A program made the position numbers and the translations under genes. A stretch of DNA of 64,000 bases from Berberis thunbergii (taxonomy: Eukaryota; Streptophyta; Magnoliopsida; Ranunculales; Berberidaceae). Of this stretch, positions 1 through 64,000 are shown in pieces; positions within the stretch are counted from its first letter, which is position 1, and every line of letters starts with the position of its first letter. The DNA is taken from NCBI GenBank assembly GCA_003290165.1, contig QNQO01002099.1:62001-126000 (forward strand). Direction: 5' to 3'. The notes below the pieces were generated by a model. It saw only the letters and a list, made by a program, of their open reading frames with translations, searched no databases and was not told the origin of the DNA.

Positions 1-136
1 TGCCACGTAAGACAAAAGACCTCTTTGAATTGTAAGATAGATGTGCATGACGGACTCATCACTCATGTATTGTTCCTCGAGCCAATGTTCGTTATATTAC
101 TTGGAATGTCACATTGTCAAGGAGTTCATATATCGG

Positions 137-939
137 CAGGGACGGATCTAGGTGGGGGCAAATGGGGCACTTGCCCCCACTGAATTTTGAATTTTTTTGA
201 GTTTTTTTTATGTTGACCCTGACGACGCAGCCCCACCCCACCCCTCCTCTCTTTTTCTATTATCTCAACGCCTACGACTCACCTCGTTCGTTTCCTCTTT
301 TTTGCTCCCTCTATCCATTTACTGCGAGTCCGACAACGTTATGTCTCCCCCTCTATTCCTCCCGCTTCCTTTCTATTTGATTTTTTTTCCCTTCATCGCC
401 ACCAACCATCAGCAACCCCAACCTCTCATGTCTGCTTTGAGGAAGAAAGATTTTTTTAAAGAATTTTCTCGAGATGAGTTCGTATCTCGAGATCTAGTTG
501 TGTATTTTATTCATAAGATTTTTTGGATATACATAAAAAAATTGGATCCATAAATTTTTTTTTTCAAGATACATGTTTGTGTTTTGAGGTTCATTTGTGG
601 TTATTGTTTAAAAAACATTTTGGTAATCAACGTGAGCCTTTTGACAATCACCGCATGTGGACGGCTAATCCTAGGTGAGACTGTAATAGTGATTAATGAT
701 GGGTAACCTCTAATTAATTATATTTTTTTATAGAGGCAAATCACAAATAACCTAATTAGGTGAATCAAATTTTTTCCCCAACAGATTAAATGAAGTTTTG
801 TTTAGCAATTGGTGTTTATTATAGTTATTTATGTATTGTTAAATAAAAAATTATGTAAAAGTAATTAATTAATATATTATCATTAATTAACTATGATTCA
901 TCACTCCACTCCCCTTCAACAAAAATCTTGACTGTCACT
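137..939. mobile_element. MULE-like MITE, copy 1
   Basis: Non-coding element whose left end (CAGGGACGGATCTAGG, then GGGGGCA and a GGGGCACTTGCCCCC palindrome) matches the reverse complement of the right end of the element at 53016-53648. Its right end (CCCCTTCAACAAAAATC..TGTCAC, 912-938) matches the reverse complement of that element's left end. Flanks at 128-136 and 940-948 agree at 7 of 9 positions, like an old 9-bp target duplication as made by Mutator-type transposases. The open frame at 197-553 lies inside it and shows no recognisable protein. Confidence 0.6.
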
Positions 940-1086
940 GTATCTCGGTGTGGGTTTCAACTCTCTTGAGCATACTCTTAAGTCAATTTTATTACTATAA
1001 AGTAAACGAGCCTTGAGGACTCTCGAGGAACTCATAAGCACCCCCTTTGGCTATGAGTCTGCGGTGAAGGTGGAGGCGATGACTTA

Positions 1087-2518
1087 TGTTAGAATATGTA
1101 GGGCTTGCACTCAAAATAGCTAACTCCAAGTCCAAGATTGATTCAACTCTACAAGAAGAAAAATACAAGAATAGGAAAGTCAAAATAGTTAAAGAAGTAA
1201 AGTCAAAATAAGAAAGTTAGAATAGGAAAGTCATAATAAGACTTTATTTTGTATAGGAAGTTTTAAGTTTCTTGTTTTCACAAGGTTGGGTAGAAATTAG
1301 CTTATATAAGCTTGTATTCAGTCAATGAATAATAACACAATAATATAATTTTCCAATTATTTTCTTTACATGGTATCAAAGCAACTTTCTTTGGTGACCT
1401 AAGACTCCGGGGATTCTAGATCTTCCCCGCCTCCGACGATTATGTACTTTGACCATAGACACAAGAGGCGGGGAAGGGAGGACAACAACCGTTATAGTCT
1501 CAAAAAATTTCGACAACGCCATATTCAGCAACAACAGTTAATTCAGAAGCAGTTCCAACAACAATTACAACAACAACAACAAAAAAGATCATGCACAAGA
1601 GATCGCAACTGATACAACAACAACAGCAGCGACAACAACCAATCTCGCAACCGAGCTATGCTTCGAATTCGATCTCGTCACCCACGCGTTCTATCACAAC
1701 AATAGCCTGCCTCAATCAACCAACCTCCATCTCTCCCTTTGTCCTTTCCATTTCTCCCTCACGTAGCAAGAGAGAAGAGTAGTAATGTGAGGAAGAAGAA
1801 GAAGGAGAAAATGAGGGAAAGAAGTTTCAAAATTGTTTTAAAGCTATGGGCTATTTTCACCCTGAGCTTTACTTCATACCACCACACAAGCTCCAAAAAA
1901 AATATCAACACCAATGCTAACCAATACTGGCACCAATGTTGAGCAATACCAACACTAATGTTGAGCAATACTGCCAATGTTGTGCAAGACCAACATTTGT
2001 GTTAAACAATTTTTTCAACCTTCGCGCTAAAGGGAGTTATGCTGACTCGAGTCGAACCATTAGTCGTTCATTCGACAGTCATATTTTTTTAGTCATACTG
2101 ACTCAAGTCGAATCATTAGTCATTTACTCGATCGACAGTCATGATTTCTTCATACCAGAATTTTTTTCAGAATTTTATCCAAAAGCATCCAAAATTCAAC
2201 AATCATACTCACTCGAGTCGAACCATTAGCAGCTTCACTCGACAGTCATGATTTCTTCATCAAATTGGACTTCAAAGTTTCCTCCAAGATGCACATTTTA
2301 TATGCGTCTACATGTCCAGCTTGCGGGGGCGTGTTAGAATAAGTAGGGTTTGCACTCAATATAGGCAAGCTCAAGTCCAAAGATTGATTCACCTCTACAA
2401 GAAGGAAAGTATAAGACTCTATTTTGTATAGTTAAAAAAGTAAAGACAAAATAAAAAAGTTAGAATAGTAAAATCAAAATATAACACAAAAATATAATTT
2501 TTCAATTATTTCTTTACA
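1087..2518 (+). mobile_element. Small non-autonomous copia-type LTR element
   Basis: The 5' LTR (1087-1370) starts TGTTAGAAT and ends TTCTTTACA. It is followed directly by a primer-binding site TGGTATCAAAGC (1371-1382), complementary to the initiator Met-tRNA end. The 3' LTR (2332-2518) starts with the same bases after a purine-rich tract (GCTTGCGGGGGCG), but lacks about 100 bp present in the 5' copy. Flanks ACTTA and GCTTA are a probable mutated 5-bp target duplication. The roughly 960-bp interior has no gag-pol; it holds a CAA-repeat stretch (1525-1640) and three imperfect copies of a motif containing ACTCGAGTCGAACCATTAG near 2045, 2101 and 2211. This is TRIM-like in size. A related LTR lies inverted at the window's right edge. 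Confidence 0.75.
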
Positions 2519-3310
2519 GCTTATTGGGAGAGCAATGAGGCTCGGTGTTGTGAGTGGGATGAACCTTCTGGTTGTGGTTATGACACCACCAATACTGATT
2601 TCGACTTGGCTGCATGTCAACTAAATTGTAGGAGCCACAAAGCTGTGTCTGTACACCGAGGATTATAATTGACTTTTGTTCAGAACTGTTTGATGAAATG
2701 CACTATTTATGAACATAGGGAATCATGAGAGGTCCCTATAAGATGTTTCCACCATATGTAAAAGAGGGATGGCTTGTTGTGATCGAGAAGGTAAAACAAG
2801 ATCATCTTCATCCTCATCCACACGCTCTGCTTTTTTCTCAAAAAGAAGAAGAAAAAACTAGAGGTACAAAAGTTGCGAGTGTTGGTGGTTCTGGTGGTAG
2901 TGGTGGTGACAGATAATTTGCTTTCATAAACTTGGTACATAATTAAGTCAGCCTTTCTAGGGAGTGAGGGACGCCCCCCACCGCTCACCCTCCTCGAGAT
3001 GTGCGGTGGGCAGTGGGGGGCATACCTCGCTCCCTAGAATTTCACTAATTAAGTATTGTAAGTTATAGCACTTATGATGGTTGCTTTTTTTGCTTCTTTT
3101 CATAAAGGAGTTTTTGGTGTGTTGTTAGCTGTGAACGATACTGGTAGAGTTCTCGCTAGGGTAGCTTCAGCAATCTCGGAAAAAGTTTTTGATAGCACTA
3201 TGGCAAAGTGCTTTGCAGCAAAAGTGACTCTTTTACCGATCCATTTTTATAGTGGCGAACAAGTTTGTGTTGGGGGATTTGAGTTCACTTATCACCATCC
3301 TTAACACTCA
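2519..3310 (+). pseudogene. Gene debris including an RNase H-like fragment
   Basis: No intact gene. At 3074-3304 an open frame of 76 codons reads like the plant LINE-type RNase H domain: a GVFGVLLAVNDTGRVLA segment followed by an alternating AKCFAAKVTLL helix. Its acidic catalytic residues are not all visible. Another frame starting at 2523 is cysteine-rich (ARCCEWDEPSGCGYD) and is not recognised. The ORF at 2725-2916 ends in Gly/Ser repeats and has no evident family. The RNase H reading rests on the pattern only. Confidence 0.3.
2956..3038. repeat. Palindromic hairpin element, copy 1
   Basis: An 83-bp imperfect inverted repeat. The left arm starts TCTAGGGAGTGAGGGACGCC, and the right arm ends GGCATACCTCGCTCCCTAGA. 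The outer bases of the arms pair, around a loop with CTCGAGATGTG. The same palindrome, almost perfect, occurs at 32351-32432, and a diverged relative at 37334-37457. It looks like a tiny foldback or MITE family. Confidence 0.7.
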
Positions 3311-3832
3311 AACTCGGAACGATTAGACAAACAAGTCTTAGATGTGGAATCCCCTTATTAGTAGTATTAGATATTTGCTAACTGTCAATAACAACTGGTA
3401 CTATAATTTTATTTTTCGTGAATTCAATACTAAAGCTCACGAATTAGCTACATCTACAAGACGCATGTTTAACTCCCATTATTAATATATTATGCAATAT
3501 GCTTTAACAAAAAAAAGTATTATAGTACCGGGCTGAAAATTTCAAAACTAAATTCTTAAGGATTGAGCCAAGAACGGCTGAGACTGGAAACCCAACTAAC
3601 AGAAAATTTGGGCTAGGCCGATCTCGGTCCAATCACTTTCAGCCCAGCCCTACTGAAAAGTAGAGCAACATTTTTTTATTTTTTTTTTGGAAAATTGAGT
3701 TGGGGTTTATTAAGGAATCTCCAAACACTATACACCAAATTGTTGAGCAGAGCAACATACACTAAACACCAAGGGGTGTTTTTTAGATTATCTTTTAAAA
3801 AGCACTTGCAGATAATAAATTATTTGTAGATT
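3311..3832. other. Intergenic stretch, no gene seen
   Basis: AT-rich sequence with short T and A runs. I see no coding signal, splice-framed exon or repeat that I can name. Confidence 0.5.
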
Positions 3833-4115
3833 CACTACACTAAATTGGCATTTTTGTAACAACCTCCAAAACAATATCACTTTTAAAGTGTAACAATCCA
3901 CCTAACAATTTTACACATTTTCACAAACAAAATGATACAATAATTGTATCACCATGAAGAGTATGGTTATAAAAGTGATATTATTCACGGTGATCCAACT
4001 TATTGTATCATTTTTTTGTGTTACTGTTTTCATTTTTTTGACTAAATTTAGTTTTAACTTGAAATTGTTTGATGGATTGTAACATCTCAAAAATGATATT
4101 GTTTTGAAAGTAGTG
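3833..4115. mobile_element. CACTA-type MITE, copy 1
   Basis: A 283-bp element beginning CACTAC and ending GTAGTG, flanked on both sides by ATT (3830-3832 and 4116-4118). That is the 3-bp duplication and CACTA terminus typical of the CACTA (En/Spm) superfamily. Subterminal sequences are inverted copies: CAAAACAATATCACTTTT near the left end, and the reverse complement of TGATATTGTTTTG near the right. It has no coding capacity. A truncated relative lies at 7905-8157. Confidence 0.7.
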
Positions 4116-4118
4116 ATT

Positions 4119-4960
4119 GTGTAAATCAAGAATATCTAAATTGTTATTGTTTGTCGATAACTTTTCTACTTTTTCCAAAAAATTATGGATGACAGAAGAC
4201 TTGGTTGAGTTAATAATTCACACTTTCACAGGTTCAATAATTAACTTTTTAACTATCTAATTTTTTTTTCTCGCTTTGCTCGAGACAACCTGCATGTTTC
4301 AGCTCAGAGATAACAGTTGGATTGATCTGAAATTCTGGGACACATTTGTGGTGTAACATTTCTGCAGTGCCCTCACAGCTGCACTGATTGGATAAGAGGA
4401 AGACGGAAGACCTTTCATCTTTGGGTTTCAATTTTGGATATGTTACAACAACAAAAATTAGAATAGACAAGTTTTTTTATAAAGCACTACACATAACTCT
4501 GATCATCATCAACAGTCCCAGTTGTCCCTGTGACTTGAGATCCAAAATTAGTTGCATAAGACAAAAATTAGTTGTCCCAGATGATAATTATTTGTAGATT
4601 GTGTAAATCGGGAATCTCCAAATTGTTATTTGTTGTCGATAACTTTTCTACTTTTTTCAGAAAATTATGGATGACAGAAGAATTGGTCGAGTCAATAATT
4701 CACAGGTTCAAGAGTTAACTTTTTAACTAGCTAATTTTTTCTCGCTTTGTTTGACAACATGCATGTTTTAGCTCAGGGGTAACAATTAGATTGATCTGAA
4801 ATTCTGGGACAGTCCTGGTGTCTAACATTTCTACTGTTCCTTCACAGGTGCACAGATTGGATAAGAGGAAGATGGAAGACCTTTCATATTTGGGTTTCAA
4901 TTTTGGATATGTTACACTTACAACAACAAAAAATTGGAAGAGTGTTTGTTGAATAAACAA
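4119..4960. repeat. Direct duplication of a ~350-bp segment
   Basis: Two diverged direct copies, about 4119-4470 and 4601-4945, are offset by about 482 bp. Shared landmarks are GTGTAAATC..AAATTGTTAT, TTATGGATGACAGAAGA and GGATATGTTACA. On the minus strand each copy keeps a similar open frame (YPKLKPK-ERSS-FLLSN-C-CEGT). This suggests a decayed exon of an unknown protein, but I do not recognise a family and neither copy is a credible gene. Confidence 0.6.
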
Positions 4961-5039
4961 GAATTGTTAGCCTAAGTATTTTTTATTTATTTTTTGCAAA
5001 ATTGTGTTGCCAAAGGTTGAAAAGTTTCATAATTTTGTC

Positions 5040-5440
5040 ATAGGAGGAAGAGCTAAAAAAAATTATGTTACAATTTTCGCTGCCATTAAGCAGTTGTAGA
5101 ATATGATGTTTAAAGAAACAATGGATCGCCAATAAGTTGGGCTGAATCAAACATACGCACATGAAAGTCAATTCCGGAGATACACAAGGACTTCTCAAGA
5201 TACTTGCAGATTAGATTGATCATTGTTCTTGTTGTTCCTTTGAAGACTTTGTTATTTCCCACACTTTTCCAATGCCAAACAAGGATTTTGATATCGTTAC
5301 AAATCAGAGAGTGATATGTTTTTCCCCCTTCGAAAACTAGTGTTTCTCTCAGTCCATAGCAATCAAATAATCCCTTCAAGGAACTACATAATTGCTTCCC
5401 GGGGTGGTTCCTATGCAACTTTCGTGTACAATGCAAAGTG
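5040..5440 (-). pseudogene. LINE-like reverse transcriptase 3' fragment
   Basis: A 108-codon minus-strand frame (5110-5436) contains WHWKSVGNNKVFKG. This is the kind of W..WK..N..VFKG motif found near the zinc-binding C-terminal end of plant LINE (L1-type) reverse transcriptases. Nothing upstream encodes the catalytic RT domain. It is a short dead remnant if the family assignment is right. Confidence 0.3.
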
Positions 5441-5562
5441 GAAATCTAAGCTAAATAATACAAAGTCTCTTTTGCTCAATCATACATCCAAATTATTCAA
5501 AACCTATAGAACCCACATGATTAACCGAAAAAATAAAATGACACTAAAAACATCACACACAC

Positions 5563-6881
5563 TTATGATTCCTCAGGGTACTTGAAGATGCCAAAGGACG
5601 GATTGCCAACAGATATCCCTCCATCGAGCACCAAATTTAGCCCACTGACGTACTTTGAATCATCGCTAGCAAGGTAAAGAGCGCCTTGTGCTACATCTTC
5701 TTTCTTAAAAATCGGGCCTTGGAGATTAGCAACTGAAGCTGCGATCTGCTCAAGCACCTCATCTTCATACTTGAGGAATTTTCTAGCCAAAGGTGTAATA
5801 CATGCATATGGAGACAGGCAATTCACTCTAATACCAAACTGTCCAAGTTCTGCTGCTGCATTCTTGGTTAGCCCAGCAACTGCAAATTTTGAACATGTAT
5901 ATGCATGTGAGGAAGAACCTCCCACTACCGATGCTAAGCTGGCCGTCGAAATTATGCTTCCACTACGTGCTGGGATCATCACACGGGCTGCGTGCTTTGT
6001 GCAGAGAAAAACACCTTTTTTACCAGGAAAAAAATGTCAATTCTTTTACTCGTATAACAAATCACAACACTTTTTTACTATTGCTAAGGAATTTGAGACA
6101 AAAGATGGTTAGGATTAAAAGTTATTCAATAATTTGTTGGTGAAGATTCACTTATGTTTCAGAACTAACAAAAGGGCTTAGGCAGCTAAGACGGACGACC
6201 CCATATAGGCCCTTTTTTTCTGTAAAGGGCTGAACAGGGCTTCTTCAGGTACATTATTTTTATTAAAAGAGCCAAGTCCATTGCGAGAAAGACATTCAGA
6301 GTTTTGAGCCTGGAGTGGGACTGGATTTCCAAATAAAGTTGCTATAAAGAATAAGAATAAATTTTCCAAGACTAATCTGAAATCAGAGTGTATTACCTGT
6401 CACATTTATGCTCATGACTTTCTCAAAATCAGCCTTCTCATTGTCGATGATTCTTGGTTTGAGCTCATCAATGATGCCTGCGTTGCTGAACATTATATCG
6501 AGTTTGCCATACTTGGCTACTGTCGTGTCAACTGCATTTTGGACTTGAGTTTCATTGATAACATCGCAATGGACATAAGATGCCGATGAGGACCCAATGG
6601 CATCAATAACGGAATGGCCTAATTCGTCATGGATATCAGCAATCACAACTTTAGCACCATGTTGGCTGAATAGCTTGGCAGTGTGTTCACCAATGCCACT
6701 CGCCCCTCCGGTGATCAATGCCACCTTCCTTTCAAGTCTATACTAAACATGACTCTCATAATTAATAGTGTTAAAAGTTGAAACCATAACATTTCTTTGA
6801 GTCATAAAAGGGTAGTAGCTAAAAGATGAGACAATGAAAGTACCTTCTTGCAAATGTATGGAGAAGCGAAGTGGTTGCCAT
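5563..6881 (-). CDS. Short-chain dehydrogenase/reductase (SDR110C type), copy A
   Basis: NAD(P)-dependent oxidoreductase resembling plant secoisolariciresinol/xanthoxin dehydrogenases; the substrate cannot be told from sequence. Three exons on the minus strand: 6881-6844, 6737-6397 and 6014-5563, giving 276 residues, the usual family length. The start is the only Met of a 38-bp first exon that mirrors copy B (M-TSLLH..ARR). Visible motifs: nucleotide-binding TGGASGIG (about residues 22-29), SNAG, catalytic Ser near 152, and YTCSK giving Tyr165/Lys169. It differs from copy B by one extra Ser (SSSAS), by LERK instead of LEGK just before the first strand, and by SNAG for NNAG. The acceptor before exon 3 (GGTAAAAAAG) has its pyrimidine tract displaced. 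It lies 2 kb downstream of copy B in the same orientation, a tandem duplicate. The frame is open throughout, so it is probably functional if intron 2 splices. Confidence 0.85.
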
Positions 6882-6916
6882 TTATTTATTTTGTTTTTTT
6901 TGAAAGGCGAGAAGGG

Positions 6917-6924
6917 TTTTTATA
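6917..6924 (-). promoter_or_regulatory. Probable TATA box of SDR copy A
   Basis: TATAAAAA on the minus strand, 36 bp upstream of the start codon at 6881. Surrounding bases resemble the copy B promoter (GAAGgg..TTTTTATA on the plus strand). The distance implies a leader of only about 5-15 nt, much shorter than that of copy B. Confidence 0.5.
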
Positions 6925-7904
6925 GGATCCCAAAACTCATTAAAGACCAGAATTGGTCAACAGCTCAGTGGTTGCCATTCTTGATGGTTGATTGCAAGTT
7001 AATGGACTATGTAGGAGTTTATAGGGAGTTGGTGTATTGTTTGACCAGAATCAACTTATTGTATATGTTTTGTGTGTTTCTGTATTTTTTTTATTTGCTT
7101 AGCCCATGGCCGTCTGGATTGACTGGTCTGATTTTAGTATGCCCTCATTTAAAATATATTTTGTTTTTAATTTTTCCTATTTTTTGAATAGCTAATCAGA
7201 ACACTTCCAATGTTTTGAATCTACCAACTTGTGGATAAACTGGGAATCATTTTAATATCCTTATGAAGGATAACAAATCAACAGCTCAGTATCGATCTGT
7301 GATCCGGATCTCCTTCAATTATGGGAGGGGAGTATGTAAATTAATTATGCAACTTTTCGAAATTATTTGGAAGTATTCCTAAAAACACAAAGGGTTTAAT
7401 TTTTATTTTTTTTTATTTTTATGAACATAAGTAAGCTAATGATTGAAATTGCCAACATTCAGATGCAGACCCAGAGACATCAGATAAATTATTCCTACAC
7501 CATAAGAAAACCTACATTTTTATGAACAATACCAAACACCATAATTAGATACTTGAAGCAGCCTCCAAATGACTTCAAAATGCTGATATTAGAGAGAGAG
7601 ATTAAGATTCAAAGATGGAGTGCGATGAAGTATATATTTGACCATCTTGGTTCTTTGAATAAGCTTCATTTTGGATGCTAATAGAGATTATTGTCTTCTT
7701 CAATGCCGATCAGTCATCAGTCTCTATTCAACCATGCATATATTTATGGAACTTACTTGTGTGACTTATGAGTCAATAAGGAAGGCAAAATGTCTATTTT
7801 TTCAAGGTCAGTCCTTGAATGGCAACTGGTCATGATAGGTCCCTCTGTGGCAGCCACCCTTGCCAATAATACATCCATTAATATATGATTATGACAATCC
7901 ATTT
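6925..7904. other. Intergenic between SDR copies, upstream of copy A
   Basis: AT-rich DNA with no recognisable exon. It includes the distal promoter of SDR copy A. No third SDR exon set was found. Confidence 0.5.
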
Positions 7905-8157
7905 CACTGCATTAAGTTGACATTTTTGTAATTATAACCTTCGAAACAGTATCACTTTTAAAGTGTAACAATCCACCTAACAAATTTACATATTTTCACC
8001 AACAAAATGATACAATAATTATATCCCCATGAAGAGTATGGTTATAAAAGTGATACTATTCATAGTGATCCAACTTATTGTATCATTTTTTTTGTTATTG
8101 TTTTTCATTTTTTTGACTAAATTTAATTTTAACTTAAAATTGTTTGGTGGATTGTAG
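7905..8157. mobile_element. CACTA-type MITE, truncated copy 2
   Basis: Closely matches the left and central parts of the element at 3833-4115. Shared segments include GTGTAACAATCCACCTAACA, AAATGATACAATAATT and TGAAGAGTATGGTTATAAAA. It starts CACTGC rather than CACTAC, and its right end stops at GGTGGATTGTAGTTG without the terminal inverted repeat. Confidence 0.65.
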
Positions 8158-8957
8158 TTGTAAGAATGTAACGTCAAATTTCTACGAGCTAATTGTAGTT
8201 GCCCAAAGTAAATTACTTCGAAAGAGTAGGGAGTTTGCACACTCTAAAATGCTGAGAATGGCAATCTCAACTCTTGATAAGTACCTTAGTGATTCGGCTT
8301 TAAATAAATTGAAACATATGATGATTTTTTATTTTTTAATGTTTTCTTAACATATCAAATCTAGAATTACTTCATAAAACATTAAACTTGCTAGACCTTT
8401 CAACATTCAACCAAGCAAAAGACTTGTGATCAACTTTTTTTTGCCATCTATATCGAACTTCTTAATACTGAGCTCGCCATGACTATAGTATCTTAACCTA
8501 TCACCAAAACGTGTTAAGAGTGCAGAATAGTTTTAACTCATCCGATTCTTCTTTAATAAGATCTTTGGTAATTAATTTCCAAAAAAAAAAAGATCTTTGG
8601 TAATCTCTCCAATTGTTCACATTATTCACTATGTTATTAGGCCATTGTGAACCCAATTCAAAAATTGTACTTACAAATGCACAAGTTGGGACATAACAAT
8701 GGAACACTTTGCATCATTTCGGTAGTGAGACATCATGTTTAGGACAAGAATTCCATAATCTGAAAAAACAATTTCTGAACTTTTGTGTTATTAACCATTG
8801 ATCGATACAATGAGGGCTTACATGAGATCCTGTGATCAAATTTATTGTCACTAATTGAACATACACCCAAATGATACAGCCAAACTCACAAACAAGTTCA
8901 TAATTCCGAAACAAAAAATACTAGAATTGAACATCACAATCACAGTTACGAGGAAAA
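8158..8957. other. Intergenic, downstream of SDR copy B
   Basis: No coding signal seen. It contains the presumptive 3' UTR of copy B next to its stop codon, and an AAAAGATCTTTGGTAAT segment duplicated at about 8560 and 8590. Confidence 0.45.
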
Positions 8958-10537
8958 TTATGATTCCTCAGGGTACTTGAAGATGCCAAAGGATGGATTA
9001 CCAACAGTGAACCCTCCATCGATGACCAAGTTTAGCCCACTGACATACTTTGAATCCTCACTAGCAAGGTAAAGAGCAGCTTGTGTGACGTCTTCCTTCT
9101 TGAGAAACACCCCCTTTAGGTTTGCAACAGCACCCATAGCTTGTTCAAGCTGGTCATCATTCAACTTGATGAATTTTGAAGCCAATGGTGTAACACATGC
9201 ATATGGAGATAAGCAATTCACTCTAATACCAAACTGTCCAAGCTCTGCTGCTGCATTCTTGGTTAGCCCAACCACTGCATGCTTTGAACATGTATATGCA
9301 TGAGAGGCAGCCTGACCTACAACTGAGGCAACACTAGCAGTTGAAATTATGCTGCCACTTTTTGCCGGGATCATCACTCGTGCTGCGTGTTTCGTGCAGA
9401 GGAATACGCCTGTCATAAAAAGAAATTGGAAAATTTTAGGCCTTCACTTGATAACATTCAGAGCTCTAACTAAATTAAGATGCAAAACAATCACCCCCAA
9501 GTACACAAAAATACAATCAAAATGATCTGACATCCTTACCTGTGACATTTATACTCATGACTCTTTCGAAATCTGCCTTTTCATTGTCAATGATACGTGG
9601 TCTGGGCTCATCAACAACGCCTGCATTGTTGAACATGATATCTAGCTTGCCATAGGTTGATATGGCTGTGTCAACTGCATTTTTCACTTGATCTTCATCA
9701 GTGACATCACAGTGGACATAGGTGGCAGAGGAACCAATGACATCACGAACTGAATGGCCCAATTCGTCTTGAACATCAGTAATTACGACTTTGCAACCAT
9801 GTTGGCTGAAAAACTTTGCAGTAGCTTCACCAATGCCGCTTGCCCCACCGGTGATCAAGGCAACCTTCCCCTCAAGTCTAAACGAAATTGAATTCAAATA
9901 CTAATCAGTATTCCATGTTTGGTTTTGTCATTCATTTTAAATGAGTTATATCTGTATACGAGTTTGTTAAGTTTTACAACTCCATAAGACATTACTCCAG
10001 CCTGAATCTAACCATGTATCTCGTAGGATCTATTTACTTGGACAATACAATTAATTATAAAAAGTTGATGTGAAACTTTATTTTCTTACGAAGTAAAGAC
10101 CAGATCTAGCTCATTTTAAAGAGATAATCTCCCTCGAGCTAAAGAGTAGGAGTGTCAAATTTTCGATTGATTGCTCTAAATCCATCTGTTACTAAAGTAA
10201 ACCAAATTTTCGAGACATGATCCACTGACACTCCTAGTGCGTAATTGAGCAATCCAACATTTTAAGTAGTTTTAAACAGTAACTTTTAGGGATTCTTGAA
10301 ACCCTGCTTGCTTTAAAAAAAAATAAAAACTATTAGAGATTCCTAGCTCGTCTTAGGAATATTTTGGTAAGACAGGTATGAAACTGAAGAAGATTAATGA
10401 TTAATACTAAACACTGGATTCATGTAAGAGTTGAAAGAATACGCATTCCTACTATATCGAAGAATATGAATTTAAACACCAAATAGAAAATAGAAATACC
10501 TTCTTGCAGCTGCATGGAGAAGTGAAGTGGATACCAT
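8958..10537 (-). CDS. Short-chain dehydrogenase/reductase (SDR110C type), copy B
   Basis: NAD(P)-dependent alcohol dehydrogenase of the secoisolariciresinol/xanthoxin dehydrogenase-like group, probably cytosolic with no signal peptide. Minus-strand exons 10537-10500, 9877-9540 and 9409-8958 join in phase across GT-AG introns of 622 and 130 bp to give 275 residues. Domains: one Rossmann fold with TGGASGIG at residues 22-29, NNAG about 90 residues in, Ser151, and YTCSK with Tyr164 and Lys168 completing the Ser-Tyr-Lys triad. The C-terminal substrate loop (SPYAC.TPLA) and tail (NPSFGIFKYPEES) are nearly identical to copy A. The start is supported by the 38-bp first exon conserved in both copies and by a TATA box upstream. 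No breaks are seen. It is likely the better-preserved member of the pair. Confidence 0.9.
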
Positions 10538-10650
10538 GGTTTTGATGATATTGATTCTGTAAGTAATTAGAAAGCTCTAAGTGTGAAGAAGCTCTGAAAG
10601 ACTGAAGAAAGATGGATTGCTTTAGTTACTCTTAAGCAAGAAGAGAACCC

Positions 10651-10658
10651 TTTTTATA
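10651..10658 (-). promoter_or_regulatory. TATA box of SDR copy B
   Basis: TATAAAAA read on the minus strand inside GAATATAAAAAGGG, about 114 bp upstream of the ATG at 10537. The spacing implies a leader of roughly 80 nt. A recognisable relative of this promoter is found before copy A. Confidence 0.6.
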
Positions 10659-10659
10659 T

Positions 10660-12604
10660 TCCTTTATGGACTTGGGAGAGGAGTGAAAGATTCCAATACT
10701 ATTTTACAAGCCCGACTTGGTTGACTCATTTCAAGAGGATTATTTTTATTTGTGCGCGTTATTTTATCATTTTATTTTGTTTCCAGCCATCCAAATCTAG
10801 ATCTATAACTACTTAATTTGGACACCATTTAACATGTCTCATCTTTTGCGATCATCATAATCATCAAAGCTTGTTTTCAATACTTTCGAAATTTCTCATC
10901 TTTTGCAATACCACAAAAAAAAAAAATTATAGGAAATCCATTGTTCGTGATACACAGCATTTTTTTTTTTGCTTTTTGGTTAATTAGCTTTAAGGGGGTA
11001 TTTTAACTTAACATACCTTCTCATGGTAGATCAAATTAAAAACAACGTACAAGTTATTTTGATGCCCAGCCATTGGTGAAACGATAATATTATCAGCATT
11101 ATTGTCAACTAGGTTCTCAACACGTACATACACCGAAAATAATTCAGTGACCATTCTGATCACAGCTCACCTATATGCATGTTGAGTGATTTTCATTCTG
11201 AGGAGGGTGGACGGTGGGCCTTTCCTCACTCTCTCAAATTTCTTATGCATGTTTCATGTATTTGGCAAGAAAAAAATTCTAAATGGCGAGAAAATGGGGG
11301 TGAGTGTGACCGTTCATCCCCTTAAAATGCATGCATGTGTCCCTATACCTTTGCGAATTTCGAAAAAGATGATTCATAATACTTATCCCTCACCCCTTTC
11401 CTCAGAAGGGCTGATCTGGCAAATCAATCAAAAAAATCCATCATGTCTCTTAATTGGTAGCCGATTTGACTGACCAATTACATAAAAATACAAACAAGCA
11501 TAATTTCTTGGCCTACCACCGTCAGTCCCTCCCTCCCGCCACATTTGAACATGTAACAATTTCTTTCCTGAGTGAGGCTACCTGTCGAGGGAGTGGGGAA
11601 GTGGGCGAGGAAATCAGTGAGAGAGCGTCCATACCCCTGGAATGCACGCATAAAATCTGATGACATGCACGTTCTTGTGGTTCTCCATTATTGTTTATAC
11701 GACACTTCAATCAAAATTTCTTAGAAATGTTTTTGAAGATGTAGATAGTTTTAGGCGTGGCATATATAATTCCAATCTGTACAAAAGTCATTGCTCATCA
11801 ACCACGTGGATCAGTCCAATTGCCAAAATTTTATTCGATTGTTACACACGAAAAAGGGCTAAGATTTTTACTAGTGATAATGGCATGAAAGAACATAATA
11901 CAGAAGCAAGACATGGCTTCAAATGTGTTTAGATATGTCCTGATTTTGATAATCTTAAATCTATAAAAATGAGTAGTCAGGGACCATCGTTTTGGTGGCC
12001 GAAGGGACTCTAATGCTTAAGTCAAATATCGATGTAAGGAAGAGTGAAGACAATATATAAATTGTAATGTGTATCCGTACATTTCTTTTTCCTTTCACCT
12101 ATCTTTTATAGCGAGTGTTCCTTCATAAATTGTCCCTGTGATCCAAGGCGTGATGGAGGAAGGAGATCTCGCATAAGATTTTACTTGTGCATGATTGAAT
12201 CCCTTCGACACTTGGCTCTGTTAGGACCTAATGCTTGATTAAACAAGAGTTGATTTCGTGCGAGTGGATCTTGGGCATGTGGCAACTCTGATATCTGTGA
12301 ACCATATTGTCCTAGGCCAAGCCCTAAGATTCGTGTATCTTGAGTTGGCGTGTTTCGGGCCTAGGGACCTAACTTATGGGCTAAACAACGGTTTGCAAAT
12401 GGGTCCGCTTGGGATTGCTCTAGAGTCTTTCAAATGATAGGGTTAGCCCATGCCACATGTACAGCTGTGATCGAGCAATTGTTTGATGTCTCATTAGCTT
12501 CTCTTCATCTAGGGGAAATCTTGGTATAAACTTCAATCTTGGTGTTATTAAGTTTGAACTTTGGGCTAGCAGGGTTGAAATTATCTAAACTGTTTTAACG
12601 CTAC
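10660..12604. other. Intergenic, no gene seen
   Basis: Contains the distal promoter of SDR copy B and AT-rich filler. Around 11180-11670 there is a less AT-rich patch with several short open frames in both directions (62-95 codons) that match nothing I know. I see no exon structure. Confidence 0.45.
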
Positions 12605-13223
12605 TGATAATACACCAGACCGTCCTATAATCTACCACATACACGTGGCATGATGATCTCGTCAACAGAATGGACAGGGCCCAAATAAGTGTCTAATCTG
12701 ATCCAACCCAAAAGATATAGAACCAAGCCCAGATCACTCCAAACCCACGGAGGCAAGTATATGAGAATTGGACCCAAGCAACCAGGCTCTTTCCAGATCG
12801 TAAGTCAAATGGTCAAACCCAGAACCTGTAAAACCAAATAAGGCAAGTATAAGAGTTTGACCTAAGACAGGCAGGCCGGTAATGCATTGATTCATACTAG
12901 GAACAATCATTAGAGTATAAGTCGTGAATGAAAACTCTCTAACATTGACAACTCTCAACAAGGAAATAATGATCTCTAACAGATATCTTTTCTTAAATCA
13001 CGTCACTAAATGCATGGCCAAACAAAGACTCTTGCATGATAAATAGATAACAAGGTTGAGGAACTAAGGTACCTATAGAACCTTAATCTCAAGCAATACA
13101 CCCTTCTCTACACCTTGTCTGACTTTTGCATTGGAGTGTCATCGGCCGCTACGACGGTGATATTTGGCTCACCTTTGTTCCTTGTGAGGGTCAAAGTCAA
13201 GGAGAATGTAAACTGATCTATCA
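12605..13223 (+). repeat. 5' LTR of retrotransposon 1
   Basis: 619-bp LTR, TG..CA, aligned over its length with 29734-30336. Shared segments include CACGTGGCATGATGATCTCG, AATGCATTGA/AATGCACTGA and GTGTCATCGGCCGC. It is followed by the primer-binding site at about 13225-13243. Confidence 0.85.
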
Positions 13224-13302
13224 ATTTGGCACCGTCCGTGGGGAACGACGAAGTTCCTAAGTTACAAGAAATAAAACCCTTTTATTACATTCAAAAAATA
13301 AA

Positions 13303-14660
13303 ATGATAGCTACAAGATCTTGTACTAATGGTGAGATTATCGAGCCTTCAAACGCTCGAGCCGACACCAGCTCCAGGGGTGCCAGCCACAAGGGGAGAAC
13401 TGCCCCGGGCCCCATGCCAGTTGCAGCCATAACCAACTTTGGGATGGATCAGTTATTTTCCCAAGTGCAACAGATTGCTCGAGTAGTAGAGATGCTTGCT
13501 CATCAAAATCCACCACCTGCAGGTGGTGACGGGGAGGCGAAAAGGACCTTGTCTCTGCAAGAGAATAAAGAGCCTGTCAGGAAAGCCACAATGTCTATTC
13601 TAGTTCTCAAGGGACTAAGAACAGCAGGAATCAAGTGATCAGAGCGATCCATGGAAACTATACATCTAAGGTTGACAAGCCCAATACACAAAATCCCTTC
13701 CGGCTTGGAGCCACCAATCCGGATGTGTTGTACAACCTCATTGTCCCCCCGTTCATGGATCATATCATGCATGCGCCACTACCTAAGAAGATCAACCCCC
13801 CAAAGCTGGAGTTCTATGACGGGACAACTGATCTATCTGACCACCTAAACCATTACCATCACATGATGGCGTTGAAAGAATGATCTGAAACAGTCATGTG
13901 CCAAACATTTCCCACCAGCCTGAAGAAAGCAGCGTTGACTTGGTTTCACAGTCTTCCTCCAAGGTTTATTGACTCGTTTCAGACGCTGCCCAAAGCGTGT
14001 ATCACCCGCATTGTCGGCAACCAGGGGGTCAGGAAGGGTTCACACCACTTGCTCGGCCTCAAGCAAAAGCCAAATGAAACACTGAAAGAGTATGTTACCC
14101 GCCTCAATGATGAATTAACCATGATTGATGAGTGCAGCGACAACACCTCAATTATGGCCTTCACTTCAGGCTTAAGGGGAGGCCAATTCTATAACTTCCT
14201 GGCCCTGGAGCCTCCGACAGATACGGCAGACTTGTTAAAGAGTGCTCACAAGTACATCACTCTTGAGGAGATATGGGCCGCCAAAAGGGGGGAGAAAGCG
14301 AGAAGAAATATTTTTCTAGCTCTCGAGATAAGAAGGAAATAAAAGGATGCGGAGTGACAGTAAACTTGACTCTAGCTGGACGAGGCAAGAAAAAACCTCT
14401 AACTTCATCGGATCCAGATCTTACACTCCCCTCAACGCCAGCTTGTCCAACATCCTCAATACCATTAAAAATTTGAAAAAAGTGAAGTGGCATTCCAAAC
14501 TCTGAGGAGATCTATCCCTGGGAAACAATAGCAAATATTGTTCTTTTCACAAAGACAATAGCCACGACATTGAAGACTGTAAGAATCTCATAAACGATAT
14601 TGAGTAATGGATCAAGAAGGGAAAACTCATAGAAATCCTAAGCCCAAATAAGAAACAGGG
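13303..14660 (+). pseudogene. gag of retrotransposon 1 (broken)
   Basis: Capsid-type gag. The retrotransposon gag domain is recognisable from about 13780 (PPKLEFYDGTTDLSDHL) through 13896-14342 (AALTWFHSLPP, then LKQKPNETLKEYVTRLNDE). A zinc-knuckle-like CSFHKDNSHDIEDC follows near 14540. Stop codons and frame changes break it into at least three pieces (for example TGA after MMALKE at 13881). No functional capsid protein is expected. Confidence 0.75.
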
Positions 14661-14895
14661 CCGAGAGAAGGAAAGAGAAGAAGTCATAAAAATATAGAAG
14701 AAAAGGCGGCCGACATCATATATGTATTGCACGGGGTATGTTCGGAAGGCGTGCAATCCAACAAATCCCGAAAGAGGACGTTTCGCGAGATGCGGACTCA
14801 GTCCACCTATGAAGATCAACAAGTACAATATGCTCGTGTTCAGAGCCCAAGCCCGTCACTGACATTCACGGACAAAAATCTCCAAGGCGTCCACT

Positions 14896-17271
14896 CGCCT
14901 CATAATGACACCATGGTTATCTCAGTCTTGGGAAGTGAAGAGATCCATGGTAAACACAGGGAGCTCCCTGAATGTTTTATTCCTCAATGTGTTCCGCAGC
15001 ATGCAATTGATAGATAATAACTTGATACCCGCTAGTAACCCCCATGATAACGTTTAGCGGGGAGAAATGCTTTTTCGCCATGAAGATTGGGCTGACAGTA
15101 GATAGTGGCGGGAGAGCTACAACTGCAGAAAGTCCTATTCCAGGAGTTCATGGTGGTTGATGCCCCCATCCACTTACAATATCATCTTGGGAAGGCATTG
15201 GCTTCATCAAATGGAGACAGTAGTTTTCACTTTGCATCAATGCATCAAATACCTACCACTTATGAGATAGGGACCATTCGAGGAGACCAGCCATCTGCAA
15301 GAGACTGCCACCATGCAACATTAAAGCAACTGGACAGCTAGCAATCACAATCTGGGCTCGTGGCTAGGACATTTCAGAGCCTAGGCCCATAAATGGAGGA
15401 AGAGTCTCCCCGCTCGAATAATAAGGCTCCGGTCAGTCCGAGGGAAAGATCGAATGTCGGCCAGCCAGAGGAGGAGTCGGTCAAGGTCTACCTTGAAAGC
15501 CCTGATAACAACATAATCGACCAGATAGGTTCCCACATGAGCAAAGCATTGGCAGAACGGCTGATAAAGCTGTTGAAGGATAATCAAGACATCTCCACCT
15601 GGATGATGTCGGACATGGTAGGGATCGACCCCTCCGTGATCACCCGTCGACTGGAAGTTGACCCTGAGCGAAAATCAATCAGGCAGAAGAACAAACCAAT
15701 GGCCCCCAAACGAAATTAGATCATCAACGAAGAGGTACAAAGGCTACTTAATGCTGACATGATTAAAGAATCACGATACCCAGACTGGCTAGCGAATACC
15801 GCCTTGGTGAAAAATAAGAATGGGAAGTGGAGAGTCTGTGTGGATTACACAAACCTGAACAAGGCTTGTCTGAATGACAACTTTTCACTTCCTCACATTG
15901 ATCAAATTATGGATGCCACGTCCGGACACAACCTTCTAAACTTCATGGACGCTTATTCCAGATATAAATGCACCCCCTGACCAAGAGAAAACCTCATTCA
16001 TAAATGAAAAATGGATATATTGCTATCAGGTGATGTCGTACAATCAGAAAAATGCGGGAACAACGTATCAACGACTAGCAAACCGGATGTTCAAGGAGCA
16101 GATTGGTAGAAGCATGGAGGTTTATATAGACAACATGCTAGTCAAAAGTCTCCGCAGTCCAGATCACACACCGACTTTCTTGAAGCATTCAGTCAACTCC
16201 ACAAGTATTAGATGAAGCTCAATCCACATAAATGCACCTTTGGGGTTGAGTCAGGCAAATTTTTGGGTTACATAGTGAACCGAAGAGGGTTAGAGGTTGT
16301 TACGAAGCAGATTCAGGCTCTTCTCAATATGAATTCTCCAACCTCCGTTGAGAAAGTTCAGATCCTTACTGGGAGGGTGGCAGCACTCAACAGGTTCATT
16401 TCCGACAAATGCCTCACTTTTTTCAAAATTATCAGAGGAAACAAAGGGTTCAAATGGGATGAAGAGTACGAACAAGTCTTTCAAAGCCTGAAAGCGTATA
16501 TGGAAAGTACGGGGTTACTCTCGAAACCGATACCAGGAGACATTTTACCTGTACCTATCCATTTCAAAGCATGTTGTCATTTCAGTCCTAGTCCGAAATG
16601 ATAAGGGAATACAGAGACCAGTGTACTACGTCAGCAAAACCTTCGTGGAAGCGGAGGCAAACTGCTAAGACCTAGAAAAGTTAGCCTTGGCACTAGTCAT
16701 CTCTTCCAGGAAGTTGCGGCCCTTTTTCCAGTCCCACTTTATAGTTGTCTTAACTAAACATCAACTCTGCACGATACTTCACAAACCTAAGTTTTCATGC
16801 AAGATGGTTAAATGGACAATTGAATTAGGGCAGTTTGATATCAACTACACCCTAATAACAGCCATCAAAGCTCAAGCGTTGGCAAAGTTCATCGCCAAAC
16901 TTACGGGCGGTGGAGAATAGGAATCAGATGACTAGGAACAAAAGTTAGATGACCAGGGATGGGTCCTACACTGTGACAAATCATCCACAGTTAATGGAAG
17001 TGGAGCTACAGTCACTCTTAACTTTTCCGGCGGGGTGACCCTAGAGAAAGCAGTCAGGTTTGACTTCCCCGCCTCTAACAATGAAGCAGAGTATGAGGCC
17101 CTCTTGTTCAGCCTAAAGTTCGCCAAGGGGATCGAAGTATACAAACTGATTGCGTACAGCGACTCCCGTCTGGTAGTGAACCAAGTTAAATGGGAGTTCA
17201 ACAGCAAAGATCCCAAAATGTTGATTTACTGCGAGAAAGTGATTAAAACCATAAGCAGATTAAAAGGTTAG
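14896..17271 (+). pseudogene. Protease, reverse transcriptase and RNase H region of retrotransposon 1
   Basis: The protease motif appears near 14950 as VNTGSS, where the catalytic Asp is replaced by Asn. RT follows: WRVCVDYTNLNKA (from about 15828), FMDAYSRY, and a YIDN box at 16123-16134 where YIDD is expected. RNase H remnants run to about 16915. A second, archaeal-type RNase H (about 16940-17271) keeps NNEAEYEALL and YSDSRLVVNQVK. Several stops and frameshifts separate these blocks (TAG at 15718, TGA at 15978). Two catalytic losses mark it as long dead. Confidence 0.75.
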
Positions 17272-18203
17272 AGCTTCAGCGATGTCCCAGAGAGGACAAT
17301 AAAAAGTTTGTCGCATTAGCAAAAAAGGCATCACCTATGATTGAGACCGTAGGCGAGCTCATTGAGTTCTAAGAAAAATTAGGTCTAGAAGAAGAAAAAT
17401 CCAATAATGCATGTGCAACGGGCGAAGAGACGAGTTGGATGAACGAAGTCTTCCCAACGAAGAAGACAGAAGCCAACAGGCTCAAAAATAGGACAGCGTG
17501 GTACACTCTCCTTAATGACAAACTGTACAGAGAGTCAGCCACTGGACCTCTTTTTCGATGCCTGACCAACTCAGAGGCGGACTACGTTCTTAGGGAAATT
17601 CATGAGGGAATATGTGGGAATCACCCAGGTGAGAAAACTCTGGACCACAAGGCTCTAACCTTAGGGTACTATTGGTCGAAGATTCAACAAGACGCCAAGG
17701 ACAGTCCAAAAATGCAACAAATTCAGAGGTTTGCTCCATACATGCACATGCCCACTCAGCCCTTGACTCCAATGACTAGCCCATAGCCTTTCGTACATTA
17801 GAGAATGGACATTTTGGGTCACTCCTTATCTCCGCCAAAAATAGGTTCCTCTTTGTAGCTGTAGATTACTTTACCAAATGGGTTGAAGTGGAACCTTTGA
17901 CCAAGATAGGTGAAAATCAAATTGAGAATTTCATATGGGCATCCCCAGGACACTAGTCAGTGACAATGAGACTCAGTTTGAAGGCATAAAGGTTAAAAAA
18001 ACTATGTGATAACCTTAGCATTAGCCACCACTACTCCTCACCAGGGCACCCTCAAGCTAATGGACAGGCGAAATTCACCAATATAGGACCATTTTGGAAG
18101 CACTCAAAAGAAAATTTGATGCGGCCAAAGGCCTGTGGGTGTCAAAACTACAAGGAATCATCTGGGCATATCGAACCACCAAGAGAACCTCTACTAAGAA
18201 AAC

Positions 18204-19214
18204 TAGGGTTGAAAATTGAACCGAAATTTATGGTTTCAAATTTTTCAAAACTGAAACCGATCCGAAGATTTAATAAATGGAACAGCGTGATTCGATTTCG
18301 ATCAGTTTGTCAGTTTCGTCAATTTACTATTCACAGATGATGCACAGTTGAAACAGATCTGAAAGACAGCAACAAGTAGGAGAACCGTCAACTTCATCGC
18401 CTTATCCTCCAACCTCCTATATGACGCCTCCTCCAACCAAATCCACGTCTTTGACCTTACCAACTTCACTCACCTCCACTCCTTCACCTCCCCCACCACA
18501 TTCAGCTCTGTCAAGTCCCTATCCTTCTCCAATAACCGCCTATTCACCGCTCACCAAGGTGCCAAGATTTGTGTCTGGAAAATTACAACCAACCCAATAA
18601 ACCACCAACACAAATTGGTCACCACCCTCCCAAGCTACAATTATAGTTTCTGAGTTATAAGAAGGACCCATTTTGGTAGTGGAAGGGAAGAGAAAAAGAA
18701 AATGCCATAAAACAGGGAGTGTTTGGTTGGTTAGTATAATATTGTTTACAGCTTTAACAACAAAAGAAATATATAAAGCCAACCAAACAGATCCAATTCT
18801 AACAAATAGAAAGACGAAACAAAAAAAAACATACAGGATGGAATCCTGAGAATGGAAATACACCTCAATGCTTTCTCTTTCTCCCAATTTACTTTTTATC
18901 TCGAAATAAAATACAGTAATCCTCAATATACTTTCACCTTTTTAATAAGTTGTCTCCTTATCCCAATTTACTTTTTTTTTATCATGATTGAAGTAAAATA
19001 AAGTAAGCTTTAATATACTCTCATTTTTTCAAATTCAAAAGTAATCACGCATTTTATATTATATATATAGGATATCAATCGATTCTTTTTAATTTACTTC
19101 AAAACCAAAAAATGAAGCGAAAATATCTTCTATAAGAAATCGAATCGAAAGCGTAAAAAACTTAACCGAAATTATCGGTTTGGTTCGGTTCGATTGGTTA
19201 TTTGTTCAACCCTA
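18204..19214. mobile_element. hAT-like Pack element carrying a host gene fragment
   Basis: A 1011-bp element starting TAGGGTTGAA and ending TTCAACCCTA, a 10-bp inverted repeat with longer subterminal similarity (ATTGAACCGAA and TTCGGTTCGATT). Flanks AAGAAAAC (18196-18203) and GGGAAAAC (19215-19222) are an 8-bp target duplication with two changes, as hAT transposases make. Dropping the element plus one flank copy brings the interrupted integrase frame back into register. It encodes no transposase. Its interior holds a captured WD40-protein fragment (18387-18653). A 351-bp relative without cargo lies at 25525-25875. Confidence 0.8.
18387..18653 (+). pseudogene. Captured WD40-repeat fragment (JINGUBANG-like)
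   Basis: An 88-codon frame without its own Met reads as consecutive WD40 blades. NQIHVFDLTNFTHLHSF is one blade end. VKSLSFSNNRLFTAHQGAKI followed by VWKI is the next, then HKLVTTLP. The HQ..KI.VWK..HKLV.TLP pattern is characteristic of plant JINGUBANG-like WD40 proteins as I know the family. The frame ends at TGA 18651-18653 just after LPS, where the family would continue with further blades. It is C-rich and T-rich on this strand, unlike the AT-rich hAT arms on either side. No intact parent gene is in the window. Confidence 0.7.
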
Positions 19215-19689
19215 GGGAAAACATCGTTCACTCTAGATTACGAATCAGAAGCAATAATCCCAGTAGAGCTAGTATTGCCAACATTCAGAACGGAAGAGTT
19301 CAGGTTGGATGACAATGATGAAGTTTTGCGCATCAGACTAGAAAAACATTAAGGAACCAGAAGCGAACAAGTTGGGAAGGACCCACAAAATGACTAAGGT
19401 CAACAAGTCAAGTACATATAGGTTAGAAAACACGAACGGTGAAGGCCTTAAGCGGCTATGGAATGTAGAGCGCCTAAAGAAATACTATCAATAAATTCAA
19501 GGTATTTGTTTTACTAAAATTTCAATTTTGTTCATTAAATCTGGCTGGGTATCTAGTCAATCTATTGCAATCTGATTTCAGTATCAGACTCGTTGGTCTG
19601 ACCTCCATGTCAGATCAACTATGTGAATTAAATAAGTCATGACACCTAAGTCAGACTTATACACCCAAGGCCATTTAAGTGAGATAACT

Positions 19690-20098
19690 TGTCAAGGATC
19701 ATTGTCTAAGCATAGAAAATGATGGTCAGACTTGACCAAAGTTTAGTTAGTTCATTAAAACTGATGAAGACAACTTCTAGTCCGCTCTATAGCCTAGTCC
19801 GCCAAAAGCGGACAAATATGGCCTAGAAAAGCGAGATTCTAGTCAGAGCTCATGAAACCTGATTAAGATGGTTTGCCAGGAATCATTTTCCAACCATAAA
19901 CAATGATGGCCAAACTTTGACCAAAGTTTAGTAAGTTCATTAAGACTGATAAAAACAACTTATGGTCTACTCTAATGCCTAATTCGCCAAGAGCAGACAA
20001 ATATGGCTTAGAAGGTGAAAATCTAGCCAGAGCTCATGAAGCCTAATCAAGATGACTTGTCAAGTATCATTGTTTGACTATAGACAATTGATGATACA
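19690..20098 (+). repeat. ~184-bp tandem repeats of retrotransposon 1 (left part)
   Basis: Direct repeats between integrase and the 3' LTR. Each unit carries CAATGATGG..GAACTTGACCAAAG, GACTGATGAAGACAACTT and CGCCAAGAGCGGACAAATATGG. Unit starts are near 19716 and 19900. The second retrotransposon interrupts the array at 20098/20099, and it resumes at 26094. Such 3' tandem repeats are common in Tat-lineage elements. Confidence 0.75.
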
Positions 20099-20775
20099 TA
20101 AAAACGATCACACCCCTGAGCCGTACACATGTCGTGATAATCTCAAGGAAATACGGACCCCAACATCATCCCAACACTGAACAGGCCCAAGCGGTTCTAA
20201 GCTCGCTTAATTCAGTCTGCCAGGCGGACCCAGACTCTCACAGCACGCTAGGCCCACACGTCTCACAGCTGTCCTCAATACTCGTAAGCCATCTTTAGGC
20301 AAGTATCTCAAGGATCTGCTTCGAACGAGCAACTACAGCTGCTCTTTGCTCCCAACTAGGAAGCAAACACCAAAGTATCTTCCACACATGGAAACTCCCT
20401 TCTACGAAATGTTCTTGGATTGGGAACTATTTACCGCGTATCTAGGAGCACAGAGCTAACATAGAACTTCGCTCCTATAGCACGACTCCTAATTAGAAAG
20501 GGATATCCACTAAGATTTCCTCCCTAACCTATGCCTACAATCGCCTGGTTAAACCAAGTCTCATTGCACTATAAATAAGACATGACGTTGGTAAGCTAAG
20601 GTATGCTACAAATTGTCTATTACAGCATTACACCTTCCTCAAAGCCATGTCTAATTTTAGCATCGATTTGCCAGCGGCCACCACAACGGTGGTATGTGGC
20701 TCACGTGTGCTACTTGTGCAAGTCAAAAGGTCAGTAGGAACCAGATCGAAGCAGGGAGCAAAAAACGATGCATCA
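20099..20775 (+). repeat. 5' LTR of retrotransposon 2
   Basis: 677 bp, TGATGATACA..GATGCATCA. The part from about 20413 matches the truncated 3' LTR, for example GCTACTTGTGCA, CTATAAATAAGACATGA and ACAGCATTACACC/ACAACATTACACC. It contains a CTATAAATA TATA-like motif near 20570. Confidence 0.8.
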
Positions 20776-20839
20776 GTTTGGCATCGTCCGTGGGGACGAC
20801 ATAGCTCGTAACTTTACACTAAGCGTCATCTCCTTTCAT

Positions 20840-21430
20840 AACATAGAGAGATGGTGACCACCAGGTCACGCAAGCAACGAGGAACCAAGGGACACATCCA
20901 ACACTCAGGTCATCCTTGTGTTGTATCTTTCAGCGGTTCATGCCGTGCATGGGCATCCAACTCACGGCCTCACATCGACGATAGCATCACCGAACCCCGA
21001 ATCGAATAAACAATTTCTTTTCGTGCACCACGCTCTGTCAACAATGAGGGTGCTCACATCACTGAAGCAAAGGCCTGACAAGACAATAGAAACGTGTCTA
21101 ACCCATTTTAACAGTGAGTTAACCACCATCCGCACGTGCAACGACTCAACGGTTGTTTCGACCTTCATTAACGGATTGTGAAGGAGAAAGTTTTACAATT
21201 TCTGAAGCTGGACCCTCCGACGAACATGACAGACTTGACAAAGAAAGCACGAAAATTCATTACCATGAGAGCGGAACAAAGAAGAATCGAACCCGAGGAG
21301 CCATCGGGCAACAGAATACATGTGCTTCACGAAGCACATTCAGAGTCGAAACTATTCATCAGGTCTAGAAAAAAGGCTTTACAAGGTATGAGGATCCAAG
21401 CCATACGTGGCGAACAACCGACATAACACA
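20840..21430 (+). pseudogene. gag remnant of retrotransposon 2
   Basis: Only a short gag part remains. TSLKQRPDKTIETCLTHFNSELTTI near 21056-21130 corresponds to the LKQKPNETLKEYVTRLNDE segment of element 1's gag, and FLKLDPPTNMTDLTKKARKF (21196 onward) to the next segment. Most of the capsid-coding region is deleted relative to element 1. Confidence 0.65.
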
Positions 21431-21459
21431 CTGGGAGGCGAGCTCCACCTGCGCCTCTG

Positions 21460-23790
21460 GTATTTACAGAAAAGGAGGTAAGAAGGTCCCTAGTTGATAC
21501 AAGGAGTTCGATGAACGTCTTTTTCCTCTGTACACTCCACAACATGCAGCTAGATGAAGCAACATTGAGTCTTGATGATCGTTCAGTGATCGACTTCAGT
21601 GTCGAAAAATGGTCCCCGTGGGAAGGATACAACTGACAGTAACCGCGGGAGAACAGCTAACTCATAAAACCCTGTTTCAAGAGTTCATAGTAATCGACAC
21701 GCCTTCGGTGTATAATGCAGTTCTAGGAAGACCTTGGATACACTAGATGGGAGCAACGGTTTTCACCCTGCACCAATGCGTCAAGTACCCAACGAATCAA
21801 ATGGTCAGTACATTAAAAGGGGATCAGTCGGCGACCAGAGACCGACCATCCTCAGCAAGCCGTCAATCCAACGGCCAAGACTACTCTCTGTTCAACTAGA
21901 AGCATCGTGGAAGAATGGTCGGCATCAGGTAACGAGGCACTAGTAAGCCCTCGAGGCTGACCCAATGCCAGACAACCAAAGGAAGAGACCGTTACGGCCT
22001 ACCTCGACATCCCTTAAAACAACAAAGCCATTCAGATCGGCTCCCGCCTAAGCAAGGTAGTAGCAAAGCAACTTACGGAGCTGCTACAGCAACCAAGACA
22101 TCTTCACCTAGACCATGTGCAATATGGTAGGAGATCGATCCGACGATAACCACTTATTGCCTCGAAGTTGACCCTTCAAAAAATCGGCAGACAAAATAAA
22201 AGGCATGTAGAGCCTGAAAGGAATGCAATCATAAACGACGAAGTGCGGCATCTACTCAACGCAAACATGATCAAGGAAGCACGATACCCTGATTCGCTAG
22301 CAAACACTAATCTGGTAAAAAAGAAAAATGGGAAGTGGAGAGTGTGCGTAGACTACAGTGACCTCAACAAAACCTGCCCAAAGGACAACTTCCTACTCCC
22401 CTGCTCAGTGCGTAGACGCCACTTCGAGACATGAAAACTATTTTCATGACGGAAAAAAGAATATACTGCTATAGAGTAATGCCTTTTGGCATGAAAATGC
22501 TGGAAATACTTACCAACGATTGGTCAATCGAATGTTCAAAGAATAGATCAGCAAAATATGGAAGTATACATTGATGACATGTTGGTTAAAAGCCTTCACA
22601 GCTACGACCACGAACAATATCTTTCCAAAGCATTTGACCAACTCAAAAAATACCGGATGAAACTCAACCCACAAAAGTGCACATTTGAAGCCGAGTCTAG
22701 GAAATTCTTAGGTTATATAGTAAACAAAAGGGGAATCAAGGCCGATCCTAAATAGATTCAGGCCCTTCTCGACATGAAATCTCTTACCAATATCAGAGAC
22801 ATTCAGAGCCTGACTGGGAGGGTAGCAGCACTCAACAGATTTATATCAAAGTCATCCGACAAATGCCTCTCATTCTTCAAGATACTAAGAGGAAGCAAAA
22901 GGTTTTCATGGAACGACAAATGTGAACAAGCCTTTCAAAACCTGAAAGCATACATGAGGAGTCCAGAACTACTCTCAAATCCCGCAATAGGTGAAACACT
23001 ATACTTGTACCTATCTGTTTCAAAACACGCTGTCAGTACGGCCCTCATACAAAATTACCAAGGAACCCAGAGGCTAGTGTACTACACCAGCAAACCTTCA
23101 TGGAGGAGGAAGCACACTACCCGAAACTGGAGAAGTTGGCTCTAACACTAGTCATATCCTCCAAAAACTAAGGCCTTATTTTCAGACCCACTCTATAACA
23201 GTCCTGACCAAGCATCCACTCCGCTCGGTATTAGATAAACCCGAGCTATCTGACAAGATGGTGAAGTGGTCGGTAGAACTCGAGTAGTTCAACATAAACT
23301 ATGTACCAATAACCGCCATCAAAGCCAAGGAACTCGCAAATTTCATCGTTGAATTTACTGGGAGAGAAGAGCCGAATATAAACTACCAACTCTCGAAATC
23401 AAATCTCCAAACATGGACCCTGCGCTGCGACGGATCCTCGACCGATCACACTCCGTTCCCCCAACGGTTTCACTTTCGAAAAGGCAATCAGGTTCGGCTT
23501 CCTTGCTTCAAATAATGAGGTCGAATACGAAGCACTCATGTCAAGCCCAAAGCTAGCTTAGGGATTGGCATAGATCACCTAACAGCGTACAACGACTCAA
23601 GACTGATGGTCAACCAAGTCAAAGGAGATTTCAATAGCAAAGACCCCCGCATGAGAGCCTACCACGACAAGGTACTTGGCATAATGGGCAGATTCAAAAG
23701 CTGTCAGCTCACGCAGTGCCCCCGAGACGACAACCAAAGAGCTGACGAGCTAGCAAAAAAAGCCTCAGCCTCCAAGGAAGTCTAGAGCGG
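21460..23790 (+). pseudogene. Protease, RT and RNase H region of retrotransposon 2
   Basis: Protease motif near 21494 reads VDTRSS, with Arg in place of the Gly of DTG. RT has WRVCVDYSDLNKTCPKDN (about 22339-22390), then a deletion and frameshift remove the FMDAYSGY block. The YIDD catalytic box is intact at about 22567 (EVYIDDMLVKS). RNase H (LTGRVAALNRFISKSSDK from 22809) and a second archaeal-type RNase H (about 23400-23780) follow, both with stops. It cannot encode a working polyprotein. Confidence 0.7.
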
Positions 23791-23859
23791 TCTCATTGAA
23801 TATAAAGAGAAATCAAGCCTCGGCGAGAAAGAACACAGAGATATTTGCACAACAAAAGC

Positions 23860-25095
23860 ACAACCAAATTGGATGACTCGGATACTAGAATATATAGCGA
23901 TCAGAGCCCTACTAACCAAGAAGGCCGAAACACGAAGACTTATAAACAGGGTCGCAAGGTACACTCTCCTGAACGATAAGTTATATAGGAGGTTGGTAAT
24001 AGGGCCCTTGCTTCGATGCCTATCGCCTTCAGGGGCAAGCCAAGTCTTGGGCGCCATTCACAATGGCATATGCAGAAATCACCCAGGCGGGAGAACCCTT
24101 GCCCATAAGGCCATGACTCTAGGCTATTACTGGTCTACGATGCAGTGAGACACTAAAGACATCGTCCGCAAGTGCAACAAATGCCAGAGGTTCGCGCTAC
24201 ACACCCATATGCTAGCACGACCGCTAATCCCAATGACTAGTCCATGGTCGTTCGCACAATGGAAAATGGACATCGTCGGGTCGCTTCCAGTGTCAACTGG
24301 TAAAAATATCCTCCTTGTCTCCATCGACTACTTCACCAAGTGGGTCGAGGCTGAGCCCCTATTTAGAATAGGACAGGTCCAGATCAAAAAATTCATATGG
24401 ACCACCATCGTCTATAGATTTGGCATCCTCAAAGCATTGGTCAGTGACAACGAAACCCAGTTTGAAGGTAGCAAGGCTAACAAACTGTGCAAAAGTTTGG
24501 GAGTCAAACACCACTTCTCCTCACCAAGACACCCCCAGGCCAACGGCCAAGCGGAAGTTACTAACAGGACAATCTTAGAAGCCAACAAAAGAAAACTTGA
24601 TGCAGCCAAAGGAAAATGAGTCTCAGAGCTACTAGGAATATTCTAGGCATATCAAACAACTAAGAAAATCTTTACCGAAAAGACACCCTTCGCCCTAGCA
24701 TATGGGTCAAAAGCTATGGTTCCAGTGGAGCTCGAGGTGCCATCCTTTCGGATGGCAGAGTTCAGACCAAACGGCAACGAGAAGCCTTACGTGTGGGACT
24801 AGACCTCCCCGACGAAAAATGGAATCTAGCATCCGCCAAGATAGCCGCCTACCAACAACGGATGGTGCAATACTACAACAACAAGATCAAGCCACACAAA
24901 TTCAAGGTGGGAGATTAGGAACTCAGGAAGACCCAACAAAACACCAAGGAAGCCTAAGCAGGAAAGCTAAATCCGAATTGGGAAGGACCTTATAGAGTTG
25001 CCAAATCAACAGACCGGGAACATACTGGCTGGAAGACGCCGATGGTGATGGGCTTAAACGACCATGGAATGTAGAGCATCTGAAAAATATTATCA
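23860..25095 (+). pseudogene. Integrase of retrotransposon 2
   Basis: The zinc-binding N-terminal part (GICRNHPGGRTLAHKAMTLGYYW) ends with an early TGA at 24147. The core domain is a continuous frame (24209-24619) keeping all three acidic positions, in MDIVG, SDNETQFEG and HPQANGQAE. The C-terminal part is shifted and ends near 25090 (WNVEHLKNIINK). The core looks less damaged than that of element 1. Confidence 0.7.
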
Positions 25096-25376
25096 ATAAA
25101 AAAAAATCTTTTACCAAAATTTCCATTGTTGTCCGTTATAACCCTATACCAACCCGGCTATGACCAAACTCAAATATCAGCCCAAAGTCTAATCGCCTTT
25201 GCGCAGATCATGACGACGGAGGAAGTGAGAGTCTAGTCAGCGTTGGTCTGCTAATGAAAACGACTCGCCAAGGGATCATTGCTCTCAATACAGACAATGA
25301 TCGTCGAACTTGCCAGGTAAGCTCTGCCAGTTTGTGACTGATGACGACTGCTTATGGTGCCCAAAGCCTAATCTGT

Positions 25377-26093
25377 ATTGGGAACTATCTCCCGCATATC
25401 TAGGAGCTCAGAGCTAACAGGAAACTTTCCTCCTACAGCACAACTCCTAATCAGATAGGGATATCCATGAAGATCTCCTCCCTAATTTACGCCTATGATG
25501 ACCTAGTTAAACCAGGACTCCTTGTAGAGCTGAAAATGGAACTGGCTTACATCAGTTTTAAAATTTTCAAACCGAACCGACCATTAACAAAATCGAATCG
25601 ATTCTAATTTATGCAAACCATAACCGAAACCGACTAAAATCAAAACAAAACCGAAATAAAACCGAACCAGCCGACTATTTTAAACATATTGTATTATTTA
25701 TATATAAAATATATATTATTTATTATATATATTCGGTCGGTTCGGTTTGGTAGGTTAAAATCACATAGAAATCGAAAACCGAACCGACTACTTCGGTTTT
25801 GAATTTTTTAAAACCAAAACGATTGGTTCGGTTTAGATTGATTCGGTCGGTTGATCGATTTTTTGTTCAGCCCTAACTTCTTGTCCTATAAATAAGACAT
25901 GATGTTGGTAAGTTAAGGTATACTACAAATTCCCTGTTACAACATTACACCATCCTCAGAGCCATGTCTGACTTTAGCATCGGAGTGTCATCGGCCACTA
26001 CAACATTGGTCCATGGTTCATGTGTGCTACTTGTGCAGGTCAACAAGTCAGCAGGAACCAGATTTGAGCAGGGAGTGAAAAATGACTACATCA
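25377..26093 (+). repeat. Truncated 3' LTR of retrotransposon 2, with MITE inside
   Basis: Matches 20413-20775 of the 5' LTR once the 351-bp insertion and its 8-bp duplication are removed (358 against 363 bp). The upstream 315 bp of the LTR are missing, replaced by 184-bp-type repeat sequence ending at about 25376. Confidence 0.75.
25525..25875. mobile_element. hAT-like MITE related to the Pack element
   Basis: 351 bp, starting TAGAGCTGAA and ending TTCAGCCCTA. The flanking 8-mers ACTCCTTG (25517-25524) and ACTTCTTG (25876-25883) differ at one base. The arms are made of AACCGAACCGA-type repeats in inverted orientation (GAACCGACC left, GGTCGGTTCGG right), around an AT core. The termini and arms match those of the 1011-bp Pack element, so this is the cargo-free form of the family. 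Confidence 0.8.
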
Positions 26094-26640
26094 ACAATGA
26101 TGGCCAAACTTGACCAAAGTTTTGTCAGTTCATTAAGACTGATGAAGAGAACTTCTGGTCCACTGTAATGCCTAGTCCGCCAAGAGCGGACAAATATGGT
26201 TTAGAAGGTGAAAGTCTAGTCAAAGCTTGTGAAGCATGATCAAGATGACTTGCCAGGGATCATTGTCCAACCATAAACAATGATGGTCGAACTTGACCAA
26301 AGTTTAGTTAGCTCATTAAGACTGATGAAGACAACTTTTAGTCCGCTCTAACACCTCATTGTTCGACCATAGACAATGATGGCCGAACTTGACCAAAATT
26401 TAATCAGCTCATTAAGACTGATGAAGACAACTTCTGGTCCGCTCTGACGCCTAGTCCGCTAAGAACAAAGATGACTTAGAAAGTGGGAGTCTAGTCAGAG
26501 CTCGTGAAGCCTGATTAAGATGGCTTTCCAAAGATCATTGTCCGACCATAGACAATGACCTGACCAAAGTTTAGTCAGTTAATTAAGGTTGATGAATACA
26601 ACTTCTGGTATGTTCTACAGCCTAGCTTGCCAATAGCGGA
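26094..26640 (+). repeat. ~184-bp tandem repeats of retrotransposon 1 (right part)
   Basis: Continuation of the array split by element 2. Unit landmarks (ACAATGA) fall at 26094, 26277, 26373 and 26552, so one unit is shortened to about 96 bp and the others are about 180 bp. Confidence 0.75.
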
Positions 26641-26881
26641 TTAAGATGGCTTGAGAAATTGAAAGTATAATTAACTTATGGATTCAAATGATTTATGGTC
26701 CGCCAAGAATGCTTGACTTCAAAAGCGCATACAAGTTGAGTGGTTAGAACTCACAGGAACAAGTTAACTAGACAATTCCCAGACTTAGTGAAATTTCATG
26801 TCTAAAGACCAACACCATGGCAAGGCAATACAGAATAGATTCAGCAAGAAGAGTCTAGAAAATACAAGTGCAAAGTGTTAC

Positions 26882-29367
26882 TTAACAGGAGTTGGGCTTA
26901 ACAGGAAAAGAAACAGGGAATGGCTCTGTGAGGACTACGGCTTCGGCATCCTGATCTGGATCATCCTCTTCTTGTGAATGATCATAAACTTCTTCAAACT
27001 TCACATAGTTCACCTGTCTGTAATAAGAGAGATCCCAGTCAGCATGATCCTCTTCCATTAACTCCGACAGCTCTAGCCTTCATTTCACCACTCTGCTAAA
27101 CTAGAACGTGCCCTGAGCCTTGAAAAGCTCCTCCTCATGAGCATTTGACTCCACAAGCTCTCACTCCGCCAACTCCACCCTATTCACCAATGCATAAGCA
27201 TCAGCTCTGGATTGCTCAGTGCTTAGCTTATATTTGATCAAGCTGAGCTCATTTTGCGTCCGGAGAAGTTGTTTTTTTCCTGCCTTTACGCACTTAGCAT
27301 TGAAACCAATGTCGGCATCCAGCTGCCGACATCGGGCAGCCCATTCAGATTCCTTGCTGTTATTCTCAATGTTCGGAGCCTAAATTTCATACTGCATCTT
27401 GGCCATAGTCTCCCTGGCAAGCTTCAGGTCGTGCTGGGCATGACTCAACTCTTCCTCCAACCTGTCCTCCACAGACACCACTTCTGCCAAATCAGACTTA
27501 AGTGACTCCAAGTGAACCCTTTGAGCCTCCAATTTGTCAGCAAGGCCTCCAAATGGACCTTCGATTGAGCGGGCCTTTGTCTTGAATTAACACCCGCTTA
27601 ATCAGCCTTGCCTTCAAAATGCTTATTCAATAACTCAATCTCGTGGAGAGCATCGAAATACAACTTCTGCAGATGTGCAAAAACTCGTTCCATGGTGTAC
27701 ACTCTCTCACAAGCAACCTCTACCTCTGTTCTAGCAACGACAACTTGGTTTAGATATGACATCCCCGGCATCAGATGTCTCTATCCCTTGACCATACGCT
27801 CACCCTGTGTATCTCCTTTTAGCTTCGGAACAAGATTGGCCAACCAATTGTACCACCTACTTATATGCTTTCTGGAAACATAATAAATATCCACTTCCTT
27901 ATGCCAGTCCTGATTGCTCATTTTCACCATATCTGGGGAAAAAAATTGATCCACGCATCTAGATGAAGATCTTTTTGGCCCACAAACACTCCAGCACCAC
28001 CCTTCACCGTCTTCACAGCATTTGGAGCCACCTCCACCATTTTCTACTTGCAAACAGCGACTGGCTCCTTCTCACTTGCCAATTCAGGAGCAATTGAAAG
28101 GGAGGAAGGTAGGAAAGCACTCCTCAGATCGACTGCCACCTTCAGTCGAGGTTGAGAACCAAAGGGAGGGCATTACAGACGACGATGGGGGACATTTCAC
28201 AGTAGGGGCGACGGTCGGGAGATATTTTGCCAGACTGAGAGGACTCTTGCTCCAAAGAGGGGTCATATTTGAAGTCCTTCAGAGGAAAAAAGAAAAAGGA
28301 GTCTAGCCAGCATAAGGTGAGGCAGCCATTCCTGCCTGCAGTAGCAAGTTGTTCAAAACCTTCGTCTGCTCATTGTTCAGCTTCATCACATCCTCTACTG
28401 CTACCATTCTAAGGTACTCGCTATCCAAGTTAGGAAGGGAAATAGGAGCTTTAGCCTGAGTATCTTGTCTCTCAAACATGACAAATTCCCTTTTTGTGAA
28501 TGCAATAAGTTCCTTCTCCGCCACATTTAACCCCTCCTCCAAAGGGGCTAATAATCTGGAAGTAGTCTTAGCCACATTTCGAGGCTTCTTAGAAAGCAGA
28601 TATGAGAAGTGTATTGCATCCAACTCCGCCTTCCTTGACGGACTAAGAATCTTGACCTTTGGGAGTTTCCTCTTATTCGAAGGAGGTCTGCCAGTAGGCT
28701 TTGACTTTGAGATTCTGAAAGAGTGGGAGCCTCATGTCAGTAACCGCTACGCTTGATATTGTCAAGCTGCACAACATCTTCCATTCTCATGAAGGGTAGT
28801 TCAGAAATTTGGTCCAAGGCTTTTTTCCTCTAAAAAAAAGGGCGCTGGAAGTTTTTCTACAAAAACAACAGTTCAATATGCAATCAACTTGGAGCAATAA
28901 AGGTCTTATACTCACTCTGTTGTTTAAACTTCCGATTGATCGGAGAACTTGATCAAAGTACTTCGAATCTGCAGAAATCATAAAGCAATTATTCTACCAG
29001 AACTTAAAATTATCAAGCAGAGTGCCCAAACAGGTAACCACAACACACAGATAGCATGCTCGTTTAACTGAGGAGAGGTCAGTAGTTGGATCACCCTCGA
29101 AGGCCAACGTCATTCACCCTGATCAAAACAACAATCAAAGTTTTGTACCCATTTGGCACGAGGAATGTTAAGGTACGCTAAGAAGCGCCAAATATCTTCA
29201 ACGACAGGAAAATGAACGCCTGAATGGAACATGCCCATGTGCAAGCAAATGAATCCACTCAGAGGAGAAAATGGTGTCTAACCAGCTCCCAATGTAAAGA
29301 GACCCAGATCATCGAGGATCTGATATTTTTCACGAAAATCCACCAAATCCGAAATTAACCTCTCCAT
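26882..29367 (-). pseudogene. Antisense accessory ORF of retrotransposon 1
   Basis: Lies between the repeats and the 3' LTR, opposite in strand to gag-pol. Reading leftwards from a Met at 29367, an N-terminal region contains SGFICLHMGMFHSGVHFPVV then FLAYLNIPRAKWVQN. I associate this pattern with the putative gypsy-type transposon domain (Pfam family 04195, from memory). A middle part follows (28623-28303, ending near SPYAG). A long heptad-type coiled coil comes next (about 27540-27150, for example ESLKSDLAEVV, RLEEELSHAQHDLKLARE). An acidic tail ends at TAA 26882-26884. Stops interrupt it (one in GAG*TPFS near 29270). Tat-lineage elements are known to carry such extra ORFs; their function is unknown. 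Confidence 0.6.
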
Positions 29368-29733
29368 GAAAAACGCAACCTTCAGCGACTAGTTTTATCA
29401 TAAAACTGATTTTGGCCCTCCATTGAAAAGTGTATGAACCTTTGATTACAATTGCAAACACGAAAGTTAAACAGAGCAAGAACACAGAAGCAAAGTGACA
29501 AAGTAGAGTCTCGGAAAAATTGCAAAAAAAAAAAAAAAAAAAAAATCAACTCTGCAAGGAGGAAGACTTATATAAAGGTGAAAAAGTTTGCGCCTTTTTT
29601 AGCAGTCATGTGCGCAATTAATGATTGTGCCGCACGAGAAAACATTTCAGACTCAATCATCACAACTATCTAGTTCCCTTATGACGTAACTTAACGGACC
29701 GGCGAGCTGGCCCACTAACTCGGGGAGAGCAGT

Positions 29734-30336
29734 TGATGATACATCAAACTGTCTTGTAATCTAATCCATACACGTGGCATGATGATCTCGTCGACAAAGT
29801 GGAGCGAGCCCAAATAAACGCCCAATATGATCCATCCCAAACGACAGATAATCAAGCCCTGATCACTCCAAGCCCACTGAGGTGAGTATCTAAGAATTGG
29901 ACCCATGCAATCAGGCATTTTTCAGTCCATAAGTCAAATGATCAAACCCAGAACCCATAAGACCAAATAAGGCAAGTATCTAGGAGTTTGACCTAAGACA
30001 AACAGGCCAGTAATGCACTGACTCCTAGTAGGAAACAATCATCAGAGTATAAGTCGTGCATGGAAACTCTCCAGCATGGACAACTGAGAAGGATCTCTAA
30101 CTGATATCTTTCATTAAAGCACACCACCAAAAGCATAGCTGAATAATGACTCTTGCATGATAATATATAACAAGGTTGAGGAATAAAGGTACGCTACAGA
30201 ACCCTAATCTCAATCAATACACCATTCTCTACACCTTGTCTGAATTTAACATCAGTGTCATCGGCCGCCACAACGGTGGTTTTTAGCTCAAGTCTGTTCC
30301 TTGTGCAGGTCAAGGTCAAGGAGAACGGATCTATCA
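29734..30336 (+). repeat. 3' LTR of retrotransposon 1
   Basis: 603-bp LTR preceded by a purine-rich tract (CGGGGAGAGCAG). It diverges from the 5' copy by many scattered substitutions and small indels, consistent with an old insertion. Confidence 0.85.
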
Positions 30337-31155
30337 ACTTCATTATCATCACATAACAGATTTAAACCATCAAAGAGAAGTATTTGCGTATGGTGTTGAA
30401 TGTCGAGAGTGCTTTCAATTTAAGATTTGGCATCTCCACCTTCGTGGAAAAAAAAACCTAGCTACACTCCTACAATTTTAGGTACTACGATCAACAAAAG
30501 TGTAAGAAAACCATCAAATAAACATGCAAGAGAAGTAAAGTGAACTAGTGAAGGGAACAACACTTGCATACAACCATACAACCCATTGCCCAATGGTTTC
30601 ACTAGGCAAGGAAGGAAGGTTTTGCACGGTTTGAAATTTTAGAAGTTGCAAGCACTCAACATATGACTATTTTACACTATGCTTTAATGTGTAGACGAAT
30701 TAGATTTACCCAGCCAATGACATGTCTGAGTGTGGGTGCTCTAATGGCTCTTAGGTAAAGAGAATTGAAAATATGAGAGCATACCTTCTTGCAGCCAAAA
30801 AGAGAAAACCAAACCTCGAGAACGTACAAATTTTTTGGTATACATTATCACCCAGTGTAAATGAACAGATAGAGAACGATCCTGTGGACATTAAAAAGTT
30901 GTCTAACGCCCTAATTGGATCAGGGTAGCACATAACAAGAAATTATTGCTTACCAATGTCTTTACAAAAGATTTGAAAAGGCAGCGATCACTCCACACTA
31001 CCATTTCCTCTTTCTCACACAACCATTGAGTTTTTTTTTTTTTTTTTACTTACTCACACCACAAAAACATATGCATAACTTAACATAGCAACTCAAACTC
31101 AAAACGCAAAAACGCAAAACAAGGTAACTTTCAACCAATTTAAACCCTCAATTAA
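30337..31155. other. Intergenic, no gene seen
   Basis: AT-rich. A minus-strand 60-codon frame at 30751-30933 ends a block with AARR then GT, reminiscent of the SDR first exon, but nothing follows it. There is a T23 run at about 31026-31048. Confidence 0.4.
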
Positions 31156-31159
31156 TACT

Positions 31160-31690
31160 GATTCTCAAACTCACAAAAATAGTAGTATTATGAGTTATTT
31201 AATAAACACAACTTGAATCACTTGAAAATGTTTTGAAATGAGCAAGTCATAATTATTTTACTAAAGTCGCGCAAATCTGTCTTGCAATGAAAATGGGAGT
31301 GTCCCTGACTTTCGGCCAACTTATATGCTCGATCAAGATCGATTCTCAAGTTCATTCAAACACAAAAATTGTAGTACTATGAGTTATCTAATAATCAAAA
31401 TTTGAATCACTTGAAAATGTTTTGAAATGAGCAAGTTATGATCATTTTACTAAAATCACGCAAATTTGTCTCGCAGTGAAAACGGGATAGTGTTCCTGAC
31501 TTTCAGCCAACTTACGTGCTCGATCAAGACCGATTCTCAAGTTGATCAAACAAATATTTTAGTACTCTGAGTTATCTAATAAACACAGCTTGAATCACTT
31601 GAAAATGTTTTGAAATTAGCAAGTAATGGTAATTTTACTGAAGTTGCACAAATCTGTCCAAAAAGTGCAAAATCTCGCCTAAAACAATGT
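31160..31690 (+). repeat. Three tandem repeats of ~185 bp
   Basis: Units begin near GATTCTCAA at about 31160, 31341 and 31531. Each contains GTACTATGAGTTATCTAATAA-like sequence, CACTTGAAAATGTTTTGAAAT, CGCAAAT.TGTC and GCTCGATCAAGA.CGATTCTC. Non-coding; possibly the subterminal repeats of an unrecognised element. Confidence 0.6.
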
Positions 31691-32350
31691 GATGTTTTTG
31701 CAAAAACTCGCAAAGTTCCAAGCAAACAGGAAATTTCAGCAAAAAAATTTATTGTTCGCCCAGATCAATACGAGGTTTTGCAAAAACCTCACATTGGCTT
31801 AGGCAAACAAATATTTTTTTTGTGATTTCTAAAGTTTACTTTGTTTTTGTGATTGAAAAATTTCTAAAGTTTTCTTGAGATTATTTTGTTTTTTCTGAAA
31901 ATTTTTTGGGAGGTTGCGATTTGGGGTTCGATTTTTAAGGGTTTTGATTTTGATGGAGGGGAAAGAGATTGGTTTTGATTTTGCAAGAGATTTGAATGTG
32001 AAAAAAGATTTGCAAGAAATTTGACTCTGAGAGAGAAGAGATTTGAATGGGAGAGGGAGGAATGGAGTTTTGATTTGAATGGAGAAGGGGAAAATGTTGA
32101 TTTTTTGTTTATATAGGTGGTGTGAAAAAGTGTGGTGGTATGAGAAAAAAAGTAAATGGTGTAGGAGAGTAGAATAGTGCGAGAAAGAGAAAATGGTAGT
32201 GTGGAGTTAATTAGCTCTATTCAAGTCATAATGGTGCCCTGTCCTTCATTTATTCTAAAGGAAAAAAAAAGAAATCAATGTACAGTTACTAGCTCTTCCA
32301 TCTTTTTATTTGATTTTATCACTTTTGATTGTGAAGACAATGCGAGAACT
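31690..32350. other. Purine-rich intergenic sequence
   Basis: The stretch 31940-32200 is GA-rich on the plus strand (GAGAGAGAAGAGATTTGAATGG type). The small frames here are low-complexity artefacts. No gene seen. Confidence 0.45.
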
Positions 32351-32432
32351 TCTAGGGAGCGAGGGACGCCCCCACCGCCTACTCTCCTTGAGATGAGCAA
32401 GGGTGGCGGTGGGGGCGTCCCTCGCTCCCTAG
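32351..32432. repeat. Palindromic hairpin element, copy 2 (near perfect)
   Basis: 82 bp. The arm TCTAGGGAGCGAGGGACGCC continues with CCCACCGCC and is exactly repeated in inverted orientation at the other end, giving a perfect 29-bp stem with an approximately 24-nt loop. It is very GC-rich inside AT-rich DNA. Same family as 2956-3038. Confidence 0.8.
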
Positions 32433-32740
32433 AATTTCCCAAACAATATATATAACATCAAAAGGGAAGACGAACATACAAGGGAAACGAGGAGCTCACA
32501 AACAAAAGACCAATGAGGAAAACACTAAATAACTAAAATAGACTACAAGAACAAACAATGGATTCCCTAGAAACTCCAAACCATGATCTTAATGTTTTCC
32601 CATATACTCTCCACCTTCGACTCTTCCCTTCAAATAAATGATGATTCCTTCCTTTCCAAATAGACCAATGAACTGTGAACTGCAAACCAGTTCCATATCC
32701 AATTGCCTTTTCAAGTGAAAAAAAATAAAAAATAAAAATA

Positions 32741-32802
<62 letters not shown>

Positions 32803-33310
32803 TAAACCTTGCCATTAGACAATATGATCAGCCCACTGCCTATCTTATCGACTAAAGGAGTCAGCCGTTGGAGGTACACCTCCACATTCCATCACCAATA
32901 CAGTCGAGACTTGCTTAGTAAAAACACACTGGAGGAACAGATGGACAATAGATTTTGAGTGTGTTCAACAAATTAAGGGCGAGATAGTATATGAGTTTCC
33001 TCACTGAGCATGGTAATAAAAAGCGTGGTACTATACACCAGTATTCATAAAGCTTCCGTCATATTCATCATCATCATATTACAATCATCATATTACAAAG
33101 ACTAGATCATAAGCATATATTACATTCAACTCCAGTTTATAGGTGATTATAACAAGACCACAACTTTGACGATCTAAATCTAAACTATATACTACAAATG
33201 TCTCAGGAAATGGCTCAAAAGATAAACTAGTAATGCACATTGAGTAACACTATATATCTACCAAAACATTCATCCCTTACTTATATTGCAAGACTAGAGT
33301 GTTGGTAACA
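32433..33310. other. Intergenic with AT microsatellite
   Basis: Holds an (AT)n tract at about 32742-32800. Its minus-strand frame of alternating Ile/Tyr is not a gene. On the minus strand near 32600-32690 there are weak LINE-like words. The right end includes the 3' UTR of the small gene that starts at 33311. Confidence 0.45.
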
Positions 33311-35034
33311 CTAACGAGGCTCTTTTGTAGAAGCTGATGTAGGCTTCCCACTTTCACTTTCTTGAGATTCCTTCTTTGAGCCAAAGATGAAACTTTTCAA
33401 CGAATTTTCTGCTGATTGAATACTCTGCTTGATCTGCCATTGCAACTGAACTTATGAGAACTTCAAACAACATAGACAGGTAGCAAAAGTACAGTCCAAC
33501 ACAGTAACTTAGACGATTGACTATGTTCACTAGTTCAATCAAGACCCTCACATTCACCGTTTTCAATCATTTAGTAACCCACTACGCTACAGTTCTGAAT
33601 TACGGAAGTCAATAAGTCTCATATAATTGTGAATTCTTGAGCAAGTTCTCTTGTATAACCAAGAGAAATGAGTGGCTACATCTTTAAAACATACCACATT
33701 ATTGAGTTGAATGGCTACTTAGAATTGCAAAGTAAAGAGTTCAGTATTGAGTCTTGAAATTCTAAGAGACAATTCATCAAACAATTTCAATAATACAAGT
33801 CTTTGATGAAATAAGCATTCCCATATACACTAATTACCACATTATTGAGTTGAAAGGCTACTTAGCACACTGCAATAGAATTGCAGGATGGATGCAAGTA
33901 TTGAAAGTATATTCAGTCCAAATAATTAATTTGTACTGAATTTTACAATTAGTTTGATAGACACAAAAAAATAGATTCAGGTTTAGCAATAGGACCCTCT
34001 GCCAAGGTGCATCGCACAGTTTTCTATGATACTTGCAGCTAAAGATCTCTTCAACATACAAACTAGTAAGCAGGATTCCAAACTTTTTCCATTAACAAAA
34101 CTTTCCATAGCAGCCAAGCAAAGAGTTCAGTATTGAGTCTTGAAATTCTAAGAGACATTTCATCAAACAATTTCAACAATACAAGTCTTTGATGAAATAA
34201 GCATTCCCATAGACACTAATTACCACATTATTGAGTTGAAAGGCTACTTAGCACACTGCAATAGAATTGCAGGATGGATGCAGGTATTGAAAGTATATTC
34301 AGTCCAAATAATTAATTTGTACTGAATACTGCAATTAGTTTGATAGACACAAAAAAATAGATTCAGGTTTAGCAATATGACCCTCTGCCAAGGTGCATCG
34401 CACAGTTTTCTATGATACTTGCAGCTAAAGATCTCTTCAACATACAAACTAGTAAGCAGGATTCCAAACTTTTTCCATTAACAAAACTTTCCATAGCAGC
34501 CAAGTAAAGAGTTCAGTATTGAGTCTTGAAATTCTAAGAGACATTTCATCAAACAATTTCAATAATACAAGTCTTTGATAAAATAAGCATTCCCATATAC
34601 ACTAATCTACAAGAAAAACATCTACCTATTCAATCCATAATTTACTCTTTGCATATTATTACTAACCCAATCAAACTTTCGGCCAAAAAGGCTTCAAATG
34701 AAACATACCCACCAAAGATTTAGTGATCCTAAGCCAATAAATTGAAACCAAAGAGACCCAAAACAAGATTTCAATCAGAAGGAGAAATACCCATTTGACA
34801 TAATCAACAAAAAAAACCAACTAAGCCATTTAGAATTCAGAAAAATTGGAAAAACAAGTAGAACCCAATTACATAAATTCTATGATGAAATCGAGAATGG
34901 GAAGTAGAAATACTGCATACAGGGTTGAGGATGTTGGGTTCGGGACCGTAATCGGCGGTGAGGAGGAAGTAGGAAGCAGTGATAGTGGCCACCATGGTTG
35001 TTCTTCTCACTAACTTCTCTGTCTTTGGATCCAT
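33311..35034 (-). CDS. Conserved plant protein of 78 residues, function unknown
   Basis: Two exons on the minus strand: 35034-34921 (38 codons, MDPKTEKLVRRTTMVATITA then SYFLLTADYGPEPNILNP) and 33433-33311 (40 codons plus TAG). The 1487-bp phase-0 intron has GT at 34920 and AG before 33433. The product has a short basic N-terminus, a hydrophobic segment at about residues 14-27 that could be a membrane anchor, a YGPEPN..NP turn, an amphipathic part (IKQSIQSAENSLKSFIFGSK) and a Ser/Lys/Glu-rich tail. I recognise this arrangement as a small uncharacterised protein conserved in land plants, possibly organellar, but know no function. The intron carries a 386-bp tandem duplication. Confidence 0.75.
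33735..34606. repeat. 386-bp tandem duplication inside an intron
   Basis: Period exactly 386 bp: AAGAGTTCAGTATTGAGTCT occurs at 33735, 34121 and 34507. That gives two full units and a third partial unit of about 100 bp. A further partial match to the unit (ACCACATTATTGAGTTGAA) precedes it near 33691. The units differ by only a few substitutions, so the duplication is fairly recent. Confidence 0.9.
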
Positions 35035-37333
35035 TTCTTCGAAAAAATTGCAAGACAGAGACAGGGAGCGTCTTTACTTAATTTCCATTAATATCTATCT
35101 GGTCCAAAGGGGAAAACGTTGTATTATATACACCAAACCTTTTTATGTATAACACCGCAAAATAAGGCATAAGCTCCTAGACTTGGTTTAATGGAAAAAG
35201 TGAATAACTTTTTTCGCTCCTCAAAGATAAATTAAAGTAAATAGTTGTACGAAATTCTTGACATAAAATCAAGGATTCTGATTTCGTGAAAAATGTTGAA
35301 ATTTTATGAAATATTTTGTTTTTGAGGTATCAAATTTTTTTTTGAAATTCGAAATATTTATTTATTTCATCATGCCAATCTCAATTTTCGTACATTTTAA
35401 CATGTTATAACCTTAGTTTAGTATTAAAATTTTGTTATATAAGTTATTCTTATGCAATATGAAGTTTATATGACATTATGAGTTTTGTGAACTATTTATG
35501 TAGCATGCAAAAATTCAATTGCTTAAATTATGTTAATAACTTCAAAATGACAATCGAAAATTTAACTTGTTTTCTAAACACAAAGAAACATTTTTGAAAA
35601 TCAATGTATTGAAATTACCTCAAAAAATGAAATCACAATCCTAGGATAAAATGGTGTCATGCACGAATCATTTACACAAATAATTGAGAGGGGATGACGC
35701 AAAAGAGGTCTGGAGCATGCATACTAGAGGAGAACCCTTTTTTTGCAAACTTTTTTATATGTAAGCTTTTTAACACAAGGATGAGAATTTGAGATGATGA
35801 TTCAGCTCCATCGCACAAAAGCAAAAATGTTAATAAGTTTGGTGATGTTGAAATTGAATTGAAAATGGAGTTTGGTTATTTCGTAATCGCTAGTGGTTTG
35901 CAAAGGAAAAAATTTCAAGTGGCGGAATGATTTTGAGTATGAATATATTCTCTAGACATCACATTAGTATGAAACACTTACAATTACAAGTAAGAAATGT
36001 CTATTAAGCACTAGACTTTGTTACTATGTTGAATGCATCTGATTATATAAAATCTCTTATCATTCTACCACCCAAAAAAAAAAAAAAAAAAAACACAAGC
36101 GTATCAACATATATAACTCTTATTTGTTAGGTAATTTGGATAGCTCCTCGAAATACACACTACGTCCTTGAGATCTCTGAAGTGGCTATGAGTTCCTCCT
36201 TCTACTCGTCGCATCTGTAAAACTCACAACACACAAAAGGATTTTGTTTATGAGCCTACAATGCTCAAGTCAGAGACCTTTCGAGAAATAAAACAAAAGG
36301 GAAGACAAATGACATATGAGATGCAAGTGAGTTGCAGAGACTGTGAGTGTTCTCGTGAATTCCCTTATAATCCAACATCTTCCTTGTTTGCTAAGGTGCT
36401 CTATATACACTAGTTTCCTTACCTAATTGTTCATATCTTTGCATTTAATGATCTGATAGAGAATCATGTAAAATATGATCATTTGTCAAGAACTGTAATT
36501 GTCGAGATGTTTTCTTTCGGCATCAGTATCTTTTGCTCGACATGGTTGAACTTTGTCATCTCGGTCTTGTCACTCTCCTGCCTGGTTGACTAAACTTGTT
36601 TCAAATCCACGTGTCATGATCAGATTGGTTGTTTTACATTGGATCCTCCATATAGATGGTTTTCAATCACTATCCACTGTAGTTGACCTTAAAGTTCCCA
36701 TTGTCGGAAGCACCTACGTCTTCATGTCTGATTGGCTGAACCTTCTCCCAAGTTTTCCACTTTGCTCATTTTGTAGAAAGTAACATAATAGTAGGATCTA
36801 AGCATATGAATCAATGAATCATAAACTCTTGTTTAGAGCGCTTACCTGATTAATGCAATCTAAGAAATATTGAAGAAGGTTTGGAGAAATTCTTCCCTCT
36901 GCTAAGTTTGGCCTACAATGGTGTTAATATGGTGTTAAAATATATATGACATAGTTGTAGAAATTGGAGGCCTTAACATCATGCCCCCAAGCTATAATAG
37001 AGAGTAGTACTAAGTCCCACTGATCTTATTACTCGGTGCGCCCATTGGACAAACTTAATTAATAAACAGCATAAAATACCACGTGTATGTGAACGTGAGA
37101 TCGAAAATAGAGTATGTATTGAAATATGTAAATATCTTACACATTTCTCATTAGTTTCGTCTCTGTCGAGGTTGTTCACCTCACTCTATTAGAGAGATCA
37201 TGCCAAACACCACTTAGCTATTTTCCTCTCAATTCCTCCATGCTTGGAGATCACGTGTTGTATCCTTTACCCAGTGGGACAACTGACACATGTTGTATCC
37301 TCCATGTGCAAAGCATGAAGCTCCTCTTCAGGG
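35035..37333. other. Intergenic, no gene seen
   Basis: Upstream region of the 78-residue protein gene followed by AT-rich sequence with an A22 run near 36070. The 76-codon frame at 36553-36783 shows no known family. No exon structure or clear repeat boundaries seen. Confidence 0.45.
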
Positions 37334-37457
37334 AAAGGGAGCGAGGGATGGGTGTAAGCCACCCATTTGCCTCGAGATAAGCGCTATCGTGAATCTTGAA
37401 TCCGATGCATTTATCTCGAGACGGCTCGCCCCTTTACCTCGCTCCCTCCCTCGCTCT
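37334..37457. repeat. Palindromic element, diverged copy 3
   Basis: Inverted repeat with AAAGGGAGCGAGGGATGGG at the left and TTTACCTCGCTCCCTCCCTC at the right. Inner arms CTCGAGATAA and TTATCTCGAG flank an AT-rich loop. It shares the GGGAGCGAGG ends of the elements at 2956 and 32351 but is longer. Confidence 0.5.
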
Positions 37458-38208
37458 GTAGCAAAGCTCCTTCACGCATCTGTCACATGTTATTGCAGAC
37501 ACGTGCGAAATATGTGTTGTTATTGACACGTGTGAGATACGTGCTTTGGAATTTATGGTACAAACAATTTTCACACAACTTAGTCACTTGTAGGTTTTGT
37601 AAACATGCACAATTTAAAGTAACCATCAGTATTACTTGAACGTAAAAGTCACTTGCAAGTACATGCCACATATAAGTCATGTAAACAATACTCCATTGTT
37701 TTAAAAAATCCAGGTCATTTGCGATTGTTAATTTTCTATGGGTTTTTTTCTTCCACTTCATATTCTCCTCATTCATTTGTAAATCATCAATCTCTTTCAA
37801 ATAAATACAAAATTCCAATCCAAAATAGTTGAAAGACGATGTTTGGAGAAGAAGATAGAAGAGAGAAATAGGTAGGGTGGGGTCAAACAAATCGAGAAAC
37901 AAGTCTAAAGAGACTGGAAGAGCTGCTGCCAGTGACAAACTCCCTCAAAATTCAAGAAAAATGGTGGTTTGTAGGTATCTAATGGTTGTGTTAATTAGAA
38001 CTAGGGTGTTGACGCGCTCTTCATGTGCGATATTCAATATTTTTATTTTATTTTGTCACAACCTTTCAATTATAAGTAAAAAAAAATTAAGGGCATATGT
38101 ATAATTTATAAATAATTAATGACTTCAAATAAATGATGTTAGGGGCTTAGATATAATTAACAATATTTGAGAGCGCGGGGTTTTTTCGTAAATAATATGA
38201 ATTTGAAA
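37458..38208. other. Intergenic, no gene seen
   Basis: A 151-codon minus-strand frame (37483-37938) has no recognised domain and a low-complexity composition. I do not call it a gene. Confidence 0.4.
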
Positions 38209-38540
38209 GGGTAATATGTACCATTTAAAATTATAAAAATATCACTAACCACTAGTCACCTAACAATTGTTTTTTCTTGTAAATATGATAGAGTTGGGAG
38301 GACATTTTGGGCATTCAAAAAATTATTATCAAAACACACATTGTTACTGCTCATAAGGGAACCATCGTTATATAGTACAGAAAATGGTACATATGTATAA
38401 TTTAAAATGACAAAAATATCTCTGACCACTATTCACCTAACAATTGGTTTTTCTTGTAAATATGATAGAGTTTGGAAGTTATTTTGGACATTCTAAAAAT
38501 CATGACGAGGAAACACATTGTTGCTCTTCATTAGTGCATG
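38209..38540 (+). repeat. Two direct repeats offset by 177 bp
   Basis: Copies at about 38209-38380 and 38386-38540 share AAATATGATAGAGTT, CACCTAACAATTG and AAACACACATTGTT/AAACACATTGTT. Non-coding. Confidence 0.65.
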
Positions 38541-40205
38541 CACATAACGACAACCTATTTTTATTTGACCCGCAATTGGATAATAAAGGCACCCCAAAGC
38601 CCAACCTTAGTTCCAAAATTTGAAAGACCCTGCTTAATAGCACCACCGCTTCTCTTGATGGATACCACCAACACTCTACTTTCTGAAAAAGACCACCACA
38701 TTTGTGAAGGACACACCATCTGATAAAAAGACACCACCAATAAAAGGTAAGAAAAATCATAACCCCACTTATCCTCTCTCCCTTTATTCTCCATCAACCA
38801 CCGCCGCCACTTCCTTATCCTTTTCCATTGACCACCACTTCCTTGCCACCGCCACCTCTCTTCTTCCTCATATTCTTCTTCTTATTTACCACCTCTCATC
38901 TTTTTTTTCTCCTCTTTTTTCCCTGGCGGTGGCGAGGTGATTGTGGTGTTGATGGGGAGGTGGTGAAGGTAAGGAGGAAGAGAGCGGGAGGTGTCCCACC
39001 TCCTCCCATATTTTTTTCTCCTCCTATTTTTTTTCTCCCTGGCAGTGGCGAGATGGTGACGGTGAAGTGGCGGTGGTGAAGGGGAGGAGAGGTGGCGGTG
39101 GCGAGGTGGTGAACTTCTTCCATCTTTTTTTCTCTTATTCTCATCCTCCTTTTTTTCTCCTTAGCAGTGGCGAGGTGGTGGTGGTGGTGGTGGCGAAGGG
39201 GAGGATAAGAAGAATGAAAGGTGGCAGTGTCCCACCTCCTTTTTTATTTTTTTCTTCTCTTCTTTTTTTCCTCCCTGGCGGTGGCGAGTGGGTAGTGGTG
39301 AAGAGGAGGAGAGGTGGCGGTGTCCCACCTCCTTTTTTTTTAATCTTGCCCTCGCGACAGTTCCTGCAAGTGTGGTGAATTGTCGCAAGGGCAAAATTTT
39401 TGTCCTGTGCTCTTTTTTTTCGTGGCAGTTACCGGGAACCGCCGTGAGGGCAAAATTTTTTGTCTCGTATGGCAATTCCTGCAAGTGGGAAACACACACC
39501 CGCAGAGATTTGGGCGAGTATGGATTCCCCATTTGCAAGAATCGCCACGAGGGACATTTTTTTGCCCTTGCGACGGTTCCTGTGAGTGTGGGTTCCATAC
39601 TCGCTGTCACGGACTAGCAATCCGTGCGACATTATCTATTCAATTCACTAGTAAGTCTATGAGTAATTACTTTGACGGGCACAAATATTAACTTGAGAAT
39701 GCACAATATCAATCTGTAGACAATATAACAATGCACAATAGTCAGCAAAAGCTTTCATTAACATTCAATAGATTACAATGGGGAGGAACGTTCGAAAGGA
39801 CATTGCTCAAGACTAGTTCGATGCTATTGATCGATGGAAATACAAGTTTAAAGTTGAAAAACAATGCAAAGAAAACAATAAAAATGCTAGCGGTAAAGTC
39901 TGGCTCGACTATGCAATGAAAGCAACACGTCCTCACAGTCAAGAGCTCAAACATTCTCCCTATAATATAGATGCTAAGCATTTGGGCACTTTTCAGAAAG
40001 GAACATTGAGTTTTGAGACCATTAGGAAAGTTTTAAAAGGCCTCTGACCTTGATTTCCCTGACCAACAGTACTAGTCCTGACACTCTCCCACACTCAATT
40101 CGCTGACGCCCTCGCAGCGAACTTTTTCAAGTACTCTTCCAGCTTTGAGAGGTACGGCAACAGATGCTCGACTGGCTCCCAGCTGATCTTTGAAGGAGGT
40201 TCATC

Positions 40206-41622
40206 TTACCACTTGACCAAATACTCTCTATCCGGGCCTGTGTTGTTGATGAGGCGGTTAGCTAAGATTTCTTTCACTTCTTGATCTGGCTTAGTATGAT
40301 GCTTAGGCAATGCTTGGGTAGATACATTTCTTGTGGGATCAGTGGCATCTGCATGGTAGGACTTCAAGTTACTTGCATGGAAGACAGGATGGGTGAAACG
40401 GAGCCAATGTGGTAACTTGACGCGATAGGAGACTTTGCCGACTTTCTCAATAATCAGTATCGGTCCCTCATACTTGCGAAACAGATTGTTGTGTGCTCTA
40501 GCTGTCTGTTTATACTTGTTGAACAAATTTAGCTTCACCAATACCAAGTCTCCGACTTCAAAAGGATCAATCCGTCGTTTCTTGTCGGCCCATTTCTCCA
40601 TATGACGGGAGACTTTCTCAAGATAGGCTCAAGCAACTTCAATGTTTTTCTGCCAGGCTTTGACAAATTCAAGAGCTCTTAGGCTGGGTCCTTGGTATCC
40701 GGTAAGTATTGTATGTGGTGTCAATGGTTGTTGTTCAGTAACCAGCTGAAAGGGCTAGAATGAGTAGCTGAGCTCTTTTGTAAGTTGAAACAGAATTGTG
40801 CAACATCAAGTAGTCCCACCCAATTTTTCTGATTTGCACTTACAAAATGACGAAGATATTCTTCGAGCATAGAGTTAAAGCGCTCAGTCTGTCCGTCAGA
40901 TTGGGGATGTTGGCATGTCGACATATTAAGTTTGGATCCCAAGAGCTTGAACAACTCCTTCCAGAACTTTCCTATGAAGCGAGCATCACGGTCGCTAACA
41001 ATGTTTTCGGGCAGTCCCCAATACTTCACTACATGCTTGAGGAACAACTGCGCTGTATCTTCGGCTGTGCAAGTCAGTCCGGTCGGCACAAAGGTCACAT
41101 ACTTTGAGAATCGGTCAACAACTAGAAGGATACACCTGAAATCCTCCACTTTCGGTAACCCAGTAATGAAGTCCATGGAAACACTTTCCCAAGGACGAGT
41201 CGGAACATGTAAGGGCTCTAGTAAGCATACTGGTCGATCTCTTTCAATCTTATCTTGCTGGCAAATAAGACATGTTCGAACATAGACCATTACATCCTCA
41301 TGTATCTACGGTCAATAGTACCCCCTCTCTAGCAATGCAAGTGTTCGTCTCCAACCTGGATGTCCCGCCCAATGGGTGTCATGGCATTCGCTCAAAAGTC
41401 TTTCCTCAAACCAGAGGTTCTTGGAACATAGAGGCGATTACCAGTTGTGAGTATTGCTCCATATTTTATCCAGAACAGTCGAGTTTTGCCCTGCTTGATC
41501 AACTCAGTAATCGCCTTCGCTTGTGGGTCTATCTGTAGGCCTGCTTTAATCTTCTCCAAGATGGTGTGACTCGGACCAGTATGGGTTAGCACTGCAAGGT
41601 CTATTGAGTTCCTTTCAGGCAA
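40206..41622 (-). pseudogene. Integrase and chromodomain region of the deleted LTR element
   Basis: Reading leftwards: a spacer and integrase N-terminus (41622-41392), then a core frame (41290-40721) with CLICQQDK, MDFITGLPK, SDRDARFIGKFW and CQHPQSDGQTER, so the D, D and E positions are present. A downstream frame (40601-40206) has FEVGDLVLVKL, PVFHASNLK and EYLVKW. That last motif is the start of the chromodomain that marks chromoviruses (Del/Reina/CRM type). Stops near 40720, 40629 and 40205 break the frame. Confidence 0.8.
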
Positions 41623-41706
41623 GAATTGATTTCTGAGTTCATTTTTGAGGTCTGCCCAAGTTCTAATAAGGATGCGACATTATTCCATATCTGCATATTT
41701 GGTTCT

Positions 41707-42036
41707 CTACCATAGTTTCGCATCACCTACTAAGTACATGGTCGCCATGGTGACCTTGGCTTCTTCTGATTCGGGGTTCATCGCGCGAAAATACTGTTCC
41801 AGATCAAACAAGAAGTTCTCTAGCTCCTTCCCATCTCGTACCCCAGCGTATGACTTTGGCTCAAGCATTTTCATCCTAGGGTGATCAGTTGTCCCTGTGG
41901 CCTTGGTCAGCAAGCCAACCCTTGCATATAAGTCCTCCAATTGTAATTGGAAGTCACTCATCACCTGAGTTGTGGGGTGAGGCGACTCTTCCATAGCGAC
42001 TGTTCTTCCCTCTAAATTGTCGACGTGCTCAGCCAT
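41707..42036 (-). pseudogene. gag remnant of the deleted LTR element
   Basis: A 110-codon frame with a coiled start region and then KMLEPKSYAGVRDGKELENF and FLFDLEQYFRAM, the entry of the capsid-type gag domain of chromoviruses. It ends at VGDAKLW, where the gag domain would continue with the conserved W region. The rest of gag is deleted. Confidence 0.75.
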
Positions 42037-43045
42037 CTAATCCACTCTGTCTGCCAAGTGAAAGAGTCCATCAAGGCGACTGATTTGTTCTCCCAAACAG
42101 CTCAATTGGTCCATTCTGGTTTCTAGTCTTTGCATTCGACTAGCCTGTCGTTCCTCCATAGCGCCAAGGCACTCATTTAGTTCCTGCATCCTAGTTTGCA
42201 TTCAACAAGCTCTGGCTCTGATACCAACTGTCACGGACTAGCAATCCGTGTGACACTAGCTATCCAATTCACTAGTAAGCCTATGAGTAGTTACTTTGAC
42301 GGGCACAAATATTAACTTGAGAATGCACAATATCAATCTGTAGATAATATAACAATGCACAATAGTCAACAAAAGTTTTCATTAACATTCAATAGATTAC
42401 AATGGGGAGGAACGTTCGGAAAGACGTTGCTCAAGACTAGTTCGATGCTATCGATCGATGGAAATATAAGTTTGAAGTTGAAAAACAATGCAAAGAAAAC
42501 AATAAAAATGCTAGCGGTATAGTCTGGCCCGACTATGCAATGGAGGCAACACCTCCTCACAGTCAAGAGCTCAAACATTCTCCCTATAATATAGATACTA
42601 AGCATTTGGGCACTTTTCAAAAGGGAACATTGAGTTTTGAGACCATTAGGAAAGTCTTGAAAGACCTCTAACCTTGATTTCCCTGACCAACGGTACTAGT
42701 CCTGACACTCGCAGTAACCGCCGCGAGGGCGAAGATATAAAAAAAGGAGGAGAACATCGCCACCGTCCTCCCCATCTCCTTCACCACCATGCAATAGGGA
42801 GGAAAAAAATGATGAGGAGCCCACCACCTCCTCCCCTTCACCACCACGCAACAATGAACCACCCTTTTTTTTCATTATGTGTGGTGGTGGTATGGTGCTG
42901 GTTAGGTGGTGGTGAAGGGGAGGAAGAAGAGGGGGGAGGAGGAGTGGCGGTGGTGGGATTGATGGAGAAGAGAGGGAGAGAGGAGAAGAGGAGTTAGGAT
43001 TACGAATTTTTTTAGTTTATATAGTGATGGTGTCCAACAGAAAAA

Positions 43046-43224
43046 GTGATGATGTTATTTAGCAAGGGCTACACTGAGATACACGAAATCACGAAAATCT
43101 CTCGGCTTTTCCTTCTCTTCTTCTTCTTCACCACTTCGGTTTCCTTTAAAAAAAAAAAAAAAAAAAAAATTCTCTCTCGACTCACATAACACCGGTTCAT
43201 TGATGACTCGCTAATTACAAACGA
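43046..43224 (+). promoter_or_regulatory. 5' leader and proximal upstream region of the nitrilase gene
   Basis: Only about 180 bp separate the transposon end from the ATG. It holds a CT-rich tract (TTCCTTCTCTTCTTCTTCTTC near 43107-43127), an A22 run (43149-43170) and an in-frame TGA at 43204-43206 just before the start. No clear TATA box is seen. CT-rich leaders are common in plant transcripts. Confidence 0.4.
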
Positions 43225-46200
43225 ATGGAAGAAACCGAACACGAATCCGAAACCGTCCTAAAACGACGCCGGGTCGACTCTGACGAACCCACCACCGCCA
43301 AAAACGAGCGGCGAAACAACAGCCGAATCAGAATCCCGGCCCCAGTCGCCCCCGCGCTCAACCACTTGACTCAGGAGCTCGGGCACCGGTCCAACGGCGA
43401 GACGATCCAATGGCTCATCGAGCAAGCGCGGCCCGAACTCGTCCCTCAACGACCCGTCAAGAAACCTCCCCGAGTCAACTCGGTAGCGAACGGCGAGGGG
43501 CCGATTCCGATTGCGTTCACTTACCCAAGCGATAGTGGAGATGGGTTCAGTGGAAAGATCATGGCTTTGGTCCCCATTGAGAGCAGTGGGGACTCTACGG
43601 TTACAGAGGCCGAGGAGGAGAATGGGTCCGTTTCTGGGCCCAGGCCCACTGTCAGGGTCTCCGTCGTGCAGGCTTCCACGGTGTTCTTCGATACTCAGGC
43701 GACTTTGGGTAATGTTTGATTGTGTTTTATGGTTTGTTTTTAGGGTTATTGATGAATTTACTGATTTGGGTATTTAGGGTTTTGGAGAATTTGATTGTGT
43801 TTGTGTTAAAGTTGGGAGCTTTAATGGTTTCTATGTAAGTTTAGGGAGAATGTGAAGGCTATATGACGTTATTAGGTGTTGTGGGTCATCTTTTGTGGTC
43901 CTTTTGTGTCTGGCACTTATAATTCAGCATACTTGCTCTCCTCCTGTGTTACTGTAACAAATAGATTTTCTATGCTCCGGGACCATTTTTGTTTTGATGA
44001 TAATAGAGCCTACTTTTGTTCCTCAGAACCATACAGATTTTGCGTTTTGATATTGAGGGTGCTATCAAGGAACTTATTTATTCAGTGCCGAGAAGCTATA
44101 TGTTTTTCATGTTTGGAACTTTTGAGTGGTTTATGGATGTATATATTAGTATGATATTATGATTTGAAATATGGTTCTGCATCAACCTTGATTGTACTGA
44201 CCTCCGATGCACGTTAGTCATGATTGATGAGCTATTTTGGGAAATCTCATTATCTGCAAGTTTGTCCAATTCAGTTTAGAACTTTTGGGGAGTGGATGAA
44301 GAGAAGAATAGCGAATATTAGAATCTTGTGGTATCCTGCAAAGTGCGGGCTAGGAATCCACTCAAGTATACGTCCATACCTCCCAGATGTTTCCATCAAT
44401 ACTGTTATTAACTTATTTATTTTGGGGGTGGGAGGGGGGAGGTTGGTGTTAATACTTATTTGGTCCGTTTCTTGTTTCTAACTGAATTCGTTGTTTGTCT
44501 CATGTATGCAGATAAGGCGGAAAGGATGATTGCTGGCGCTGCTATACATGGCTCACAGTTGGTTGTATTTCCAGAGGCATTTGTTGGTGGTTATCCCCGC
44601 TTTATAGATGTTTCAACCAATGACAACAATGAGTTCCAAAAGTATCATGCTGCAGCCATTGACGTGCCAGGTGAGATCCATTTGTAGACACCAAAGCCTT
44701 TTATTGTCTCTTGATCTGCAGCTATTGTAACTGTTTATTTCTGACACATCCTACATGGAAACAAATGATATGCAATAAATTATGTAGTTTAACTAGAAAC
44801 AAAATATGAAAAATGTCTGGTCGCAAAATGCTAATATGTGTTTCTTGATTCTTAAAAAATTAATAAAATTGCTGGACAGTAGAAAGACCACTCAATACGT
44901 GTGTCTCCTGCAAGTGAGGAAAGAGAGAGGGTGACCAACCTTTTCCATCTGCAAGATGATGGAAGATGAACCGTCACAGACATTCGCTTCCTCTTTCCTT
45001 GCTCTTTGCCCTACCAAATTCCACAGAAGCGTCTAACTGCACTTGTTTGGTGTTGTTTCCTTGCTTCCTTTGAACCGAAACAATGCATTCACCTTGAAAC
45101 TTATAGCCTAAAGGATGTTATCCTACTATCACCCTCACTTGATTTATTTGTTGTAACCGCAATGGACTTATGCAGTTAAAATGGATAACGGACCCATAAT
45201 GGTCTAGGAGCGTTATAAGTTATTACGGGTTATATTGAGATATAACGGTATATAAGAAAATATTTTTTTAAAATATATTTTTACATCCCCACTAAGTATA
45301 TTGATATGAACTGACACTTTTATTGATGAAAGGAAAGTGAAGATACAAAATGTACAAGCTTTTGAGAGGCTTGACTCTCCTCAACTTGAGTAGCAGCTCT
45401 GTTTACAGAATTTTCAGACCCTTATTATGACCATCCCCACTTCTATTTATACAAAATACATGCTTACAACACTAGACCATTTGTTACAATTGATATCACA
45501 AACTCTTGCCAGCTTTACATTCAACCATCCTGACACAGCTATTTGCCAGCCTGACATCTAACCACAACTGATACAACTATTTGCCAGCTTGTCATTCAGC
45601 CCTGCACCCTGGTTTGACAGATCAGCCACTAACTGCTTCTAACCTCTTTACTTCCATGTTCTTCCTTGTATACGTCCTTGTTCCTCCTTGGATAGACATG
45701 CCGAACTGGTGGCCTATCAATACCCCCGCCCCAAAGACTCACCTTGTCCTCAAGGTGAAACTCCAGAAACAACAAAATCGTGACTGACCTTTGCTGTCCT
45801 AACTCCTTGCTGATCCATGACCCATGATACTTGAATGTTTGGAGGTTTGCTGGCCTAATAAACCGCCCACCTTGATCTGTCGAGAATGGTAGCATGTAAT
45901 GGAAAGGAGGCCAAAGTTGTCGCTTACAAAATTCAGGGTAGAATTTCAGCAACATATCCGGAGGAAGGAAAGTAGGCACAAACTTGAACCTCACCAACAA
46001 GATTTGTGAAACATCATCTTTGTCTCTTAGAGACTTGGGAGCATCACTAGATATAATTGGCAGAGCTTCCTCATTGACTTTCTCAACTGTCCTGGTGTAA
46101 CCATTGTCTTCAAGTTTCAGACTTCTACAATGATCTTCATCTAGTTCTTGTGATTCAGCAGTTTGGTCAACATCACTTTCAGTTTCATTAAACTGTATAT

Positions 46201-49200
46201 CAATGCTTGGAGGATTACATTCTTCCCTGTGACCCTGGACACCAGTCATTTCTTCCATTTTCCCATCTTCTACCACTGAAGTTTGCTGCGCCACACCTGC
46301 AACTTCCGCCTTCAAAGAAGAGACACTTTGTGATAATAGTTCTAGCTTCTGTTCCATGGACTGAAGTATCTTTCTCACCTCTAGCATACATCTCATTTGT
46401 TCTTCCGAAAGATCTATCATTGCAGACATCGTACCCAAGATCAATGCTTTGATACCAATTGATATGAATTGACACTTTTATTGATGAAAGGAAAGTGAAG
46501 ATACAAAATGTACAAGCTTTCGAGAGGCTTGACTCTCCTCAACTTGAGCAGCAGCTCTGTTTACAGAATTTTCAGACCCTTATTATGACTATCTCCACTT
46601 CTATTTATACAAAATACATGCTTACAACACTAAACCATTTGTTACAACTGATATCACAAACTCTTGCCAGCTTTACATTCAACCACCCTGACACAACTAT
46701 TTGCCAGCCTGACATCTAACCACAACTGATACAGCTATTTGCCAGCTTGTCATTCAGCCCTGCACCCTGGTTTGACAGATCAGCCACTAACTGCTTCTAA
46801 CCTCTTTACTTCCTTGTTCCTCCTTGTATACTTCCTTGTTCCTCCTTGGATAGACATGCCTAACTGGTGGCCTATCATATATTAATGTATTATAGACTAT
46901 AGAGTATAGAGTCAAAAAAGTAAATCACTAAATATAAATTTGTTACCGCCAGTTTGCCAATAATGCCAATAAACTTGAAATTAATCACTAATCATTGCCC
47001 ATATTTGTTTCAAGTAAACAAATATTTAAATAAGGGAAGTTTACAGAGATCGCAGCACCAGCACTCCATCACGACTAAATCCTTGAACTGTGTTATCTAC
47101 ATTATCAAACACACTCAATTAATTTCAGTTGAACAACAGATGTATAATCATTTGCATCAATTGTAATTTGTAATCACTTGCAAGGTATGAAATTTATTTG
47201 TGGATTCAATTTATTTCTATGAATCAGTAACAATTTTTCGTTTCCTGCAATGCCATATGGGGGGAAGCTAACTACTATTGTAGTATTGTTTTTGTTCAAA
47301 AGTCAAAACTCAAAAGTCCAAACAAAGAATGAAAAGCAAAGCAAAGCAAACAGAGACAAAATCGTACATCAGAAAAGAAGGAAGAAGCAAAGCAAAGCAA
47401 AACAGAGAAGAAGGAAGAAGAAGAAGAAGGAAGAAGCAAAGTAAAATGGAGAAGAAGAAGGAAGAAGCAAAGCAAAACAGAGAAGAAGGAAGAAGCAAAA
47501 CAGAGATTAGACTTACAGAGATGGTTCGATCCTTCTTCTCTTCTCCTTCCCTTCTTCTTCCTGTTCCCTCCTTCTCTTCCCCTCAAACCGGTTCGATCAA
47601 TCAAAAAGGAATCGAAAAGGGGCCAAGGTTCGATCGACTAAGACCAACTTCTTCATTCATTTCTCTGCTAGGGCTCGCTTGACTGCTTTCGTTTCTCTGC
47701 GCTAGGGCTCGACTTCTTCAGGGTCTGCGGGTCTGAAATTGAGAATAAATTTGGTTAGTAAAAAAAAAAATTTGTTTTTATTTCTCGATTCGTTATATCT
47801 ACGGTATGAAAAAATGATTTATTAAAATAACGCCCGATAAACTCCCTTACAACTCCCTCCGTTATACCCTACCGTTTTATGAAAAAACTTAACGCCTCGA
47901 ATCCGTTATGAGTTATTTCGGCGTTATAACCCGCAATTAACTACATAGCAATGGACAAAAAGGCTTACCTAATAGAAAAAGATGCGGCCCATGGCATACC
48001 ATGGTGTTATTTAGTCTTTTCTACAACATCCCATCGTTATTTGCAATTCCACTTTTATTTGTAGGAGGTTTTATGATTTACCTTATCAGAATAGTGTGTA
48101 CTTAAGTTGTATATCTGGATTAGTATCGCAAGTTGTGGCTTTTAGGTATCCCATTTTTTTTCCAAGAAAACCTGTAGGATTGGATTAAAGAAGGTGGGGC
48201 AATAAGTTCAATGCACAGTTTCTATAGAAGATTGGGTGATAATTTCATTCCGGCACTCAAGCATTTCAACCAAGCTCAGCTTTCCAAATGGTTATGCACG
48301 TTCAGCAAGGTGGTGGGACCTAGTGGAGAGCAGTTATACTGGAGAAATATGCAGGCCCTTTTGGCTGACTTTGGAATGACTCAGTGGTTTAAATGCTATC
48401 AATGACTTTATAGATCAGTGGCATGAGTACAGGTTTCCAGTGGTGTTTTTTCCTCATGGTTGGTGAATTTGGGATAGCTTGATCCATGCTACTGTGGAAA
48501 GAAAGAAATTCTAGGATAACAAGAAACTGATTGATCCAATCATTATAGACTTGGGTTGTGGGTTATACATGGGATCCTTTGAAAGGGAATATTTTAGAAT
48601 GACAGTTGGTTTGTGGTTTTTAGTAGAGAGAAGCAAAAATTCTTCCCTTTCCTTTTTTCACTTCCATTACTTATATATAAACTCCATGTTTTTTTTCGAT
48701 TAAAAAAAATATGTGAAGTGAATGGACATTGAAATTAATGGAATCAACATGTATACTGGTATTATAAAGTGATCAATACTTTATAAACAAACGAGAAAAA
48801 ATCATGGTTATTTAAAAATAAATTCCTTAATTTCGTCAATACTGATAGGGAAATACCAAGTTTACGAAGAGGCTAGAGGGAAAAAACGATTAAAGCAGAG
48901 ATTGATCTTCCCTTCGTTCCACTCATCCAAAATCTTCTATCTGGGGGAGAATCCGAACTCTCGAGAGATAGCATTCACTGTTGGTTTTATCCATCCAAGG
49001 AGAACGATCAATATTGGAGGGACATCAAAGTAATATTAGTGGGACATAAAAGCAATAGTACCTTGGACTCGGATATTAATAACGAAAATGATTGAACCAA
49101 TAGCAGATTCACCTTGTAGGCTTCGATGTTGACGAGCTTCCTATCCTAAAAGCAGCTAATACCAAGTTGTAATAAGGGAGCAGTGCATGGGTTGATCTCA

Positions 49201-52200
49201 TCAGAAGCATAGGTTGAACGATCTACTCTTTTTGCGGGGCCGAGCATCGTTTTAGAAGTGTGCTAATGTAGGAGCTCGTGAAGGTCTGGACTCATCGTAG
49301 TAGGAATGCACTCGATTCAATGCATCACTCAGCTTGCTATAAAGAATATAATCCATGTAGTCCCTAATCATGATTCTTAGTCATTGAATCATAACATTCT
49401 TTTTTGTTCCATAGCTCGTTCTACTTTAGATCTGTAGATTCGTAAAACGAAAGAAAACTAAGCGTGCTAGCCCGCTACACCTAAACTTGCAGCGTAGAAA
49501 ACTCCAATGCGCTCCTGTGCCCCTAACAGAATAAGCAACAGATGAGCGTACTACTGCAAAAGCCCTTGCTAATAGCGCCCATGATAATGAGTGCACTGAA
49601 CAACTAGACAAGGGGTCATAGACCAGGTGAGGAATAAGCAAAAAAGTGTAACTCACACTCAAGTAAGTGAGGCCTATCATGAGCTTCATTTATTTAAGAA
49701 ATTTGAGATAGCTTCTTTGAAGTCCTTGCCTACAATCTCCCGAAGACATAACAAAACCCTTAAAATGAAGGAGCAACTTCCGTGGATTGGTTTGGCATCG
49801 CTAAAATAACACTCCCTAGTTGCTTCTTGACCGGTGCTTAGCTCCCTAGCTGCTTCTTGACTAGGTTGGGCGGCCCCGTCTCTCTAAAGATTGTTCCCAC
49901 TTGCCGCTTCTTGAGGACTGCTCAAACTCTAGCTTCCAGTGCTTGAAATAGGACGGCGGCATGAGTTGGTTGGATCAAGAGAAGGTGCGTGCAAGCCATG
50001 GTGGACTGTGAGACGCCACACAAGGTGAGCGAACTCTATGGAGGTGAGCATCTAATCTCAGTGAGCAAACTATCTTTTTTTAAGAAAAGAAAACGAAAAT
50101 GCGAGGAGTGTGCACTTCGACATCCGAGCATACCTACCTCAAGGAAAGACAACATTTTACTCACCTAATGGCATGAGAATCTTTATTGAGGCAGCGACCC
50201 CCTATGGAAGGTGGAAAGGTCACCAAAGATCTATAGCTTCGTCGGTTGATGCATGGATGTATATATGGGTAAGTAATGATTGGTTCAACAATAGAGTGAT
50301 TGCTTTGAAAAAAGAAATGGCCTAATTGATTGGATAAGAAATTTGTTGAATGGGTGGGATCGAGTAGGGCAGAGTTTGTAAATTTTCGAACTTTCTTAGT
50401 AGGTGGAAGTGAAAACAGGAACAATCAAAGATGGGGGATTAGTTGCTAATGCCCCCAAACTCAAGAATACAAGCCAAACTTGAAAAGTGTGGTTCCTCAA
50501 AGTCTCTTTTGTTGTTGGCTTTTGATGGTAGTTGCATTGTTTAATGTTTTTGATATATATAGAATAATGCTTGAAAACACATCAGATTCTTAATTAAGGG
50601 ATATATGCGAAAATCTCCGGTGTCAAGGTGGAGCAAGAACTGGTGACCCGGCTCGGTTCATAGATGACCTCAAAACCAGTAGCAACCCTAGGACTGATAG
50701 CCTCCTGACGAGAGAGGATGTGGTCAGGGTCGCATTGACACATGTATGGGGGACATGTCTGGTAAAATACAAACATAGGATACAGGAAAGACGTGACATT
50801 AAAATAAGGTATAATATTAATCTTTTTTCAATTTCATGTCATTCATAGGAAACCCCATCCAAATAGGGAACTTTCCTATTTCCAGAAGAGGCAACGCTTA
50901 CTACAGTTTTAAGCCCCTAAAGGAGGATACTCTTGTGGTCTTGTGTCAAGCTAAATATAACGAACACAAAGTTACAAACATTACATTATAATGAAAAATT
51001 ATAACTTCGAGCTTCAAGCCATTCATTTATTCAATGAAAAAATACATTACTTCAAGCTTCAAAATACATATTCATTAAGATATTCTTCTTAGTAACTCTA
51101 CGTAGTCTCAGGTGACGCCTAGGCGGACGACTAAGACCCTCACTACTTCGCCTAGCTTAGTCGTCGCCTAAAATTGGTGTAGTCTTCAGTGGTCACCTAG
51201 GCACTTGCATTTGATATATATATATATTGGCACAACCACATTTTCCACACAGTGTTCTGTGCCTTCGACATATTGCTTGACTCATTGGGATGTGCATAAC
51301 AGAAGTAATTATATGATCAAATTTAGAGAGAGTTTACTTTGTTTTTTTAGAGTTCAAAATGTAAATCGTTTGAAAATTGATTTTAACTTATTTTTTTTGT
51401 TATTGATGAGTTGGTTGTTGTTGGACCATTAAATTGTCTTGTCTTATTTTTGTATGAATATTAATCTATTTGTCGATTTGAAAAATTGAGAAAAAGTTAA
51501 TAATATTAAATGCGATAAATAAAATTCGCTACATAAGTTTTAAAAAAAAGAGAGGATAATATCAACTCCCCCTCCCGGCTTTATAGAGGCTTAAAAAAAG
51601 GAAAGGGATTTTTTTTTTTCAAGTTTGATAATAATGTTATTAAATTATTCCACTTTATGACCAAGTGATAATTTAATGTTTAGAGGGGTATTAAATAATT
51701 TTGATGAAGGACCTATTCATCATTATTGAATGCTTGGAAGGTCTTGTAAAGTTAACTTTTGGGGTGGCTTCAATAATATAATAAATGGGCTAAGGATTAG
51801 AAGAAAAATAAGGTTTGAATGTACTTTAGTACCCATGGTAGCTTTTGATTGTAATTGAGCAATCACGTAATTATTAGACTTTAGTAGGGGCTTTTAAGAA
51901 ATATCAATCAAATTCAACTTTTCCCATTTAACTAAAGAGTTTTGCTTTTACTCAAAATTACATGTTCTACGACAATTCAAATAAGTCACGACCGTTGGAT
52001 TTGTATTCATCTCCTCCAAATAAGTCACGACAATTTTTAAGTTGGATATGTTTTGTTATATTGAATCGTTGCCCTTTTTAATTTATTTGATGTTTGTTAT
52101 TGGATTATGATAATAGATGCTTTGAAGTTTGTGTTTTTAGTTAGATTTGTGTGAAACTAAATTGTGAAATGATGTATACTTGGCTTTGAGATTTTCCTTT

Positions 52201-53566
52201 AAAGGCTGCCCGGGATGCTAGGCGAGCTAGGTGCCCAGGCCAAGCTTGTCACGTCACATCGCCTCACCCTGGGACAACATAGTAATAATCATTGTTTTGC
52301 ACAAGTCCTCTACCTTCCTGTTCATTGTTTAAGATTTTAGTTAAGATTTTAGCCGACTTGGATTAGTTTTTCAACTTTTAGGGTACTCAAATTGATTAGG
52401 GAATTAGTTAATACATACATTTGGTATTAGCAAGTACTGAATTGTTTTGTTTTATATATTTCATTATTGTTTTCAGTCTGAATTTGAAGTTTGTGCATGT
52501 AGGTCCTGAAATTAACCGAGTGGCAGCAATGGCCGAAAAGTATAAACTTCACATAGTGATGGGAGTGGTAGAAAGAGAAGGGCTTCAACTCTACTCCACA
52601 CTTCTAGTTTTCGATTCCCATGGTCAGTGTCTTGGTAAACACCGCAAGCTAATGCCAACAGCATCAGAGCAAATGGTATGGCAAGCAGGGAACAAATCAA
52701 CACCTCCTGTGTATAAGACCCCAGTTGGAAAGATAGGCGGCCTCATCTGCTGGGATAGTAGAATGCCCCCTTTAAGAACACAATTATATGGCAAAGGTAA
52801 CCCTTTGGTACTTAAATTTGATCTTCTGGTGAACCTGCATATACATTACTGCTACTTCACAGTATTAGCCTGTCTTAAAAATTAAAATATGAACTCATGC
52901 TCTAGTTTGTGAAGCTTCGTTAACATAAATGAATTCGTTCAAACCATGAATATGAGATCAGCACTCAACAGGACCCAACACAGTTTGATTCTTGGAAAAG
53001 ACGGTGTACCAAGCAGTGACGAAGCCAGGATTTTTGTTGAGGGGGGGGGGGGGGGGGGGGGGGAGTGATGTCATAATTAAATTAATATAATATAAAAATT
53101 AGTTACTTTAACATGAATTTTTTTTTAAATACAACAAAAAGGGGAGTACAACAAAGACAATCATTGAAGATGATTACTACTATATTCATTGAAGATTATT
53201 ACTACTTCTAGAAACACAACACAAGAGAATAGTTTGAATCGTTGATTACTACTACATGAAGAAAATGAGGAGATTGGGTTGCTTCAGATTTTTTTTTTGG
53301 AGATGACCGACACAGTGATTAATGAAGGCACCTGGTACTTAGAAGAAGAAGAATAAGGTGGTTTGGACCCTGCTGGATCTTGTGAAGATGAGTTCAAATA
53401 ACTCAATAGTTATAGATCTTTAAAGATGATGAAATATGGGGGTTTCCCTCATCTTATCCAATAAAAGTAGAGTTTGGATTTGATATTTACATGATTTGAA
53501 TGATGAAGTCCTGGTTGAAGTGAAAAGTGAGAATAGAGGGGCAAATAAAAAAACTAATTGGAGGAC

Positions 53567-53597
<31 letters not shown>

Positions 53598-55447
53598 TAT
53601 TCTCAAAAGTCAGTAGGGGCAAGTGCCCCCACGTGAATCCGTGCCTGGTACCAAGCACTCCGTGACTTAGAAATATTTGTGTTTGTATCCATGTCATACT
53701 TTTAGCCTTTCTAGTATCAATATTCCATGTAGACAAATGGTTCAGTGGATGGCCTTAGAGCATCTCAACCCATGGGGTGGAAAGCAAAAAAATTAGCTTT
53801 CCACCCTAAAAGGCAAAAACAACTTCACCCGTTGGGGAATAGCCATATTTTTGCTCCCACACATTTGCATAGCAGGGAGAACCCACGCGCTGAACCTACT
53901 TCCCCTATTATCTCCCTCCACTTTGAATGCTGCCCCATTTGAAGTGGGGGATTCCCCCCCCCCTCCCCCCCTCTCTCTCTCTCTCTCTCTTTCCTCTATC
54001 AACGACACATTTGCAACTTCTGGTTGACTCAGTTTTTACGAGGCAGCATTCATTTACTGGCTCACACTTTAAATCTGCGAAGGGGCGGGTGGAGAACAAA
54101 AAAGTGGGGGTGAAAATGCCTTTTTTGCTTTCCACGTATTCTTAGAAGGGAGTCTTAAACAGTTGTTAATGATGGGCCTCGAATATAGATTTCCATTTAT
54201 GTCGTTAATCCACACTGGAAGGATCATAAGTTTACAGTCTTGGATACATCCTCAAACATCTCTTGTCCAATATTCTGTCAATTTCCACGAGAATAATTAC
54301 CCACAAAACAACCATGACTAGTGCTAGATACTGTTGGCAGTGATCCCCTTTGAACTTTAAACACTCTGGATTGTCAAGGGTAATAATTTTGAAATGTTTC
54401 AATCAAAAGAAAAAGGTATCGGGATTGGAGTAGTAATCACTTATGCTAATATGTGGTCATCCAAATAATATGGCAAGTTGAACAAATTAATATGTGCTTA
54501 AATGTCCAGTATATTATGGAGAAAGAAGAAGAGTTTGTTCTACCAAATTGGTGATTCATGATTCCTTGACCTTTGAATTGGTATCTTGGAACTTTGACAT
54601 GTTAGTGAGAAATCTAGTAGGATGATCAGAACAACAGCTTGTCTTTGCATGTTAAACAATGGTCATGGATTAATCATCCTAATTATGTTGAAGTTTAATT
54701 GTTTGAATCACTAGTTGAGGTGGACTAAATGCACAACCCTGTGGGTATGGTGCATTTAGCTTACTGTTGGAAGATGGAAGATAATTTTGTTCATCTAATT
54801 GACAAGCATATTATCAGGCATTGAAATCTATTATGCACCCACGTCGGATGCCAGTGATGCGTGGCGGTCATCCATGACCCATATTGCTGTTGAAGCCGGA
54901 TGCTTTGTTCTATCTGCAAACCAATTTTGTCAAAGGAAAGATTATCCACTACCACCAGAATGTGATTCCCGAGATGCAGACAAAGATCTCTCACCAGAAG
55001 CAATTGTGTGTGCGGGAGGCAGTGTTATTGTTTCTCCATCAGGGGCTGTTCTGGCTGGACCCAATTACCAAGGGGAGGCCCTGATATCAGCTGATCTAGG
55101 TAAGGAAGAATTTATTTACAATTGCCTTTATAATTCAGAAGTATTGTCATACCCAAGGAGCTTACATGGTGCATTATTCACCAATCGGATTGCTGGATGG
55201 TTTTCAAGTCCACTGGCATGGCTGCCTGACTGATAATAATGCACATACAAATTCAAGAAATTGACCCATTGATTTGTGCAAAAAGTGATACTTGTTATAT
55301 TTTTCGCTGCATGCAGATCTTGAAGAAATCGCACAAGCCAAGTTTGAATTCGACGTTGTCAAACAGGCTACATCCCTCGGTTTGATCGAGAGGAACCCTG
55401 CTTCAGGTTCATCAACACCTCCAGCTAAAAGTGAAGGTTCGTTTTAG
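43225..55447 (+). CDS. NIT4-like nitrilase with an N-terminal TCP-domain extension
   Basis: Five exons: 43225-43708, 44512-44670, 52503-52796, 54818-55099 and 55317-55447. They join in phase at GT-AG introns and give 449 residues. Residues 34-72 ([39 protein letters not shown]) match the helix-loop-helix half of a class I TCP domain, without the basic DNA-contact region. Residue 113 is the usual NIT4 start (MALVP). The nitrilase part keeps the Glu183 (FPEAF), Lys263 (GKHRK) and Cys297 (ICWD) triad, CAGGS and GPNY..GEALI. NIT4 enzymes convert beta-cyanoalanine to Asp/Asn in cyanide detoxification. Oddities: CWD for [11 protein letters not shown] for WGFGDGST, a 7-residue shorter loop after GGYPR, and a diverged tail lacking GHYSRPEV. 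Either ATG could be used, but the first follows an in-frame stop. Activity is uncertain. Confidence 0.75.
45302..46877 (-). mobile_element. 1.6-kb LTR element with a chimeric ORF
   Basis: LTRs 46460-46877 (5') and 45302-45719 (3') are both 418 bp, TGATATGAA..GCCTATCA, nearly identical, with target duplication TATAT on both sides (45297-45301, 46878-46882). PBS TGGTATCAAAGC is at 46457-46446, two bases inside the 5' LTR. The 740-bp interior is almost filled by one minus-strand frame. LTR length identity and near-identical sequence indicate a recent insertion. Confidence 0.9.
45629..46444 (-). CDS. Chimeric gag-pol-end ORF of the small LTR element
   Basis: An uninterrupted 271-codon frame beginning next to the PBS and ending inside the 3' LTR. 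Residues about 13-50 form a heptad-like helix ([20 protein letters not shown]) of the kind found at the start of chromovirus gag. The middle is acidic and unrecognised ([20 protein letters not shown]). A later segment ([20 protein letters not shown]) is also unknown. The end, [15 protein letters not shown], resembles the extreme C-terminus of chromovirus polyproteins after the chromodomain. Everything between is absent. It may be an open frame kept by youth of the insertion rather than by function. Confidence 0.5.
   Translation of the reverse strand: MILGTMSAMIDLSEEQMRCMLEVRKILQSMEQKLELLSQSVSSLKAEVAGVAQQTSVVEDGKMEEMTGVQGHREECNPPSIDIQFNETESDVDQTAESQELDEDHCRSLKLEDNGYTRTVEKVNEEALPIISSDAPKSLRDKDDVSQILLVRFKFVPTFLPPDMLLKFYPEFCKRQLWPPFHYMLPFSTDQGGRFIRPANLQTFKYHGSWISKELGQQRSVTILLFLEFHLEDKVSLWGGGIDRPPVRHVYPRRNKDVYKEEHGSKEVRSS
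47957..48840. other. Intronic sequence, unidentified
   Basis: A 64-codon frame at 48211-48405 ([20 protein letters not shown]) lacks a recognisable family. It could be an old coding fragment. No splice-supported exon is seen. Confidence 0.35.
48850..50340. other. Possible organelle-derived DNA insertion
   Basis: Composition changes to a more even, less AT-rich, non-repetitive sequence with mixed GC words (CCCGCTACACCTAAACTTGC, GGGCGGCCCCGTCTCTC, GCTCCCTAGCTGCTTCTTGA twice). It reminds me of plant mitochondrial intergenic DNA. I cannot match it to a known mitochondrial gene, so this is a weak call. Confidence 0.25.
50341..52502. other. Distal intron 2 sequence
   Basis: Mostly AT-rich. Words of the type CGCCTAGGCGGACGACTAAG (about 51116-51135) and GATGCTAGGCGAGCTAGGTG (about 52213-52232) bracket about 1.1 kb and may be ends of a TIR element, but the inverted match is poor. 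AT repeats lie near 51217. No exon seen. Confidence 0.35.
53016..53648. mobile_element. MULE-like MITE, copy 2, in intron 3
   Basis: Perfect 9-bp target duplication TACCAAGCA (53007-53015 and 53649-53657). The left end is GTGACGAAGCCAGGATTT, and the right end CACGTGAATCCGTGCCTGG has GGATTCAC as its inverted match. Just inside the left end is an uninterrupted run of about 24 G (53041-53063), and near the right end an (AT)n tract then GGGGCAAGTGCCCCC. It has no coding capacity. Same family as 137-939. Confidence 0.8.
53745..54150. mobile_element. Possible MITE in intron 3
   Basis: Inverted words GTGGAAAGCAAAAAA (left, about 53779; GGTGGAAAGCAAAAAAATT) and TTTTTTGCTTTCCACG (right, about 54120-54136), each about 15-35 bp inside possible ends that share CTTAGA. 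It contains a C-run and (CT)n tract at 53955-53992. Boundaries are tentative. Confidence 0.4.
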
Positions 55448-57780
55448 CACTTTTCGGTGTAGGTGAAGTTACAGAGGTGTTTCACCATTTTCACCTTCAT
55501 TTAAACATGAAGCTGGGTTTTGTTTCTCTTTCCAGCCTATCATCTATGTAGATAGAAAAGCAAGTTTTAAACTAGAACCAGTCCTCTGTTACACCATGTT
55601 GGTGGTAAAGATGTCTTTTATACTCACAAATGTTCAGTGTTCAATTATATCTTCATTGACCACTCATAACCAATAGGTATTAGAAACCTCAGAATAGTCT
55701 GTTTTTTATTTAAAGGAACCTGTAGAACGGGCCTTTATAATAAAGGTTCTGCTTTAGATAAATGACATTATTGCAATGAAAAAAGTTTTGGAGATGGCAT
55801 TAAGGAGACTTCGGGAACTATATCAGTATTTACCTGGTGTCATTGCATTGACGTATTATGTAGATCAAGATCATCGTGTATTGGTGAGTTGAAGTTCTCT
55901 GGATGAATTCTATTTAATAAATTTTATTTCTTATAGTTATTATTTCCTTTGTAAAAAATGGCTTTAATGTTTTAAGATCAACTTTTCTTCCACGAGTGAC
56001 TCATTTGGGTTTTCGTGCTTCAGTACAAATTATTGCAAAAGCTTCATGGTCCCTAATACTGTGTGAAGGTTGAACTGTCGATATTCAATGCAGGAAAAGT
56101 GCCATTTGCTTTGCAAGTGCAATCACACCATTTTAAGTTGTGTTTTGTTTTATAGTACAAGTAAATGCTTAGTCCAAACATCATTATTTTCTTAGAGCAT
56201 CTTCAGCTTAATGTCAAGGTCATCCAACTTGAATTTGACATTGCCACCGCCACCTGATGGAGCTAGGGCATTGGTTAGACAATCTTATAGGCTGTGTTAT
56301 AGTTTTAAGGTAAACTTTCCAGAAGGAACTAAGAAAAGAGAGCGAGGGAAGAGGAGGGAAAGTGAGTGAAGTAGGGTGAATTTGGTGCTGAAACCTTTTT
56401 TTTTTTTTTTTTGTTATGTTCATTTTTAAGAATTTTGCCTCTAGCCCAAATACGACCTTCAGTTTCTTTGTCATTTTGCAATAAGTGGAACTTTTAACCG
56501 TGTTGTGTCAAAAATCAAACCAAATTGATCGAGGCTAGGAAATTGGGTTGCAAAACCCGGTTCTGCAATTAGGATGATGTGGAGTTGTCAAAAGAGTTTT
56601 TTACAACCTCAAGATTCACATAAACACTTTAGGGATTTTATCGTTCTTTCAAGATCATGCCATATCACCCTGATTGCAAAAATCTGATTTGCCTAGTATT
56701 TAGAACCAAATTTTATTTATTACTTTCAACTGCCTTGTGTCAACATTAAAAGAAAGGAAAGCTACATAAAGAGGTTAAACTTGCAGAGATCTCCGCTCCA
56801 AGTTTAAGATGACTGTATATTCTAAGAAAATCTTTCTGCTCTCACCCTAAGAAAACATGTTTTACAATTTTATCAAAGCATACATGTTTTACCACTTTTT
56901 CTCCAATCCCTTCTCACTTTTGCCAAACTCTTTCGATCTAATATCCTGTTGTCCAATCTGTCATTTTTCTAGCATTTCACTTACTAACGCCAAACCATAT
57001 ATAGACCCTTCCGAATTTGCTCACAACTAGCTCGAATGGCCTTCTCAGTGGTATGGAAGAATAATAAAGGTAGTGATAAGTTCATGATGCAAAGCATTCT
57101 TGTCTTGGTGCTCCCTTTAGGCTCCAACACCCCCAAACTTGGTTCATACCGCATAATCAAACAAAAATTATTGGCATTTTGTTCCTCTCTTCTCATTATT
57201 TTTAACAATTGCTACCACACGGAGCCATATGCAAGTAACCAACAGTGTGGAAGATCTCCAAGAGTTTTTACTAATCAAACCTCTAATAAATTACTTAGAA
57301 TTAATTTTATAGAAAAAAAGCTTATCAAATTCTTCACTGCATGGTAATTACTCATTTGTGTATCACGACGCTTCATCCACAATGGGGAATTGGCAATATC
57401 TGGCTTAATGAACCTACTGGTCCTGAAACCAACTTAGAATCATTCATAATTTAATTAAGTTCTTAGTTTCTTAATTTGATTAACAGTATCTTGTACTCCA
57501 ATGTTTCGAATAGGTCAAATGAGTGACCCTAATCACACAACCAAACATATACTACATAACAAATCCAGGTTGTAATTAGCAACTCTTGCAGTATTATCAT
57601 TCATGTACACCCCAGACGACACCTATTACCATCTCAGAAACTACAAACCTTATGAATCGTTCTAGTATTTGGAAACCATTCTCGCGTGAAGAACAGTTGT
57701 TCTAGTGATTCATCCATCTCGAAGAATACAAGAAGTATTGAGTTTACGTTGTTAATAACATGATTTTGGGGTTTCTCTAA
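55448..57780. other. Nitrilase 3' UTR and intergenic sequence
   Basis: The stretch after the stop codon is T-rich and fits a 3' UTR. Beyond it are unassigned AT-rich sequences, including a T18 run near 56398. Short frames at 56984-57347 are not convincing. The 5' exons expected for the S28 peptidase pseudogene are not found here. Confidence 0.45.
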
Positions 57781-57785
57781 ATGGC

Positions 57786-60700
57786 AGCATAGGTTTTATG
57801 GAAAATCCATTTCATTTGGTGGCAACTGACAGGTGGCTTATAGCAATGCAAGTACATTGGGGTATATGAGCTCATCGCAGGCCTTGGCTGACTATGCCAC
57901 TTTGATCATTGACTTGAAGAAAAATTTGACAGCACAAGACTCTCCTGTGGTCGTCTTTGGATGTTCTTATGGAGGAAGTAAGTTTTCATTTTTATTTTAA
58001 GTATTATCCTTTGTATTTTTACATGATCTTCATCAATATTCAAGTTTTGCTACTATTAGTCATAACTTGATTTTTGTTAGGGCCACTGTTTTGTGCCTAA
58101 CCATGCTTTTCTGTGAAAACCGTTGTACAAAATTGTGCCACCGAAGTCCAAAAATCTTTTTTTATTTTATTTATTTGAGATTCTTTAAAGCATTATTAGC
58201 GATTTTAGCACTAAAATAGTCTTTGTTATATAGTGTTGGCTGCATGGTTTAGGTTAAAAACTTAAAATACCCACATGTAGCAACTGAGGCCTTGGCATCT
58301 TGAGCTCCAATTCTCAATTTTGACGGCATTGTCTCTCCATACAGCTTCAACGATATTATTACAAATGACTTCAAGATAACTTAATCTAAACTTGAGTGTG
58401 TTTAAAGTAAGCTGAAGCTAACACCCCTTAAAATAAAGATATTATATATTTATTTGTTATTAACATCTTTTTATCAATCATGACACGTACCAGAGCCAAA
58501 GTGAGAACTGTTACAAAGTGATCAAGGGATCATGGCAGCAAATTGAAGATACAGCACAACAACCTGGTGGACTTGAGTTGCTCCGAAATTTATTCAAAAT
58601 TTGCAAGTATGAATCTTTGATTGTTTTACACAAATTGCAAATTAGAACCCCTCTTTAATTCTTTCTTATTGTTTATCATTGCAGGAACTTCATCAGTGCT
58701 GGCAGATTGGAAGGTTGGCTCCAAATAGCCTTTGACAGATTATCCAACTCCATCAAACTTCCTAAACCCAATGCCTGTTTTTTCAGTCAAGGAGGTTAGC
58801 CCGAAACAAATATATATATATATATATTTCCTTTGGGGACTACGGATTTTTTTTTTTTTTTTGCATTATTTATAATTCTGTCCTGCTAATAGATTTGCTG
58901 ATGGTTTCTGGGAGTTTAGAAGTGCAAGGCAATTGACAATCCAGCAACCGGGAATGACACATTCGCTAAGTTTCAATCTTCTTGATGATTCTGACCCCTC
59001 ACGATCTTAATGGCTGGCAATGGCAGGTAATCACATTTGATTGGACCTTGCAAATATTGGTTCTTATGAAATATTTAATGAGATAATTAGATAAAATTCT
59101 TAGAATGTTTAATCAAAATGTGATATTCATTGCAGGCTTGCACAGAGATGATTATGTCAACTGATGGCAGCAATGAAGAAAGCACGTTTCCCGTATCTCA
59201 ATGGGAATACCCCCCGTAACACCCGTACTTTTTGAATGACAATATAAATTTATGTGCCCAAATTTTATTTAAAATCTTAGTTCGTTGGCCAAATAGTATT
59301 TTTTCGCAACTTACCTAACTCTCTGGCCTTTCGAATCTCGGGACGATATTTATTTTGAGTTGTATATATTGTAACACCCGTATTTTTTCAAATGACATTA
59401 TAAATTTATGTGCTCAAAGTTCATTTAAAATTTTATTTTAAAATCTTAGTTCATTGTCCAAATAGTATTTTTTTTCGCAACTTAATTACCTAACTCTCTT
59501 ACCTTTCGAATCTCGGGACAAGATTCCCGTTAAAGTGTATATATTGTAACACCCGTGTTTTTTCAATGACCTTAATAAATATTTTTTGTACAAAAATAAA
59601 ATAAAATGTAATGACTTCATTTCCTAGAACTACCTAAATATATTTACCTCAATGTTTGAAGTTCGATAAAATGCATATTTTATTGATGTCAACCAAAACT
59701 TTATTTGCACATTAATAATGCATGATTTACAAAATTAGTATTCTAGTGATAGCCAAATATTTGGTGGCTAAATAGTGCGTTTTTATTATTTCATGTAATA
59801 TTTTATTAGTTATTTATGATTAGTTTAAATATATATATATATATATATATAATGGGTGCAAATATAAATATTTACTTAAACCCTAATTGTGATGGGTTTA
59901 TACTCATCTATGGACTTAATTTGGAGTGGCGGCTAGAAGGGGTGCAAATATAACTACCTGCTTAAAACCCTAAGTGAGATGTCTTTGAGTTTAAGTATTC
60001 TTTTTAGCCGTACGGTACTTGGAGTGAAGAAAAAAAAGGGGGGAGAGAAAAGAAAAGGAAAGAGAGAAATATAGATGATGAAAAAGAAGACAAAAGAGAG
60101 GAAGGGAATGAGAAATTGAATAAGAGAAAATGAAGAGAAGAAAAAAAATAAGGGAAGGAAAAATAGATGAAGAAAAGAGAGAAGAGAGAAATAAAGAAAG
60201 AGAAATTGATTGGGTATTCACATCTTTATTGTGATTTTCGATTTTGCGGGATTTTAGATCAATGCGGCTTTTGTGATATTCATTACGTGATCAAATAAGT
60301 AAGTTTTTCTTCATTTTTTATATTTATTTTAAAATAATTTATGAGTATAGTTGATGGAAAATATGGAGTTTGTGGAATAGTACAAGTCTGGGTTTGAATT
60401 AATTTACATAAAAGAAAACATAATAGTATAAATAGTTAGTGTTTTAAAGTGATTTATGTAATGTGTTTTGATTAATAGTATTGGTACATATTATTTATTT
60501 TATTAGACATAATAATAAGTTAGACTTGACATGTATAGTAAGTTTGATAAATTGTTAAGGGTTGTATTTTGTGAAATGGTGATTAATTGATGAATGATTA
60601 AATGATGGAATAGAACTGGAGTACAATTATTTTATTGTTAATTGATTTAAAGATTAGAATGAAATTATCTTGGTTAAATTGGGCTTTTAATATATTGATG

Positions 60701-63630
60701 GAATTGACTTACAAGATGTAGGATATGGACTGGACTTACGGATTGGATATGGACGGTGGATTTGACTTATAATGAAAATGGGTTGTTGATTGGGTTAGGC
60801 TTATAAGTTTTGAAAATAAAGGATATGGATTGCTGATGGAATTTGGCTTATAAGTTCAGAAAGTAAAGAATTAGGTACTGATTTGAATTTAATCCAAAAA
60901 ATAAGGAATTTAGTACTAATTTGATTTGGAATTTGGTATTGATTTGAATTGGAATTGAGTTTAGAAATTCATGAATTGAGTATTGTTATAGGCCGAACTA
61001 AATAGTTAAACCCAAAGCTGTTTAGTTGAATATATATGTGGGTTGAACTTAGATTTAATGATTTATGTAAGCTTATCAAATTTGGGTATTAAAAAGAATG
61101 AGTTACGGTTTGTTTGAGCTTATAAATTTTGGAGTTTTAGAAATTAAATTATGGTTTGATTAGGATAATCAATTTTGGAATTTAATAGAATGAGTTATAA
61201 TTTGATTGAGTTTATCAATTTTGGTATTAAAAGACGATGAGTTATGTTTTTGGAACGAGTTTATAAATTCTGAAAAATAAATTATGAGTTATTGTTGGAG
61301 TTGATGTTATAAGATTTGAAATTTTGGATGATGGTAATGTAAATGTGTACACTGAGATTAAATTTGAGGATTTATTGAGATGAATTTGGGTATGTGTATT
61401 ATTATGTGGATTGGTATTTGTAATTGTACTGTTACTTGAATTTTGATCGTTATGCAATTTGTCTTGGTAAGAAGTATAAATTATTTTTATTGCATGGGCT
61501 TTGATCTCCGTTTTGTTAAAGAAAGTTTTTATAGGAAAATGATGGTTGCCCCAAAATAATGGGAGAATACTATGATGAAATTATTTATTATCGATAATAT
61601 GTCAAATGATATGTTTCCCAAAAAATGTGAGTGGATACTGATATAATTGATATGTGAATGACAAAATCTCATTGTGACAGAAAATTGAGATATTACAATA
61701 AACAATATTGATAAATTATGATTCATTAAATTTTTATTATCTGGAATTGTATCATTAGAACTACTACACCTCTTTTTTTTTGTGATTTATCATCTCCTAT
61801 AAAGAAACTAAATAACCTTCGAGTTGTCTTTCGGATGTGGGGCGCCTATTTCTTATAGAGAAACTAAAATAACATTTGGGTTAGTTTTGCGAAAATGAGG
61901 TTGATTTTTATGTCTAAGATAGGCTTTGATGTTTATCCGTAAAAAATGTGACGTAACTTTATGCGTGTTGATAGCCCAAGAGTGGCTTTTATTGTATTCA
62001 TATAGTTAGGGGTATCCGATGATGCATGCTTGTATGTGATGTGTCCCCACTTGAGCATGGATGATGGAAAAGTCCTCATTTATATGAGAGAGGCATACGG
62101 GCATATATGTTCGGCACAGAGGTGGTGCGAATGTGGTTTCGTCTAAGTGATCAATCCGTTGAAAATGAATCATTCCAATAAATATGAATAATATACTTAA
62201 GTCAAATAATGTACGAAGATAACCGTTTTAATTAATAAATTACATTTATATTGTTTATAACCTTTTTCATGCTAGATGACAAGTCTACTAATATTTCTGC
62301 AAGTAAGACTTGTCATAGTCAACATCTATAGAGTAAGTACAAGTAAATACGTATTTACTTATTAGGATGATGACATGATTGCCTCGTCGAGGAACTACAT
62401 TATTTGAACTGTGATTTTCTTGCATGACACTTTTGTTTCATTGATGAACTACCTGTTTGTGTGGTTGTTCATGGTTTGTGTTTAAATTTTATGTTATCAC
62501 TTGCTGATGTGTTGATTTTTGTGATGAAAATTATTCATACCAGCTTATGACCCAAGTGAGTTTTTACTTCTTGGGTATGGAATGTAGCCGACTAGCTTGT
62601 TTAAAGATTTATTAGTTTCGGACGAGCTTAGAGAAGTTCATTTCGTACGTGACGAGCGTTGCTGGAGAGTTGCACGTTGTTTGAAAGTCTAGGTCCTTTT
62701 GTTTGTTAGGTGACAGTTTATTATTTTGTAATAGAACTTGGTGTTTTTTTATTTATTTATTTATTGGGAGAGATACATTTGTGATTAGTTGAACTTGTCA
62801 GAGTTGGTTCTACGAGATTTAATATATAGTCCTTCTTTTTGATGGGTTTTTTAGATTAGTTGTTTTATTTCCCTCTAATCTGATAAATTGTGCATTTTAT
62901 TATTTCTCGTGAATGCCAACTGTTACTTTTAGTGAATGACATTCACGTCCCGAATTTTGGGAAAAACGAACAATCCCATGCAGATATTAAGATTTCTTTT
63001 TTCTTGAAAATCGGGGCGTGACATCCCCGGTCGAGCTAGTTACTCTAATGACCCATATGGGGTCTATCCTAGGCCAAATTGGATCACAACCGATTTTGGT
63101 GGACATGTGATTATCTCGACTTGACAACATTTTATCTGAAAATGTTCATGATCTTCTTACACTCTTCAATAAATCAAACTATGGGACTTAAAATGCAAAT
63201 GAACTTCAATAGAACATCAAGATGGTATTGAAACGTTTTGGGAGCAACATCATTTTCTTCGATGGCTTAAGAGATCCATGGAGTGGAGGAGGGTAAATAT
63301 CTATACAACACAATATTGCTCGTTATTTGTTTTGTCATTTTCGATTTCACTTGCACATACACACATCAGTAACATGGAATGTTTTTCTATCGAAAACTAT
63401 TCTTCAAATAAATGGTTTGATTATGGTTGGCATGAATGCAGGGTTCTAAAGAGTATATCAAAGAGTATTATCGCAATAGTTGCAAATCATACTACTAATT
63501 TTTTTTGTTGACATAATTATATACATTTCATATTGTTGATTTACCATTTATGCATGAAATGGACAGGAGCTCACCATGTAGATTTGAGGTACTCAACTAA
63601 AGAAGATCCAGATTGGCACCTTTCAAAATG
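57786..63630 (+). pseudogene. S28 serine carboxypeptidase (lysosomal Pro-X type) pseudogene
   Basis: Plus-strand exon remnants in order: HRFYGKSISFGGN (57790), then a stop; [20 protein letters not shown] and [10 protein letters not shown] (57836-57978). Next are PYSFNDIITNDFK (58338), SENCYKVIKGSWQQIEDTAQ (58499), YPTPSNFLNPMPVFSVKE (58741), DNPATGNDTFAK (58935), GWQWQ and ACTEMIMSTDGSNEESTFPV (59137). After the LTR come YSNDPYGVYPRPNWITTDFG (63041), FFDGLRDPWSGG (63253) and AHHVDLRYSTKEDPDWH (63570). The family removes residues after proline at the C-terminus in vacuoles or lysosomes. The active-site box has Cys for the first Gly of GGSYGG. The N-terminal third is missing, with a stop after GGN, frameshifts near 58738 and 58997, and a 3.8-kb insertion. 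Not functional. Confidence 0.85.
59215..63023 (+). mobile_element. Solo LTR, about 3.8 kb, inside the S28 pseudogene
   Basis: Starts (C)GTAACACCCGTACTT and ends ATCGGGGCGTGACA, the usual termini of long gypsy LTRs (TGTAACACCC..GGGGCGTGACA), with the first T changed. Flanks CCCCC and TCCCC fit a 5-bp duplication with one difference. The S28 coding similarity stops at 59214 and resumes at about 63030. Near its start the TGTAACACCCGT segment is repeated three times (59215, 59370, 59546). There is no gag-pol and no internal second LTR, so a solo LTR from recombination is most likely. AT repeat near 59832-59851, purine tract 60028-60205. Confidence 0.7.
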
Positions 63631-63840
63631 CAAATATGGGCCGGTATGGAACCCATACATGATCAAAACTCAAAAGTGAAAGCAACATGGGCCATTGTTA
63701 TTCAAGCCCATTTCTTATTAGCCCAAAACACAACTCAATGGTGGGTTGAGCCACATTGAGTCAAGCTTGCCCAAGTTTATTATCAAGTTTTTCTATGGTG
63801 AGATCGACTATGATTACAACTATATGGTGCGGAATGTATT

Positions 63841-64000
63841 TGTAAAGAAAATAATTGGGGAATTGTATTATTGTTGTTGTTCTAAATACAAGTTTATATA
63901 GAGCTAATAACATTATAGAAACAGTAAACTTAAAACTTCCTATACAAGCTATTCTAATTGTGTCTTATTTTGACTTTCATATTCTGACTATTTTATTATT
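63841..64000 (-). repeat. Inverted partial LTR of the copia-type family
   Basis: The reverse complement ends TTATTTTCTTTACA and contains TATAGGAAGTTTTAAGTTT, matching the LTR at 1087-1370. It runs off the window. Next to its end (63829-63840) there is no TGGTATCAAAGC primer site, so this is the outer end of a 3' LTR or a solo LTR. Confidence 0.75.

What the first reader, a model, noticed from the sequence alone, without database searches (positions are those of the whole stretch)
43225..43708. In-frame fusion of a partial TCP transcription-factor domain to a NIT4-like nitrilase
Exon 1 reads open from an ATG just after an in-frame stop. Residues 34-72 look like the class I TCP helix-loop-helix (RIRIPAP..QELGHRSNGETIQWL), and the exon then passes without intron into the normal NIT4 start at residue 113. 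The basic DNA-contact part of TCP is missing or replaced (KRRRVDSDEPTT..ERR). I know of no described TCP-nitrilase protein. It could be a dimerisation tag that links a metabolic enzyme to TCP partners, a nuclear-targeted nitrilase (KRRR could be a localisation signal), or an accidental capture used only as leader.
Basis: partly seen in the sequence, partly recalled or inferred. Interest (0 to 1): 0.88.

Follow-up and report, generated by a model that had tools for sequence, protein, structure and literature searches.

The report
Ancient plant TCP–nitrilase fusion gene
One plant gene reads straight from the pairing part of a TCP transcription factor into a nitrilase enzyme, and because the same joined protein is found in many flowering plants it is likely an old, working fusion that would tie an enzyme to gene regulators rather than an accident of one genome.

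Summary
Exon 1 (43225-43708) is open and carries a TCP match (Pfam, E 1.3e-8, residues 33-72; PDB TCP15, E 6e-10) running without intron into a NIT4-type nitrilase; the five-exon model gives 449 aa. It is not a one-off: 36 of the 120 proteins listed by a protein search carry both TCP and CN_hydrolase domains, the named ones from Ranunculales, Proteales and core eudicots. On unrooted nitrilase trees all fusions tested fall on one side of a branch and ordinary NIT4 on the other (100/100); the window groups with Ranunculaceae. The TCP helices are about as conserved as the enzyme, the linker is not. The TCP DNA-contact (basic) arm is intact in 24 of 31 scorable fusions; it is missing in the window/Ranunculaceae group, which shares an RNNSR motif instead, and in poplar/Hevea. 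Catalytic Glu and Lys are kept in 33 of 33 fusions, Cys in 27 of 33 (not in the Malvaceae and Hevea rows). Prior art: a 2018 poplar paper noted a TCP-like domain on PtNIT2/PtNIT3. Best reading: a likely nuclear nitrilase that pairs with class I TCP proteins; in most sampled relatives probably a DNA-binding TCP with an enzyme-derived domain. Expression, binding and catalysis were not tested.

The parts
43203..43214 (+). three-codon upstream ORF (M-T-R-stop), out of frame with the main ATG
   Evidence: sequence
43225..43708 (+). exon 1: N-tail, TCP strand and helices, linker and start of nitrilase domain (161 codons + 1 base)
   Evidence: GT donor at 43709
43261..43272 (+). KRRR basic cluster (residues 13-16), nuclear-signal-like by eye; a basic cluster precedes the TCP part in 38 of 39 fusion rows
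43321..43440 (+). TCP strand and two helices (residues 33-72)
   Evidence: Pfam; PDB; AlphaFold helices 39-52 and 57-68, block mean pLDDT 85-90 over residues 41-70
43441..43638 (+). linker (residues 73-138), poorly conserved, pLDDT under 50 over 82-132
43561..43563 (+). internal Met113 ATG, A at -3 and G at +4; possible second start
44512..44670 (+). exon 2 (predicted); catalytic Glu183 at 44574-44576
45302..46877 (-). small LTR element inside intron 2 (not part of the protein)
   Evidence: ends by eye
52503..52796 (+). exon 3 (predicted); catalytic Lys263 at 52646-52648 and Cys297 at 52748-52750
54818..55099 (+). exon 4 (predicted)
55317..55447 (+). exon 5 with stop codon (predicted)

Best explanation
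Exon 1 joins the strand and two helices of a TCP domain in frame to a NIT4-type nitrilase, and the protein likely acts in the nucleus as an enzyme that pairs through those helices with class I TCP transcription factors, probably with little DNA binding of its own. Shown by sequence: the open fusion exon, the TCP match, the Glu-Lys-Cys triad, a group of such fusions across eudicots, and helices that stay conserved in rows without the DNA-contact arm. Inferred: splicing of exons 2-5 as modelled, nuclear import through KRRR, dimerisation with class I TCPs, and what the enzyme part does there. The original fusion probably kept the whole TCP domain, as most sampled relatives still do, and would have been a DNA-binding regulator carrying a nitrilase-derived domain that binds or turns over a nitrile and holds subunits together; in the Ranunculaceae-like lineage the arm was replaced, which would leave a partner-binding, TCP-modulating nitrilase.
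For: TCP match above threshold. 36 of 120 listed hits carry PF03634 plus PF00795. Fusions fall on one side of a branch against NIT4 with 100/100 in two trees (27 fusions with 21 NIT4; 33 with 6); the window groups with five Ranunculaceae-type rows at 100/99. Mean identity, TCP helices / linker / nitrilase: window against four Ranunculaceae-type rows 0.66/0.34/0.73; among those four 0.83/0.46/0.83; 20 pairs of Papaveraceae and Proteales against core eudicots 0.68/0.21/0.71; window against six other rows 0.60/0.21/0.69. Basic cluster ahead of the TCP part in 38 of 39 rows, Humulus being the miss. NNSR is shared by the window and the four Ranunculaceae-type rows and by none of the other 34 rows. 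Glu 33/33, Lys 33/33, Cys 27/33. The five Malvaceae rows aligned have Tyr for Cys; the four of them with a complete N-terminus keep the full basic arm. Two helices modelled, block mean pLDDT 85-90. NIT4-type nitrilases form helical filaments of dimers (PMC6214922, passages read). P0002 (474 aa on a 1608-base contig) and P0011 (449 aa on a 1690-base contig) hold the whole coding stretch on contigs too short for introns like those here, which suggests spliced transcripts.
Against: No transcript, localisation, dimer or enzyme data for this gene. Poplar PtNIT2/PtNIT3 had very low transcript abundance in leaves, though slightly raised by herbivory, and could not be cloned from leaf cDNA. The window row is a long branch (0.33), which makes its place less sure; it lacks the class I helix-start Cys (Cys in 31 of 35 rows, four of them stand-alone TCPs; Val here) and has 4 private changes at otherwise invariant nitrilase columns, including N300S beside the active-site Cys. 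Met113 has a better start context than the first ATG, so a nitrilase without TCP could be made. That the basic cluster works as a nuclear signal was not tested; class I TCP domains carry such basic residues anyway.
Confidence: 0.5

Rival explanations
1. Metabolite-sensing transcription factor: the nitrilase domain binds a nitrile such as beta-cyanoalanine and changes TCP dimer or DNA activity, and the window copy still binds DNA through its remaining strand and new RNNSR arm.
For: Full TCP arm in 24 of 31 scorable fusions; catalytic Cys absent but arm kept in four Malvaceae rows; group-wide changes near the active site: D for E two residues after the Cys column in 33/33, S for L in the pocket-rim motif in 31/33. 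The strand pair at the dimer interface contacts DNA (PMC10049435, passages read), and the strand RIRIP is kept in the window.
Against: The same review says the N-terminal basic loops also take part in DNA recognition, and these are gone in the window group; no ligand or DNA-binding data.
Confidence: 0.27
2. A nitrilase whose TCP-derived N-terminus is now only a leader or stability tag, on the way to loss.
For: Basic arm missing in two separate groups; TCP score just below threshold in Populus (21.1 bits) and Hevea (22.9; threshold 23); helix-start Cys missing in the window.
Against: In the Ranunculaceae-type rows the helices are as conserved as the enzyme and the linker is not; the 11 helix-region positions conserved in at least 90% of 35 rows (window included) are all kept in the window.
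Confidence: 0.15
3. Annotation artefact: the TCP reading is untranslated leader and the real protein starts at Met113.
For: Met113 has A at -3 and G at +4; the first ATG has C at -3 and G at +4.
Against: No other fusion of 33 has Met at that column; the fused reading is conserved as protein in many species; two out-of-frame ATGs (43410, 43541) lie between the two starts.
Confidence: 0.05

Closest known systems
Poplar PtNIT2/PtNIT3 (Günther et al. 2018, PMC6196558; abstract, passages, sections 7 and 8 read)
   Same: NIT4-group nitrilases with an N-terminal TCP-like domain; a Populus trichocarpa protein (P0039) falls among the fusions here. That P0039 is PtNIT2 or PtNIT3 was not checked.
   Different: In the parts read, the paper treats poplar only and offers a possible regulatory role in one sentence. 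The window copy lacks the arm in a group separate from poplar/Hevea.
NIT4 beta-cyanoalanine nitrilase/hydratase (AtNIT4, PDB 6i00)
   Same: Same domain and triad; E 4.9e-123, 56% identity in the Foldseek match.
   Different: Other side of the tree branch; fusions lack the NIT4-type interface Arg (0 of 33 against 6 of 6 NIT4) and have a changed MPTALER motif; NIT4 has no TCP part.
Class I TCP transcription factors (TCP14/TCP15)
   Same: Strand and two helices; TCP15 is the only TCP among the PDB matches shown; stand-alone TCPs returned by the region search include one named TCP14.
   Different: Window copy lacks the basic arm and the helix-start Cys and carries an enzyme after the TCP part.
TCP proteins without the N-terminal part of the basic region (tomato TCP26, Brassica rapa TCP12a/TCP1c, named in PMC9682074, passages read)
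   Same: Arm-less TCP domains are known.
   Different: Those named are class II and no enzyme part is mentioned in the passage.
BAM7/BAM8 BZR1-beta-amylase regulators of Arabidopsis (recalled, not read; look-up not held)
   Same: Plant transcription-factor domain fused to an enzyme-like domain.
   Different: Unrelated domains on both sides; analogy of design only.
Nit-Fhit fusion protein (PDB 1ems)
   Same: A nitrilase-superfamily domain fused to an unrelated protein (matched at E 1e-4).
   Different: Another nitrilase branch and another partner (recalled).

Membership tests
TCP transcription factors, class I | Pfam TCP above gathering score | tested here: met
   36 bits vs 23 for exon 1; 32.9 in the full protein
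TCP transcription factors, class I | basic arm DRHxK...RxRR | tested here: not met
   absent in the window; present in 24 of 31 scorable fusions
TCP transcription factors, class I | strand plus two helices | tested here: met
   RIRIP in alignment; helices 39-52 and 57-68 modelled; the model shows no strand there and the dimer was not modelled
TCP transcription factors, class I | four-residue deletion in the basic region relative to class II | tested here: inconclusive
   window arm replaced; full-armed relatives align with stand-alone TCP14-like rows without insertion
TCP transcription factors, class I | helix-start redox Cys | tested here: not met
   Val41 in the window; Cys in 31 of 35 rows
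TCP transcription factors, class I | binds GGNCCCAC-type DNA as a dimer | not testable with these tools
   needs a binding assay
NIT4 nitrilases | CN_hydrolase domain with Glu-Lys-Cys triad | tested here: met
   E 2.3e-58; E183, K263, C297
NIT4 nitrilases | falls within the NIT4 group of the tree | tested here: not met
   fusions and NIT4 on opposite sides of one branch, 100/100; unrooted
NIT4 nitrilases | conserved interface Arg and MPTALER rim | tested here: not met
   window has a gap and MPTASEQ; meaning of the positions from PMC6214922, column match made by me
NIT4 nitrilases | beta-cyanoalanine activity | not testable with these tools
   needs an enzyme assay
eudicot TCP-nitrilase fusion group | TCP-derived N-terminus plus nitrilase of this group | tested here: met

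The most novel reading that the evidence does not exclude
Eudicots carry an overlooked family of enzyme-built gene regulators in which a nitrilase filament arrays TCP dimers and reads a nitrile such as beta-cyanoalanine, linking ethylene- and cyanide-related metabolism to TCP growth programmes; the Ranunculaceae-like lineage turned it into a TCP-capturing enzyme by swapping the DNA arm for a new conserved RNNSR arm.
Probability: 0.25. Interest if true: 0.87.

Novelty: new variant of a known kind. Interest (0 to 1): 0.72.

Why it matters
A transcription-factor domain and a metabolic enzyme have likely stayed in one polypeptide since Ranunculales, Proteales and core eudicots parted, with each half changed in different lineages (DNA arm in the Ranunculaceae-type and Populus/Hevea rows, catalytic Cys in the Malvaceae rows). 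That makes a natural test of which half carries the function, and a direct way to ask whether a nitrilase can control a TCP factor. The one paper found that mentions the architecture treats poplar. Whether Arabidopsis has the gene was not tested here.

Tried and rejected
Chance or one-genome accident: not supported. Shared internal NIT4 start at Met113: not borne out; 17 of 33 fusions have a gap and 15 another residue there. The first protein search, with exon 1 alone (162 aa), gave 19 candidates and no hit (candidates are limited by length); the full protein succeeded. The region search with P0012 gave 12 hits of 19 candidates, and one search listed 120 of 6276 hits from the 7998 candidates scored, so absence from asterids, monocots, Vitis or Brassicales cannot be claimed. 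First AlphaFold run poor (mean pLDDT 57.9); the second (62.5) is usable for the TCP helices and parts of the nitrilase. Rows dropped: the first tree used 48 rows that I chose, after my pattern failed to cut P0008, P0011, P0026, P0050, P0067, P0075, P0107 and P0115; alignment A2 (43 rows: 33 fusions with the window, 6 of the NIT4 rows, 4 of the stand-alone TCPs) left out the fusions P0016, P0030, P0033-P0036, P0084 and P0089 (one gappy gene model and Gossypium near-copies); the arm count leaves out P0007 and P0031, whose N-termini are cut. Hevea P0128 lacks a stretch of the nitrilase domain, perhaps a gene-model fault. The change counts on the tree (2 for the arm, 2 for the Cys) do not give direction; I read them as losses because stand-alone TCPs have the arm and NIT4 has the Cys.

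Literature: ten searches, nine on TCP with nitrilase, CN hydrolase, NIT4 or fusions and one (38) on TCP structure; searches returned no paper. Searches listed 11, 20 (of 65) and 2 papers that hold the terms; of these I opened the poplar paper for this question and PMC6214922 for nitrilase helices, not the rest. A Quercus TCP survey (passages) has no occurrence of 'nitrilase', nor has the TCP review PMC9682074. No tRNA or Rfam match in the window.

Full report
What is in the sequence. The ATG at 43225 follows an in-frame TGA at 43204-43206, and the frame stays open through 43708, where a GT donor stands. With exons at 44512-44670, 52503-52796, 54818-55099 and 55317-55447, all introns GT-AG, the predicted protein has 449 residues. 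Third-position G+C is 0.68 over residues 1-112, 0.82 over residues 33-72, 0.71 over 113-161 and 0.36 in exons 2-5. Pfam gives TCP for residues 33-72 at 1.3e-8 in exon 1 alone and 1.1e-7 in the full protein, with CN_hydrolase at 2.3e-58. Among solved structures the best are TCP15 (6.2e-10) and Arabidopsis NIT4 (4.9e-123; species of 6i00 recalled).

It is a family. A search of 5.8 billion proteins scored 7998 candidates, found 6276 hits and listed 120; 36 of the 120 carry both Pfam TCP and CN_hydrolase. By my own motif test, 38 of the 127 proteins held besides the window's own exon 1 have the TCP strand ahead of a nitrilase. Named sources include Macleaya, Papaver, Coptis, Ranunculus and Aquilegia (Ranunculales), Macadamia, Protea, Telopea and Nelumbo (Proteales), Liquidambar, Fagus, Juglans, Prunus, Cannabis, Gossypium, Durio, Tripterygium, Populus and Hevea (orders from general knowledge). 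Trees of the nitrilase part put all fusions used on one side of a branch and all NIT4 used on the other, 100/100 (27 with 21 rows; 33 with 6 rows). No outgroup was used; the midpoint drawing nests NIT4 among the fusions, but since the NIT4 side holds monocots and magnoliids as well as eudicots, the simplest reading is that the two genes were already separate in the ancestor of living eudicots. Within the fusions, supported groups match plant families and orders. The window groups with the Ranunculaceae-type rows (100/99), though it is a long branch, so its species is likely a Ranunculales plant in or near that family.

What each half shows. In 24 of 31 scorable fusions the arm DRHxK...GRxRR is intact; on the tree its presence changes twice: the window with four Ranunculaceae-type rows, and Populus with Hevea, lack it. 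The first group shares NNSR in place of the arm, seen in 5 of 39 rows. The helices stay conserved there: 0.83 identity among the four, equal to their nitrilase, against 0.46 for the linker; for the window against them 0.66, 0.73 and 0.34. The 11 helix-region positions conserved in at least 90% of 35 rows are all kept in the window, though the helix-start Cys is not. A basic cluster precedes the TCP part in 38 of 39 rows. Catalytic Glu and Lys are present in 33 of 33 and Cys in 27 of 33; the five Malvaceae rows have Tyr and Hevea has Ser. The fusions differ from the six NIT4 rows near the active site: D for E at column 299 in 33 of 33, S for L in the rim motif in 31 of 33, and no interface Arg in any. 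In Capsella nitrilases that interface position affects helical twist and substrate choice (PMC6214922, passages), so a changed substrate or assembly is likely here.

Structure. With 66 sequences AlphaFold gives two TCP helices, 39-52 and 57-68, block means 85-90, a linker with pLDDT under 50 (82-132), and a nitrilase whose best solved match is NIT4 6i00 (E 2.7e-28). The overall model is modest (mean 62.5), parts of the nitrilase are under 50, and dimers were not modelled.

How it likely works. TCP domains bind DNA as dimers through a central strand pair and two basic N-terminal loops (PMC10049435, passages). The window protein keeps the strand and helices but not the loop, so pairing without full DNA grip is the simplest reading. 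A nitrilase with the triad attached to such a domain would be brought to TCP partners, or would draw them off DNA. Most of the other sampled fusions keep the full arm and would bind DNA themselves; the Malvaceae rows, which keep the arm and lack the catalytic Cys, suggest that the TCP part, not catalysis, is what is kept there. These functional steps are inference.

Prior art. Günther et al. 2018 (PMC6196558) state that poplar PtNIT2 and PtNIT3 have an extended N-terminus with a TCP-like domain, very low transcript levels slightly raised by herbivory, and possible regulatory functions. My other searches (Tried and rejected) did not turn up a second description, but most listed papers were not opened and subscription journals are mostly not held.

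Limits. No transcript evidence for the window itself. Expression in relatives is inferred from P0002 and P0011, whole coding stretches on contigs of 1608 and 1690 bases. Absence from asterids, monocots or Arabidopsis was not established.

Noticed in passing
45302-46877 (intron 2): Small LTR element, LTR match 45300-45719 to 46458-46877 at 96.7% identity, ends TG...CA and flanking TATAT on both sides by eye; its minus-strand ORF 45629-46444 matches Glyco_transf_20 (the trehalose-phosphate synthase type, recalled) at 5e-10, so it seems to have captured a host gene fragment.
   Followed up: partly
39604-42710: LTR retrotransposon with 94.2% identical LTRs and an integrase match on the minus strand (rve 31.6 bits, just under its cut-off of 32.6), ending about 515 bases upstream of the ATG.
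   Followed up: partly
8958-9416 (-): Short-chain dehydrogenase coding stretch (adh_short_C2, 8.4e-33).
   Followed up: no
31172-34606: Direct repeats with spacings of about 189 and 386 bases.
   Followed up: no
P0022, P0024, P0029, P0031, P0032 (Malvaceae fusions): Catalytic Cys replaced by Tyr; in P0032 (Gossypium) the following Trp is also replaced by Leu.
   Followed up: yes
P0004 (Coptis), after TLG: The gene model holds an extra stretch at the exon 1/2 border, likely a retained intron, consistent with the same intron position.
   Followed up: no
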